From assembly GCA_003216465.1 (NCBI GenBank), contig QCIU01000004.1, positions 1-64,000 of the forward strand: a DNA stretch of 64,000 bases. Direction: 5' to 3'. The translations under genes and the position numbers were made by a program. Origin of the DNA: Prochlorococcus sp. AG-402-N10. GTDB lineage: Bacteria > Cyanobacteriota > Cyanobacteriia > PCC-6307 > Cyanobiaceae. The notes beneath the pieces are model-generated. The model worked only from the letters and a program-made list of their open reading frames with translations. It did no database searches and was not told the DNA's origin. This document shows, in pieces, positions 1 to 64,000 of the stretch (positions are counted from its first letter, which is position 1; every line of letters begins with the position of its first letter).

Positions 1-101
1 ACAAATAAAACTAGTTTAGCTGAGTTTTTTGTTTGACCTAATATTTTATTTTCATTGCCGGTAATTAATTTTTTGCGTTTTTGTGATTTTTTTTTCTTCA
101 T
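1..101 (-). CDS. Partial small lysine-rich ORF running off the window start (MKKKKSQKRKKLITGNENKILGQTKNSAKLVLF...)
   Basis: Open frame from ATG at 101..99 on the minus strand to the window edge; no homology recognised. Confidence 0.3.
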   Translation of the reverse strand, partial: MKKKKSQKRKKLITGNENKILGQTKNSAKLVLF

Positions 102-238
102 AAAATGTATTTTACAATATACTTTCTGCCTTATTAAAAATATAAATTAATTTTGCTGTACAATTTAGCATTGCTTGGAAATCATTATGGGAAGAGTAAA
201 ATCATAATCATGTATAATTACTATGTTAATTAATTAAT

Positions 239-445
239 ATGAGTGCATCTAAAAGAGAAGAAGTAAGTTCACATTTAAGGCACATAAGGCTAGAACTTAG
301 AGAGATGCATCAAATGCTTTTAAAAGATGATTTATTGCCAGATCTTAACGAGGCAAAGGAAGTACATGCTCAGCTTGATGCACTTTATGAATTATTATCT
401 GATAAAAGAAAAAAGAAAGTTAAAAATGAATTTGAAAATTTTTAA
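239..445 (+). CDS. Small conserved-type hypothetical protein; paralogue of the ORF at 1717..1893(-)
   Basis: 68-aa ORF; shares the pattern HLxxxRLxLxxMHxxxxKxxLLPxxxE with the 58-aa ORF on the minus strand. Confidence 0.65.
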   Translation: MSASKREEVSSHLRHIRLELREMHQMLLKDDLLPDLNEAKEVHAQLDALYELLSDKRKKKVKNEFENF

Positions 446-473
446 GTTTTGCAAATTTTGATAATTTTTAAGA

Positions 474-662
474 TTAGGTGCTGATTGATTCTATTTTTTT
501 GCGCTTATCATGCATTATTTCTAGTTGATTGTAAATTTCTTTTATTTGTATTTGTAATACATCAGTCGAGCTGATATTACTTAAAGATTCCATAGCTGAT
601 AAAAGACTATCCTTAGCCTCTATCAAATGTCTGCATTCTTTACTACCCGCTTCGTAAGACAT
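474..662 (-). CDS. Small hypothetical protein
   Basis: 62-aa ORF, coiled-coil-like composition. Confidence 0.5.
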   Translation of the reverse strand: MSYEAGSKECRHLIEAKDSLLSAMESLSNISSTDVLQIQIKEIYNQLEIMHDKRKKIESIST

Positions 663-807
663 GATTTAAAATTATAATTATTATAAATACAGACAAAATT
701 GTTCAGTATTGCTTGATACTTTTAGCATATTAAATGGTTATTAATGTTATATGTAATACAAAAGAATACAAATAAGTTACTAATATTTACTTAATAGCAA
801 AAATTTA

Positions 808-990
808 ATGAGAGAAGATTCTAAAGATTATAGATTTTGTATAAATATAGCAATAGATAACGCTAAGAATAGAATTAAATTAGTTGACGAAAAAGATAAA
901 AATTGTCTTATAGAAGAATACGAAGAATGGATAAAAGATGGGTTTAACGATCAATCAGTTTTATTACTTAGAGAAGATCCAATAATATAA
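808..990 (+). CDS. Small acidic hypothetical protein
   Basis: 60-aa ORF in a non-overlapping intergenic slot. Confidence 0.5.
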   Translation: MREDSKDYRFCINIAIDNAKNRIKLVDEKDKNCLIEEYEEWIKDGFNDQSVLLLREDPII

Positions 991-1011
991 AAATATTCAT
1001 AATTAATTTAT

Positions 1012-1107
1012 TTAATTTTTAACATTCGAAGTCACTTTAAGTAACAAATATAAACTAATAATAAAAAAAATAATAAGAATTATTGTTAGCGAAGAAAAAT
1101 TAGGCAT
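1012..1107 (-). CDS. Putative 31-aa single-TM mini-protein (MPNFSSLTIILIIFFIISLYLLLKVTSNVKN)
   Basis: Complete ATG-TAA ORF with one clear hydrophobic helix; not in the ORF track because it is <60 aa. Confidence 0.3.
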   Translation of the reverse strand: MPNFSSLTIILIIFFIISLYLLLKVTSNVKN

Positions 1108-1318
1108 TTTATATATATTTTTTTTAATTTATTTTAGTTATAAACTATTTTAACAAATGATTATTTGTAGAAATTCAATATTAACTATTATTTATTAAGA
1201 AACTAATGAATTTACTAAATTCTTCTTTATCTAAATTTATTTTTTTTGATTTATATTTTTTTAATTTATTGAATATTAAATTTTTAAAGTGGTCTATTTT
1301 TGATTGCATTATTTTTAA

Positions 1319-1666
1319 TTATTTCTCTAATAAATAAATTTTTTCTATACCAATTTTATCAGGCATAGTTATTTTACAGCCTTTATCTTTTTCTAAATTG
1401 CAATCTTTACTAGCAGGGAATGACTTCCAGGAACAAATTTTTTCTTCTGAAGATTCTTCAACAATTATCCATCCATCATTGAGAAATTTTGTAACGTCAC
1501 CCTCTCCACAAGAAACTCTTATTTCCATCGTGCTTTTTTCAATAACTTCATCACTTTGTGGGTCTTCTGAATCTTTTAATAAAGTTTCTTTATTTACTTC
1601 TGTTTTGCAACCAGTTAAAGACAATAATAATAAAAGAATTTGACTAAATCTTATTAATTTATTCAT
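1319..1666 (-). CDS. Putative lipoprotein of unknown function
   Basis: N-terminus MNKLIRFSQILLLLLSLTGC is a signal peptide with lipobox (LTGC). Confidence 0.6.
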   Translation of the reverse strand: MNKLIRFSQILLLLLSLTGCKTEVNKETLLKDSEDPQSDEVIEKSTMEIRVSCGEGDVTKFLNDGWIIVEESSEEKICSWKSFPASKDCNLEKDKGCKITMPDKIGIEKIYLLEK

Positions 1667-1716
1667 TTAATTAAGAGTCTTTGGAGGGCATTTCTTTATT
1701 TCTAATAAATAATCTT

Positions 1717-1893
1717 TTATTTTGATTCTATTACTTTTAGCAATTGATCCATTTTATTCATTAATATCCTAACTTCATCCGGCTCTGGAAGCAACAATTC
1801 TTTTGTCACTGAAAGGTGCATTTTTTTTAAATCAAGTCTTAGATCTTTTAAATGCATTTTTACATTTTCCTTCTTTTGTATTACATCAGTCAT
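1717..1893 (-). CDS. Small hypothetical protein (MTDVIQKKENVKMHLKDLRLDLKKMHLSVTKELLLPEPDEVRILMNKMDQLLKVIESK), paralogue of 239..445
   Basis: 58-aa ATG-TAA ORF translated by eye; clear pattern match to the 239..445 product; absent from the ORF track (<60 aa). Confidence 0.55.
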   Translation of the reverse strand: MTDVIQKKENVKMHLKDLRLDLKKMHLSVTKELLLPEPDEVRILMNKMDQLLKVIESK

Positions 1894-1986
1894 GAAAAAA
1901 AATAATTTAAAATCAAATCAAATTAATTTTTAAATTATAGTGGTATTAGACATTTTTTTGGGATAATTTAGAAATTAATAATGTGA

Positions 1987-2424
1987 TTATTTTTTGATTT
2001 CTTTTATTTCATAGATCTCCTTTCCTCCATTGCAAAAATTTGTAGATAACATCCTTATCTGTTTTCTATTTATTTTGATAAGATTTTTATTTTCTTTTAT
2101 GTAATTTTTAGCAATAGCTTCACAGTCTAATTTTGATTTGGAATATTTAACTAATGGATAAAAATAAGCTAGTAATGTAAAACCAAAAAAAAGAGTAAAT
2201 ATTAGTCTTTTTTCATTTTTGATTAGTTGTGAACTTTTTTTCTTAGATTTTAATATTTTAATCAGCCATTTATCTGGCAAACCTAATTGAACAAATAATA
2301 ATTCTACCCACCATGGAAGAGATTTATCTTTTTCATGATTTGAGGTTTTAGAACCATTAAATTTTTTTGTATCAAAGGTTTTATTTTTTATACCTTTTGC
2401 CTGTCTGGATTCTTTTTTCTCCAT
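1987..2424 (-). CDS. Hypothetical protein with one predicted TM helix
   Basis: 145-aa ORF, hydrophobic segment LIFTLFFGFTLLAYFYPLV. Confidence 0.5.
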   Translation of the reverse strand: MEKKESRQAKGIKNKTFDTKKFNGSKTSNHEKDKSLPWWVELLFVQLGLPDKWLIKILKSKKKSSQLIKNEKRLIFTLFFGFTLLAYFYPLVKYSKSKLDCEAIAKNYIKENKNLIKINRKQIRMLSTNFCNGGKEIYEIKEIKK

Positions 2425-2548
2425 ATTATCAAATTTACTTATTTGGAATATAGTAGTTTTATTTTGATTTGAAAACTATATTTTTATTTTTAAAATTATC
2501 CATAAACATGTTTATTGTTAATTAGTTATTTAAATATATAAATTAATA

Positions 2549-2818
2549 ATGGCAAAAAAAAGAAGAAAGTTAAATAAAGATTTCGAGAAGAAAATTTATT
2601 CATCAAAAAAAAATGTTGAATTAGTGCTGGCAAAAATCTATGACATTGATGATGAAGATATCCAGAAAGAATATATGACCGCCTTCAATGGAGTTGTAAA
2701 TATTTATGACCAATTAAAAACTGATTATGAACTAATTGGATTCAATGATAATTCTGAAAAATTGATAAAGGCCTATAACGATGCCTTTAATTCATTTGAA
2801 TCAGAATTTGAAATTTAA
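2549..2818 (+). CDS. Small hypothetical protein
   Basis: 89-aa ORF, no recognised domain. Confidence 0.5.
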   Translation: MAKKRRKLNKDFEKKIYSSKKNVELVLAKIYDIDDEDIQKEYMTAFNGVVNIYDQLKTDYELIGFNDNSEKLIKAYNDAFNSFESEFEI

Positions 2819-2826
2819 AATTCTGA

Positions 2827-3033
2827 TTACTTTTTGAAAGGAATTACAGGTATTTCGATTTGATTACCCTTTAATAAGTTAAGATTTTTTAACTTCAATT
2901 CTTTAATACAAGTCGATCTCTTTTTCTTTCTTTGACACATTTCTTTGATTTGATAATCAGAAAGTGAATAAGCCTTATCAAGATTGAAATTTGTAAGTAA
3001 CAAAAATAAAAGTATATTAAGAAATAATTTCAT
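2827..3033 (-). CDS. Small secreted hypothetical protein
   Basis: Within ORF 2827..3087; internal ATG gives MKLFLNILLFLLLTNFNLDKAYS, a good signal peptide, followed by a short basic domain with two Cys. Confidence 0.45.
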   Translation of the reverse strand: MKLFLNILLFLLLTNFNLDKAYSLSDYQIKEMCQRKKKRSTCIKELKLKNLNLLKGNQIEIPVIPFKK

Positions 3034-3089
3034 TTTTTTTTTGATCTTTTGTCTCTTTTCAGAAAAACTAAAAATATATGTATTCAACC

Positions 3090-3368
3090 TTAGCCAGATT
3101 TACAAACATCTAAAAGCTTTTTTAATTCATCTTTACTTAAGTCTGTTGAAATGAAAACTTCCTGAGCAGTTTGCCCTTTTCTTGCAATGGCTTTATAACC
3201 ATTAATCGTCTTTACTGAAACTCTAATAACTAAGCTTGAGGACCTGCCTCTCGCTTTTGATATTATTGCAGGAGTAACAGTTTTAATATTTATGTTAGAG
3301 GCTAGTTTTTGTAAAACTGGTATTAAACCTTCAATATGTGTACTATGATTTAAAACTACTCTTCCCAA
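3090..3368 (-). CDS. DUF2103-like small protein (putative metal-binding protein)
   Basis: MGRVVLNHSTHIEGLIPVLQKLA... resembles the cyanobacterial DUF2103 family. Confidence 0.65.
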   Translation of the reverse strand: MGRVVLNHSTHIEGLIPVLQKLASNINIKTVTPAIISKARGRSSSLVIRVSVKTINGYKAIARKGQTAQEVFISTDLSKDELKKLLDVCKSG

Positions 3369-3501
3369 AGCTACTTAACATTGTATTAATATTGTATTTA
3401 ATTAAATTTGAAATTGAGAAATTAAATTTTATTTGAGAATTTGACTAAAAACAAAATTAACATATAAGTTCTGTTATATTAAGTCTACTTATTAAATTAA
3501 G

Positions 3502-3603
3502 ATGATCTTTCAATTAGGTTGGGCTGCATTAGCCGCAATTTTTACTTTTTCAATTGCTATGGTTGTCTGGGGTAGAAATGGTGACGGTTCTATTGATATA
3601 TGA
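3502..3603 (+). CDS. petN: Cytochrome b6-f complex subunit PetN
   Basis: Translated by eye: [33 protein letters not shown]; matches the PetN signature GWAAL...FTFS...VVWGRNG; missed by the ORF track because it is 33 aa. Confidence 0.93.
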
Positions 3604-3742
3604 TTTCTTTTCTTTAACATACGAACTTTATTTAAATAAATTTCTTATTTTTTCATCTTTCAGTTTACTTATACTAATTACCATCTCCGTAATATACATT
3701 TCTTTTATTTCTTGGAAAGATAAGAAAAGGAAAGGTGAATGA
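3554..3742 (+). CDS. Small membrane protein overlapping petN out of frame (true start uncertain)
   Basis: 62-aa ORF with hydrophobic segment [23 protein letters not shown]; its 5' part overlaps petN in another frame. Confidence 0.4.
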
Positions 3743-3756
3743 ATTTTTTTTAAAAA

Positions 3757-4410
3757 TTATTTGCTCTCTTTTTTCTTGTTTTGTATTTTTGCTTCTTGAA
3801 GAAGTTCTTTTGCTTGTTCCATTTTCATAATGCTGCTTTTATAAATGCCAATATCTTTTTCTGCTTTATTAACTGATAAATTTAAATTATTAACTATGTC
3901 AGAAATAACTTTATTTTTCTCAGAATCCTTTAGTCGATTGAAATCAGTTGCATTAGAAGTAATTAAATAAATACCTAAATTCAATATCCTTGAGGAGTAT
4001 AGATTAGAATTATTTTTTTCTTTTAATAAAATAGAAATTTCTTTTAATGATTTTTCTTTATAGTCTTCAAGTGTTTTCTTAGAAATTTCTTTTATTTTTG
4101 AAGGTTCAAAATTTGAAGAATTACATAATGATTCAAAAAGAAGTACTAAATGCTCCTCTGGCTTATAATCTTTTGTTAATTCTTTGAATGTTTCTGTAAG
4201 ACCAACACAAAATAAATTATCTTGAATAAATTCATTTTGGTGATTTAAAAGATTCAGTTCAACAAGCATTTCATCAACTATCCTTTTATATATCCCTGGA
4301 ATTACGTAAGGAAATTGTTCATGAAATAACTTTTTGCTATCTGAGACAGTCAATTTTTCTTTCAATTTTTTATATGTAAACCTTAATAACCATAGCGTAT
4401 GTTGACTCAA
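3757..4410 (-). CDS. thf1: Thf1/Psb29 photosystem II biogenesis protein (probable start at the TTG 4365..4363, giving [14 protein letters not shown]...)
   Basis: [36 protein letters not shown] motif typical of Thf1/Psp29. Confidence 0.9.
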
Positions 4411-4445
4411 TATCGTTAAGATCTAATAAACAGATAAATATTATT

Positions 4446-5036
4446 ATGATCCCTTTAGTTTTGGAAGAATCTGGTGGAAGTGAAAGAGTATTTGATATTT
4501 ACTCAAGACTTTTGAGGGAGAGGATAATATTTTTAGGTGAACAAGTTACCAGTGATACTGCAAATAGAATAGTTGCCCAACTACTTTTTCTTGAGGCAGA
4601 GGATCCTGAAAAAGATATTTATATGTATATAAATTCACCTGGAGGGTCTGTTTATGACGGTTTAGGTATTTTTGATACTATGCAACATGTAAAACCTGAT
4701 ATTCATACTGTTTGTGTTGGCCTTGCAGCAAGTATGGGTGCTTTTTTACTTGCGGCAGGAACTAAAGGTAAAAGAAGTAGTCTTAGACACTCAAGGATAA
4801 TGATTCATCAACCACTTGGTGGAGCAAGAGGTCAAGCAAGCGATATAAGAATTCAAGCAAATGAAATATTATATTTAAAAGAACGTTTAAATTCAGAATT
4901 ATCAGAAAGAACTGGCAAAGAACTTGAAACTATTAAAGAAGATACAGATAGAGATTTTTATATGTCACCTCAAGAAGCCGTTGATTATGGCTTAATAGAT
5001 TTAGTTTTAGACAAAAAACCTATACGCGGAACTTAA
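4446..5036 (+). CDS. clpP: ATP-dependent Clp protease proteolytic subunit
   Basis: [33 protein letters not shown] (catalytic Ser), [10 protein letters not shown] (catalytic His). Confidence 0.97.
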
Positions 5037-6946
5037 TTTAATAATTGTGGAGTTCTCTCTTTCTCAGGAATATTTGTGTATTCAGAAAGTATTTTAACGA
5101 ATTCTTCTCCATCTAAAGTTTCTTTCTCTATTAAAAGATCTACTAATTTATCCATTGCCTCTCTATTTTTACTAATTATAGAAAAAGTTTCCTTATAACA
5201 ATCTTTAACCATAACTCTTACACTTTCATCAATTTGTTTGGATATAGAGTCTGAAACTTCGCTTCTTGTCATTAAATCTCTCCCTACAAAAACTTCTTGA
5301 TTGCCACTTTCAAGTGCTATTGGGCCTAATTCACTCATCCCAAATCTCGTAACCATTTGTCTCGCCATTGAAGCAACTTGTTGAAAGTCTCCTCCAGCTC
5401 CAGTTGTTATTTCACCTCTACCGAAGACAACATCCTCTGCAGCTCTTCCTCCTAGAGCACCCATTATCCTTGCTTTTAAATTTGCTCTGCTTACAAGAGA
5501 TTGATCATCATCGGGAGTAAACCAAGTGAGCCCTTTTGCTTGTCCTCTTGGAATCACAGTTACTTTCTGAACAGGATCATGAGCTTTTACTAATGTACCT
5601 ATAATTGCATGTCCAACTTCATGGTAAGCAATTAATCTTTTACTTCTCCCATCTGTTAATGGGGAACCTTCCATTCCTGCAACAATTCTATCAACGGAAT
5701 CATCTATCTCTAGTATGCTAATTGAATTTTTTCTTCTTCTTGCTGTTAAAATCGCGGCCTCATTTAATAGATTTGCTAAATCTGCACCAGTAAAACCTGG
5801 AGTTCTTCTTGCAATACTTTCTAAAGTTAAATCTTCTTGGAGTGTTTTATTTTTTGCGTGAACTTCAAGAATTGATAATCTTCCTTTAATATCCGGAGCA
5901 TCTACTGTAACTTGTCGATCAAATCTTCCTGGCCTCATTAAAGCTGAATCCAAAACGTCTGGACGGTTCGTGGCAGCAATAATAATTATCCCGCTATTTC
6001 CTTCAAATCCATCCATTTCTGTTAGGAGCTGATTTAGTGTTTGTTCCCTTTCGTCATTACCTCCACCAATGCCAGCCCCTCTTTGTCTTCCAACTGCGTC
6101 AATTTCATCAATAAAGATTAAGCATGGACTATTTTCTTTAGCCTTTTTGAAAAGATCTCTAACTCTACTAGCACCTACTCCTACAAACATTTCAACGAAT
6201 TCTGAACCTGCAAGAGAGAAGAATGGAACTCCTGCCTCTCCAGCAATTGCTTTGGCTAAAAGCGTTTTACCAGTTCCTGGAGGACCAACGAGTAAAACCC
6301 CCTTAGGTATACGTGCACCTACTGAAGTAAATTTTTCTGGTTTTTTTAGAAATGTTACTACCTCTTCTAAATCTTCTTTTGCCTCATTTACTCCTGCAAC
6401 ATCATCAAAAACTACTCCGGTATTTGCATCCATAGCAAATCTGGCTTTAGATTTGCCAAATTGCATCGCTTGTCCAGGGCCACCAGGCATACCATTAGAT
6501 CTTCTGGCTAACAGAATTAAACCACCTATTAAAATTGCAGGAAAAAGAAGATTACCTAGAATTCCTAAAGCTGGTGGAGCTGATTTAATAGGATGAACAT
6601 CAAAACTTATCCCTTCACTTTTGAGATTATTTATTAACTCAGGAGTTAATCCTGGTAAATCTACTCTTAATCTTTGAACTTTATTATCTAAATCAGAATC
6701 TATAGTCTCAACAACGGCATTCCTACCACCATCAAAAATGTCTACCGATGTAACTCTGCCTGATTCAATATAATCTAAAAATCTACCATAACTAATTCTT
6801 GCTACTGCAGAATTCTTTGGTGCTACCGTAGTCCCATTAGATTTTAAATTATCAATATTACTTGTCGAAAGAAATTGATATGAGAGAGCTATAACTAATA
6901 TTATTGGAAGAGCCCATAAGATTATAGTTTTGAGTTTTTGATTCAT
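5033..6946 (-). CDS. ftsH: ATP-dependent zinc metalloprotease FtsH
   Basis: AAA+ Walker [12 protein letters not shown] region, HEVGH zinc motif, N-terminal TM. Confidence 0.98.
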
Positions 6947-7036
6947 TAATAAATTTCACACAATTTTTTTAGATTCTAGAATGAAACGATGCATTTCGTT
7001 GATATTTTTTTTTAGAATATTTTTATATAGTAGATT

Positions 7037-7270
7037 ATGTATAAACTATCTAACTTAAGCATGAGATTTAATATAAACGATAAAGTTAAGCTTATAGTTC
7101 CCTTATCTTATCTCAAAACATCAGACAATATGCCAATGCTTAGGCCTCCTGATTTAGTAGCTATTGACGAAGTTGGAGAAGTAATATCAATAAAATCTCT
7201 TGATACTGTTGAAATTAAATTCAGAAGAGGTTCTTTTTTGATTGATACTAACAAAATTGAAAAAATATAA
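7037..7270 (+). CDS. sipA: SipA-like (DUF3148) regulatory protein; start probably the ATG at 7061
   Basis: MPMLRPPDLVAIDEVGEV...FRRGSFLIDTNKIE resembles SipA/DUF3148. Confidence 0.75.
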   Translation: MYKLSNLSMRFNINDKVKLIVPLSYLKTSDNMPMLRPPDLVAIDEVGEVISIKSLDTVEIKFRRGSFLIDTNKIEKI

Positions 7271-7272
7271 TT

Positions 7273-8490
7273 TTAAAAATTTCTTATCCAAAGTTTATTA
7301 ATTTCATTACATATTTTTTCATCTCCATATATGCTTAAGAAAGGTTTAGAAAAATACTTTCTGGATATTTTCAAAATATCTTCAGAATTAACATTTTCAA
7401 TATTTTTAAGACAATTAATATCAAAATTTGGATCTAAATCATATCCAATCAATTGGATTCTCCTTTGTAAAATTTCTTCTAAAGTTTGGCTAGAGATTAA
7501 CAACGAACTTTTTAATTTTACTTTTGCCAAAGTAATATCCTTTTCGTCAATTAAAGTTGAGACAAATTCATGCCATAATTCGGTTAAAATCTTGAATGCT
7601 AGAATTGCATTTTTATTTGAAACAGATAGGTAAATTAAAAAAGGTGCTTTTTCTTTCCTAGAAGGGTTATAAATTCCAACATCATAAGTTAAACCATTCT
7701 TCTCTCTAAATAATTTAAACAATACTGAGCTCATGCCGTAAGAGAGGTGCGATTCTAAAACTTTCAAGGGTAAGTATTCATTACTTGATTGTGGACATGT
7801 TTGATTTCCTATCATTAGTATTATTTGATTGGAATTTTGATAAGTACTTACATACCTTTTGGAAATATTTAATTTTAAGTAAGTAGAATTAAATTTATTT
7901 TTAAGTATTTTTTGATTAGATAGCTTTAAAAAGCTATCATTAATTTTAGAATTATTTGAAATGAGATATTTTTTTCTATTTTTAAATTTTTGATATTCAC
8001 CTAGAATATCTTTATGGGTAAATTTTGAAACATCTTCTTCATAACCCGAAGAATTATATGCATAGGGATGATCTTTATAAACAATTTTTCTCCATTTTTC
8101 AAAAGCAATATTGAAAGGGTTTTCTTTATCCTTTTTTAAAGAATCAATAGTTGATTCTTTTACCCTTTTGAATTGGCTCTCTAAAAGAAGTGGACTATTA
8201 ATTATTTTATCCAATAATGGAAAGAGTTTATAAAAATGCTCATCTAAAGATTTTAGACTTATTAACATTCCATCCTCAAGTGTCTCAAGATTTAATTCTG
8301 CTCCATGAGAATCTATATATTCCGAAAACTCTAAATTTTTAAAACCTTTACATCCTCTGCTAATTAATGAACAAAGAATTTGATTTAACCCTTTTTTACC
8401 TGCAACATCTAAATAACTCCCACCATTTATCCAAACTATTGCAATTGAAAAATTTCTATGAGCCCTTGCTTGAAAATCCTTTTGCATCAT
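7273..8490 (-). CDS. M16 family peptidase-like protein lacking the HxxEH motif
   Basis: M16 fold pattern (GLNQILCSLISRGCKG in place of HLLEH); adjacent to a second M16 gene. Confidence 0.88.
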   Translation of the reverse strand: MMQKDFQARAHRNFSIAIVWINGGSYLDVAGKKGLNQILCSLISRGCKGFKNLEFSEYIDSHGAELNLETLEDGMLISLKSLDEHFYKLFPLLDKIINSPLLLESQFKRVKESTIDSLKKDKENPFNIAFEKWRKIVYKDHPYAYNSSGYEEDVSKFTHKDILGEYQKFKNRKKYLISNNSKINDSFLKLSNQKILKNKFNSTYLKLNISKRYVSTYQNSNQIILMIGNQTCPQSSNEYLPLKVLESHLSYGMSSVLFKLFREKNGLTYDVGIYNPSRKEKAPFLIYLSVSNKNAILAFKILTELWHEFVSTLIDEKDITLAKVKLKSSLLISSQTLEEILQRRIQLIGYDLDPNFDINCLKNIENVNSEDILKISRKYFSKPFLSIYGDEKICNEINKLWIRNF

Positions 8491-9740
8491 TTACTTTTGG
8501 ATGCAATTAATGTAAATTTATCTCTAGTCAAATAATTAATGATTTCTCTAAAGGTAGTTAAATTATTCCAGTAAGCTAAGTGATTATCTAAGTCTTTTAA
8601 GGAATTCTTTCTACTCCATAAAAGCTCATTTCCAAAAAATGAAGTAAGTTGCGTTGAAGTCTCTAAATTAAAGATATAGTTGCTTTTTACAATAGTTATT
8701 GCTTTTTTTAGTTCAATTAAATTGATATTTTTAAGACTTACTACTTCTTCAAGTATTTTATTTATTTCTTCTTCTGATTTTTTTAAATTTTTTTGATCAC
8801 AACAGGCTTCGATGATAAGCAAACCACCTAGTTCGCCAGCATTTAGATCTACATATATTGATTGAACTAGATTCTTTTTTTCTTTTAAAACTTTAACTAA
8901 TCTGCTATTTCTTCCTGCAGATAGCATTGAAGCTAGAATTTCAAACCCAATATTTATACGGTGATTCTTAAGACTGGGAATACTCCAAGCCATAAATATT
9001 CTTGAAAATTCAATATTATCAAAATCAATTTCTTCTCTTCCAGTTCTTGAGATTGGAAGTAATTCATTCTTATAATTATTAGTTTGACAATGCACAAACT
9101 TATTTAGATGAGAAAAGTTATTTTCATAATGTTTTTCAAAAGTTTTCTTGGAGAGATTTCCAGCAATTGCAATACAAAAATTATTATTTTTATAGTGGTT
9201 TTTGTGGAATTTTTCTAGATCAGCTATTTCTAATGATTGAACATCTTTTTCGGTTCCTAATATTGTTTTTCCATAATTATTTTCCTTCCATACCCTGCTC
9301 AAGAAATAATTAAAAAGCTTTTCATCAGGCTGGTCATTTTGTTGTTTTATTTCATCAATGACAACACTTTTCTCTTTCTCAAATTCATTAATATTAATAC
9401 TTGGAGATAAAACAATGTTTGTCAAAAGAGCTAGTGATTCTTTAAAGTTATTATTTGGAATAAGAACATAGTAATGTGCATCATCATATCCAGTTGAAGC
9501 ATTACTTATCCCACCAAGAGATTCGATTTTATGATCAAATTCTCCTGGCATTAATTTATTACTACCTTTAAAAATCATATGTTCTAATAAATGAGCAGCC
9601 CCACTCTTGTCTGATTCTTCAAAAGCAGATCCTGCTTTAAACCAAAAGTCTATACAGATTAGAGGCAAATCTTTATTTTCCACAAATACACATTTAGGTT
9701 TGCTTGAATGGTTATAGTAATTAATTTCTCCTACGTACAT
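8487..9740 (-). CDS. M16 family zinc peptidase
   Basis: GAAHLLEHMIFKGS (HxxEH) and EKSVVIDEIKQQ. Confidence 0.95.
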   Translation of the reverse strand: MYVGEINYYNHSSKPKCVFVENKDLPLICIDFWFKAGSAFEESDKSGAAHLLEHMIFKGSNKLMPGEFDHKIESLGGISNASTGYDDAHYYVLIPNNNFKESLALLTNIVLSPSININEFEKEKSVVIDEIKQQNDQPDEKLFNYFLSRVWKENNYGKTILGTEKDVQSLEIADLEKFHKNHYKNNNFCIAIAGNLSKKTFEKHYENNFSHLNKFVHCQTNNYKNELLPISRTGREEIDFDNIEFSRIFMAWSIPSLKNHRINIGFEILASMLSAGRNSRLVKVLKEKKNLVQSIYVDLNAGELGGLLIIEACCDQKNLKKSEEEINKILEEVVSLKNINLIELKKAITIVKSNYIFNLETSTQLTSFFGNELLWSRKNSLKDLDNHLAYWNNLTTFREIINYLTRDKFTLIASKSK

Positions 9741-9781
9741 TGAAATTCATTTCTTATTCTTTATTTTGATACCTTTTACTC

Positions 9782-10516
9782 TTGTTGTCTGAATCTTTAA
9801 CCAAAACTAAAATAATTGATCCTCTTATTTTGACTTTAGTACAAAATATAAGAGGTCATAGGTCTAAGCTCAAAAACCTTAAGTCCATAAAAATAGATCC
9901 TAATCTAATAAATATAATTTCCAATGAGGAAGGCAAGGAGTTATATATAGAAAATGAATTTCATAAAGCAAAAGGATTTAGAAAACTACATATTGAGATG
10001 GCTGAGTTTTCAAAACGTCTTAAGATTTTACACTGTGTCTTTTTCCCCGACCCTAAGTATGATATCCCAATATTTGGAATGGATTTAGTTAAAGTTAATG
10101 AAGTTGTTTCTGCTGCCATAGTTGATTTATCCCCTTCATCAATGAACCAAAATATAAAATACGATAAATTATTATTTAACATTGATAAAAGTGTTTTTGA
10201 AACCGAAAGGGAAATTCCCGGATGGGGAGATATTTTCTCTGAAAATGTATTTTTTGCTTCTTTAAAAAATGAAAATGAAAAAAATGCTTTTTGTAAAATA
10301 GTTGATCATTATCTTTTGATATTAATAAAATTAAGTGAAAGCGCCAGTCCTGATTATGATCAAGAAATAATTGAAGAAAGAATAAATTATCAAAAAAATT
10401 ATTGTATTCAGCAAATGAAAAATGAAAAAACCAGTTTGGTTCTGCTTAAATATTTTGACAAAAAATGGGTTGATAACTATATCAAAAAAGTATTATTTGA
10501 TTATCAATGTCTTTAA
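9782..10516 (+). CDS. pcyA: Phycocyanobilin:ferredoxin oxidoreductase
   Basis: [38 protein letters not shown] is typical of PcyA. Confidence 0.95.
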
Positions 10517-11421
10517 ATAAAATTAAAAAAATAATATTTTATCTCTTGATATTATTACCATTATCGATTGGAATAAGTTCATGTTCGCAAAATAAAAAAT
10601 TAAGTTCTAGTGCTGGTAACGAAATTGCTTCTGATTTTATTCCTGAAATAAAAGCAGTAGCTGCACTTGGTCAACTTACACCTGCCGGTGAGATTAGGCA
10701 ATTAGCGGCACCAATCGGTAAATTTGGAACATCTCCACGTTTATCAGAACTATTAGTAAATGAGGGTGATTTTGTCAAAAAAGGAACTGTTTTAGCGATA
10801 TTTGAAAATAGAAAGAAATTAACCGCCGATCTTGAAAAAAAAAATAATCTAATCAAGACTAATAATTTAGAAATTTCATTAAAAGAAGATCAAATTAAAA
10901 GATATGAATTAGCGTTAGAAAAATCTGCATACTCAATTGTTGAGCTTTCTCAAAGAAAAGATGAGTTGTTGAAATTACAAAAACAAAAAATAGTTAATAT
11001 TGGCGATAAAAAAAATATTGAGATTGATCTATTTAATTCTAAGCTTAGGAGTCCTATTGATGGATTTATCCTTGCGGTCAATACAAGAGTTGGGGAAAGG
11101 CCTAAAAATAAAGGAATATTAGATATTGGTTCAAGTCAGAAGATGGAAGCTCTCATAGAAGTTTATGAATCTGATATTAATAGAGTATTCATCTCACAAA
11201 ATGTTGAATTAAGTAGTGAAAATGGAGGCTTTTCAAAGATTTTAAAAGGTGAAGTAACTAGAATCAGTCCTCAGGTAAAACAAAGAAAGGTTTTATCTAC
11301 AGATCCCACGGGCGATGCTGATGCTCGTATTATTGAGGTACTTGTAAAGCTAAACGAGGAATCGATAATATTGGTAAAAAATTATACAGGAATGAAGGTC
11401 ATTGCTAGATTTTTACCATGA
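10507..11421 (+). CDS. devB: DevB-like HlyD family membrane fusion protein (lipobox at ISSC)
   Basis: [15 protein letters not shown]...[16 protein letters not shown]; coiled-coil hairpin; followed by devC and devA. Confidence 0.9.
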
Positions 11422-12593
11422 TGAGACTTTCATTCATAAAATTTAGGAAAATCCCATTAGCTTGGTTGTTACTTACCAGACAGCCACTTAGATTAATAGT
11501 TGCGATTGCAGGAATTAGTTTCGCAGGGATTTTAATGTTTATGCAATTAGGCTTTCGAGATGGATTATTCGATACGAGTGTAACTATTCATAAACTTTTG
11601 GATGCTGATCTTGTCTTGATAAGTCCTAGATCAAAAAGTTCTATTAGTATGAGTGGATTTCCGAAAAGAAGATTAATTCAAACTTTAGCTTTAGAAGATG
11701 TAGAAAGAACGGCTCCTGTTAACTTGACATATCTTCTCTGGAGAAATCCAGAAAATTTAAAAACAAGGTCAATTTTGACTTTAGGATTTAATCCTGCAGA
11801 TTCACTTTTACTTGATGCAGGATTCTCAAAAAAAGCTGTTAAACTTAAAAATCCAGGAAGAGTTCTTTTTGATAAACTTTCAAGACCAGAATTTGGACCT
11901 ATAGAAAATTGGTTTCTTTCAGGCAGGAAAGTAGAAACAGAGGTAGCAGGTAAAAGAGTAATAGTTGAGGGGCTTGTTGAGTTAGGACCTTCTTTTGGGG
12001 CAGATGGAAACTTGATAACAAGTAGAGAAACATTTTTAAGACTTTTCCCAGCCAATCCAAAAGGAAGTATTGAAATAGGTTTAGTGAAACTCCGAAGTGG
12101 CTCTGATCCCATCTATATATCTGAAATATTGAATAAATCTCTTCCTAAGGATGTTCGTGTTTTAACAAAAAATCAATTTATAGAATTTGAAAAAAACTAT
12201 TGGAAGAATAGTACTGCTATTGGTTTTATATTTAGTTTAGGGGCTTTAATGGGCTTCGTAGTTGGCTGTGTTGTAGTTTATCAAATTCTTTATAGCGATG
12301 TTACTGATCATTTGCCTGAATATGCGACCTTGTTGGCTATGGGCTATAGACTAAAATCTCTTTTCTTTGTTGTTGCCAGAGAGGGCTTTCTATTGGCATT
12401 ATTTGGCTATTTACCTGCTTACTTTTCAGGGCAAATACTTTATTCTGTCGTTAGGAATTCCACAAAGCTGCCTATACTAATGGATGCTAATAAAACAATT
12501 TTAATTTTTATTTTGATCTTAGTGATGTGTATGGGTTCTGCTGGAATTGCCATGCGTAAATTAGTCGATGCAGATCCTGCCGAGACATTTTAA
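11418..12593 (+). CDS. devC: DevC-like ABC transporter permease
   Basis: PLAWLLLTRQPLRLIVAIAGISFAGILMFMQLGFRDGLFDTS typical of DevC. Confidence 0.95.
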   Translation: MMRLSFIKFRKIPLAWLLLTRQPLRLIVAIAGISFAGILMFMQLGFRDGLFDTSVTIHKLLDADLVLISPRSKSSISMSGFPKRRLIQTLALEDVERTAPVNLTYLLWRNPENLKTRSILTLGFNPADSLLLDAGFSKKAVKLKNPGRVLFDKLSRPEFGPIENWFLSGRKVETEVAGKRVIVEGLVELGPSFGADGNLITSRETFLRLFPANPKGSIEIGLVKLRSGSDPIYISEILNKSLPKDVRVLTKNQFIEFEKNYWKNSTAIGFIFSLGALMGFVVGCVVVYQILYSDVTDHLPEYATLLAMGYRLKSLFFVVAREGFLLALFGYLPAYFSGQILYSVVRNSTKLPILMDANKTILIFILILVMCMGSAGIAMRKLVDADPAETF

Positions 12594-12607
12594 AAATAAT
12601 TATTTAT

Positions 12608-13330
12608 ATGTTTAAAACTATTAATAAAAAAGATGATAATTTAAAAACTGTTTCAATAAATAATTTGAGTCATTTCTATGGAGTAGCTGAAAATAAGAAA
12701 CAAGTCCTTAATAATGTTAATTTTGTTATTGAAAGAGGAGAGTTAGTTCTTTTAAAAGGCCCTTCTGGATGTGGTAAAACAACACTTCTAACTTTAATTG
12801 GTGCACTAAGAACTTGCCAAAGTGGAGATTTAACGGTTTTAAACCATCAATTAAATGGCGCATCTAGAAAAACGAGGCAAAGACTTCGAAGAAATATTGG
12901 AATGATTTTTCAGGGACATAATTTGCTGAGATGTTTAACAGCGGAACAAAATGTTCAAATGGGTGCAGACCTTCTAAGAAATTTAACGTATTTGCAAAGA
13001 AGAGAAATTTCAAGAAGATGGCTTTCTGCTGTTGGTTTGGCGGATCATCATAAAAAGCTCCCAAGTGGTTTATCAGGAGGTCAGAAACAAAGGGTTGCAA
13101 TTGCTAGGGCATTATCTGCTAATCCTAAACTATTACTTGCAGATGAACCTACTTCAGCTTTAGACAGCGTCACAGGTAGAGAAATAGTTTCCCTTTTGCG
13201 GAAATTAGCAAAAGAACAGAATTGTTCAGTATTAATGGTTACTCATGATCCAAGGATCTCAGACATGGCTGATAGGATATTGAATATGGAAGATGGTAAG
13301 ATATTTAATGCACCTAGTGAGTTAAGATAG
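12608..13330 (+). CDS. devA: DevA-like ABC transporter ATP-binding protein
   Basis: Walker A GPSGCGKTT, signature LSGGQKQRVAIARAL, Walker B LLLADEPT. Confidence 0.95.
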   Translation: MFKTINKKDDNLKTVSINNLSHFYGVAENKKQVLNNVNFVIERGELVLLKGPSGCGKTTLLTLIGALRTCQSGDLTVLNHQLNGASRKTRQRLRRNIGMIFQGHNLLRCLTAEQNVQMGADLLRNLTYLQRREISRRWLSAVGLADHHKKLPSGLSGGQKQRVAIARALSANPKLLLADEPTSALDSVTGREIVSLLRKLAKEQNCSVLMVTHDPRISDMADRILNMEDGKIFNAPSELR

Positions 13331-13349
13331 TTAAAAGTAAAAAAAATTC

Positions 13350-13502
13350 ATGTCAAAGAGAAGAAATTTAAAAAAAGAAAAGCAAGAACGTAATCGTGCA
13401 TATGCTAGAAAGTTCAAGAAAAGAAAACTTAGAACTGATGGTAGACCAGATGGCATGAGTAATGTGACTGGAACTGCCAATAATGGCGGAGCTGCAGACT
13501 AG
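13350..13502 (+). CDS. 50-aa highly basic protein (MSKRRNLKKEKQERNRAYARKFKKRKLRTDGRPDGMSNVTGTANNGGAAD)
   Basis: Translated by eye; complete ATG-TAG ORF; strongly basic N-terminal half; missing from the ORF track (<60 aa). Confidence 0.7.
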   Translation: MSKRRNLKKEKQERNRAYARKFKKRKLRTDGRPDGMSNVTGTANNGGAAD

Positions 13503-13563
13503 TCTTCGTTTGATCATTATTGTAAATAAATTATATATATTAATTAATGACTAACATCTGGTT

Positions 13564-14475
13564 ATGAATGTAAGCATTGTCATCCCAACTTATAATAGAA
13601 AATCGATATTAAAGAAATGCCTTATTGCTCTTGAAAAACAGACTCTAGCCAACATTATTAGTAATTTTGAAATAGTTGTTGTAGATGATGGCTCTACTGA
13701 TGGGACGCCCTCATGGATTAGAAAAAATAGTGAAATTCTCTCTCATGTGGTCTTATATGAGCAAGAACATGGGGGCCCTGCATTAGCAAGGAACCTTGGT
13801 GTAATGAAATCTAAATATGAAATCATAATATTTATTGATAGCGACCTAATTGTTTTAGAAGATTTTTTACTTTGCCATGTTAATAAATTAAAAACCTGCT
13901 GGGAAATGAAGAACAAAAAATGTTTTACTTATGGCTCAGTTATTAACACTTCCAATTTTAAAAATCCAGAGAATGAGATTTTTAAGTTAACTGATGTTTC
14001 CTTCGCATACTTTGCTACCGGAAATGTCGCTATATCAAGAGAATTACTTTTGAATGTTGGTTTATTTGATACCTCTTTTAGCCTCTACGGATGGGAAGAT
14101 TTAGAGTTAGGAGAGAGATTAAAAAAAATTGGTACAAAATTAGTTAAATGTCCCGAAGCTGTAGGATTTCATTGGCACCCCCCGTTTGATTGCGGACAAA
14201 TTGAATCATTAATATCTCAAGAAAAAGAAAGAGCAAGGATGGCCTTAGTTTTCTATAAAAAACATTCAAATTTAAGAGTAAGATTTATGATTCAATTAAC
14301 TCCTATTCATAATTTACTATGGGAAATAATATGCCTTGGTGGATTGATTAGTATTAAAAGATTATTCCCATTATTAAAATTTTTAGTTGATTCCGGTAAA
14401 AATAGAATTGCTTTAGAGATAGTAAGAATACCACTGAATTTCATTTATGTAAAAGAGCTTAAAAGATTAACTTAA
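13564..14475 (+). CDS. Family 2 glycosyltransferase
   Basis: SIVIPTYNRKSILKKCL, VVVDDGSTDGT, FIDSDLIV, GWEDLELGERL. Confidence 0.93.
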   Translation: MNVSIVIPTYNRKSILKKCLIALEKQTLANIISNFEIVVVDDGSTDGTPSWIRKNSEILSHVVLYEQEHGGPALARNLGVMKSKYEIIIFIDSDLIVLEDFLLCHVNKLKTCWEMKNKKCFTYGSVINTSNFKNPENEIFKLTDVSFAYFATGNVAISRELLLNVGLFDTSFSLYGWEDLELGERLKKIGTKLVKCPEAVGFHWHPPFDCGQIESLISQEKERARMALVFYKKHSNLRVRFMIQLTPIHNLLWEIICLGGLISIKRLFPLLKFLVDSGKNRIALEIVRIPLNFIYVKELKRLT

Positions 14476-14503
14476 TTTTACAAGATTAATTTAAAGCTCA
14501 ATC

Positions 14504-14532
14504 TTTGAGGAATACAGATTATTTGCTATGAT
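14504..14532 (+). promoter_or_regulatory. Candidate sigma-70-type promoter for rpsB-tsf (TTTGAG-N17-TATGAT)
   Basis: -35-like TTTGAG 14504-14509, 17-nt spacer, -10 TATGAT 14527-14532; implies a leader of about 88 nt. Confidence 0.5.
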
Positions 14533-14554
14533 AATTAAAATTAAAAAAACCACA

Positions 14555-14619
14555 CATCTGACAGTTTCGGGTGATTTAAGTATTTAAATTTCCCGTCAGA
14601 TGGAGGCTAACCCGAAACT
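14555..14619 (+). promoter_or_regulatory. Structured rpsB 5' leader: interleaved inverted repeats (pseudoknot or alternative hairpins)
   Basis: CATCTGAC (14555-14562) pairs with GTCAGATG (14595-14602); AGTTTCGGGT (14563-14572) pairs with ACCCGAAACT (14610-14619); both perfect, order A-B-A'-B'. Confidence 0.75.
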
Positions 14620-14627
14620 TTTTAAAC

Positions 14628-15332
14628 ATGGCTGTTGTATCACTATCTGAAATGATGGAAGCTGGTGCTCACTTTGGGCACCAAACAAGACGTTGGAATC
14701 CCAAAATGTCGAAATATATATATTGCGCAAGGAATGGAGTTCATATTATTGACCTAGTGAAAACGGCATTATGTATGAATAATGCTTATAAGTGGACAAG
14801 AAATGCTGCCAAGAGCGGGAAAAGATTTCTTTTTGTAGGTACAAAAAAACAGGCCTCTGATGTTGTTGCTCAAGAAGCTGTTAGATGTGGTGCGGCATAT
14901 GTAAATCAGAGATGGTTAGGAGGTATGCTTACTAACTGGACTACTATGAAAGCAAGGATAGAAAGATTAAAAGATCTTGAGAGAATGGAAAGTAGTGGTG
15001 CTATCGCTATGAGACCTAAAAAGGAGGCTGCTGTTTTGAGGAGAGAGCTAGAACGATTACAAAAGTATTTAGGAGGTCTCAAAGGTATGAGGAGGTTGCC
15101 TGATGTGGTTGTTCTTGTAGATCAAAGAAGAGAATCTAATGCTGTGCTTGAAGCCAGAAAATTAGACATTTCTTTGGTATCAATGTTAGATACTAACTGT
15201 GATCCTGATTTGTGTGAAGTTCCTATTCCATGCAATGATGATGCAGTTAGATCCGTTCAACTTATTTTAGGAAGACTTGCTGATGCAATAAACGAGGGTA
15301 GAAAAGGTTCTAACGAGCAAAGAAAAAATTAA
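14628..15332 (+). CDS. rpsB: 30S ribosomal protein S2
   Basis: [36 protein letters not shown]. Confidence 0.99.
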
Positions 15333-15378
15333 TTTTTAATTTTAACTTTTAATAAAAACCAAAAATTTATCTTTTTAA

Positions 15379-16035
15379 ATGGGAAACATTACAGCAAAAC
15401 TAGTTAAGGATCTTAGAGATAAGACTGGGGCCGGTATGATGGACTGCAAAAAGGCTTTAAATGAGACAGATGGAAATGTTGAAAAAGCTTTAGAGTGGTT
15501 AAGACAAAAAGGCATAGCAAGTGCTGAGAAGAAATCTGGAAGAGTTGCTGCAGAAGGTTCTATTGGCAGCTATATTCATACAGGATCAAGAGTAGGTGTT
15601 CTATTAGAACTTAATTGTGAAACTGATTTCGTTGCTAGAGGCGATATATTTCAATCTCTTTTGAAAGATGTCTCTATGCAAGTTGCCGCATGTCCAAATG
15701 TAGAGTATGTATCTATTGATGAAATACCCAAGGATGTAGTTGAAAAAGAAAAACAAATAGAAATGGGTAGAGATGATTTGTCAGGTAAACCAGAAAATAT
15801 TAAAGAAAAAATTGTTGATGGAAGAATAGCTAAAAGATTAAATGAGTTAGTCTTGCTTTCTCAACCTTATATAAAAGATAGCGCACTTACAGTTGAGGAC
15901 CTTGTAAAACAGGCAGCAGCAAAAATTGGTGAAAATATCAAAGTAAGACGTTTCACAAGATATACATTAGGAGAGGGGATTGAAAAAAAAGAAATGGACT
16001 TTGCTGATGAAGTCGCATCTTTAAAGTCAAATTAA
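15379..16035 (+). CDS. tsf: Elongation factor Ts
   Basis: [31 protein letters not shown]. Confidence 0.99.
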
Positions 16036-16039
16036 AAAC

Positions 16040-17098
16040 TTGAATAATATTAAAGATAGAAATTCAAAAGAAGTGATAATACAGCTGAAGAGGGCTGAAA
16101 TTCAAAAAAAAATATTGGTAAAAAATATTTATAAAGAATACGAGACTTATTTTCAGATTGTCAGAAATTCTATAATAAACTCTGCTGAAAAAGGTATATT
16201 TGCAATTTATTCTGACTTATCTTTGAGTGATAAAGAATTAAGTTTAAGAGAGTTAAATATATTTTTAGAAAAAAATATTAGTTCGCTTATCTATTCAAAA
16301 CTTCCTTTGATAACTATTGAACAATTAAAGTTAGGAGATATTAGTAATTATCAAAAGCAGTTATCAAATGTAAATGCAACAAAAGAATTGGTAGAGTTCA
16401 ATGAATATGAAACAGTTGGTTTTGATTATGAAAATGAATTAATTGATCAAGAGACCATTGAATTTAATTGTAATAACAAGTCTAATACATATCAATATTA
16501 TGAATCCCTTGAAGAAGAAGAACTTGCTTCTGTAAATCTAGATGAAAATAGTTATTTAAAATCTTTTTCCAAGGAAACTATTATTAAAAAATTTGAAGAT
16601 GAGAAAAATATAGTTAATGCTGTCCTTGAATTAATAGATCAAACTAATTCATATAAATTGAATGATAATGAACAAGGAAGTGATGTTTTTATCTCAAATG
16701 ATAATTTAAATATCTTTGAATTTCTTGATAAATCTTTTAGCGACTTCTTGTTGAACCTTTCATATAAGATTAACTCAGAATTATTTAAAATAAGATTGAT
16801 AAATAAAATTTTATCTGAGGAGGCTTTCAAATTTTTATCTAATAATAATTATATTATTAGGCATCCACATCCTTTTGCTATTAGATATGATATAAAACCA
16901 AATCAGTTATCTGCAAAAAATATTAAATCCTCTGATATTTATTTATTTAATATAACTAATGTTGAATTAGAGTTTTATAACTTAGATCTTTCAATCTGTA
17001 GAAATAATATTAATGAATTAAAAAGTAGGTTTAGAATATTAAATAAAAAGCAAAAATATTGGAAAGATAAGGAACTCACTTCAAATCATCTAATGTAA
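16040..17098 (+). CDS. Hypothetical protein (TTG start), between tsf and recG
   Basis: 352-aa ORF 4 nt after tsf; no recognised domain. Confidence 0.75.
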   Translation: MNNIKDRNSKEVIIQLKRAEIQKKILVKNIYKEYETYFQIVRNSIINSAEKGIFAIYSDLSLSDKELSLRELNIFLEKNISSLIYSKLPLITIEQLKLGDISNYQKQLSNVNATKELVEFNEYETVGFDYENELIDQETIEFNCNNKSNTYQYYESLEEEELASVNLDENSYLKSFSKETIIKKFEDEKNIVNAVLELIDQTNSYKLNDNEQGSDVFISNDNLNIFEFLDKSFSDFLLNLSYKINSELFKIRLINKILSEEAFKFLSNNNYIIRHPHPFAIRYDIKPNQLSAKNIKSSDIYLFNITNVELEFYNLDLSICRNNINELKSRFRILNKKQKYWKDKELTSNHLM

Positions 17099-17119
17099 TT
17101 AAAATCTAAATTTATCTTA

Positions 17120-19585
17120 TTGATAATAGTGACTAATAATGAAAGATATATTGATCTAATAAAAAATTGGATTAGACCTCTTCAAAAATCTCTTACGCTT
17201 GAATCAGAAAATAAATTTTCTAATTTACTAGGAAGGAAAACCTATTTTAATGATTATTTAGAAAAGTCACTAAGTAATATAGAAAATTTAAAACTAACTG
17301 ATGAATATATCAAATTATTTAATGAATTTTCAATTAAATATTCTGAATACAATAACCTAGACACAAATCAAAGAAAAAGACTTGTAATTGATACTAGAAA
17401 AGCTCTTCTTAAATTGAGCAAATATATTGATTTAAATTATTCATTTAACAATACGAATAGTTTCTATTCAAAATTCGTAGATTCTAATCTTTCTTTAAGT
17501 TCCGATATATCGTTAATAAAAAGTATAGGCAAGGTAAATAAAAATAAACTAAATGAATTAGGGATATTTAATATAAAAGACTTAATTAATTATTTTCCGA
17601 GAACTTATTTAGATTATACAAATAGAGTTAAGATAATTAATTTAAAACCAGATAATTTATATACCTGTATTGCTACTATTAAAAAGTTTTCTATTTATAA
17701 GAGTCCAAATAATAGTAATTTATCAATAATGAATATAGTGATATTTGATGAGACATCCTCTATAAAAGTTACAAAATTTTTTTTAGGCAAGAGATTTAGA
17801 TCTTATTCTTTTTTTTCTTCTCAGAAATCTTTATATATTCCAGGAACTAAATTGGCGATATCTGGCAGGGTCAAACTATCTGAGTATGGAAAAAATTTTG
17901 TGGACCCTCAGATAGAAATTTTAAATAATAATGAAGAATCTTTTAATTTCTCTGGGAGGATTATGCCTTTATATTCGCTTTCAGAATCATTCTCAAATAT
18001 AAGTTTCATAAAATTAATTAAAAAAGTAATTATTTATTCAAAACAATTTCCAGACTTACTTAATCAAAAACAGCTAAATTCATTATCTTTAATGTCAAAG
18101 AGTGAATCTTTAATAAATATTCATTTACCTCCAAATCAGAATGCTTTAGTTGAGTCAAGAAGACGCTTAGTATTTGATGAATTGTTTTTATTACAAATGA
18201 AGTTTTTATTGAGAAAAAGAAAAAATAATAGAAATATTAGAGTCAAAAGTCCTATCCAAAAAAAAATCTTGCTTGAAGATTTTATAAATAAAATTCCTTT
18301 TCAATTAACTCAATCTCAGAAAAAAGTACTTGACGAAATAAAATATGATTTATCAGATTTAACACCTATGTCGAGACTACTACAGGGAGACGTTGGCAGT
18401 GGTAAAACTATTATTGCAATTGCATCACTTTTAATGGTTATTGAAAAAGAACAACAAGGTGCATTAATGGTCCCGACTGAAGTACTCGCCGCACAACACT
18501 ATAAGAATATAATAAAAAATTTGAATCCACTTTTAGTTTCTGTAGAACTTTTAACAGGAAATACCCCTCAGAAAAAAAGAAAAGAAATACTTACAAATTT
18601 AAAAAATGGAATGATTGATATTCTCATAGGTACTCATGCAATATTTGAAGATAAAGTTATTTTTAATTCGTTAGGGATGGTAGTAATAGATGAACAACAT
18701 AGGTTTGGGGTAACACAAAGAAATCGATTAATTAATAAAGGAGATAATACTAATTTATTATCAATGACAGCTACGCCAATACCTAGGACTCTTGCTTTGT
18801 CATTATATGGTGATTTAGATATTAGTCAGATTACAGAGCTCCCCCCAGGAAGAGTACCAATAACAACAAAAATAATCTCAGAAAAGGATTTAGATAAACT
18901 ATTTAAATGTGTTGAGAATGAAATAGAGAAGGGGAAGCAAGCTTATGTAATTTTGCCATTAATTGATGATTCTGAAAAAATGAATTTAAGTTCTGCAAAA
19001 AAAATATTTAAATATTTATCAGAGGAAATCTTTTTAAAAAATAAAGTTGGACTTTTACATGGAAAATTAAATTCAGAAGAGAAGAATAATATGATTAATT
19101 CCTTTTTAAATAATGAAATTAATATTTTGGTCTCAACTACAGTTATTGAGGTTGGAATTGATGTACCTAATGCGTCAATTATGATTATTTACAATTCAGA
19201 AAGATTTGGATTATCTCAATTGCATCAGTTACGAGGGAGAATTGGGAGAGGATCCCATAAATCATTTTGTTATTTAGTAACCTCTGACAAAAATGGATTA
19301 GAAAATAAAAGGCTAAGGGTTTTAGAAAAATCTAATGATGGTTTTTATATCGCCGAAAAAGACTTGGAACTAAGAGGACCCGGTCAAATCTTAGGATATA
19401 AGCAGTCAGGATTACCCGATTTTGTATTAGATAACTTACCAAACAATAAATTTTTAATTGAAAAGGCTAGAGAAGTAGCCCAGAAGGTAATAACTGATGA
19501 TCCAGATTTAAGAAAAAATATTTTATTGAAAAATTTGCTAATCAATAATTCTGATAATAAATTTATTCATGACTTTTTAAATTAA
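17120..19585 (+). CDS. recG: ATP-dependent DNA helicase RecG
   Basis: Walker A LLQGDVGSGKT, DEQHRFGVTQR, SMTATPIPRTLALSLYGDLD, QLRGRIGRG; start codon uncertain. Confidence 0.97.
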   Translation: MIIVTNNERYIDLIKNWIRPLQKSLTLESENKFSNLLGRKTYFNDYLEKSLSNIENLKLTDEYIKLFNEFSIKYSEYNNLDTNQRKRLVIDTRKALLKLSKYIDLNYSFNNTNSFYSKFVDSNLSLSSDISLIKSIGKVNKNKLNELGIFNIKDLINYFPRTYLDYTNRVKIINLKPDNLYTCIATIKKFSIYKSPNNSNLSIMNIVIFDETSSIKVTKFFLGKRFRSYSFFSSQKSLYIPGTKLAISGRVKLSEYGKNFVDPQIEILNNNEESFNFSGRIMPLYSLSESFSNISFIKLIKKVIIYSKQFPDLLNQKQLNSLSLMSKSESLINIHLPPNQNALVESRRRLVFDELFLLQMKFLLRKRKNNRNIRVKSPIQKKILLEDFINKIPFQLTQSQKKVLDEIKYDLSDLTPMSRLLQGDVGSGKTIIAIASLLMVIEKEQQGALMVPTEVLAAQHYKNIIKNLNPLLVSVELLTGNTPQKKRKEILTNLKNGMIDILIGTHAIFEDKVIFNSLGMVVIDEQHRFGVTQRNRLINKGDNTNLLSMTATPIPRTLALSLYGDLDISQITELPPGRVPITTKIISEKDLDKLFKCVENEIEKGKQAYVILPLIDDSEKMNLSSAKKIFKYLSEEIFLKNKVGLLHGKLNSEEKNNMINSFLNNEINILVSTTVIEVGIDVPNASIMIIYNSERFGLSQLHQLRGRIGRGSHKSFCYLVTSDKNGLENKRLRVLEKSNDGFYIAEKDLELRGPGQILGYKQSGLPDFVLDNLPNNKFLIEKAREVAQKVITDDPDLRKNILLKNLLINNSDNKFIHDFLN

Positions 19586-19640
19586 TACATTTAATTGTTT
19601 ATTTATAAATATATGCAAATATAAAATTAAAAGAAAAAAA

Positions 19641-20327
19641 TTGAAAATTTGGAATGAAATCCCAATTAAAGATAATAAAGATAAATTAATAGCAATACCA
19701 ACTTGTTTCAAATTTATTTGCCCTCATCCTTACTATGATCTAGGCGCTCCTTATAAGAAAAAAGATGGTATTTGGAAATTAAGAGAAGAAGTTGTTAAAA
19801 GATTAATAAAAGTAAATGACTATTTAAAATTAAAAAATAAAAGTTTTTGCCTTTTGATTTATGACAGTTGGCGACCTATAGAAGTGCAACAATTTATGTT
19901 TAATAGAGCTTTTATTTTGGAATGTAAAAGGTTAGATATCTATGCTTCTGTAAAAGATATGGAACTATATCCTTTAGTAAAAAGAAAAGTTGAGAAATTT
20001 TGGGCATACCCATCTTTAGATGAGAAATGTCCTCCTCCGCATTCAACTGGAGGTGCCTTGGATATTACTTTGGCCGATAATTTCGGAAATATTATGGATA
20101 TGGGTAGTAATATTGATCAAATGGATGAGAAGTCAAAACCAGATTTTTATAAGAATATTGAAAATAAAGATGCAATCATCTGGAATGATAGAAGAAATTT
20201 ACTGAAAGAAATTATGATTAAATTTGATTTCGTTCAGCATCCGAATGAATGGTGGCACTTTAGTTATGGAGATCAACTATGGGCATGGAAGAATAAAAAA
20301 ACTAATGCTTTATATGGAAAAATCTAA
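19641..20327 (+). CDS. VanX-type D-alanyl-D-alanine dipeptidase
   Basis: YDSWRPIEVQ, HSTGGALDITL, EWWHFSYGD zinc-peptidase motifs; apparent TTG start. Confidence 0.9.
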   Translation: MKIWNEIPIKDNKDKLIAIPTCFKFICPHPYYDLGAPYKKKDGIWKLREEVVKRLIKVNDYLKLKNKSFCLLIYDSWRPIEVQQFMFNRAFILECKRLDIYASVKDMELYPLVKRKVEKFWAYPSLDEKCPPPHSTGGALDITLADNFGNIMDMGSNIDQMDEKSKPDFYKNIENKDAIIWNDRRNLLKEIMIKFDFVQHPNEWWHFSYGDQLWAWKNKKTNALYGKI

Positions 20328-20330
20328 TTT

Positions 20331-22121
20331 TTAATCTATCTTCTTAAGTAAATTTAAAATTAAGGATTCTTTCTGATTATTAATAAAATCGCCAAAATTG
20401 GTACTGGAACTACTTTTCTTCCAAGCTTCTAATAAAGGATGAATGGTTTTTTCTAAATCGTCAAGTTCCATTCTTTGTAAGTATGGTTTAGCTAATCTTT
20501 GAAGGTTTTTACTACCCCCTAACCATAGTTGATATTTATTCTGCCCACTCCCAACAAGAGCTAATTCTGCCATATAAGGTCTTGTACATCCATTAGGACA
20601 ACCAGTCATTCTAAATAATATTGTCTTCTCTATATTCATATCCTTTAATAGGTTTTCTATTCTAATGAGAACCTTGGGTAAAATTCTTTCAGCTTCGGTC
20701 ATGGCTAGACCACAAAGAGGAAGAGCAGGACATGCCAAAGCGTGTCGTTGAATTTCATTTATATCGTTAAGATTGTCATATCCAATCTTTCTCAAAGTCT
20801 TTTTAATTTCGCTTTTGTTTTTATTTGGAATATTACAAAGCAAAATATCTTGATTTGGTGTAAGTCTTAAATCAAGATCATTTTCTTTAACAATATCTCT
20901 TATTAATGATTTCTTCTTTCCGGATAGCCTTCCTGACAATAAAGGTAACCCAACGAAAAAATAATCTTTATTTTGTTTATGCCAACCTAGATAATCAATT
21001 AATTTGTTCTCAGGTTCTTTCCTTAAAGGCATAATTTCTTTTCTAAAATATTTTTCTAAGAGTATTTTTTTAAACCAATTAATACCTTTCCTATGCAAAA
21101 GGTACTTCATTCTGGAATTTTTCCTTGATTTTCTATCTCCATAATCTCTTTGAATAGCAACGATACTTTGAATTAGTTCATAGATCTCACTCTTCCCAAC
21201 GAAACCAAGTGGATCCGCAATTCTTGCAAAAGTCTCTTCATTGTTGTGCGTACGCCCCATACCTCCTCCGATATAAAAATTACATCCTTCTAGCTCCCCT
21301 TCTTTTGAGGTGAATGCAACTATTCCAATATCATTAGTGAGGAGATCAACTGAATTATCACCAGGAACAGTTACAGCACATTTAAATTTTCTTGGCAGAT
21401 ATGTAGATCCATATAGAGGTTCTTTTTTAGTCCCGCTAAAAACATTCTCTTTAAACTGTAATTTTCTATTCTCTTCTATTTCTTTATCAGGTTTTATTGT
21501 ATATTCCAAATCTCCGTCAGCCCAAAGTTCTAAAAACGTTCCTTGTCCTGCTACAGGTGTTAAAAGATCAGCAACTTTTACTGCTAAAGATCTTGCTGTT
21601 ATGTATTCTGGTGTTTCAAAAGGTGCGGCGGGAGCCATGACGTTTCTATTTATGTCCCCACACGCAGCTAATGTTGAGCCCATTGAATTTACAATTGATT
21701 TTATTACTTCCTTTAAATTATCTTTTCTTATTCCATGCATTTGGAAGGCTTGTCTAGTGGTTACTCTCAGTGAGCCGTTTCCAAGTTTGTCAGATAATTC
21801 ATCTAAGGATAGAAATAATTTACCAGGGATTTCCCCACCTGGACTTCTTAACCTAAGCATCATCTGCCAATCTTTACTTTTCCCAGGTTTCCTGTTCTCT
21901 CTATTATCTTGTTGATAACTTCCATGGAATTTTAATAACTGAACAGCATCATTAGTAAAATGGTCACTTTCGTTTTTTAATTCGCTTGCAAGTGGTTCCT
22001 TTAGAAATTCACTACCTTTTTTGAAATTTTCAAATTTAGATACTTCTAGACCATTCGCCAGGCAAACTGTCTCTTGTTTAGCAAGTTCTTTTTTCTTTTT
22101 TACTTTTTCAACCTTGATCAA
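20331..22121 (-). CDS. sir: Ferredoxin-sulfite reductase
   Basis: HALACPALPLCGLAMTEAERILP and TGCPNGCTRPYMAELALVG (siroheme/4Fe-4S cysteines). Confidence 0.95.
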   Translation of the reverse strand: MIKVEKVKKKKELAKQETVCLANGLEVSKFENFKKGSEFLKEPLASELKNESDHFTNDAVQLLKFHGSYQQDNRENRKPGKSKDWQMMLRLRSPGGEIPGKLFLSLDELSDKLGNGSLRVTTRQAFQMHGIRKDNLKEVIKSIVNSMGSTLAACGDINRNVMAPAAPFETPEYITARSLAVKVADLLTPVAGQGTFLELWADGDLEYTIKPDKEIEENRKLQFKENVFSGTKKEPLYGSTYLPRKFKCAVTVPGDNSVDLLTNDIGIVAFTSKEGELEGCNFYIGGGMGRTHNNEETFARIADPLGFVGKSEIYELIQSIVAIQRDYGDRKSRKNSRMKYLLHRKGINWFKKILLEKYFRKEIMPLRKEPENKLIDYLGWHKQNKDYFFVGLPLLSGRLSGKKKSLIRDIVKENDLDLRLTPNQDILLCNIPNKNKSEIKKTLRKIGYDNLNDINEIQRHALACPALPLCGLAMTEAERILPKVLIRIENLLKDMNIEKTILFRMTGCPNGCTRPYMAELALVGSGQNKYQLWLGGSKNLQRLAKPYLQRMELDDLEKTIHPLLEAWKKSSSSTNFGDFINNQKESLILNLLKKID

Positions 22122-22208
22122 GGGACCAAAACATATCTCTTTTTATACATTAGCGAAAAGCTTATTTAACCGGTAGTAAATTATAGTTGTAATAGCCATA
22201 AATTATTC

Positions 22209-24371
22209 TTGTCTAAATATTTACTTGAGATAGGAACAGAAGAGTTACCAGCAAATTTTGCTCATTCTGTAATAAAACAAATTAACTCTCTAATTCAATT
22301 TGAATTTGATAAGAAACTTATCAAATATAAGAATATTATTTGCACCTCCACACCCAGAAGAATAGTTATATTTTTGGAGGGTTTAGTGGATCAGGCTGAT
22401 GATAAGACAGTTACAAGAAAAGGACCAAAAGCAAGCTCTGCATTTGTAAATGGGGTTCCAACCAACGCTGCAATTGGTTTTGCAAATAGTTTAGGAATTG
22501 ATATAGATGACTTAGAAATAAGAAAAACAGAAAAGGGTGAGTTTGTATTTGGAACAAAAATTGAAAAAGGAGAATTTACGAGGTCTTTTATCTCTTCAAT
22601 AATTCCAAAATTAATAAAAAATCTACAAGGCCCACGGTTTATGAAATGGGGATATGGTAGCTTTAAATTTTCAAGACCTATTAGATGGATTGTCTCACTT
22701 TATAATGATGAAATTCTTGATTTCGATTTTGATGGATGTGACCCTAAACTTACGATAGGTAATAAATCAAGAAGTCACAGATTAATTAATAAAGTTATTG
22801 AAATTCAGTCTTCAGATAATTATTTTGAATTAATGGCTAAAAGTGGAGTTTTTGTTAGACGAGAAGAAAGGAAAGAAAAAATTAAAAAGCTCATAAATCA
22901 AGAATCTCTACTGGCAAATTTGAATCCGGATCTCTCTGAGGCTTTGCTTAACGAACTTACTGATCTAGTGGAATCGCCTAATTTATTAACTTGCAATTTT
23001 GATAAGCAATTTCTTAATTTGCCTGTTGAAGTTCTTGCAACAGTAATGAAAAATCATCAAAGATATATTCCTCTGCTAGAAAAAAATAAATTATTATCTA
23101 TATTAGATCTTAATTCAAAGGAAATTATAAGTACAAATTTCTTTGTCCTATCTAATGGGCTTAAAGAGTCTAATAATGTTATTGCTAAGGGTAATGAAAA
23201 AGTATTGAGGGCAAGATTCTCTGATGCAAAGTTTTTTGTAGAAAGTGATAAAAAAGTTTCCTCTAATGAAAGGAACGAAAAACTTAAGTCTGTTTCTTAT
23301 TTGAAAGGAATGGGCAATGTTTTTCAAAGAGTAGAAAGAATTAAGGCTACCGTAGAAAAGATACTTTTTTATTTAAATGATCAATCTTTAGAAAGTAAAA
23401 AGGTAATAGAAGCTGCCAAGTACTGTAAAAACGATTTGTGTAGTGAAATTGTTTATGAATTTCCTGAATTGCAAGGGATAATGGGTGGGAAATACTTACG
23501 AAATGAAGGTTTTAGCAAAGAAATCTGTATAGCTGTAGCAGAACATTATTTGCCTGGTTTTTATAAAGATGATTTGCCCTCTACAAAATGCGGAGCGATT
23601 GTCTCTATTTCTGATAAAATAGAATCCTTAATAAGTATATTTATTTCGGGTAAAAGACCAAGTGGTTCATCTGACCCTTATGCATTAAGAAGAAGTTTAA
23701 ATGGTGTTATTCAAATTATTTGGAAATTTGATCTTGATTTATATATTGAAAATATTTATGAGGAACTTCTTGAATATTGGAAAATATCCCTTCCAAATTT
23801 GAATTTTGTAAAACAAAATGTTTTAAATGATTTAATTGAATTTACTAATCAAAGAATTCTTAGTCATCTTGATGAATTATTAATTGATAAAGATATAATT
23901 AGAGCTACTTTTTCTAATTATTTTTTAGATGAGAAAAAAATAATTAATATTATTGATTTAAAAAATAGAATTAATACGATTGACCGACTTAGAGAAAATG
24001 AAAATTTTTTTAAAGTTCAAAAAGTTATCTCAAGGGTTTGTAAACTTGCTGATAATGGTAGTTTATCAAAAAACCTTCTTTTATATAGTGATTATATAAA
24101 TCCAGAGCTATTTGAAAAAGAATGTGAAAAAAAGGTATTTGAATTTATCAAAAAATTAGAAGGACTTATTTCATCATCGACTTGGGATTATTTTAAGCTC
24201 TTTAATATGTTTGAGAATAATGCAAATATTCTTAATGAATTATTTGATAATGATAAGGGTGTTTTGGTAATGGCACATAATTCTGAAATAAGAAATAATC
24301 GACTCAACTTATTAGGCTTGGTTAGAAATTACTCTTTAAAAATTGCTGACTTTACACTTCTCAACTCTTAA
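22209..24371 (+). CDS. glyS: Glycyl-tRNA synthetase beta subunit
   Basis: LLEIGTEELPANF, MKWGYGSFKFSRPIRWIVSL, DPYALRRSLNGVI. Confidence 0.97.
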   Translation: MSKYLLEIGTEELPANFAHSVIKQINSLIQFEFDKKLIKYKNIICTSTPRRIVIFLEGLVDQADDKTVTRKGPKASSAFVNGVPTNAAIGFANSLGIDIDDLEIRKTEKGEFVFGTKIEKGEFTRSFISSIIPKLIKNLQGPRFMKWGYGSFKFSRPIRWIVSLYNDEILDFDFDGCDPKLTIGNKSRSHRLINKVIEIQSSDNYFELMAKSGVFVRREERKEKIKKLINQESLLANLNPDLSEALLNELTDLVESPNLLTCNFDKQFLNLPVEVLATVMKNHQRYIPLLEKNKLLSILDLNSKEIISTNFFVLSNGLKESNNVIAKGNEKVLRARFSDAKFFVESDKKVSSNERNEKLKSVSYLKGMGNVFQRVERIKATVEKILFYLNDQSLESKKVIEAAKYCKNDLCSEIVYEFPELQGIMGGKYLRNEGFSKEICIAVAEHYLPGFYKDDLPSTKCGAIVSISDKIESLISIFISGKRPSGSSDPYALRRSLNGVIQIIWKFDLDLYIENIYEELLEYWKISLPNLNFVKQNVLNDLIEFTNQRILSHLDELLIDKDIIRATFSNYFLDEKKIINIIDLKNRINTIDRLRENENFFKVQKVISRVCKLADNGSLSKNLLLYSDYINPELFEKECEKKVFEFIKKLEGLISSSTWDYFKLFNMFENNANILNELFDNDKGVLVMAHNSEIRNNRLNLLGLVRNYSLKIADFTLLNS

Positions 24372-25692
24372 CTTTAATCCCACCTTTGATTGAATAGTTC
24401 TTAAGCATATTTTCGACTTCTTTGTCTTCTCTTACAGCACTATTTACAGGTTTATAATTTAGGGGTGCTAGTGCTTTACCCCTTAATATTGATCCAAGAG
24501 TAAGCATTGTAATCTTTAGTTGTTGCAGTGGTTTCATTGAAACAACTCTTTTGTATAGATAACTATCAAAAGTTAGTCTTTGTACATCCATATCATCACA
24601 CATTTCAACAAAAGCTTCTCTAGCAGAATCATTTCTATAAAAAATATTTTGAAGAATTTCTAAAACCTTGTAAGTAGTACCATATTTTTTATCCCATTTT
24701 TTTAAATAATTTTTCAAATGCTTTTCTGATGGGATTTCTTGTCCATTTTTTGAGGCTTCTACGATTTCTTCAGCACACATTCGTCCACTTTTTGCGGCAA
24801 AGTATATGCCTTCTCCAGAGCTCTTCGTGACATAACCAGCCGCATCACCTACTAGGGCCATTCTTCCTACAACTCTACGAGGTCTTGGATGCTCAGGAAT
24901 AGGATGGGCTTCGACTTTAATGACTTCTCCATTAACAAGCCTTTTTTTTGCTCTATTTCTTACTCCCTCTTGAAGACCTTTTATTAAGGATTGATTCTTT
25001 TGCATTGTTCCTGTCCCAACAGCAACATGATCATATTTTGGGAATACCCAACCATAGAAATCAGGTGAAACATCAGTTCCTACATACATCTCGGCGAGGT
25101 CTTCGTAGTAGCTCATCTCTTCTTTAGGTAATTTAATTCTTTCTTGGAATGCAATAGCCACTTTATAATCACCAGCATCCATAGCTTTTGCAACTCTACT
25201 GTTTGCTCCATCTGCTCCGATTAAGAGGTCTACTGTTAGCTCCTTAAGTTCTCCTTTCTTATCGCCAGAAGAAAAATCAGAATATGAAAGTTTGTATGGA
25301 CCTTGGTTATCATTCCCTGTATCAATTGAGGTAACTAATCCATTAATTAGCGTTGCTCCAAGGTCAGAGGCTCTGTTTCTCATAAATGCATCCATGACTT
25401 CTCTTCTACACATTCCTATAAATTCATTATCACTTTTGCCATAAACATTATCTAAGCTAATATCTACTTCTCTATTTGAGGGAGATATCATTTTCATGTG
25501 TCTTACTTTCCTATCAATAATTGACTCTGGAAGGTCGAATTCTTCCACCATGCATAGAGGTATTGCACCTCCGCAAGGTTTTGCATTATCTAATTTCCTT
25601 TCAAAAAGCCACGTTTTTATTCCAGATTTAGCAAGTATTTCAGCAGCACATGAACCACTTGGACCTCCACCGATAACAGCAACTCTCAACAT
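24361..25692 (-). CDS. chlP: Geranylgeranyl reductase
   Basis: GGGPSGSCAAEILAKSGI Rossmann motif, CGGAIPLCMVEEFDLP, GDAAGYVTKSSGEGIYFAAKSGRMCAE. Confidence 0.95.
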   Translation of the reverse strand: MLRVAVIGGGPSGSCAAEILAKSGIKTWLFERKLDNAKPCGGAIPLCMVEEFDLPESIIDRKVRHMKMISPSNREVDISLDNVYGKSDNEFIGMCRREVMDAFMRNRASDLGATLINGLVTSIDTGNDNQGPYKLSYSDFSSGDKKGELKELTVDLLIGADGANSRVAKAMDAGDYKVAIAFQERIKLPKEEMSYYEDLAEMYVGTDVSPDFYGWVFPKYDHVAVGTGTMQKNQSLIKGLQEGVRNRAKKRLVNGEVIKVEAHPIPEHPRPRRVVGRMALVGDAAGYVTKSSGEGIYFAAKSGRMCAEEIVEASKNGQEIPSEKHLKNYLKKWDKKYGTTYKVLEILQNIFYRNDSAREAFVEMCDDMDVQRLTFDSYLYKRVVSMKPLQQLKITMLTLGSILRGKALAPLNYKPVNSAVREDKEVENMLKNYSIKGGIKVKS

Positions 25693-25800
25693 ATTAAAAA
25701 AAGTATCCTATTAAAAAACTACATCAATTTCCCTATAAAAGGACATTTCGTAAATTAATAGTTAATATCGAAATATGTTTTTCAAATTTAGCTTTTAATA

Positions 25801-26532
25801 TTGGACAGAAAGGAAGACGAAAAAGAAGCATTTGATATCCCATTTGCCGAGAGAAAATTTTTAAAAGAAACTAATTCAAGATTTAACAAAATAATATTAC
25901 TCACTTTGCCAGTTTTACTAATAAGTTTTTATATTACTGGATTTAGATTGACTAGAAATTTAAAACTAAGTCGCGTGAGAAATATCAATTTTCAAAATAG
26001 TAATAATCACGATCACAGTATCTTGGGACATCTTCCCTACAATGAAATCTCCAAAGAAAAATTGGTTTTTATCGAACCTAATATTCATGTTCATATCGAT
26101 ATGAGTGAATCTCTTCTTAAAATGAGGGAAGATGCAAAAAAAGATGGAATAGGTTTGATTTTCTTAAGTGGATATAGATCAATAAATTTACAGAGAAATA
26201 TTTTTTTCTCTTTGAAATCCATCAGAAATCAAATTGCCGCAGAGAGGGCTAGGGTATCAGCACCTCCTGGATATTCTGAACATAGTACTGGATTCGCTAT
26301 TGATATTGGAGATGCTAATAATAGAGAAACAGACTTTGAAATTGAATTTGAGAATACCGAAACTTTTAAATGGTTGAAAAAGAATGCAGCTAAGTATCAC
26401 TTTAAATTATCTTTCAACAGAGATAATAAAAATGTTGATTATGAACCTTGGCATTGGAGATATGAAGGTTCAATTGAAGCACTTGAAGTTTTTGAAGAAT
26501 CAAATAGAAAATTGATAAATGCTAATAATTAA
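25801..26532 (+). CDS. VanY-family D-alanyl-D-alanine carboxypeptidase with N-terminal TM (apparent TTG start)
   Basis: SGYRSINLQ, PGYSEHSTGFAIDIGD, EPWHWRYEG. Confidence 0.92.
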   Translation: MDRKEDEKEAFDIPFAERKFLKETNSRFNKIILLTLPVLLISFYITGFRLTRNLKLSRVRNINFQNSNNHDHSILGHLPYNEISKEKLVFIEPNIHVHIDMSESLLKMREDAKKDGIGLIFLSGYRSINLQRNIFFSLKSIRNQIAAERARVSAPPGYSEHSTGFAIDIGDANNRETDFEIEFENTETFKWLKKNAAKYHFKLSFNRDNKNVDYEPWHWRYEGSIEALEVFEESNRKLINANN

Positions 26533-26645
26533 AATAACTAATGATAATTTTGTATATGATTTTCAAAGTCTTAAAGGTATTTCCTTCAGAATAAGCGTTC
26601 TTTGAGCTAGCCTTAATATAATTAACTATGGTTTGTTAGTTTTAG

Positions 26646-28448
26646 ATGCCTACTCCAATTAAAGAAATAAGAAATGTAGCAATCATAGCTCATGTAGATC
26701 ATGGTAAAACAACTCTTGTTGATGCATTGCTATCTCAATCTGGAATATTTAGAGATAACGAAGTAGTTCCAACTTGCGTAATGGATTCTAATGACCTTGA
26801 AAGAGAAAGAGGTATAACGATCCTTTCAAAAAATACAGCTGTAAATTACAAAAATACAAGAATTAATATTATTGATACACCCGGACATGCAGACTTTGGG
26901 GGAGAAGTTGAAAGGGTTTTAGGTATGGTTGACGGTTGTTTATTGATTGTTGATGCTAACGAGGGGCCTATGCCTCAAACAAGATTTGTTTTAAAAAAAG
27001 CATTAGAAAAAGGTCTTAGGCCTATAGTATTTGTAAATAAAATTGATAGGCCTCGAGTCGTACCAGAAATTGCTGTTGATAAAGTTCTTGATTTATTTCT
27101 TGAGTTAGGCGCTGATGATGATCAATGCGATTTTCCTTATTTGTTTGGAAGTGGATTATCTGGTTTTGCAAAGGAAGAAATGGAAACAAATAGTGATAAC
27201 ATGATGCCTCTTTTTGAAGCTATTATTAGACATGTTCCTCCTCCTGTTGGGGACTTAAATAAACCATTACAGCTTCAAATTACAACTTTGGATTATTCTG
27301 ATTTCTTAGGAAGAATTGTGATTGGAAAGATTCATAATGGAACTATAAAAAATGGTCAACAAGCAAGTTTAATTAAAGAAAGCGGAAAAACTATTAAAGG
27401 TAAAGTAAGCAAACTTCTAGGCTTTGAGGGATTACAAAGGATTGACATTGACGAAGCCTTTGCTGGAGATATTGTTGCTGTATCAGGTTTCGATGATGTG
27501 AATATTGGCGAAACTATCGCTTGTACTGATTCTCCTCATCCACTTCCGTTAATTAAAGTAGATGAACCTACTTTGAATATGACTTTTGTTGTAAATGATT
27601 CTCCATTCGCGGGCAAAGAGGGAAAATTTGTTACTAGTAGGCAATTAAAAAATAGGTTGGAGAGGGAACTATTAACCAATGTTGCTCTAAGAGTTGAAGA
27701 GACTGATTCTCCAGATAGATTTTCAGTCTCTGGTAGAGGCGAACTTCATTTAGGAATTCTTATAGAAACAATGAGAAGGGAAGGTTTTGAATTTCAAATT
27801 TCGCAACCTCAAGTTATTTTCAGGGAAATAGAGGATGTTAAATGTGAACCTATAGAAACATTGGTTTTAGATGTACCAGAAGCAGCCGTAGGCTCTTGTA
27901 TTGAAAAACTAGGTTCTAGAAAGGCTGAGATGAAAAATATGCAAACAAGCTCGGATGGAAGAACACAATTAGAATTTCTTGTACCATCAAGAGGTCTTAT
28001 AGGATTTCGTGGCGAATTCGTTCGAATAACAAGGGGTGAAGGAATAATGAGCCACTCTTTTTATGAATATAAACCTAAAGCAGGAGATTTCGAAACTAGG
28101 AGAAACGGAGTACTTATTTCTTTTGAAGAGGGTGTCGCTACATTTTACGCTTTAAAAAATGCCGAAGATAGAGGTGTATATTTTATTAAACCTGGAGTAA
28201 AGGTTTATAAAGGTATGATTATTGGCGAGAATAATAGATCACAAGATTTAGAGTTAAACATCTGCAAAACTAAGCAGTTGACTAATATGAGATCTGCGGG
28301 TGCAGAAGAATTAGATACTTTACAATCTCCAGTAGAAATTACTCTTGAAAGAGCACTTGAATACATAGGCCCTGATGAGATGTTAGAAGTAACACCTGAT
28401 TCTATAAGAATGAGAAAATTAAATAAGAAGAAAGTTATAAAAAAATAA
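26646..28448 (+). CDS. typA: Translational GTPase TypA/BipA
   Basis: [53 protein letters not shown]. Confidence 0.98.
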
Positions 28449-28454
28449 AATATT

Positions 28455-28832
28455 ATGAGCCAGATAGATAAAAATACTTTTGAAGAAACTTTTTTAACTG
28501 CTTTAAGTCTCTTTAATAATCAAAAATGGTATGAAGCTCATGATGCTTTTGAAGACATATGGAATACTCTTGATGGAGATGAAAGACAAATTATTCAAGG
28601 AATACTTCAAGTATCAGTCTCGCAATTTCATTTAAGTAAAGGCAACCTCAATGGGGCAACTATCCTTCTTGGGGAAGGTTTAGGCAGAATAAAAGATAGA
28701 ATTAATATAGATTTAGGAATCGATCTATATTCCTTTTGTAAAGGTCTTGAGCAATTATTAAAAAAGCTTCAATATAGAGAGGAATTAAATGAAAACGACA
28801 TACCTTTTTTAGTTCGTCTTGAATTAACATGA
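28455..28832 (+). CDS. DUF309 family protein
   Basis: FNNQKWYEAHDAFEDIWNTLDGDERQIIQGILQVSVSQFHLSKGN. Confidence 0.88.
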   Translation: MSQIDKNTFEETFLTALSLFNNQKWYEAHDAFEDIWNTLDGDERQIIQGILQVSVSQFHLSKGNLNGATILLGEGLGRIKDRINIDLGIDLYSFCKGLEQLLKKLQYREELNENDIPFLVRLELT

Positions 28833-28981
28833 AATCATTATTTTTTAAAAAAAAATATTTGTTTTTGCTTTTAGGTCTAACTAATATTTCAAAATTGAAA
28901 GCTGCTGATTCATCTTTTGGCAGCATTCTGGGTGAAAGTAAAAAAGAAAATAAGATAGTTAATCAGTCCATAGAAAGATGA
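28829..28981 (+). CDS. 50-aa signal-peptide-like ORF coupled by ATGA overlaps to DUF309 and lptB (MKSLFFKKKYLFLLLGLTNISKLKAADSSFGSILGESKKENKIVNQSIER)
   Basis: ATG overlaps the DUF309 stop (ATGA); its TGA overlaps the lptB ATG (ATGA); hydrophobic N-terminus with an AxA-like site. Confidence 0.6.
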   Translation: MKSLFFKKKYLFLLLGLTNISKLKAADSSFGSILGESKKENKIVNQSIER

Positions 28982-29706
28982 ATTTTAAAATAAATAACGT
29001 ATCTCTATCCATTCAAGGAAAATCTATAGTTAGAGATGTATCAATAACTATTACTCCTGGTGAAATCGTTGGTTTAATGGGACCTAATGGAGCTGGTAAA
29101 ACCTCTACTTTTAATCTTGCTGTAGGTAATTTAAAACCTGATAAAGGTGATATTCTATTGAATGACAAGTCTATAAAAAACCTGCCTTTGCCTGTAAGAG
29201 CAAAACTTGGAGTGGGATATCTAACTCAAGAAGCAAGTGTCTTTAGAAATCTTACAGTTAAAGAAAATATTGATTTAGCATTACAAAATTCTTTTTCAAG
29301 TAGTGCAATAGTAAGAAATAAAAGAGAAAAAATAATTAACGAATTTAATCTTAATAAGTTTGTAGATAACTATGGCTATCAACTTTCAGGTGGAGAGAGA
29401 AGAAGGTGTGAAATAGCTAGAGCTCTTTCTGTAGGTAGAAACGGTCCTAATTACTTACTTTTGGATGAACCCTTTGCGGGAATCGATCCATTAGCTGTTA
29501 ACGATTTGAAGAAACTTATTATTAAATTAAGTAAGAATGGGATGGGGATTCTCATAACTGACCATAATGTAAGAGAAACTTTATTAATAACTAATAAGTC
29601 ATATGTATTAAGTGAAGGGAGTATTTTAGCTTATGGATCATCAACTGAACTAGCAAATAACGCAATAGTGAAAAAGTTTTATCTTGGGGATGATTTTCAA
29701 CTTTAA
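28978..29706 (+). CDS. lptB: LptB-type ABC transporter ATP-binding protein
   Basis: GPNGAGKT, LSGGERRRCEIARAL, YLLLDEPFAGIDP, ILITDHNVRETL typical of LptB. Confidence 0.95.
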   Translation: MNFKINNVSLSIQGKSIVRDVSITITPGEIVGLMGPNGAGKTSTFNLAVGNLKPDKGDILLNDKSIKNLPLPVRAKLGVGYLTQEASVFRNLTVKENIDLALQNSFSSSAIVRNKREKIINEFNLNKFVDNYGYQLSGGERRRCEIARALSVGRNGPNYLLLDEPFAGIDPLAVNDLKKLIIKLSKNGMGILITDHNVRETLLITNKSYVLSEGSILAYGSSTELANNAIVKKFYLGDDFQL

Positions 29707-29760
29707 AAAATTTTATTTTGTTACCTTATAATTATAGGCATTATCTATTATTAAATTTTC

Positions 29761-30708
29761 TTGATGATATCAGAGGTTGCTATAAAAAATTTGCTTTATG
29801 ATCCTGTAAATACTATTGGCATTCTAATATTTTTTTTATTATTAATTAATTTACCTATTTCTTTAATCGCTCTATTTAATAAAAAATCATCCTCATATGT
29901 GAAGTTTATTACTATCACAATTAATATTTTTATAGCATTGCAACTTACCTTGAGATGGATTGTCTCTGGTCATTTCCCCATAAGCAACTTATATGAATCG
30001 CTTTATTTCCTTGTGTGGGGTATTTCTCTAGGTCAGTTATTAGTTGAGAAAGAATTTCAAACCCCAATAATTCCCGCGATAGCTATTCCTATTGAACTTT
30101 TGACTGTCGCTTTTGCCTGCTTTGTCCTGCCAGAGGATTTGAGGCTGTCATCTAATCTGGTCCCAGCATTAAGATCAAGTTGGTTAATTATGCATGTAAG
30201 CGTGGTTATGCTAAGTTACGCGGCTCTTATAATTGGTTCCTTACTATCGGCATCTGTCTTGTTTATTGATAATCGTCAACCACTTCAAATCAGGAGTAGC
30301 TCTACAGGTATTGGAGGTTTCAAAATATCAAATACTTTAACAATTAATAGTATTATGGAGCCTATAAAATTTTCTCATTCTGAAGAATTAGATACTCTCA
30401 GTTATCGATCTATATTAGTTGGTTTTGTTCTTCTTACCCTTGGTTTAATCACTGGTGCTATTTGGGCTAATGAGGCTTGGGGAACCTGGTGGAGTTGGGA
30501 TCCTAAAGAAACCTGGGCTTTCATTTCATGGCTATTTTATGCTGCTTATCTACATATGAGAATTAGCAAGGGTTGGCAAGGGAGAAGACCAGCTTTACTT
30601 GCTACTACAGGTTTTTTTGTAATCTTAATATGTTATTTAGGTGTTAATTTTTTAGGTATAGGTTTACATAGCTATGGATGGATATTTGGTATTTTAAACT
30701 TAGTTTGA
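29761..30708 (+). CDS. ccsA: Cytochrome c biogenesis protein CcsA
   Basis: SNLYESLYFLVWG and WANEAWGTWWSWDPKETWAFISWLFYAAYLHMR. Confidence 0.96.
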   Translation: MMISEVAIKNLLYDPVNTIGILIFFLLLINLPISLIALFNKKSSSYVKFITITINIFIALQLTLRWIVSGHFPISNLYESLYFLVWGISLGQLLVEKEFQTPIIPAIAIPIELLTVAFACFVLPEDLRLSSNLVPALRSSWLIMHVSVVMLSYAALIIGSLLSASVLFIDNRQPLQIRSSSTGIGGFKISNTLTINSIMEPIKFSHSEELDTLSYRSILVGFVLLTLGLITGAIWANEAWGTWWSWDPKETWAFISWLFYAAYLHMRISKGWQGRRPALLATTGFFVILICYLGVNFLGIGLHSYGWIFGILNLV

Positions 30709-30720
30709 GTTGATATTTTA

Positions 30721-31476
30721 TTATGGCTCTGAGATTATCTTTCCTTCTTGTGCATCATTGGCAACTGTTCTTAATTCATCACAACCTTCTTTTAATGTTG
30801 GATAAGCAAACATCCCGCTTCCTGCGATAAAACAGTTCGCACCTGCCTCCGCACATTGCGAAATTGTCCAATTCGCTTTGATCCCACCATCGACTTCAAT
30901 ATCTACATTTAGATTCTTTTCAATAACAAATTGTCTAATCTTTCTAATTTTATTTAGCATTGTAGGAATATAAGCTTGCCCCCCAAAGCCTGGGTTTACT
31001 GTCATAACTAAGACATGATCAACCATATCCATAATGTTTTCAATCATTTCAAATGGTGTATGAGGGTTTAGTGCTACCGAGGGTGAACCACCAAGATCCC
31101 TTATCCTTCCAAGTACCCTGTGAAGGTGAACATTAGCTTCAGCATGGGCTATAACAACCCCAGGCTCTCCATTGGAACCTTTTGTGGCTTTGACATATTC
31201 CTCAAGCATTGTTTCACAATTATATTGGCTCACCATTAATTGAGTCTCAAAAGGCACATTACAATATTTTCTACATGCGGCAATCATTTCAGGACCAAAA
31301 GTAAGATTTGGGACAAAGTTTCCATCCATCACATCAAATTGAATTCGATCAACACCTGCCTCTTCAAGATCTTTTACGCATGCCCCCATATTTGCCCAGT
31401 CTGCTGGTAATACTGAAGGAATTATTTGAATTGGTCGATTAACACTAACTGGATTTTTAGAATAAGATTCGGGCAT
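30721..31476 (-). CDS. rpe: Ribulose-phosphate 3-epimerase
   Basis: PSVLPADWANMG, FDVMDGNFVPNLTFGP, MTVNPGFGGQAYI, VDGGI. Confidence 0.98.
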   Translation of the reverse strand: MPESYSKNPVSVNRPIQIIPSVLPADWANMGACVKDLEEAGVDRIQFDVMDGNFVPNLTFGPEMIAACRKYCNVPFETQLMVSQYNCETMLEEYVKATKGSNGEPGVVIAHAEANVHLHRVLGRIRDLGGSPSVALNPHTPFEMIENIMDMVDHVLVMTVNPGFGGQAYIPTMLNKIRKIRQFVIEKNLNVDIEVDGGIKANWTISQCAEAGANCFIAGSGMFAYPTLKEGCDELRTVANDAQEGKIISEP

Positions 31477-31593
31477 TTAATTTTTAAAATATTTAATAAA
31501 GATACTATATTTGGTTGTTTATTCCTAATTTCAAGTCACGGCCTGATAAAGTAACACCTGCAAAGAGTTAAAAAAAGCTAATTAGCAAAATAA

Positions 31594-31623
31594 TTCTCAT
31601 AAAAAAGGCATTTTTTATGAGAA
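31594..31623. promoter_or_regulatory. Perfect 13-bp inverted repeat with GGCA loop between divergent rpe and glpX
   Basis: TTCTCATAAAAAA-GGCA-TTTTTTATGAGAA; not followed by a T-run. Confidence 0.6.
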
Positions 31624-31663
31624 CATAATTTAAACCTCTTAGAAATCTTTTAAAAATTTAATT

Positions 31664-32665
31664 GTGAATCAAACTTTAATTCAAGAAATTCTCGAAGTAG
31701 TCGAGCAAGCTGCAATCGCATCTGCAAAACTTACTGGTTTAGGCCAGAAAGATGAAGCAGACGCTGCTGCTGTTGAAGCAATGAGATTGCGAATGGGCAA
31801 AATTGAAATGAAAGGTAAAATTGTGATAGGTGAAGGTGAACGTGACGAAGCACCAATGTTGTATATCGGAGAAGAGGTTGGAAGTGGTAATGGTCCAGGA
31901 GTTGACTTTGCTGTAGACCCATGTGAAGGTACTAATCTTTGTGCTAATAATCAGAGAGGATCTATGGCAGTATTAGCTGCTTCAGATACTGGAGGGCTTT
32001 TCAATGCGCCTGATTTTTATATGAATAAATTAGCTGCTCCTCCAGCTGCGAAAGGAAAGGTAGATATTAGGAACTCAGCAACTGAGAACTTAAAGATTCT
32101 AAGTAACTGCTTGGATTTAGCAATTGATGAACTAACAGTAGTTGTAATGGATAGGGCACGACATAAAGGTCTTATCAAGGAGATTCGAGAATGTGGAGCT
32201 AAAATTCAACCTATCTCTGATGGAGATGTTCAAGCTGCTATTGCATGCGGATTTGCAGGTACTGGTACTCATTGCTTAATGGGTATAGGAGCAGCTCCTG
32301 AAGGTGTAATATCTGCCGCTGCAATGAGAGCTTTGGGGGGGCATTTTCAAGGACAGTTAGTTTATGATCCTGCGATTGCACAGACTTCCGAGTGGGCAGA
32401 TTATACAAAAGAAGGAAATATACAACGTTTAAATGAGATGGGAATCACTGATATTGACAAAATCTATGAGGCAAATGAACTCGCTTCAGGAGAAAATGTA
32501 ATTTTTGCAGGTAGTGGAATTACTGATGGATTGTTATTTGATGGAGTCAAATTTGAGAAAGATTGTACCAGAACAAGTAGTCTTGTAATAAGTACATTAG
32601 ATAGTACTTGTAGATTCACAAATACAATACACATGAAAGATGGCGCTAAAAGCATCAGCCTTTAA
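31664..32665 (+). CDS. glpX: Class II fructose-1,6-bisphosphatase / sedoheptulose-1,7-bisphosphatase (GTG start)
   Basis: [43 protein letters not shown]. Confidence 0.98.
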
Positions 32666-32682
32666 TATTTCTATTTGATTTT

Positions 32683-33993
32683 ATGAATATTGTTGTCGTC
32701 GGACTGAGTCATCGCACGGCACCTGTCGAAGTGCGTGAGAAGTTAAGTATTCCTGATCAATCTATTTCTGATTCTCTAAAAACTCTTAGAGCCTATTCTG
32801 ATATTTTAGAAGTTTCTATTTTAAGTACTTGCAATAGGTTAGAAATATACGGTCTTGTAAAAGACAAAAATATTGGTATTTCATCTATCAAAGAATTTTT
32901 ATCAGATTATTCTAAAGTTAGTCTTGATAATCTAAATCCTCATCTATTTGATTTTAGGCAAGAAGAAGCTGTTTTACATTTAATGAAAGTATCTGCCGGA
33001 TTAGATAGCCTTGTTTTGGGGGAAGGACAAATCCTATCTCAAGTTAAAAAAATGATGCGATTAGGCCAGGAGAACCAATCTACTGGGCCAATTCTTAATA
33101 GGTTATTAAGTCAATCAGTTAGTGCTGGGAAGAAAGTTAGATCTGAAACAAACTTAGGTACTGGAGCTGTATCAATTAGTTCAGCAGCTGTAGAACTAGC
33201 TCAATTAAAAATTGGACAGGATCATGGTGTTGATGGGCTTGTAAGTTTGAAATCAGAAAAGGTTCTTGTCGTTGGCGCAGGACGGATGAGTAGACTTTTG
33301 ATTACTCATTTGAAATCTAAAGGTTGTAATAAACTTACTCTTTTGAATAGGAATATTGATAGAGCAGTTAATCTCGCAGGAGATTTTTCAGATATTGAAA
33401 TTAATTGTAAGAATTTAAATGAATTGGATGAAAACATATCATTGTCTTCTCTTGTTTTCACAAGCACTGCTTCTGAAAAACCTTTTATTGATTTAGCAAG
33501 AGTTGAAAATATAGGTTTAAAAAATAAACTTAAATTTATTGATATAGGTGTACCAAGAAATATTTCTAATGATGTTAAACATCATGCTTTCATTGAGTCT
33601 TTCGATGTAGACGACTTAGAGGAAGTTGTGACTAGAAATCAGGAGTTTAGGCAAAAAATAGCAAAAGAGGCTGAATCTCTGGTGAAAGAGGAAAAAATTA
33701 TTTTTTTGGAATGGTGGGCAAGTTTGGAAGCAGTTCCTGTTATCAACAAATTGAGATCTGATTTAGAGTTAATAAGAAAAGAAGAGTTGCAAAAGGCATT
33801 AAGTAGAATGGGACCTGATTTTTCTGCTCGAGAAAGAAAAGTTGTAGAGGCTTTAACAAAAGGAATTATTAATAAGATTCTTCATACCCCAGTAACAAAA
33901 TTAAGAAGTCCTCAGTCTAGGGAAGAAAGACAAGCATCATTAAAAATCGTGGAAAAATTGTTCTCATTGATAGATGATGATCAAATTAATTGA
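32683..33993 (+). CDS. hemA: Glutamyl-tRNA reductase
   Basis: GLSHRTAPVEVREKL, STCNRLEIYGL, GEGQILSQVKK. Confidence 0.98.
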   Translation: MNIVVVGLSHRTAPVEVREKLSIPDQSISDSLKTLRAYSDILEVSILSTCNRLEIYGLVKDKNIGISSIKEFLSDYSKVSLDNLNPHLFDFRQEEAVLHLMKVSAGLDSLVLGEGQILSQVKKMMRLGQENQSTGPILNRLLSQSVSAGKKVRSETNLGTGAVSISSAAVELAQLKIGQDHGVDGLVSLKSEKVLVVGAGRMSRLLITHLKSKGCNKLTLLNRNIDRAVNLAGDFSDIEINCKNLNELDENISLSSLVFTSTASEKPFIDLARVENIGLKNKLKFIDIGVPRNISNDVKHHAFIESFDVDDLEEVVTRNQEFRQKIAKEAESLVKEEKIIFLEWWASLEAVPVINKLRSDLELIRKEELQKALSRMGPDFSARERKVVEALTKGIINKILHTPVTKLRSPQSREERQASLKIVEKLFSLIDDDQIN

Positions 33994-34122
33994 AAATTCT
34001 AAGTTTATATTAAGTTTTTCATTAGATTTTCCCGAATACCTTTGTAAAGTGGCCATTTCCATTTTTATATTTGCACATAATCAGTTAATTTTAATAATTG
34101 AGTATACCTCCATTAAATTGTA

Positions 34123-35418
34123 ATGAAGCGTGTGTTGGCAATCATCCTCGGAGGAGGAAAAGGTTCTAGGCTTTATCCCTTAACAAAAATGAGGGCTAAA
34201 CCTGCAGTACCTTTAGCAGGTAAATATCGATTGATTGATATCCCGATTAGTAATTGTATTAATTCTGGGATTAATAAAATGTACGTACTCACTCAGTTCA
34301 ATAGTGCTTCTCTCAACAGACACATCGGAAGAACTTATAATTTAAGTGCGCCTTTTGGTCAAGGATTTGTAGAAGTTCTAGCTGCTCAGCAGACTCCTGA
34401 TAGTCCAAAATGGTTTGAAGGTACTGCTGATGCAGTAAGAAAATATCAATGGTTATTTCAGGAATGGGATGTTGATGAATACCTAATATTGTCAGGTGAT
34501 CAGCTCTATAGAATGGATTACAGTTTATTCGTTCAGCATCATAGGGAAAATAATGCTGATTTAACTGTTGCGGCTTTGCCAGTTGATGAGGCTCAGGCTG
34601 AAGGTTTTGGCCTTATGAGAACAGATGAATTGGGTAATATCAAAGAATTTAGCGAAAAGCCTACTGGTGAGAAATTAAAGTCAATGGCTGTTGATACATC
34701 TAAATTCGGATTAACTAAGGAATCAGCATTAGAGAAACCATATCTTGCTTCGATGGGGATATACGTTTTTAGTAGAAAGACTCTCTTTGATTTATTAAAT
34801 AAGTTCCCTAATTATACAGATTTTGGTAAAGATATAATCCCTGAGGCGTTAGGAAGAGGAGATATATTAAAGAGTTATGTTTTTGATGATTACTGGGAAG
34901 ATATTGGAACTATTGGAGCCTTTTTTGAATCAAATTTAGCATTAACTCAACAACCAAAGCCACCATTTAGTTTTTATGATGAAAAATTTCCAATATATAC
35001 AAGGCCAAGATATCTTCCTCCATCAAAACTTGTAGATGCTCAAATTACTGACTCAATAGTTTGCGAAGGAACTATTTTGAAATCATGTAGTATTTTGCAT
35101 TGTGTTTTAGGAGTAAGAAGTAGAATTGAAAGTGATTCTGTTATTGAAGACACCTTGGTAATGGGGGCTGATTTTTTTGAGTCGGTTGAGGAGAGGATTG
35201 AATTAAGAAAAGGTGGTGGGACTCCTCTGGGAGTAGGCGAAGGCACAACAATCAAAAGAGCAATTCTTGATAAGAATGCAAGAATTGGAGATAATGTTGT
35301 GATAGTTAATAAGGATAGAATAGAAGAAGCAGACAAGCCAGAGCTGGGATTTTATATACGAAATGGAATCGTTGTTGTAGTTAAAAATGCAACTATTGCT
35401 AACGGAACAATTATTTGA
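34123..35418 (+). CDS. glgC: Glucose-1-phosphate adenylyltransferase
   Basis: [54 protein letters not shown]. Confidence 0.99.
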
Positions 35419-35516
35419 TTTAGTATTTCGATCATTTTTCGCTGACATAAGTGTTATTTTTTAAGCAATTTCCATAAGTTGCATGCAATATATATTTATC
35501 GCGTTTTTAATTTTTT

Positions 35517-36935
35517 ATGTCCAAGGCACATTTTGGTTTAATCGGTCTTGGAGTAATGGGGGAGAATTTAGTTCTTAATGCAGAAAGAAATGGTTTTTCT
35601 AGTGTTGTTTTTAATAGAACCTATTCAAAAACTGAAGAATTCTTAGAGGGTAGAGGCTTAGGAAAGAATATAGAGGGAGCTAGGTCACTGCAAGAGTTTG
35701 TAAATAAGCTTGAAAGGCCAAGAAGAATACTAATGATGGTCAAAGCTGGATCTGCTACTGATGCAGTCATTGACAATATTTCTGAATACCTCGAAGAAGG
35801 TGATTTATTAATAGATGGAGGCAATTCTCAGTTTAAGGATACTGAAAGAAGGGTTGAGACTCTTGAAAGTAAGAGCTTCGGTTATATAGGAATGGGTGTT
35901 TCTGGTGGCGCCAAAGGTGCTTTAGAGGGACCAAGTATGATGCCAGGGGGTACTAAGGCCTCCTATGACGCAATAGAAAGTTTATTGACTAAAATGGCTG
36001 CCAAAGTTGAAGACGGTCCTTGTGTTGCTTACGTTGGACCAGGTGGTTCTGGACACTTCGTTAAAACTGTTCATAACGGTATTGAATATGGTATTGAACA
36101 GATACTTGCAGAGGCTTATGACTTAATGAAGAGAGTTAAGAATATGAATGGCTCACAAATGTCAGAGGTTTTTGGTATTTGGAATAATACTGATGAATTA
36201 GCTTCCTATCTTGTTGAAATAACAGAGATATGTTTAAACGCTAAAGATGAATCAACAGAAGAGTTTGTAGTTGAGAAAATATTGGACAAAGCTGGCCAAA
36301 AAGGTACTGGTTTATGGACTGTGGTCAGTGCATTAGAACTTGGCGTCTCAGTCCCTACTATTTATGCCTCTTTAAATGCAAGGGTTATGAGTTCCCTCAA
36401 AGAGCAACGTTGTGAAATCGAGAAAACTATCCCGATGGAAGCCATAGAAGATTTTGATTTGGGTGATATTTCTAATGGTATGAAACCTTTATTCGACGCA
36501 GTGGTTCTTGCAACTATTGCTAGTTATGCTCAAGGTATGGATATATTAAGTGAAGCATCATCTGTTTATGATTATGAATTGAATATGCCATCAATTGCTC
36601 AAATATGGAAAGGTGGATGCATTATAAGATCTAAATTATTAAGGAAAATTCAAGATGCATATCAAAAAGATCCTAAATTAAAGAATTTAATATTTGATGA
36701 TTGGTTCAATAACGAAATTTCTACAAGAATTGATAATTTAGCCAGTGTTGTTTCTTCCTCAACTAAAGCTGGTATACCGGTGCCTTGTTTATCTAGCACT
36801 TTAGACTATCTTAATAGCTACAGAACAAACAGGCTTCCTCAAAATTTAGTGCAAGCGATGAGAGATTGTTTTGGCTCTCATACTTATGAAAGAGTTGATA
36901 AAGAAGGAAGTTTTCATACTGAATGGATGAAATGA
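35517..36935 (+). CDS. gnd: 6-phosphogluconate dehydrogenase (decarboxylating)
   Basis: GLIGLGVMGENLVLNAERNGF, GGAKGALEGPSMMPGG, HNGIEYGIEQ. Confidence 0.98.
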   Translation: MSKAHFGLIGLGVMGENLVLNAERNGFSSVVFNRTYSKTEEFLEGRGLGKNIEGARSLQEFVNKLERPRRILMMVKAGSATDAVIDNISEYLEEGDLLIDGGNSQFKDTERRVETLESKSFGYIGMGVSGGAKGALEGPSMMPGGTKASYDAIESLLTKMAAKVEDGPCVAYVGPGGSGHFVKTVHNGIEYGIEQILAEAYDLMKRVKNMNGSQMSEVFGIWNNTDELASYLVEITEICLNAKDESTEEFVVEKILDKAGQKGTGLWTVVSALELGVSVPTIYASLNARVMSSLKEQRCEIEKTIPMEAIEDFDLGDISNGMKPLFDAVVLATIASYAQGMDILSEASSVYDYELNMPSIAQIWKGGCIIRSKLLRKIQDAYQKDPKLKNLIFDDWFNNEISTRIDNLASVVSSSTKAGIPVPCLSSTLDYLNSYRTNRLPQNLVQAMRDCFGSHTYERVDKEGSFHTEWMK

Positions 36936-37660
36936 TTGAACAATCTTATGATGGATACAAGCTACACATATATAAAGATAAATTAGAACTCTCATCTAAT
37001 GTTTCTAATTTTATAGAAAATCAAATTTTTAAAATATTAAAAATTAAGGAAAGATTTCAATTCTGTGTAAGTGGTGGTTCCACTCCAAAATCTGTATATA
37101 AGTTACTTTCAGAGAGAGATATTGAATGGAATAAAGTAGATATTTTTTTAGGTGATGAGAGGTGCGTTGATCCAAAATCTGAATTGAGTAACTCGCTGAT
37201 GTTAAAGAATTCGTTGTTATCTAAATATGGTTCTAAAGCTTTCTTTTATGAAATTTTTAGTGATAAAAAAGTTGACGAAAATATCTCTAAAAATTTATTA
37301 ATTTCTAAAATGAGTGAAAAGTGTAATGGTAATCCCCCATCTTTCGATTTAACTTTATTAGGCCTTGGAGATGATGGTCATACCGCTTCATTATTCCCAT
37401 ATCGGAAAGAAAATAATGCAGAGGATTTAGTAATTTTTAATGAGGGTAAGGGACTTAAAAGAATTTCTCTAACACCTAAAGTACTCTCTGCTTCTTCAAA
37501 GATAATATTTTTAGTTAGTGGAGCTTCTAAACAATTAGCACTCAAGAGGTTATTGGATAAAGATGAATCTCATGAAAGGACTCCTTCTAAAATGATTAAA
37601 TCAAATAGCCAGATATCAATATTTTGCGATGTAGAATCTTCAAAAGATTTATCAATTTAG
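36923..37660 (+). CDS. pgl: 6-phosphogluconolactonase
   Basis: CVSGGSTPKSVYKLLSE, IFLGDERCVDPKSELSNSLM, GLGDDGHTASLFP; overlaps the gnd 3' end. Confidence 0.95.
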   Translation: MDEMIEQSYDGYKLHIYKDKLELSSNVSNFIENQIFKILKIKERFQFCVSGGSTPKSVYKLLSERDIEWNKVDIFLGDERCVDPKSELSNSLMLKNSLLSKYGSKAFFYEIFSDKKVDENISKNLLISKMSEKCNGNPPSFDLTLLGLGDDGHTASLFPYRKENNAEDLVIFNEGKGLKRISLTPKVLSASSKIIFLVSGASKQLALKRLLDKDESHERTPSKMIKSNSQISIFCDVESSKDLSI

Positions 37661-37690
37661 TTAGATTCTATTTAGTTCTAAAATAATTTA

Positions 37691-38239
37691 ATGAATAATA
37701 AAAAAGTTTTATTCCAGAAAAAAGAGTTTGAAGGATGGGAAACCTTAAACGATACTGTTATGGGTGGATCAAGTTCAGCTTATTGTGAAAATACTAATTC
37801 TGGGCTTCTATTTAAAGGAAATATCATAGAAAAAGCTGGAGGTTTCGTTAGTTGTAGATCATCAATATATAAACCTTCATTAGATGTTAGCGAGTATCAA
37901 TCTTTTGAATTAAAAATAAATGGTCAAGGAAGAACTTTTAAATTTGCAGTTGCATGCGAAGATGACATCCTTGGGCTAACTGAATTGATTCCTGGTGGCC
38001 TGAGATGGATAAAATCTTTTCCTACTAAAAAATTTGGAATATCTAATATTCAAATTCCTTTTAATTCTCTTAGGCCTTCAGTAAGAGCTAATAAGGTACG
38101 TTTCCCTTTCAAATTTAAACCATCAAAAATCAAAAGATTACAAATTCTGCATTCAAAATTTGGAGATGATGGTCTACTTAATGGTGGATTCAAATCGGGT
38201 CCAATAAAAATATTATTAAAATCAATAAGTGTTCTTTGA
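37691..38239 (+). CDS. CIA30 family protein
   Basis: WETLNDTVMGGSSSAYCEN...GNIIEKAGGFVSCRS. Confidence 0.88.
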   Translation: MNNKKVLFQKKEFEGWETLNDTVMGGSSSAYCENTNSGLLFKGNIIEKAGGFVSCRSSIYKPSLDVSEYQSFELKINGQGRTFKFAVACEDDILGLTELIPGGLRWIKSFPTKKFGISNIQIPFNSLRPSVRANKVRFPFKFKPSKIKRLQILHSKFGDDGLLNGGFKSGPIKILLKSISVL

Positions 38240-38615
38240 AGATTTTGACGAAAATTTTAATACTTTAATTGCTAAATCAGCAGATTTAACAAATAAACCC
38301 TTTTTACACTCCGTAGTAAAGATTAGTGGTGAATATGAAAGAGATAATGAGGATATTGATTTAACTGTGAATATTTTATGTAGAGATAATGATGGGAAAA
38401 GATTGGATATTTATGACCTTGAGTTAGAACTATTTAGATCAAATAGTGAATTGGTTTTAGTAATTTCAAAGTTGAACTTTCCCGATGAACCTATTTTATG
38501 GAGTGGTGTAAAAACATTATGGATGAATAGTAATAATGGCAAAAAATGTTCTCCACCTAAATATAGTTCTAGATTAGAGAATCTTGCTACGAGGATAAAA
38601 AATTTTATTACTTAG
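38229..38615 (+). CDS. Hypothetical protein overlapping the CIA30 gene end
   Basis: 128-aa ORF, no recognised family; start codon uncertain. Confidence 0.65.
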   Translation: MFFEDFDENFNTLIAKSADLTNKPFLHSVVKISGEYERDNEDIDLTVNILCRDNDGKRLDIYDLELELFRSNSELVLVISKLNFPDEPILWSGVKTLWMNSNNGKKCSPPKYSSRLENLATRIKNFIT

Positions 38616-38632
38616 AAAAATTTATTTGGATA

Positions 38633-40312
38633 TTATTCTTCCAAGTCTGTAACTGCTCCTAAACTTGATGTGCTAACTATTCTTGCATATTTTGAAAGAA
38701 CCCCTTTTTTATATTTTTTACTAGGCTTTTCCCAGCTAATTCTTCTCTTTTCTAATTCATCATCAGATAGTTCAACTTCAATTAATTGGTTTACTGCATC
38801 AACAGTGATTAAATCACCTTCTCTTATTAACGCTATATTCCCGCCTACTGCTGCCTCTGGTGCAATATGTCCAACAACTAGGCCATAGGTGCCGCCACTA
38901 AATCTGCCATCAGTTATTAGAGCTACCTTTTCTCCTAGTCCTTGCCCAACAATTGCTGATGTAGGAGCCAACATTTCTCTCATTCCTGGTCCGCCAACAG
39001 GTCCTTCATTTCTTATGACCACAACATTACCAGCTTTGATATCATTATTCAAAATTGATTTAAGACAATCCTCCTCGCTTTCAAAAATGCGAGCAGGTCC
39101 TTTTAATACAGGATTCTTTACTCCACTAATTTTGGCAACGCAACCTTCCGAGGCTAAGTTACCTTTTAGAATTGCTAAGTGACCTTTTTTATAAAGCGGG
39201 TTTTCAATATCTCGAATGACATCCTGATTCTCTGGAGGATTATCTGGAATATTAATTAATGATTCAACTATTGTTTTACCCTCTATGTTTTTGCAATCAC
39301 CATGTATCAAACCTGCCTTTAAAAGTATTTTCATAACTTGAGGAATTCCACCTGCCTTATGAAGATCTACTGTTACATATCTGCCGCTAGGTTTTAAGTC
39401 GCAAATCACAGGTACCTTTTGTCTTATTTTTTCAAAATCTTCGATATTAATATCAATACCTGCAGTATTTGCTATGGCTAATATGTGAAGTACTGCATTT
39501 GTAGAACCTCCAATAGCCATGATTACAGATATTGCATTTTCGAAAGATTCTTTAGTCATAAGATCTAGTGGCCTGATATCTTTTTTAATTGCATCAACAA
39601 GTATTTCAGCACTTTTTTCGGCACTAATTTCCTTCTCATAATCTTCTGCCGCCATTGTTGAACTATGAGGAAGACTCAAACCTAAGACTTCTATTACTGC
39701 TGACATGGTATTGGCTGTGAACATTCCTCCACAACTCCCAGCTCCTGGAATACAATTTTTTTCAACATCAATTAATCTTTTCTCATTTATTTTCCCTGAA
39801 GTTAATTGCCCAACAGCTTCAAAAGCACTGACAACTGTAAGGTCTTCACCGTTTAATTTGCCAGGTTTTATAGTCCCTCCATAAATAAATATTGAAGGGA
39901 TATTCATTCTCGCAATTGCTATCATTGCCCCTGGCATATTTTTGTCACAACCACCTATAGCTAAAACTCCATCCATACTTTGAGCATTGCAAGCAGTTTC
40001 AATTGAATCAGCTATAACCTCCCTTGACACCAAAGAATATTTCATTCCCTCTGTTCCCATAGATATTCCATCGCTTACAGTGATGGTTCCGAACATCTGA
40101 GGCATTCCTCCAGATTTCCTTATTGAATCTTCAGCTTTAAGAGCTAATTCGTTTAGACCCATATTGCATGGTGTAATCGTGCTATATCCGTTAGCAACTC
40201 CAATAATAGGTTTAGTAAAGTCTTCGTCGCTAAATCCAACTGCTCTCAACATTGATCTGTTAGGAGACCTTTGAACACCTTGAGTTATTGCGGATGATCT
40301 TAATTTATTCAT
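38633..40312 (-). CDS. ilvD: Dihydroxy-acid dehydratase
   Basis: [52 protein letters not shown]. Confidence 0.98.
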
Positions 40313-40335
40313 TTGATTTGATAATCTTCTTTATT

Positions 40336-40626
40336 TTATTGCCCTAACTCCTCAAGTTGTCTCCTTACATCAGCAATTGCGGAATTTAGTTGTTCCACTT
40401 TTTGTTCCAACTTCTCCCCTTCGACTTCATTTATGTTTTCGTTAGTATCAAGAGCCTCTGAACCATCTTGAATTCTAGATGAATACATCATTGCTCTTTG
40501 TTTTTTTTCCTCTTTTCTTTTATCTGCTTCAGATATTAACCACCATGCCAAACCTGCGGCTCCGATAAAAGCACCACTTATTAACGATAAAAAATTATTT
40601 GAAGACGAATCTCTGTATTCAGACAT
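40336..40626 (-). CDS. Small hypothetical protein with one TM segment and coiled coil
   Basis: FLSLISGAFIGAAGLAWWLISEADKRKEEKK. Confidence 0.7.
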   Translation of the reverse strand: MSEYRDSSSNNFLSLISGAFIGAAGLAWWLISEADKRKEEKKQRAMMYSSRIQDGSEALDTNENINEVEGEKLEQKVEQLNSAIADVRRQLEELGQ

Positions 40627-40655
40627 TGTTAATTTATTTCTATTTATATTATATC

Positions 40656-41273
40656 TTAGTTCTTATTTGAAAATATAGTACTCAAACGCAATAAAGGGTC
40701 GCCAATGCCAGGCTTTAAAAATTTTGATAGATCATCTTCTTCATCGATACAAGATGTATATATTACTTGTTGAGGAAATATCTTTGCAATTTCATTTAGC
40801 CCTTTATTGCTGCAAATTGATGATATTAATAAAATCCTATTAGATTCAACCCCTAATCTTTTTAAATTAATAAGGGTTTCAATTGGATTTGATTTCATCT
40901 TTATTTGATCTGAAAAAACAATAATTCCTTCATTATCATCAACCTTAGTTGGTAAGTCTCCTAAGCAAAGAGTTGAATTTGGGATCACTTCTTTTGCACC
41001 GTACCATAGGGATAATCCTTCAGGCATTTTCGCTATTACTTTTATTGGATAATCATTATTTATAAAAACACCTTCTGCTTCTCCATTATTTGTACTTATT
41101 TTCTCTTTTTTATATGGGAGCCAATCTCTTAACGCTTCATAAGTTAGCCATTTTCCTAATTGCTCATAACCGGTTGAATATAAAATATTAGGAGTATTTT
41201 TCTCTCTTAAAATTGAAAGCCAATGCTTTATTAATGGATGAGGTGGAACAATAACCTTTAGTGACATTGCCAT
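40656..41273 (-). CDS. upp: Uracil phosphoribosyltransferase homologue, apparently lacking the PRPP-loop motif
   Basis: VPPHPLIKHWLSILRE, LGKWLTYEALRDWLP, C-terminal PGIGDPLLRL; no DPMLATG-like PRPP loop. Confidence 0.8.
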   Translation of the reverse strand: MAMSLKVIVPPHPLIKHWLSILREKNTPNILYSTGYEQLGKWLTYEALRDWLPYKKEKISTNNGEAEGVFINNDYPIKVIAKMPEGLSLWYGAKEVIPNSTLCLGDLPTKVDDNEGIIVFSDQIKMKSNPIETLINLKRLGVESNRILLISSICSNKGLNEIAKIFPQQVIYTSCIDEEDDLSKFLKPGIGDPLLRLSTIFSNKN

Positions 41274-41335
41274 ATATTTTCCTTTAAGATAGGATTACAA
41301 ACTTTAAAACCCTAGATCTAAAATACATTTTTATT

Positions 41336-41848
41336 ATGATAAAATCAATTAATTTTCCTTCTCTCAAGAATGCTTTAATAACTATATTTTTTATTGGAGT
41401 CCTATTTTTTAATTTTGTAAACTCTGCTTGGGCTAAACGTCCTCCTGAAATAAGAAATCAGCAAGATCTTGATTTAGAGCAAGATATGCATGGTCAAGAT
41501 CTAAGTGGTAATGAATTTGTAAAGTTTAATTTAAATGGATTTGATTTTAGTCAAAGTAATTTAGAGGGCGCAGTTTTTAATAATAGTAAATTGCAAAAAG
41601 CAACTCTGAATGGAGCTAATCTTAGTGATGCTTTAGCATATGCAACAGATTTTACAGACGCAGATCTTTCAGATGTTAATTTTACAAATGCATTATTAAT
41701 GGAAAGTAATTTTGAAGGAGCAAAGATAGATGGTGCAGATTTTACTAATGCAGTTCTTAGTCGTATTCAACAAAAAGAATTATGTGAAATAGCTAATGGT
41801 ACAAATAGTTCTACAGGAGAAAGTACTGAATATAGTCTTGGGTGTTAG
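41336..41848 (+). CDS. Secreted (probably lumenal) pentapeptide-repeat protein
   Basis: Signal peptide ending SAWA, then A(D/N)LxX repeats (GANLSDALAYATDFTDADLSDVNFTNA). Confidence 0.92.
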   Translation: MIKSINFPSLKNALITIFFIGVLFFNFVNSAWAKRPPEIRNQQDLDLEQDMHGQDLSGNEFVKFNLNGFDFSQSNLEGAVFNNSKLQKATLNGANLSDALAYATDFTDADLSDVNFTNALLMESNFEGAKIDGADFTNAVLSRIQQKELCEIANGTNSSTGESTEYSLGC

Positions 41849-41858
41849 GAAATAATAA

Positions 41859-42914
41859 ATGAAAAAAAGAATACCTGTAATAGTAATTTCTGGATTTCTT
41901 GGTTCCGGAAAGACCACTTTTTTAAGATATTTGCTTAAAGAAAGTAACAAAAAGTTTGGGTTAATAATTAACGAATTTGGTGATGTTGGAATTGATGGTG
42001 ACTTGGTTAAAAGTTGTAATGGCTGCGATGATTCAGATGAAGATTGTATTATTGAATTAAATAATGGGTGTTTATGTTGTACTGTTCAAGATGATTTTAT
42101 TCCCTCGATAAAATCACTCTTAAGTTTTAATTCTGATATTGAGGCAATAATCATTGAGACGAGTGGATTAGCCTTACCCATACCATTGATACAAGCACTT
42201 AATTGGCCTGAGATAAGGACATCAATATATCTTGATCTCGTTATTGGTATAGTCAATGGAGAGTCGATGCTTGAGGGATCTCCAATAAATGATTTAAATG
42301 AAATAGCTAATCAGTATGATGAATTAAATAAGATTGACCATAATTCATCAATTGATGAACTCTTTGAAGAACAGTTAGAGGTTTCTGATCTCATTTTAAT
42401 ATCGAGATCAGATGTTTTAAATGAAAATGAATTTAAATCCATCCAAAATACTATCAAAGACAAGTTTAATTCCACTGTTCCTATTCTTAAATCTCTTAAT
42501 GGCAAAATCGATTTAAAATACATATTCGATATTGATTTAAAAAAGGACAATTATAAAAAATTTATTTCTGAAGAACATGATCATAATCATGTTGAACTTG
42601 TCTCTGATTCAATAAAATTAAATTATTTTCTCGATAAAAAAGAATTTGAAAAAGAGATAGTAAACTTTTTAAGTGAAATAAATATTCTTCGCATTAAAGG
42701 ACGTATATGGATTCCAAATAAAACATTGCCTTTACAAATACAAATAGTTGGAAAAAAAATAAATACTTGGTATGAAGAAGCACCTCTTAATTGCTGGAGA
42801 CCCATAGATAGTGGTGGACTTGAATTAGTTATAATTTCCTTTGATAATGAAGCAATTATAAAATTGAGAAAAAAAATTAAAGAGAAATTTAAGGTTTTAA
42901 GCGTCCAAAAATAA
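41859..42914 (+). CDS. CobW/COG0523 family GTPase (metallochaperone type)
   Basis: ISGFLGSGKTTFLRYLL, INEFGDVGIDGDLV, NNGCLCCTVQDDF, C-terminal CobW_C. Confidence 0.95.
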   Translation: MKKRIPVIVISGFLGSGKTTFLRYLLKESNKKFGLIINEFGDVGIDGDLVKSCNGCDDSDEDCIIELNNGCLCCTVQDDFIPSIKSLLSFNSDIEAIIIETSGLALPIPLIQALNWPEIRTSIYLDLVIGIVNGESMLEGSPINDLNEIANQYDELNKIDHNSSIDELFEEQLEVSDLILISRSDVLNENEFKSIQNTIKDKFNSTVPILKSLNGKIDLKYIFDIDLKKDNYKKFISEEHDHNHVELVSDSIKLNYFLDKKEFEKEIVNFLSEINILRIKGRIWIPNKTLPLQIQIVGKKINTWYEEAPLNCWRPIDSGGLELVIISFDNEAIIKLRKKIKEKFKVLSVQK

Positions 42915-42969
42915 GTGTTTAATTTTATAGTTTATACCTGTTATAAATTCCCTAATTTCAAAATTGAAA

Positions 42970-43137
42970 ATGGAAGATTCGAAAACTGCTTTCAAAGCTA
43001 ATTTTCTTACTAAAAATTCAATTCCCTGTTTTAAAGTTATTTGCTCTAAATGTGCTGGATCAGGAAATTTTAAAACTCCAGAAAACTTAAGAAGAACTTG
43101 TTTAAAATGTTTTGGCAAAGGATATATAAATCTTTAA
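42970..43137 (+). CDS. 55-aa protein with two DnaJ-type CxxCxGxG zinc-finger motifs
   Basis: Translated by eye: MEDSKTAFKANFLTKNSIPCFKVICSKCAGSGNFKTPENLRRTCLKCFGKGYINL; not in the ORF track. Confidence 0.7.
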   Translation: MEDSKTAFKANFLTKNSIPCFKVICSKCAGSGNFKTPENLRRTCLKCFGKGYINL

Positions 43138-43237
43138 AGAATATTTTTTTTATTTACGATAAAAATATTTGTTTATTAATTTACAGTACTTTTTTATTAA
43201 AATTTAAACTATTCTTCTATTAGAAATAGTTTTTTAA

Positions 43238-43492
43238 TTGGATAAGTTTGAAGTAAAAGTTTTTATAAGGTTAAGACCTTCCGTTCTTGATCCGGCAGGC
43301 GAAGCAATAAAGTCTGCTTCAAGCAAAATTGGAGTCGAAGGAATTAAATCCTTAAGAATAGGGAAAATGATTGAAGTTAAAATCGAAGGTAATAAAGAGG
43401 ATGAAATTAAAGAAAAAATTGATTTATTGTGTGATCGATTATTTGCAAATACAGTCATTGAGGATTATGAGTATTCAATAAATAAATTATAA
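43238..43492 (+). CDS. purS: Phosphoribosylformylglycinamidine synthase subunit PurS (TTG start)
   Basis: KVFIRLRPSVLDPAGEAI...GIKSLRIGKMIEV; adjacent to purQ. Confidence 0.95.
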   Translation: MDKFEVKVFIRLRPSVLDPAGEAIKSASSKIGVEGIKSLRIGKMIEVKIEGNKEDEIKEKIDLLCDRLFANTVIEDYEYSINKL

Positions 43493-44155
43493 ATGGCTAG
43501 TTTTACTGTTGGCATTGTTGTTTTTCCTGGTTCTAATTGTGACCGTGATGTATCTTGGGCTTTGGAAGGTTGTTTAGACATTAAAACAAAATTCTTATGG
43601 CATGAATCATCCGATTTAAAAGATGTTGATTCAATTGTTTTGCCAGGAGGATTTAGTTATGGTGATTATTTAAGGTGTGGAGCAATCGCAAGATTCTCCC
43701 CATTAATAAATTCTTTACATGATTTTGTTAAAAGCGGAAGACGAGTATTAGGCATATGTAATGGGTTTCAGATTTTAACTGAATCAGGCTTTCTACCTGG
43801 AGCTCTTGTAGCTAATAAAAATCTTAATTTTATTTGTGATGATGTCGATTTAAATGTGATTACTTCAAAAGGGGGTTGGTTCCAAAAGTTAGATAAAAAA
43901 CAATATATAAAATTACCAATTGCTCATGGAGAGGGTCGTTATCATTGCGATCAAGATACTCTAAAAAGACTTATTGATAATGATTTAATTGCACTGAAAT
44001 ATAAAAATAATCCTAATGGTTCAACTTCTGATATAGCTGGCATAACAAATGAGAAAGGAAATGTTTTAGGATTAATGCCTCATCCTGAACGAGCTTGTGA
44101 TGAATCTATAGGTGGAATAGATGGTCTCTACACTTTGAAGTCGTTATTGACATAA
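43493..44155 (+). CDS. purQ: Phosphoribosylformylglycinamidine synthase subunit PurQ
   Basis: [44 protein letters not shown]. Confidence 0.97.
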
Positions 44156-44170
44156 TAAAAATTACATAAC

Positions 44171-44205
44171 AAAAAAGACCTCCATAAATATGGAGGTCTT
44201 TTTTT
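44171..44205. terminator. Bidirectional rho-independent terminator between purQ and class II fba
   Basis: AAAAAAGACCTCCATAAATATGGAGGTCTTTTTTT: stem GACCTCCATA/TATGGAGGTC flanked by A- and T-runs, between convergent genes. Confidence 0.92.
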
Positions 44206-44221
44206 GAATCGCTTTAAAGAA

Positions 44222-45295
44222 TTAAACTGTTGTCTTTACTTTTGGATCTAAGTTGCCCTTTGCATATAGATCAGCATAATAATTTGTACTGCTTTGTTTG
44301 ATCTTGCTTGCTTGACCTTCGCACCAGAATTGTTTATATCTATCAAGACAAACTTGCTTCATGTATTTTCTAGCAGGTTTATTGAAATGTCTTGGGTCAA
44401 AGTTTGCTGTATCCGCAAAAGCAGCTTCTCTAACGGCGGCTGTAAAAGCAAGTCTATTATCAGTATCGATATTAACCTTCCTTACCCCGTTTCTAATACC
44501 CTCTTGAATTTCTTCAACAGGTACTCCATATGTTTGTGGAATTTCTCCACCATACTTATTAATGATATCTAACCATTCTTGTGGAACGGAACTAGACCCA
44601 TGCATTACTAAGTGAGTATTTGGGAGAGCTTTATGGATCTCAGCAATCCTGCTAATTGCAAGAACTTCTCCTGTTGGTTTTCTTGTGAATTTATATGCAC
44701 CATGGCTTGTTCCTATTGCTATAGCCAAAGCATCAACTTTTGTTTTAGCAACAAAGTCTGCAGCTTCTTCAGGATCAGTTAAAAGCATATCTGTTGAAAG
44801 CTCTCCTTCAAATCCATGTCCATCTTCAGCTTCCCCTTTACCTGTTTCTAATGATCCTAGGCAACCTAGTTCTCCTTCAACACTTACTCCAACGGAATGT
44901 GCGAAATCTACAACTTTTTTTGTAACTGCAACGTTATATTCATAGCTAGCAGGTGTTTTGGCATCTGCTTCTAGTGAACCATCCATCATTACTGATGTAA
45001 AGCCATTAATTGCTGCTGAATAACAAGTTGATGGTTCATTCCCATGGTCCTGATGCATAACAACGGGAATATTAGGATAGGTTTCTGTCGCTGCAAGAAT
45101 GAGGTGACGAAGGAAGATTTCTCCAGCATAATTTCTTGCTCCTCTTGAAGCTTGAAGAATTACAGGACTATCTGTTTCATAAGCAGCCTCCATTATCGCT
45201 TGAACTTGTTCAAGATTGTTGACATTAAATGCTGGTATACCGTAACCATTCTCGGCAGCGTGATCTAAAAGTAGTCTCAGTGGAACGAGGGCCAT
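44222..45295 (-). CDS. fbaA: Class II fructose-1,6-bisphosphate aldolase
   Basis: [49 protein letters not shown]. Confidence 0.97.
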
Positions 45296-45448
45296 AATTA
45301 AAAATTAATTAGATGCTTAAGAAAATAAGCAATATGTTCCGAGAGTTTAATATATAGAGGTATCAAATGTCACGTAATTATATATACAAAATCCTAAAAG
45401 GATGAAACTATTTGAATGCCTCACTGTATATTTTTTGCTTATTTTTTG

Positions 45449-46516
45449 TTAGTAAGTGTAGCCAGCAACAAATAATTGCTCATCAGATGATGGTTGAGAT
45501 CCTGCTACATATGATCCTTTTGAAGCTTCAGAGTTTGCCTGTGCTCTAGCAATTAAAGCTTTTTGCCCAGCATCTGTTTCACTTCCTTTCCATGCTTTTA
45601 AGCAAGAGTGCTGCAAAGCTCTTCCGTAAGAAAATGAAACGTTCCATAATGCTTTTCTATAAAGAGTATTCATGTTATTTAAATAAACTGAAGCAGCTTC
45701 TTCACTTAATCCCCCAGACAAGAAAACTATTCCTGGTACTGATGCAGGTACGCATCTTTCCATTGTTCTTATTGTCATTTCTGCAACTTTCATAGGATCA
45801 GCTTTTGTCGTACAGTCAGCTCCATTAACAGTCATTGAAGGTTTTAAAAGTGTTCCTTCTAGGAAAACTCCATTAGCCTGACAAGCTATGTATACCTGTT
45901 TAATAACTTCTTCTTGAACTTCAGCAGTTTTCTCAATAGTATGATTGCCATCCATTAAGATTTCAGGTTCAATTATTGGAACCAAACCTGATTCTTGAAC
46001 TGATCTGGCATACCTTGCTAATCCCCATGCGTTTTCTTCTATAGATAGTTTTGAAGGGCATCCATCTTCTGTTATTTGTAAAACAGCTCTCCATTTTGCA
46101 AATCTTGCTCCCTGTTCGTAGTATTTTGCTGCTCTTTCAACTAATCCATCTAAACCGGAACAAAATGTTTCTACGTCCCCTCCTCCTGGGAGTGAATTCA
46201 AACCTTTATCAACCTTTATCCCTGGTATAATCCCTAAGTCATTTAGCTTTTTCACCATTGATTCACCATCTGGATGGTCCTGAAAAAGTGTTTCCTCAAA
46301 TAATATTGCACCACTTATATATTTTCCAAGACCTTCTGTTGTGAAAAGCATTCCTCTATATGCTTTTCTATTTTCTTCAGTATTTTCTACTCCAATACCG
46401 GCTAATCTTTTCCCTACTGTTCTGGTTGATTCATCTACAGCTAATATACCCTTGCCTTTGGAAGCTAAAAGTAGAGCATTTTCTTTAAGCTCATTTTTGT
46501 AGTAATTTAATGCCAT
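45449..46516 (-). CDS. fda: Class I fructose-bisphosphate aldolase
   Basis: LASKGKGILAVDESTRTVGKRLAGIGVENTEENRKAYRGMLFTTEGL; FAKWRAVLQI; LLKPSMTV. Confidence 0.97.
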   Translation of the reverse strand: MALNYYKNELKENALLLASKGKGILAVDESTRTVGKRLAGIGVENTEENRKAYRGMLFTTEGLGKYISGAILFEETLFQDHPDGESMVKKLNDLGIIPGIKVDKGLNSLPGGGDVETFCSGLDGLVERAAKYYEQGARFAKWRAVLQITEDGCPSKLSIEENAWGLARYARSVQESGLVPIIEPEILMDGNHTIEKTAEVQEEVIKQVYIACQANGVFLEGTLLKPSMTVNGADCTTKADPMKVAEMTIRTMERCVPASVPGIVFLSGGLSEEAASVYLNNMNTLYRKALWNVSFSYGRALQHSCLKAWKGSETDAGQKALIARAQANSEASKGSYVAGSQPSSDEQLFVAGYTY

Positions 46517-46562
46517 TCTTAAAAAAATTTCGGTTCAATTGATTTTTCCAGAATATGAAGAA

Positions 46563-46605
46563 AAAATAAAATCAATCTAATACTTAATTGGGTAATAATT
46601 GTTAC
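46563..46605 (-). promoter_or_regulatory. Candidate NtcA-type class II promoter for the class I aldolase gene (GTA-N8-TAC-N23-TAN3T)
   Basis: Minus strand GTAACAATTATTAC (46605-46592), 23-nt spacer, TATTTT (46568-46563). Confidence 0.55.
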
Positions 46606-46620
46606 TAAATAAAGTAAAAA

Positions 46621-47724
46621 CTAAATTTTTATGTTCAAACCACTCTCTGAAGATTTTCTTATAGCTTCGCAAACTCTTTGACTAATCAGTCCCTCAGACA
46701 GTCCAGGTATTACTGGTGTTTGATTATTGATACTCTCTGCCCATAAATTATGAATTCTCTTAACAGGAGCAATTCTTCCATCAGTCCAGGTTTTTTCAAA
46801 ATTGTAAAGTAGATCAGCTGTTAAATTATGAGTCTTATCTTCTTTGTTTGAAAATTTTAAACTAAAACCATGTACATAATCTTTTTGATTCTCACTCCTA
46901 AGGAAAAGTGAACCTTCACTTCCATAAACTTCCAAACTAAATCCTCTTCCATTTTTTGAAATTGAGGATAATGAAACCTGACATGGTATGGAGGAGCTAT
47001 TATAATTATTAATTTCAAGGTTAGCTATGCAAATATCTTCACTTGTTACTTCTAATAACTTGGATGAATTGGGCAGTGATCTTTCCTTGATTGATGTTGA
47101 TAGTTTTCCAGATACCTTTACCGATTCTCCAAAAAACCAGTTCAACATATCGAATGCATGAGTACCTAAAGCTCCGATTACACCTCCGCCTTTTTCTTTT
47201 AGTGAATACCAGTTCCAAGCCCTTTTGGGATCAGATCTGCTGCCCATTAACCAATCTAATTTAATTAAATAAATTTTTCCTAAAGTATCCTCATCAATTA
47301 TTTTCTTGGTTTGTTGAAAAAGAGGCACTGCTCTATATTCAAAATCCACGCAAACACTTAAATTCTTAATTAAAGATATCCTTTGTAGTTCTTCAATTTC
47401 TTGGGACGTTAGGGCAACAGGTTTTTCTAACAAAAGATGTTTATTATTTAGAAGTGCTTCCTTTGCTAATTGGAATCTTGATTCAGGAGATGTAGCAATT
47501 ATGATACCGTCGATATCTCTAGATTTAACTAATTTTTCCCATTCATGATAAAAATTCAACCCGGTTTCGTTCTCTAATGATGGCCCTTTTTCTTTCTTGT
47601 AGTGATAAATTGCAGTTGGAATAAAGTAGTCTGATTCTTTTAAGGCTTCCAAATGAATTTTTTTTCCAAATCCTAGGCCAGCAATTGCGATTCTTAATTT
47701 GCTTGACGTATTATTTTTATTCAT
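46621..47724 (-). CDS. Gfo/Idh/MocA family oxidoreductase
   Basis: RIAIAGLGFGKKIHLEAL, LLEKPVALT, GGVIGALGTHAFDMLNWFFGE. Confidence 0.95.
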   Translation of the reverse strand: MNKNNTSSKLRIAIAGLGFGKKIHLEALKESDYFIPTAIYHYKKEKGPSLENETGLNFYHEWEKLVKSRDIDGIIIATSPESRFQLAKEALLNNKHLLLEKPVALTSQEIEELQRISLIKNLSVCVDFEYRAVPLFQQTKKIIDEDTLGKIYLIKLDWLMGSRSDPKRAWNWYSLKEKGGGVIGALGTHAFDMLNWFFGESVKVSGKLSTSIKERSLPNSSKLLEVTSEDICIANLEINNYNSSSIPCQVSLSSISKNGRGFSLEVYGSEGSLFLRSENQKDYVHGFSLKFSNKEDKTHNLTADLLYNFEKTWTDGRIAPVKRIHNLWAESINNQTPVIPGLSEGLISQRVCEAIRKSSESGLNIKI

Positions 47725-48113
47725 TAATCTATAACCTCTGAACAGCCTTTTTCAATAACTACATCTATAAGCTCGTCATTATTTGAAGTTTTCCACTTTG
47801 AACCATACTGTGGGATTCCATTAATAGAAGTATCTTTAAATGTTTTGTCATTGCATTTAATTCTCATAACATAAAGAGATAATGACCCTTTGCTAATTGA
47901 TTCTTTTGGATTTTTAAAGAACTTCGTTAAAACACTTATTTCTCCATCATTAATCTTCTTAATACTGCCCATATCAATCCATTCTTTCCCATCATTATTT
48001 TCTTTTAAAAGTACCCAATCTACATTACCAATACTATACGCAAATTTAGAGTTATTTAAAATTAGAATTAAAAAGACAAAACATATAGAAAAAAAATTAA
48101 AAATTAATTTCAT
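47724..48113 (-). CDS. Secreted hypothetical protein
   Basis: Signal-peptide-like N-terminus; WIDMGSIKKINDGEISVLTKF. Confidence 0.7.
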   Translation of the reverse strand: MKLIFNFFSICFVFLILILNNSKFAYSIGNVDWVLLKENNDGKEWIDMGSIKKINDGEISVLTKFFKNPKESISKGSLSLYVMRIKCNDKTFKDTSINGIPQYGSKWKTSNNDELIDVVIEKGCSEVID

Positions 48114-48116
48114 CTT

Positions 48117-48995
48117 TTAATTTGTCTCAACAAGTGATTTTACACCATGGATTTTTAAAATTTTTGTAAGAGTGTTTTTAAGTGCATTTCTTTTTACGAT
48201 TACATCAACGAAACCATGTTCTAAAAGATATTCTGCTGTTTGAAAATTATCTGGTAATTTTTCTCTTAAAGTTTGTTCGATTACTCTTCTTCCCGCAAAT
48301 CCAATAAGGGCTTTGGGCTCTGCCAATATCAGATCCCCTAACATGGCAAAACTCGCAGTAACACCTCCGGTTGTTGGATGAGTTAATAAAGGCATGTAAA
48401 GAAGATTTTTAGCTCTATGTTTTTTTAGTGCGCCTGATATTTTTGCCATTTGCATAAGGCTTAACATCCCCTCCTGCATTCTTGCTCCTCCAGAGGCACA
48501 AACAATTACTATTGGATAGCTCTCTAACGTTGCCTTCTCAATAATTCTAGTAATTTTCTCTCCTACCACAGAACCCATAGATCCTCCCATAAATCTAAAG
48601 TCCATTACGGCTAAAGCCAAGGGCATTGAATTAATAGAACATAAACCTGTTATTACTCCATCTTTGAGCCCAGTTCCTTCTTGACTCTCCTTAATTCGGT
48701 CCGAATAAGATCTCCTATCCTTGAATTTTAATGGGTCAGTAGGACTTAATGTATCGTCAAACTCTTTAAAGGAACCTTTGTCAGCGATTATTTTAATTCT
48801 TTCATCGCTATTAATCCTATTGTGATGGCCACAATTACTGCATACATTTAGATTAGAAATTAAATCTTTTCTATAAGCAACTTGTCCACATTCTGAACAT
48901 TTCACCCACAAGCCATCTCCCTCGTCTGTATCTTGAGAAACCTTCCCAACAAATTGATCTTTTCGCCTTGCGGCAAACCAGTCGATTAAAGACAC
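48117..48995 (-). CDS. accD: Acetyl-CoA carboxylase carboxyltransferase beta subunit
   Basis: CSECGQ...CSNCGHH zinc finger; [28 protein letters not shown]. Confidence 0.98.
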
Positions 48996-49107
48996 AATAT
49001 TATCTCTTTTTTCTATTTAAATCCAAATATGGCACTTTTATCAAGAAAAATATATAAAAATATTAAAAAAATCCCAACTAAAAGAAAATCTTTATACTTT
49101 AAAAATT

Positions 49108-50007
49108 TTATGAGTGATTCTTTTCTTCTATCATCTTATGGATGATTGGAGTGAGAATTAATTCCATTGCAAAACCCATTTTCCCTCCATTAACAACAAT
49201 GCTCGTAGGACTAGACATGAAAGAATCATGAATCATTCCTAAAAGGTATTGAAAATCAATTCCCCATTTTTCTCTAGCTCCTTTTCTGAAATGTATTATT
49301 ACAAAACTTTCATCTGGAGTAGGAATGTTTCTGCAAATAAAAGGATTAGATGTATCAATAGTAGGGATCCTCTGGAAATTTATATCGGTTTTACTAAATT
49401 GAGGACAAATATGATTTATGTAGTCTGGCATCCTTCTCAAAATAGTATCAACTATAGTTTCAGCTGAATATCCTCTCTCAGCATTATCTCTATGAATTTT
49501 TTGTATCCACTCTAAGTTTGTAATTGGTACAACCCCAACGAGTAAGTCTGCATAAGAAGAAACATTATATCCTTCTCCCTCAACGCCACCATGTAAACCT
49601 TCGTAGAAAAGTACATCTGTTCCATTCGGAATATCTTCCCATGGAGTAAATTGTCCAGGTTCTAATGATGTCCCTAGTCTTGTGTTATGTTCATCTGCTT
49701 CTTCTGGACTATGTAGATAATATCTTTTTTTCCCTCCACCTGTTTCACCATAAATTTTAAAAAGTTCCTCTAATTTGTCAAATAAATTTGCTTCTGGGCC
49801 GAAGTGAGAGAAGTTTTCTCCTTTTGCGAGTGCTTCAGCCATAGCTTTTTTCATAGGCATTCTTTCAAATCTGTGATAACTATCTCCTTCTACAACAGCT
49901 GGAACTATATCTTCTCTTGCAAAAATATGCTCAAAAGCTCTTTTGACTGTACTTGTTCCTGCTCCTGATGATCCTGTTACAGCAACTACTGGATGACGTT
50001 TAGACAT
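49108..50007 (-). CDS. prk: Phosphoribulokinase
   Basis: VAVTGSSGAGTSTVKRAFEHIF, EGDSYHRF, FYEGLHGG. Confidence 0.98.
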   Translation of the reverse strand: MSKRHPVVAVTGSSGAGTSTVKRAFEHIFAREDIVPAVVEGDSYHRFERMPMKKAMAEALAKGENFSHFGPEANLFDKLEELFKIYGETGGGKKRYYLHSPEEADEHNTRLGTSLEPGQFTPWEDIPNGTDVLFYEGLHGGVEGEGYNVSSYADLLVGVVPITNLEWIQKIHRDNAERGYSAETIVDTILRRMPDYINHICPQFSKTDINFQRIPTIDTSNPFICRNIPTPDESFVIIHFRKGAREKWGIDFQYLLGMIHDSFMSSPTSIVVNGGKMGFAMELILTPIIHKMIEEKNHS

Positions 50008-50097
50008 TTTATTAAAACAATATTCAATAATTCTGACAGGTCATATGCCAACTTTTTGTTCTAGTTAAAGATATTTTTTAATTTATTAATTTTTAAT

Positions 50098-51171
50098 TCA
50101 AATTTCTTGAATAATTTTTTCTCCAATTTCACTACAAGAAAGAACTTGGCAATCACCATTGTCTAAATCTGATGTCCTATATCCTTTTGATAAAACGTTA
50201 TCAATAGCAATTTCTATGTCATCTGCAGCTTTTATCTCATTTAGACCTATTTTAAGCATCATTGAAGTTGATAAAGCCATAGCTATGGGATTAGCTATAT
50301 TTTTACCAGCTATGTCAGGAGCAGAACCATGAACCGGTTCAAAGACTCCAGGCCCTGAATTGCTTAAAGAAGCTGATGGAAGCATTCCAATAGAACCAGT
50401 TATCATAGCGGCTAAGTCACTTAAAATATCACCGAACAAATTACTGGTTAAAATTACATCAAATTGGCTCGGATCCTTTACAAGCTGCATTGCGGCATTA
50501 TCAACATACATATTACTTAATTCCAAATTTTTATCTTTTGAAATGACTTCTAAAACTGTTTCTCTCCATAATTGGCTTACTTCAAGTACATTTGATTTAT
50601 CTATTGAACATATTTTTTTACTTCTTTGATTTGCTATTTTTATCGCAACTTCTGTAATTCTCTCTATTTCGTGTGAGTCATAAACCATTGTATTGAAAGC
50701 TTTTTTTAATTTAGTATTAGTAATTTGTCCTCTAGGCTGTCCAAAATATATGCCACCTATTAGTTCTCTTACTACAATTAAATCTACATTTTCAATGATT
50801 TCTTTTTTTAGGGGACTTGAATCAAGAAGGGATTTTCTTATTTTTACTGGTCTGATATTAGCGAATAAATTCAATGTAGATCTTAATTTAAGTAAACCAC
50901 TCTCAGGCCGTAATTCTCGTGGCAAAGTATCATATTTCATATCACCTACGCAAGCCAAAAGTACTGCATCACAAGCTTTACACTGATCTAACATTTCTTT
51001 AGGGGCAGGATCGTTGTACTTTTCATAAGCAATTCCACCAAAATATTCTTCTTTAATCTCAATATCAAAAGTATATTTTTGAGATAGTTTTTTTAATATG
51101 TTTATTGAAATTTTTGATATCTCTGGACCTATACCATCTCCAGAAAGTAAAACTATTTTATATCTCTTCAT
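50098..51171 (-). CDS. leuB: 3-isopropylmalate dehydrogenase
   Basis: LLSGDGIGPEIS, VRELIGGIYFGQPRG, HGSAPDIAGKNIANPIA. Confidence 0.97.
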   Translation of the reverse strand: MKRYKIVLLSGDGIGPEISKISINILKKLSQKYTFDIEIKEEYFGGIAYEKYNDPAPKEMLDQCKACDAVLLACVGDMKYDTLPRELRPESGLLKLRSTLNLFANIRPVKIRKSLLDSSPLKKEIIENVDLIVVRELIGGIYFGQPRGQITNTKLKKAFNTMVYDSHEIERITEVAIKIANQRSKKICSIDKSNVLEVSQLWRETVLEVISKDKNLELSNMYVDNAAMQLVKDPSQFDVILTSNLFGDILSDLAAMITGSIGMLPSASLSNSGPGVFEPVHGSAPDIAGKNIANPIAMALSTSMMLKIGLNEIKAADDIEIAIDNVLSKGYRTSDLDNGDCQVLSCSEIGEKIIQEI

Positions 51172-51194
51172 TTGGTTTTATATAAAAGAATAAT

Positions 51195-52235
51195 TTATTT
51201 CTTGTCTATTTGTCTAAGCTTTTTTGCTAATTCAGGTAATTTTTTAAAGATACTTGAACTCCTTAACCATGATTTATTTTTCATAGCAGGGAAACCGCTA
51301 ACAACTTCTCCATCTTCAATATCACAATGGATTCCACATTTTGAACTTGCTATAACATTATTACCAACTTTAACTCTGTTATTAACTCCTACTTGCCCGG
51401 CTAGTATCACTCCATCTCCAATTACAGCTCCACCTGCTATCCCAACTTGAGCTGCAATTGCACAATTTTTCCCTATTTTAACTCCATGACCTATTTGAAC
51501 TAAGTTATCCATTTTAGTTCCTACATCAATAAATGTATTACCTACTGATGGCCTATCAATACAACAGTTTGTCCCAATTTCTACAAAGCTCTTTATTATT
51601 ACAGACCCTTTTTGAGGCATTTTTATCCACTTACCATCTTGGGGAATAAAACCAAAGCCTTCAGAACCTATGACAGTGTTCGAATTTATTATGCAATTAT
51701 TTTCAATGATTGTATTTTCATAAATCACACAATTTGGATGAATTATATTGTTATTACCTAATTGCACATTTCCTAAAATAGTTGTACCTGGTAAGATCTT
51801 GTTATTATCCCCTACTATTGTATTCTCGCCAATATAAACATTAGGTCCTAGGTAACAATTTTCTCCTACTTTTGCAGATTTTTTTATAACAGCTGAATTA
51901 TCAATACCTGGATTGAAATTAATTTTCTCATAAATAGCATTTAATACTTCTGCAAATGCAATTCTGGGATTTCCTACAACTATATATGAAATATTTAGTG
52001 TTTCTAGTAAACCTAATATTTCACTATTATTGGATGTAATTATTGCTGAAGCGGAAGTTTTTGTTAGTTTATCTCTCAATTTATTATTTTCTTCTAAAAA
52101 TGATATTTGATTTTTTGATGCAATATCTAAAGATGCTGCATTTTCTATGTTTAAATTTTCAAATATATTTGCTTTAATAAATTTTGAATCTCCATTCTTT
52201 ATAAGATCAACTAATTTACTTAATAACATTTTCAA
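51195..52235 (-). CDS. lpxD: UDP-3-O-acylglucosamine N-acyltransferase
   Basis: Left-handed beta-helix hexapeptide repeats; FGFIPQDGKWIKMPQKGSV; LVQIGHGVKIG. Confidence 0.95.
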   Translation of the reverse strand: MKMLLSKLVDLIKNGDSKFIKANIFENLNIENAASLDIASKNQISFLEENNKLRDKLTKTSASAIITSNNSEILGLLETLNISYIVVGNPRIAFAEVLNAIYEKINFNPGIDNSAVIKKSAKVGENCYLGPNVYIGENTIVGDNNKILPGTTILGNVQLGNNNIIHPNCVIYENTIIENNCIINSNTVIGSEGFGFIPQDGKWIKMPQKGSVIIKSFVEIGTNCCIDRPSVGNTFIDVGTKMDNLVQIGHGVKIGKNCAIAAQVGIAGGAVIGDGVILAGQVGVNNRVKVGNNVIASSKCGIHCDIEDGEVVSGFPAMKNKSWLRSSSIFKKLPELAKKLRQIDKK

Positions 52236-52247
52236 TTTAAATTACTT

Positions 52248-53330
52248 TTAGGTAAGAGCAAGAACATCTCTGTGAACAACAATCATAGATGAATTGATAG
52301 TTTCTTTTTTGTTTAAAATTCGCTTTAGTGAATCACTACTCATAGATGTTATACCTTTTGCAACTTCCTTCTTATTTTTATTTACAATTCTAACAGCCTG
52401 ATTAACTGTAAAGTCTCCCACTACTTCTTTAACTCCAACTGCTAAAAGAGACGCCCCTTTATTCTCAATAGCTAAACAAGCACCATCATCTAATGTTATT
52501 TCTCCAACAGTTTTAATCGCATGAGATAACCAACTTTTTTTATTACCTAATGGTTTAGCTACTGGATGAAATATTGTACCTATTTTTTTATCATCAAAAA
52601 TATTTATTAAATTTTTATCATCTCTGCCATCAGCCAATTGAACTTCCACTCCGCCTTTTGTGGCAATTTCAGCAGCAATTAATTTTGTTGTAATGCCCCC
52701 TGTTCCCCATTCGTTATTATAGTTTTTATTATTTTTATCTTTAATAACTTTTAATTCATTAATGTTAACTTCTGTTATTGGATAAGCATCATTATTATTT
52801 CTTGGATCTTTAGAATATAAATTCTCAATATCAGTTAATAAAATAAGTTTATTAGCATTTATAGCTAAGGCAACTAAGGCTGAAAGTGTATCATTGTCTC
52901 CATATTTAAGCTCTTCATTAGCAATAGAATCATTCTCATTTACTATCGGTATGACATTCAGATCAATTAATTTTTTAAATGTTTTTGAAGCGTTATTGAA
53001 GGATTCACGCGAATTAAAATCAGTTTTCGTTATCAGTATTTGAGCTATATTATGTCCTAGCTTTTTCAATGTTTTATCATATAAAGTCATTAAATTTACT
53101 TGCCCTACTGCGGCAACAGCTTGCAGAGCACTAATTTCCTTTGGTCTTGTATTCAAATTTAATTTTTTACATCCTAATCCAACTGCCCCACTAGTTACTA
53201 GGACTACTTTATTACCTTTTAAAATAAAATTTGTTAAAGATTTACATAAACTTTCTATTACTTGTTCTGTAGTTTTCTCATCGGTCCCCCTGAGAATACT
53301 AGTACCAATTTTTACGACCCATGTTTTCAT
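52248..53330 (-). CDS. proB: Glutamate 5-kinase with C-terminal PUA domain
   Basis: [46 protein letters not shown]. Confidence 0.97.
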
Positions 53331-53821
53331 ATTAAGAAAATAGAAATCAATTTTTCAAGGATTAATGTTAAATTCAATTTTATCGGTAAACCCTTTCTGC
53401 TTAAACGTTTTACTAATATTGTCTGAATATTACATCTATTTCCTACAACAATATCAGTAAAAATCCTATCACCAATTATAGCAATATTTTGTGAGTCCTC
53501 ATTCATTTCTGAAATCACCTCTAAAGTAATTTTTTTCCTGGGTTTTAGTGCATTTGATTTATATCTTATATCTAATTCATTGGCTATCCTTCTTATACGT
53601 CCATCAGAAGGATTATTACTTATTAAGTACATAGAGAACATTTTTTTAGACTCCTTAATCCAATTTTTAACATTTTTTGGTATTACATTTGATTGTCTAC
53701 TTAATAATGTGCCATCAACATCTATCAATAAACTTTTAATTCCTTCATTTTGTAGTTTTAAATGAGATATTTCATATATAGGTAACTTAGAATCCCAATG
53801 AGCTTTTACAATAGTACTCAT
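53327..53821 (-). CDS. YqeG family HAD IIIA-type phosphatase (start moved to the internal [12 protein letters not shown]...)
   Basis: [29 protein letters not shown] track gives 53327..53857. Confidence 0.88.
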
Positions 53822-53825
53822 TATT

Positions 53826-54362
53826 TTAAAAATTACTCTTTTCCAACTCAGATTCAATTAAAGGTTGGACTTTATCAAACTCATCATCCTCAATTAATAA
53901 AGCGCCTTGACCTTCAAGTTTTCCAACTATAAAAAAAGGATCTAAAGGGATATATAATCCATACTCTTGTTCTAATAAATTAAAACTTACAAGTAGTTCG
54001 TATGTTTCACTTTCATCATTAAGGCTATCTTCTTCTAAATCATCATAGATTGGCTCTTCGAGTTCTCCAGATACAGTTAATGTAACCGCGGATCTAATAA
54101 GTTTTAGATCATGTTCCTGAAGTACTGCATCAGCATTCTTTAAGACTTGTTCGTTTTTCTCGATTTTTTCAATTAACTCTGGTTCTTCTTTTTCATTAAT
54201 TTTAAATAAACTTACTGGAGTATCAACTGGTGTTAATAAAGCATATTCTTTTTCTTCAACCTTTACTATTTGTTCAAGATAACAAAATAGTTCATTTCCA
54301 AATGAATCATTTAAAATAAGCGTCTGAGCTTCATAATTATCTAGGGAGTTATTATCGTTCAT
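53826..54362 (-). CDS. DUF3727-like (DUF1292-type) protein
   Basis: TLILNDSFGNELFCYLEQIVKVEEKEYALLTPVDTPVSLF. Confidence 0.8.
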   Translation of the reverse strand: MNDNNSLDNYEAQTLILNDSFGNELFCYLEQIVKVEEKEYALLTPVDTPVSLFKINEKEEPELIEKIEKNEQVLKNADAVLQEHDLKLIRSAVTLTVSGELEEPIYDDLEEDSLNDESETYELLVSFNLLEQEYGLYIPLDPFFIVGKLEGQGALLIEDDEFDKVQPLIESELEKSNF

Positions 54363-54393
54363 TTTTGATTTAACGTATGTATTAATATTAATA

Positions 54394-54849
54394 TTAAATT
54401 TGTCTATTACCTACTAATTCTTTTAATTCAGGACCTTCTTTAATCCATTGTTCAAGAATTATTTTGGCAGATAAACTATCAATTAGTCCAGATTTATCTT
54501 TTTTTATTCCAAATCTATTTTTCGATTCCCACGTGGAGCTATGCTCATTAACAAAAGTAAAAGGAAGTTTTAATTTACTAAAAAGAAATTCACCGTAAGT
54601 TTTGCAATCAAAAGCTTGAGATGTCATTTCCCCTTCATCATCAAGTGGTAATCCAACAATGAAACCAGTCAAATTTAGTTTCTTAATATGATTTTTAATA
54701 GTTTTTAACTCATTATTGTCTTTATCTCTTTTTATTGCAGGAAGAATATTTACAGTTATAAAAAGTCGATCGCAATAAGCTAATCCTATTCTTTTAGTAC
54801 CAACATCTAAACTTAAAATTGACTTGGTTTTGGGCTTGCAATATTTCAC
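54394..54849 (-). CDS. yqgF: RuvX/YqgF family Holliday junction resolvase-like protein
   Basis: [46 protein letters not shown]. Confidence 0.92.
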
Positions 54850-55898
54850 TTTGACTTCAAAGGGAATGGAGAAGGGTAAGCGTTACCTTGTGGATTTAAT
54901 TTTTCTAAAATTGATTCTAATGATTGGTTTATTGTTTTAATTTGCTTAGATTCATTTCTAACAATAGTATTTCTAACAAGTATAATTTCTTGAAATTTAT
55001 TTATGAAATCAGAATTTTCTAGATATAGATTTAATTCCGTATTCTCTTCATATGTCTTGATAATATAATAAGGAGATTTCTCAAAAAAATTATTTAAAAT
55101 CTGCCTTAAAACAGGCACCAATCTATTGTCCCAACTTCTGCCTGTAGTTAAAGTATAGATTTTACTATTTTGAAAATTTATATCTTTTAGAATTGTACAT
55201 AAAACCGAATTATTATAAATTATTGCACCACTATTTAAATCATTTCTATTAAAGATATCTTTTTGGCCAAGATCCAAAATAGTTCTAATAAGGGGAGATT
55301 GATTTGAACGGATAAAATTTAGTACATTTATTAAATTGAACTTGTTAATTTCTTGAAATTCATCGATTGAATAAGAATCTTTATTTGTTTTTTTATTGGG
55401 ATTATTATTATTTTTACTCCAAAGTTTTACCTTTTCTAATGGTTGGAAACCTAATTCTCTAGCGCTTGAAATAAGGTGATTATTATTTATATCAGAATTA
55501 ATTACCCAGCTTGTTGTTTTAATATCTGTAATTGATATTGACTTCTTTATTAATCCTAATGTCAATTCTTTCTCCGTGATAGGGGCTTTTATATTAATTA
55601 AATTAGGCTTGGATATTCTTAAACATGTACCCTTATCGTTTAAAGGAAATATATTTAAATAACCTATAATTTTTCTTTGTTCTATTGCAATAATACATTT
55701 GTGCTTGTTTTTTTTTAGATTGTTTAAAAAAATCTTTAAGTCATCAAAAGTGTTTATAATTGCCATTTTTAAAAACCAATTATTTAGATTCTCACTTCTT
55801 AAATCCATTAATAGATTTAGATGACGAATATGAAGCTCCTCGAAGGTAACTTCTTGGTCTTTATTAGAATTTAAAACATGATTTAAATCTTGTTTCAT
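54846..55898 (-). CDS. Hypothetical protein with weak GNAT-like N-terminal region
   Basis: [22 protein letters not shown]; overlaps yqgF by 4 nt. Confidence 0.65.
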
Positions 55899-57065
55899 TT
55901 ATTTGTTATTCCTTATTAATACTATAGGTGTTTTTTCGTCAGAATTGCCTGCTGGATTAACCTTTAAGATTTTTCTGAGTATATTATTCACTGAATCATT
56001 TGAACTAGCTAATATTTTTACACCACCAAGATCATTAACATCAACTACAGCTACTTCTACTCCAAGCTGTTTTGATAATTTATGGCAAAACAACTTCGTA
56101 TTTATTGGACCCATAACTATGCTTTTATCGTAGGGAACCACTGTTCCACTAATGTCATCAATTAGTGAAGATTCAAAGCCTGTTAATCTATAAAATATCC
56201 CTTTAACCCCAATACATTTAAATATAAATCCTAATATCAAAGAAAAAGTTATTCTCGTCACACCTATTTTATCGATTAGTAATTGTATGCCACAAGCTGT
56301 TGCAAGACTACTTGTGGGGTGAAAGAAGTAACATAATATTTTAGAAAAGAAATTATATTCTATATTCTGAGGAGATATATACCTTCCTTGCATAATTGCT
56401 AAAGGGGACTCACCTATAGTTAAAATATCATTCCTTCTTGCGATGTCCTTAGAATAATGCATAACAGTTTCTATTGGATTGTCAAAGGATCCAAGTAAAT
56501 CAGTCTTAATCGCGATGGCTTTGTAGTCTTGATTTAAAGGAATTTGAATCAGCTCATTTTTGTTTTGATTATGACTATTCAAATTCACTAAAAAACAATC
56601 TTGCTTTTTAGTTATCCCGAAATGGCCGTAATTATCCCAAAAAACTTTTAACCATATATATTTTATTTTGTTTTTAAAATCACTATTTTTAAATTTTAAA
56701 ATTACTTGTATTAATAGTTCTGAATTTGTTTTTATAATTGTTGTTGGCCAATAATTATTTATGTTTTTTTTTATAGATCCAGAAAAAATATAAATATTTT
56801 CATCATAGTCTAACTCTTTAAGATACTGATTATTCTTACTTTTAAAAAAATCTAAATCTAGATTTAGATTTGAAACCATGGTTTCTTTATATTTACTTTT
56901 ATTGATTATTTTTAAATCAATAACCACTTCGCTTTTATTGTCTTTTTTTCTTAATTTATAATCTAGTGGGACTAAAACTAAATTTGTTTTTGGGAAGTAA
57001 TTAAGGTAGAAGTCTAAAAAAATTACTATAAATAAAAATATGAAAAATATATTAAGAATAATCAT
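55899..57065 (-). CDS. Membrane-anchored F420-0:gamma-glutamyl ligase-like protein
   Basis: IAIKTDLLGSFDNPIETVMHYSKDIARRNDILTIGESPLAIMQGR...LFCHKLSKQLGVEVAVVDVNDLGGVKIL; N-terminal TM. Confidence 0.75.
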   Translation of the reverse strand: MIILNIFFIFLFIVIFLDFYLNYFPKTNLVLVPLDYKLRKKDNKSEVVIDLKIINKSKYKETMVSNLNLDLDFFKSKNNQYLKELDYDENIYIFSGSIKKNINNYWPTTIIKTNSELLIQVILKFKNSDFKNKIKYIWLKVFWDNYGHFGITKKQDCFLVNLNSHNQNKNELIQIPLNQDYKAIAIKTDLLGSFDNPIETVMHYSKDIARRNDILTIGESPLAIMQGRYISPQNIEYNFFSKILCYFFHPTSSLATACGIQLLIDKIGVTRITFSLILGFIFKCIGVKGIFYRLTGFESSLIDDISGTVVPYDKSIVMGPINTKLFCHKLSKQLGVEVAVVDVNDLGGVKILASSNDSVNNILRKILKVNPAGNSDEKTPIVLIRNNK

Positions 57066-57095
57066 ATGGTTTTTATTTTAAGAACTTATTAGAGA

Positions 57096-57629
57096 TCATT
57101 TTTTTTCTGAGATTATGCTGTTGTATTCGTTAAAGCTTTCAACTGAGAATGATGAATCATTTATATCAATTCCACTTAATTCTCCTATTATTTTATTCAA
57201 ATCATCAATATTAATAACCCCATTCTTATCAAATTTAATTTTACCTTCGCCATCCAAAATTATAGTCTGAGGGATTAAACCATTCCAATAGTAATTTGGC
57301 TGATTTGATTCTGATTCTGAGGTATCGTTTTGTAATTCATCTGTAGTTAAAGCAATTAAGTCAATATTATTCCTCCAAATCAGATCTAGACCAGAAATTA
57401 CTGGAGCCATAGCTTTACTATCAGAGCTATCATCAAGATAAAAAAATAAAACAGATATCCTTCCGTTTTTTAATGATTCAGCAAGTGAGGTTTGGGGAGG
57501 AACTATTGCTCCATTTCCTGCATATATTGGAAAAATATTTCCGTCATAACTGTTAGTATTTCTACTTGCATTTGCTGGATAAGAACTGAAAAAGATTAAT
57601 AAAATAAGTATTAATTGAAATAACTTCAT
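57096..57629 (-). CDS. Secreted thioredoxin-fold protein lacking CxxC; resembles the cyanobacterial thylakoid photosystem I accumulation factor family
   Basis: YDGNIFPIYAGNGAIVPPQTSLAESLKNGRISVLFFYLDDSSDSKAMAPVISGL; signal peptide. Confidence 0.72.
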   Translation of the reverse strand: MKLFQLILILLIFFSSYPANASRNTNSYDGNIFPIYAGNGAIVPPQTSLAESLKNGRISVLFFYLDDSSDSKAMAPVISGLDLIWRNNIDLIALTTDELQNDTSESESNQPNYYWNGLIPQTIILDGEGKIKFDKNGVINIDDLNKIIGELSGIDINDSSFSVESFNEYNSIISEKK

Positions 57630-57642
57630 TAAAGGAGGGGAT

Positions 57643-59265
57643 TTATTTAGTACTAGATCTGCCTAACCCTTGAAGGATTCCTTTCCCAACTAATCCAATA
57701 GCTTTGCCAACTACTTTTGTTAAGAAATTTACGAAAAGGTTACCTATATATTTTACCGCAACTTCTAATTGTGGCGCAATTGCATCCCTAATCTCAACTA
57801 ATAAAGTAACTTGTTTTTGAAACCACTCTAAATTTTCTAGTTCTTTTTCTCTATTCTCATTTTTATAGTATCTTGTAAATTTATAATCAATGATATCAAT
57901 ATATTCACGCTTACTTTCATATAAATAGATCGGCATATAGATATTTTCGTGCCACCTATTATAGTTGTTGATATTGTTTCTAAATCGTTCAAAAGATCTT
58001 GTGGATTGCAATTGCGGATTTATGAGTATTGTTCTTAATTCCTGCCAACTTGAACAAATATTAAATACTTCAGAGGCTAATAAATTACAATTTCTTATTA
58101 CCCAATTAGATATTATATTTTCTAAAACAATAAATGATTCTGTCTCATATAAAGGTAATAGTTTTCCATCATAATCTATCGGTTCATTTTTTATTATTGG
58201 ATCGATAAACATTATTGGTTCATGAGACTCTCTATCTATTTCATTGCATTTTACTTCTTTATAAATATATTCATTTATTGATATAGACTCTCCATTTTTC
58301 TTAACTCTAAAATAGCTTTCAGTTATATTTGAAATAGTATTAAGCTTAAGTTCTTCAATAAGAGAATTAAAATCTTCTTTATAGTCTTTCTCTTTATAAT
58401 TTTCTTTTATATTTTTTATTAAGTTATCAAGTTCATCAAGCATTTTGCATATAAGACGAGCAATAAATTCTTTTTTTATTCCTGACAAAATGATAGATGA
58501 ATTATTAAATTCAACATCAAAATTGGTTAAATTATATCTTTTACTTAGACGTTTAAGAATCAAATCCCAAATTTCTATTGTACTTTTATCTTTAATGAAG
58601 ATAGTATTAGTATTTTTATTTTCAATATTAATTTTGTTTTCGGTGTAAATAGCTTCTGAATAAATGTCTAATGAATTACCCCATAGGAAAATAAGAAAAG
58701 ATTTCGCAGTTATAAGCTCCCTTAATCTTCCCTTTAAAATGAATTTATAAAATTCAGGAGTTGAGTCAGAATTAACATATTTGAAAATATAATTTATTTC
58801 ATTATCAATTTGCTTGAGACCGGATGTTAATATTTTTTTATTTAAAGAAAGTTCTTTATCTTTTTTTATATCTACAGAAGGATTATTCTCTAAGTCAAAT
58901 ACTCTCCCGCCCTCTGAAATGATATTTATAGATTCAAGAACTTTTTCAACGCTTGGGTTTAAAAGTAAACCTTCACTATTTAAAGATGGAGTGCCGCTTG
59001 TTTTATTTAGAAGCTCTCCCGAAAAAATTATAAGAATATTTGATTCATCCCACCTCTCTTTTAATTTTAATAATTCCAATCTTATGAGCTCTTCAGATTG
59101 ATAATTAAGAATATTCCATATTATTAAATCTGGATTTAAATTCTTACTGCCAATATCTAGTGTGATATTTAAATTATTGTCTAACGAAGACAACTTTAAT
59201 GATAAAGATTCTGCAATTAAGCTTGGAGCAATAATTAGAATAGATTTTTTCTTAATTAATTCCAA
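57643..59265 (-). CDS. DUF3685/Ycf55-like protein with degenerate receiver-like N-terminus
   Basis: SILIIAPSLIAESLSLKL...; C-terminus LEWFQKQVTLLVEIRDAIAPQLEVAVKYIGNLFVNFLTKVVGKAIGLVGKGILQGLGRS. Confidence 0.75.
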   Translation of the reverse strand: MELIKKKSILIIAPSLIAESLSLKLSSLDNNLNITLDIGSKNLNPDLIIWNILNYQSEELIRLELLKLKERWDESNILIIFSGELLNKTSGTPSLNSEGLLLNPSVEKVLESINIISEGGRVFDLENNPSVDIKKDKELSLNKKILTSGLKQIDNEINYIFKYVNSDSTPEFYKFILKGRLRELITAKSFLIFLWGNSLDIYSEAIYTENKINIENKNTNTIFIKDKSTIEIWDLILKRLSKRYNLTNFDVEFNNSSIILSGIKKEFIARLICKMLDELDNLIKNIKENYKEKDYKEDFNSLIEELKLNTISNITESYFRVKKNGESISINEYIYKEVKCNEIDRESHEPIMFIDPIIKNEPIDYDGKLLPLYETESFIVLENIISNWVIRNCNLLASEVFNICSSWQELRTILINPQLQSTRSFERFRNNINNYNRWHENIYMPIYLYESKREYIDIIDYKFTRYYKNENREKELENLEWFQKQVTLLVEIRDAIAPQLEVAVKYIGNLFVNFLTKVVGKAIGLVGKGILQGLGRSSTK

Positions 59266-59309
59266 TTTAAAAGTTTACCTCTTATACAAAATTAACTAAC
59301 AAATTTGGT

Positions 59310-59345
59310 AAAAACCAGTGCTATGAAATATTTACTGGGTTTTTA
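59310..59345 (-). terminator. Possible rho-independent terminator for hisA
   Basis: Minus strand AAAAACCCAGT...ACTGGTTTTT imperfect hairpin plus T-run, downstream of hisA. Confidence 0.45.
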
Positions 59346-59384
59346 GGAGTAATGATCTTAATTAATAGGGATATCATTTCTTCT

Positions 59385-60110
59385 TTATTTAGACAATATA
59401 TTATTTGCTTCACTGATTGTAAATTTATTTTCATACAGAGCTTTCCCTACGATTACTCCATATAATCCAGAATGCTCGAATTTTCTTAATGATAATAAAT
59501 CAGAAATTGAACCTATACCTCCTGAAGCAATGACAGGAATATCAGTAATTGCAAGAATCTTTTTTATAAAAACTTCATTGGTTCCTTCCAAGGTTCCATC
59601 AGTATTTATGTCCGTGACAACAAAGCTAGCGATTTTATAATAGGAGAATTCTTTTACTAAATCTGTGGCTAATACATCTGATTGTTTTAACCATCCTCTT
59701 GTGCTGACTTTCCCATCTTTGGCATCAATTCCAATAATTATTCTTTTTGGATATTTGATTGATAAATCTTTTACTAATGCTTTATTTTCAATAGCAGAGG
59801 TCCCCATAATTACCTTGTCAACTCCATAAGACAATAGTTTTTCAATCCTTTCTAGCGATCTTATACCTCCTCCAATTTGGATGGGTATGTCGACTTTATT
59901 TACAATCTTTTTAATTGACTGATCATTTGTTGGGACACCAGTTTTAGCAGCATCCAAATCAACAATATGAATGCATTTTGCACCCTCTCTTTCCCAATAT
60001 TTAGCTTGCTCATGAGGTTCTTTTGAGAAATCTTTTCTCTTGTTAAAGTCACCTTTAAAAAGCCTTACACATTTACCATTCATCAAATCTATTGCTGGGA
60101 TTAGTTTCAT
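59385..60110 (-). CDS. hisA: 1-(5-phosphoribosyl)-5-[(5-phosphoribosylamino)methylideneamino]imidazole-4-carboxamide isomerase
   Basis: MKLIPAIDLMNGKCVRLFKGDF, HIVDLDAAKTG, QIGGGIRS, IASGGIGS. Confidence 0.98.
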   Translation of the reverse strand: MKLIPAIDLMNGKCVRLFKGDFNKRKDFSKEPHEQAKYWEREGAKCIHIVDLDAAKTGVPTNDQSIKKIVNKVDIPIQIGGGIRSLERIEKLLSYGVDKVIMGTSAIENKALVKDLSIKYPKRIIIGIDAKDGKVSTRGWLKQSDVLATDLVKEFSYYKIASFVVTDINTDGTLEGTNEVFIKKILAITDIPVIASGGIGSISDLLSLRKFEHSGLYGVIVGKALYENKFTISEANNILSK

Positions 60111-60205
60111 AAATTCATCCTTTTCATTAATTACTTCTTAGTAGTACTATTCATTATGTAGTTCTTCTAACTTAGATTACTACTTTAGTTTAAAACTTTT
60201 GGAAT

Positions 60206-61126
60206 ATGAAAATTCTTGTAATGGGTGGCACAAGATTTGTTGGCAAATCTTTGGTAGGTAAGTTACTAAATCGCAATTATGATATTGATATCTTTACAAG
60301 GGGCAATAAATCTAATCCAGAGAATACAAATTTAATAAAGGGTGATAGAAATGATATGGATAGTATTCTTAAAATAAAAAATAAAAATTATGATTTTATT
60401 TACGATATCTCTGGTCGTGAAGTAGAACAAACAAAACTTCTTCTCGAAAACATAGCTGATTCTTTCCAAAGATATATCTACGTTAGTTCAGCTGGTGTTT
60501 ATAAGGAAAATTTTGAATTACCTTTGTCCGAGGACTCTCCGCTGGATCTTCATAGCAGGCATAAAGGAAAGTTCGAGACTGAAAATTGGCTTATTCAACA
60601 GAAAATTCCTTTTACTAGTTTTAGGCCTACTTATATTTATGGTCCAGGAAATTATAATAAAATTGAAAATTGGTTTTTTGAAAGGTTATTTCATTTAAAA
60701 AAAATTCCAATGCCTGGAAATGGTACATTGATAACTCAGTTAGGACATGTTTCAGATTTAAGTGATGTAATGATTAAGTGCTTAGATTTTGAAAAGTCTA
60801 AAAATAATATTTATAATTGTTCTGGAGAAAAAGGAGTAACTATTAAAGGTTTGATTTATATGTGTGCAGAAGTTTGTGGTTTAAATAAAAACGATATTTC
60901 TTTAAATAAGTTTGATTTTGAAAAACTAGATCCTAAATCGAGAAAAGAATTTCCAATTAGATTAAATCACTATCAAACAGATATTTCTAAAATAAAAAAT
61001 GATTTAAATTGGAAACCAAAATTTGATTTGCTCAGTGGTTTGAAAGATAGTTTTAATAATGATTATCAATTTAAAAAGGATAATGAATTTGACAGTAATT
61101 CAGATAGAGTTCTTTTTGATTTTTAA
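60206..61126 (+). CDS. NAD-dependent epimerase/dehydratase (cyanobacterial CSP41-like)
   Basis: ILVMGGTRFVGKSLVGKLL, YVSSAGVYKE, FRPTYIYGPGNYN. Confidence 0.92.
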   Translation: MKILVMGGTRFVGKSLVGKLLNRNYDIDIFTRGNKSNPENTNLIKGDRNDMDSILKIKNKNYDFIYDISGREVEQTKLLLENIADSFQRYIYVSSAGVYKENFELPLSEDSPLDLHSRHKGKFETENWLIQQKIPFTSFRPTYIYGPGNYNKIENWFFERLFHLKKIPMPGNGTLITQLGHVSDLSDVMIKCLDFEKSKNNIYNCSGEKGVTIKGLIYMCAEVCGLNKNDISLNKFDFEKLDPKSRKEFPIRLNHYQTDISKIKNDLNWKPKFDLLSGLKDSFNNDYQFKKDNEFDSNSDRVLFDF

Positions 61127-61642
61127 ATAATCTATAAAAGTTATAAGCGTCAAAATAAATCCTAGCCAATAAAATAATATAGCTAAACTAGATAATAAAT
61201 CTCTTGAAAATGGTTGAAAAAATATTACTAAAGCAATAAAAAAGAATAATGTTTTGTATTTCCCTAGTTGAGAGGCGGGTAAGCCATCTTTAACAGTTGT
61301 TCTTAATGCAGATATTATTAATTCTCTAAATAATACTACCGCTATTGACCAAAAAGGGATTAGATCTGTTTTACATAGCCATAATAGAGGTATTAGCAGA
61401 AATATTTTGTCTGTTAATGGGTCAATAATAGCTCCAAACTTTGTTTTAAGATTTAATCTCCTGGCGAAATATCCATCAAAATAATCAGTTATTCCTCCAA
61501 GAATTATTAAAGCAAAAACATAGTTGGGTTTGTTTATTTCTAAAAATATTATTAGTGGAAAAGTGAGAAATAGTCGAGATATTGTCAAAATATTTGGTAT
61601 GTTCCCTTTTAATTTTTTTATATTTTTATTTTTGTTTGACAA
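61100..61642 (-). CDS. pgsA: CDP-diacylglycerol-glycerol-3-phosphate 3-phosphatidyltransferase
   Basis: CDP-alcohol phosphotransferase motif DYFDGYFARRLNLKTKFGAIIDPLTDK. Confidence 0.95.
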   Translation of the reverse strand: MSNKNKNIKKLKGNIPNILTISRLFLTFPLIIFLEINKPNYVFALIILGGITDYFDGYFARRLNLKTKFGAIIDPLTDKIFLLIPLLWLCKTDLIPFWSIAVVLFRELIISALRTTVKDGLPASQLGKYKTLFFFIALVIFFQPFSRDLLSSLAILFYWLGFILTLITFIDYLKIKKNSI

Positions 61643-61777
61643 ATTTCTTTCTTAAATTAACTAATATATTATACTTTCATAATGTTTTGGGTTTTAACAA
61701 AATCCTAAAGATTATGAACACTTATTATTTCTATGAATGATTATATTTTATATTATTAAATCATTATAGAAACTTAA

Positions 61778-62389
61778 ATGCAGCCTCATAGCCTGAAGCT
61801 ATCACCTGATTCTGATTTGATTATTTGTATTAAAGAATTTTCTTTTTCAAATAATCTATATGGTTATGTTTCCGGCGTAGTGGGTAACCTTAGGAAGGCT
61901 TGTATTCAGTGTCCTGGAAATCAAGAAATTAATAAATTTGAAGGAAACTTAGAAATAGTATCTCTTAATGGACATTTTAATAATGGTAATGTCCATCTTC
62001 ATTTAAGTTTTGCTGATGAGAGATGCAATGTTTTTGGAGGACATTTAGAAGAAGGGTCAATTGTTAAAAAAGGAACAGATATCTTATTAGTTTCTTTTGA
62101 AAATAAGACTATCGAAATCTCCAAACAAAATTTAGTTGATAATCAATCGCGAGTAAAAGCATATATTTTAAAAAATTGCCCTTGGTCTAAGAGAAGCATT
62201 AGGTTGCTTGATTCGTTATCTATTCCCTATGAAGCAATTTTAATTGAAAATGACCAAGACTTTCAAAAGGTTAATTCTATAAGTAACCATAATACATTTC
62301 CACAAATATTTTTAGATAATATATTTTTTGGAGGATATGATGAACTTTCAAAACAAGCTAAATTTGATTATTTAAAATCATTTAAATAA
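61778..62389 (+). CDS. Two-domain protein: N-terminal PPC/DUF296 domain fused to C-terminal glutaredoxin (CPWS)
   Basis: GVVGNLRKACIQCPG...LNGHFNNGNVHLHLSFADERCNVFGGHLEEGSIV (PPC) and KAYILKNCPWSKRSIRLLDSL...TFPQIFLDNIFFGGYDEL (glutaredoxin). Confidence 0.88.
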   Translation: MQPHSLKLSPDSDLIICIKEFSFSNNLYGYVSGVVGNLRKACIQCPGNQEINKFEGNLEIVSLNGHFNNGNVHLHLSFADERCNVFGGHLEEGSIVKKGTDILLVSFENKTIEISKQNLVDNQSRVKAYILKNCPWSKRSIRLLDSLSIPYEAILIENDQDFQKVNSISNHNTFPQIFLDNIFFGGYDELSKQAKFDYLKSFK

Positions 62390-62400
62390 AAGATCCCATC

Positions 62401-62589
62401 TCAATTGTCTCGATTAATAAATTTTTCAGAATTTAATTCATCTTCCAACTGCTTTATTAATCTTGATACAAGACTTTGAAACTCCGGCTGACATCCTTTA
62501 AATGCAGCTTTATGTCTAATAGGTTCATTCCTTGTTCTTAAGTCAGTAAGCATCAATTGTAATGCATCTATCTTTGGGCTTATTTTCAT
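62401..62589 (-). CDS. Small hypothetical protein
   Basis: 62-aa ORF, helical; start abuts the upstream gene. Confidence 0.6.
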   Translation of the reverse strand: MKISPKIDALQLMLTDLRTRNEPIRHKAAFKGCQPEFQSLVSRLIKQLEDELNSEKFINRDN

Positions 62590-62613
62590 AGTTTTTATTT
62601 ATTTTTGCATTTT

Positions 62614-63273
62614 TTAGATAGTTTGCATAGCTTTTTTAAAAGAAACTTTTTTATTATTACTAGAACTTGTTACTTCAATAATTTTATAGATAGATTTTTT
62701 ATTACTTAAGGAATCTATACAACATTTTGCTACAAGTCTTCTTGGAATAGAGCCTTTAAATTGCATATCTTCTTTCGTGTAATCAATGTATTCAGATTCT
62801 ATTTTTTCAGATTCCTTTAATCCTCCAGGTCTTATTATCGTCCAGTCAAAACTAGAGTTTTTTAGGAAATTCTCACCTACTTTTTTCCAAATAAGGATCA
62901 AACCAAATAAGTTTAAAGGATGAAATAATTTCCCAGTACACAAGGAGCTGACTAATATAACCCTTTTTATTCCAATTCTTTTGCAACTCTGCAATTGTCT
63001 ATAAACACCAAGAGCATCGACTTTGGCAGGACCTGTTAAGTCTAAGGATGCTCTAGCCCCAGTTGCAATTATTAGTGCATCTATATCTTTTAATGCTTTA
63101 TCTAATTCTACTTTATTGTCTAATGATATTCTTATTGTTTCTGTATTTTTTATATCATCCCTAACCTTTGAATTTTTTCTTACTATCTGTTTTACTTTAA
63201 ATCCTTTTTTTAAAGCTTCTTCAGCTATTCTATAGCCCGTTTTACCCGAGGCTCCAGTAATCGCAATTTTCAT
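62614..63273 (-). CDS. NAD(P)-binding atypical SDR-family protein
   Basis: IAITGASGKTGYRIAEEALKKGF, LIIATGA, VILVSSLCTG, WTIIRPGGL. Confidence 0.9.
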   Translation of the reverse strand: MKIAITGASGKTGYRIAEEALKKGFKVKQIVRKNSKVRDDIKNTETIRISLDNKVELDKALKDIDALIIATGARASLDLTGPAKVDALGVYRQLQSCKRIGIKRVILVSSLCTGKLFHPLNLFGLILIWKKVGENFLKNSSFDWTIIRPGGLKESEKIESEYIDYTKEDMQFKGSIPRRLVAKCCIDSLSNKKSIYKIIEVTSSSNNKKVSFKKAMQTI

Positions 63274-63310
63274 AATTATGGATGATATTATTAAATATTA
63301 TAGAAATATT

Positions 63311-63964
63311 CTAGGGTTTTTTACATATAAATTTTTGTTTTCTATTAGGATATAAGGTTCTGCACATCAAACATTTAGTCCCATCACACCCTCTTGCCGT
63401 ACAAAATTCCCTCCCATAGAAGATGATTTGTAAATGTAATTTATTCCATTCTGATATTGGAAATATTTTTTTAAGATCATCTTCTGTCTGCCTAACATTT
63501 TTTCCTTTTGTTAAACCCCATCTTTGTGATAATCGATGAATGTGTGTATCTACGGGGAAAGAAGGGATATTAAATATCTGTGACATTATAACTGAAGCGG
63601 TTTTATGACCTACTCCAGGAAGTGATTCAAGTTCTGCAAATGAACTTGGTACTTGATTGTTATATTTTTGGATTAATAAGTTTGATAATTTATATACATT
63701 TTTAGACTTTTGATTAGATAAACCTAGTTGTTTTATGTATTCAAATATCTTTGGAATCCCAAGTTTTGCCATTTTATCTGGAGTATCTGCGACTTTGAAT
63801 AAATCTTTAGTTAATTCATTAACTTTCTTATCCGTTGACTGGGCGCTTAATACTACTGCAACAAGGAGTGTAAATGCATTTTTGTGATAAAGAGGGATTG
63901 GAGGTGTTGGATATAATTTATTAAGCTCTTTAAATATTATCTTTGCTCTTTCTTTTTTTTTCAT
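63311..63964 (-). CDS. nth: Endonuclease III
   Basis: SAQSTDKKVNELT, LPGVGHKTASVIMSQIFNIPSFPVDTHIHRLSQRWGL (HhH-GPD); C-terminal cysteines. Confidence 0.95.
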   Translation of the reverse strand: MKKKERAKIIFKELNKLYPTPPIPLYHKNAFTLLVAVVLSAQSTDKKVNELTKDLFKVADTPDKMAKLGIPKIFEYIKQLGLSNQKSKNVYKLSNLLIQKYNNQVPSSFAELESLPGVGHKTASVIMSQIFNIPSFPVDTHIHRLSQRWGLTKGKNVRQTEDDLKKIFPISEWNKLHLQIIFYGREFCTARGCDGTKCLMCRTLYPNRKQKFICKKP

Positions 63965-64000
63965 TTATTAGAAATTTTTTGTTGATGTATAAAATTATAC

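Follow-up and report, generated by a model that had tools for sequence, protein, structure and literature searches.

We identified a conserved RNA motif in the 5' leader of rpsB (encoding ribosomal protein S2) within the window, the 64,000-nucleotide stretch of Prochlorococcus sp. AG-402-N10 DNA that was analyzed. Judged by sequence comparison, the motif is the picocyanobacterial form of the published rpsB motif, or t44 S2 leader, and it falls outside the cutoffs of both Rfam families. We consider it probable, at roughly three chances in four, that the motif is a 5'-leader operator of the rpsB-tsf mRNA, in which a P1 stem, a P3 hairpin and a pseudoknot make up a fold that blocks ribosome loading when bound by S2.

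The leader and its genes lie on the forward strand. The rpsB gene (14628..15332; Pfam PF00318, E 1.2e-90) is followed by tsf, encoding elongation factor Ts (15379..16035; Pfam PF00889, E 3.2e-35), the gene order found in the E. coli rpsB-tsf operon. Upstream of the leader is a gene for a family 2 glycosyltransferase that ends at 14475. The predicted promoter (14505..14532) consists of TTGAGG, a 16-nt spacer, and TATGAT with the TG extension of an extended -10 promoter; it shows 9/12 matches, a score of which approximately one example is expected by chance. The promoter is nonetheless credible because in most relatives the leader is preceded by a TAnnnT -10 box at a nearly constant spacing (15 nt in Prochlorococcus, 18–19 nt in others). 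An earlier sequence-only reading of this region depends on a transcript that begins upstream of 14555. The only promoter-like match, with its conserved extended -10, gives an expected transcription start near 14539, upstream of 14555 as that reading requires.

Paired elements of the leader

Two pairs of perfect inverted repeats are interleaved at 14555-14619 in the order A-B-A'-B'. Strand A (CATCTGAC, 14555-14562) is fully complementary to A' (GTCAGATG, 14595-14602), and B (AGTTTCGGGT, 14563-14572) is fully complementary to B' (ACCCGAAACT, 14610-14619). These coordinates and the strand order are exactly those given in the sequence-only reading. The GGAGG that it placed between A' and B' is present at 14602-14606, where its first G is shared with A'. 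The ten base pairs that it assigned to B:B' are all formed in the window, but only nine are conserved; the pair 14563:14619 is A:T in the window, whereas most relatives carry T or C at 14563. Of 5000 dinucleotide shuffles of the intergenic region, 41 contain interleaved perfect repeats of 8+8 nt or longer (p ~ 0.008), and taken without relatives the repeat pattern is suggestive rather than decisive. A chance origin is excluded by conservation in approximately 150 relatives and by covariation.

The relatives were drawn from 80 Prochlorococcus loci and from samples of 151 family genomes and 194 phylum genomes. A strict pattern applied to them could parse 150 loci of the family and 43 of other Cyanobacteriia. 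Among these sequences the P1 stem formed by A and A' is clearly supported by covariation. The compensatory changes on which the sequence-only reading stands or falls are found in A:A', with both sides changed in 7 of 8 pairs across cyanobacteria and in 5 of 8 within the picocyanobacterial set. There are 42 double-change cells compared with 14.6 ± 3.7 in shuffled alignments, and pairing is 95.8% compared with at most 43.5% for slid partners. The covariation score of P1 is reached by 0 of 500 shuffles, and every slid register scores far lower.

Within the P1 loop, the minimum-energy fold predicts a P3 hairpin (14573..14594) that is variable and AU-rich, differing in both length and sequence between relatives. 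P1 is connected to the 3' strand of the putative pseudoknot by a conserved linker (GGAGGCTA, 14602..14609), of which GTGGAGGC is common to the E. coli leader. The linker contains the only Shine-Dalgarno-like sequence at the leader, 21 nt from the AUG.

The pseudoknot is predicted to form between the B strand (14563..14572), in which positions 14564-14572 (GTTTCGGGT) are invariant among parsed family loci, and the conserved B' strand (14610..14619). The pairing strands proper are GUUUCGGGU (14564-14572) and ACCCGAAAC (14610-14618). Apart from 4 of the 150 parsed loci, where ACCCGAAAC carries a small number of changes, both are invariant, and B:B' is 100% paired in 29 sequences. Within cyanobacteria the strand sequence of B:B' is frozen, and no double compensatory change is seen among them. 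Conservation inside the phylum is therefore compatible with pairing and no proof of it; it could reflect sequence recognition instead. If so, S1, an RNase or an sRNA would recognize B and B' by their primary sequence, and their complementarity would be incidental. Such a site agrees with the lack of double changes in cyanobacteria, but the few substitutions seen in B' (GGAAC, AAAT) still pair through G-U, and the core of the pseudoknot is compensated between phyla. We regard a primary-sequence site as very improbable. The core reads CGGGU:ACCCG in cyanobacteria, GGGGU:ACCCC in E. coli and CCGGU:ACCGG in the alphaproteobacterial Rfam consensus, so that two of the five core pairs appear compensated when positions are matched by anchoring on GGGU/ACCC, as we infer them to be. 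In all parsed leaders the loop-side GGGU is complementary to the ACCC after P1. We infer from these comparisons that the pseudoknot forms in this leader.

How completely the two helices form together is less certain. The minimum-energy fold, calculated for nested structures, contains P1 together with P3, and B' is unpaired in it (-21.2 kcal/mol); forcing the full B:B' helix abolishes P1 (-18.4 kcal/mol). A full P1 of 8 bp and a full B:B' of 9 bp, joined by a linker of 1–2 bases, are sterically tight and may coexist only partially. The leader could instead be a two-state translational switch, in which P1 and P3, with a GGG paired to the CCC before P1', alternate with B:B' and S2 selects the state. 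The P3 hairpin does end in CCC, an alternative partner of the GGG at 14569-14571, and this GGG pairs with the CCC at 14592-14594 in the minimum-energy fold. Picocyanobacteria almost always have CC immediately upstream of P1', although other cyanobacteria do not, and this CC might contribute to a competitor helix; the lineage-specific 9-bp B:B' is also difficult to fit whole beside an intact P1. However, three phyla or classes retain P1 as well as the pseudoknot core, in line with the two forming at the same time, and the CCC is unconserved in other cyanobacteria. A switch of this type is unlikely, although it deserves more weight than a primary-sequence site.

The sequence-only reading also offered B:B' followed by TTTTT as an intrinsic terminator, and A:A' would then be the antiterminator of a transcription attenuator. 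In the window B' does run into TTTTT, and the energies of the P1-P3 fold and of B:B' are similar. However, the T run follows B' in 66 of 86 Prochlorococcus-type loci, 1 of 64 other family loci and 0 of 43 other cyanobacterial loci, although B:B' is conserved. At 37 nt the loop is long for an intrinsic terminator, and only a few bases separate the end of the T run from the AUG. A terminator scan finds no site, although its loop limit of 8 excludes a stem with so long a loop. We rejected the attenuator, for which we see hardly any likelihood, because the T run is not conserved and tracks AT-rich base composition, not the element.

Relation to known S2 leaders

At curated cutoffs Rfam yields nothing at the leader, and whole-genome Rfam searches of this organism's own genome leave the site unreported. 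Comparison with Rfam ribosomal leader models was among the checks proposed together with the sequence-only reading. When 221 bases were searched, t44 (RF00127) matched at 30.2 bits (E 7e-5), which is below the gathering score of 44, and there is no match to RF01815 (cutoff 40 bits) in the window. Two other cyanobacteria match RF01815 at 31.4 and 29.9 bits, again below 40. In the reverse direction, a covariance model (R1) constructed from 21 cyanobacterial leaders and zero proteobacterial sequences finds the E. coli rpsB leader (positions 278-354 of locus L255; 26.4 bits, E 4e-5), and the match overlaps the annotated T44/tff RNA. The cyanobacterial model matches the window at 14551..14619 with 72.5 bits, the sole significant match in its own genome, the window being among the 21 training sequences.

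The rpsB motif was published in 2009 (Meyer et al.; PMC2704228) as a structure preceding rpsB that consists of P1, a short or absent P2, P3 and a pseudoknot, with Cyanobacteria among its hosts. In Cyanobacteria, P2 is missing or very short (PMC2704228). Like the leader in the window, the rpsB motif (RF01815) precedes rpsB, and the strand at its P2/P3 junction pairs with a strand following P1. The RF01815 model has longer internal stems, and the window leader scores below its cutoff. The pseudoknot is 5 bp as published, compared with a nearly invariant 9 bp in picocyanobacteria. With t44/tff (RF00127) the leader in the window shares, in order, CACAC, P1, GGGUG, P1', GGAGGC and AACCC before rpsB-tsf. 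However, the internal stems of the E. coli leader are longer, and its AUG is preceded by a separate AGAGG, a site that is missing from the leader in the window. We assign the element to this known kind because of the reciprocal model matches and the published description that includes Cyanobacteria. The S2 autoregulatory pseudoknot suggested by the sequence-only reading is thus correct in kind, but it is not novel, having been reported in Cyanobacteria previously (PMC2704228). Beyond that paper we found no literature on the rpsB leader in Prochlorococcus, and no experimental study of it from any cyanobacterium.

Proposed regulation and Shine-Dalgarno loss

In E. coli, S2 represses translation of its own rpsB-tsf mRNA through the leader in a manner that requires S1 and is not yet explained (PMC10931766, a review). 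The ribosome-binding site is not part of the site from which S2 represses in E. coli (PMC10931766). For the operator that we favor in Prochlorococcus, transcription would begin near 14539, and the RNA would form P1 (14555-14562:14595-14602) with the P3 hairpin in its loop. The loop-side GUUUCGGGU would then pair with ACCCGAAAC beyond P1 to form the pseudoknot, whose connecting strand would carry the conserved GGAGGCUA a short distance upstream of the start codon. S2 in excess over 30S subunits would bind and stabilize the fold. Ribosome loading on rpsB would be blocked, resulting in less S2 and, with it, less EF-Ts. Both the binding of S2 in this organism and the translational nature of the block are drawn by analogy and are accordingly presumptive. 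The comparison indicates that one of the more widely shared operators of ribosomal-protein genes keeps its architecture in Prochlorococcus, a phototroph that is abundant in the ocean and has few regulatory proteins.

The leader differs between cyanobacterial lineages in two respects. A Shine-Dalgarno sequence (AGGAG or GGAG) lies between the pseudoknot and the AUG in all 43 parsed loci of other cyanobacteria, and none follows the pseudoknot in 149 of the 150 picocyanobacterial family loci. The pseudoknot is 9 bp in picocyanobacteria compared with 6–7 bp in other cyanobacteria. We take the latter length because an eighth covarying pair, formed in 23 of the 43 loci, shows no significant excess over shuffles (p = 0.14). 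What is new here is modest in scale: a lost Shine-Dalgarno sequence and a lengthened pseudoknot.

It is possible, although we hold this only tentatively, that the S2 leader of Prochlorococcus, Synechococcus and Cyanobium has been rewired. By this account the downstream Shine-Dalgarno was lost, the pseudoknot grew from approximately 6–7 to 9 bp, and the sole remaining site for pairing with 16S rRNA is the conserved GGAGG within it, 18–28 nt from the AUG. By binding, S2 would then cover the ribosome site itself, a tighter arrangement than the E. coli mechanism, and the change would sit in a lineage in which Shine-Dalgarno use has faded genome-wide. A rough survey, based on small samples of long genes with start codons picked mechanically, puts Shine-Dalgarno use against background at 4% vs 5% and 14% vs 13% in two picocyanobacterial genomes (samples including L235-L240 and L241-L246), at a slight 14% vs 9% in the window, and at a clear 21% vs 2% in another cyanobacterium (L247-L252). 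The loss in the leader probably follows this lineage-wide trend. The lack of a downstream Shine-Dalgarno throughout this lineage provides a natural variant for studying how S2 represses from a site that in E. coli excludes the ribosome-binding site.

Distribution among Cyanobacteria

Virtually all Prochlorococcus, Synechococcus and Cyanobium genomes examined carry this leader upstream of rpsB, as do nearly all of the other oxygenic cyanobacteria in the samples. Of the loci that escaped the strict pattern, most of those run against the covariance model matched it, including the distant locus L211 (64% S2 identity). The CRCAC before P1 and the GGAGG after P1 are conserved, E. coli included, and a GTGG variant occurs in a few loci. 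Members of the phylum outside Cyanobacteriia (L213-L234) largely lack the leader; of six given to the covariance model, L213 alone produced a match, which was marginal.

A different conserved rpsB leader is found in eight of these loci (L218, L221, L222, L224, L225, L230, L231 and L232), approximately 130 nt before rpsB. Its layout is ACTAGTCYGATAGGYTT-GCCCTAGTC, then GGATGRGACAGTTTAGCCCGTAGTACAATA and AAGGAGAAAA at intervals, followed by the start codon. The cyanobacterial covariance model matched 0 of the 4 such loci given to it. The carriers belong to one family of the same phylum, outside the photosynthetic class, and their leader is possibly a separate S2 leader.
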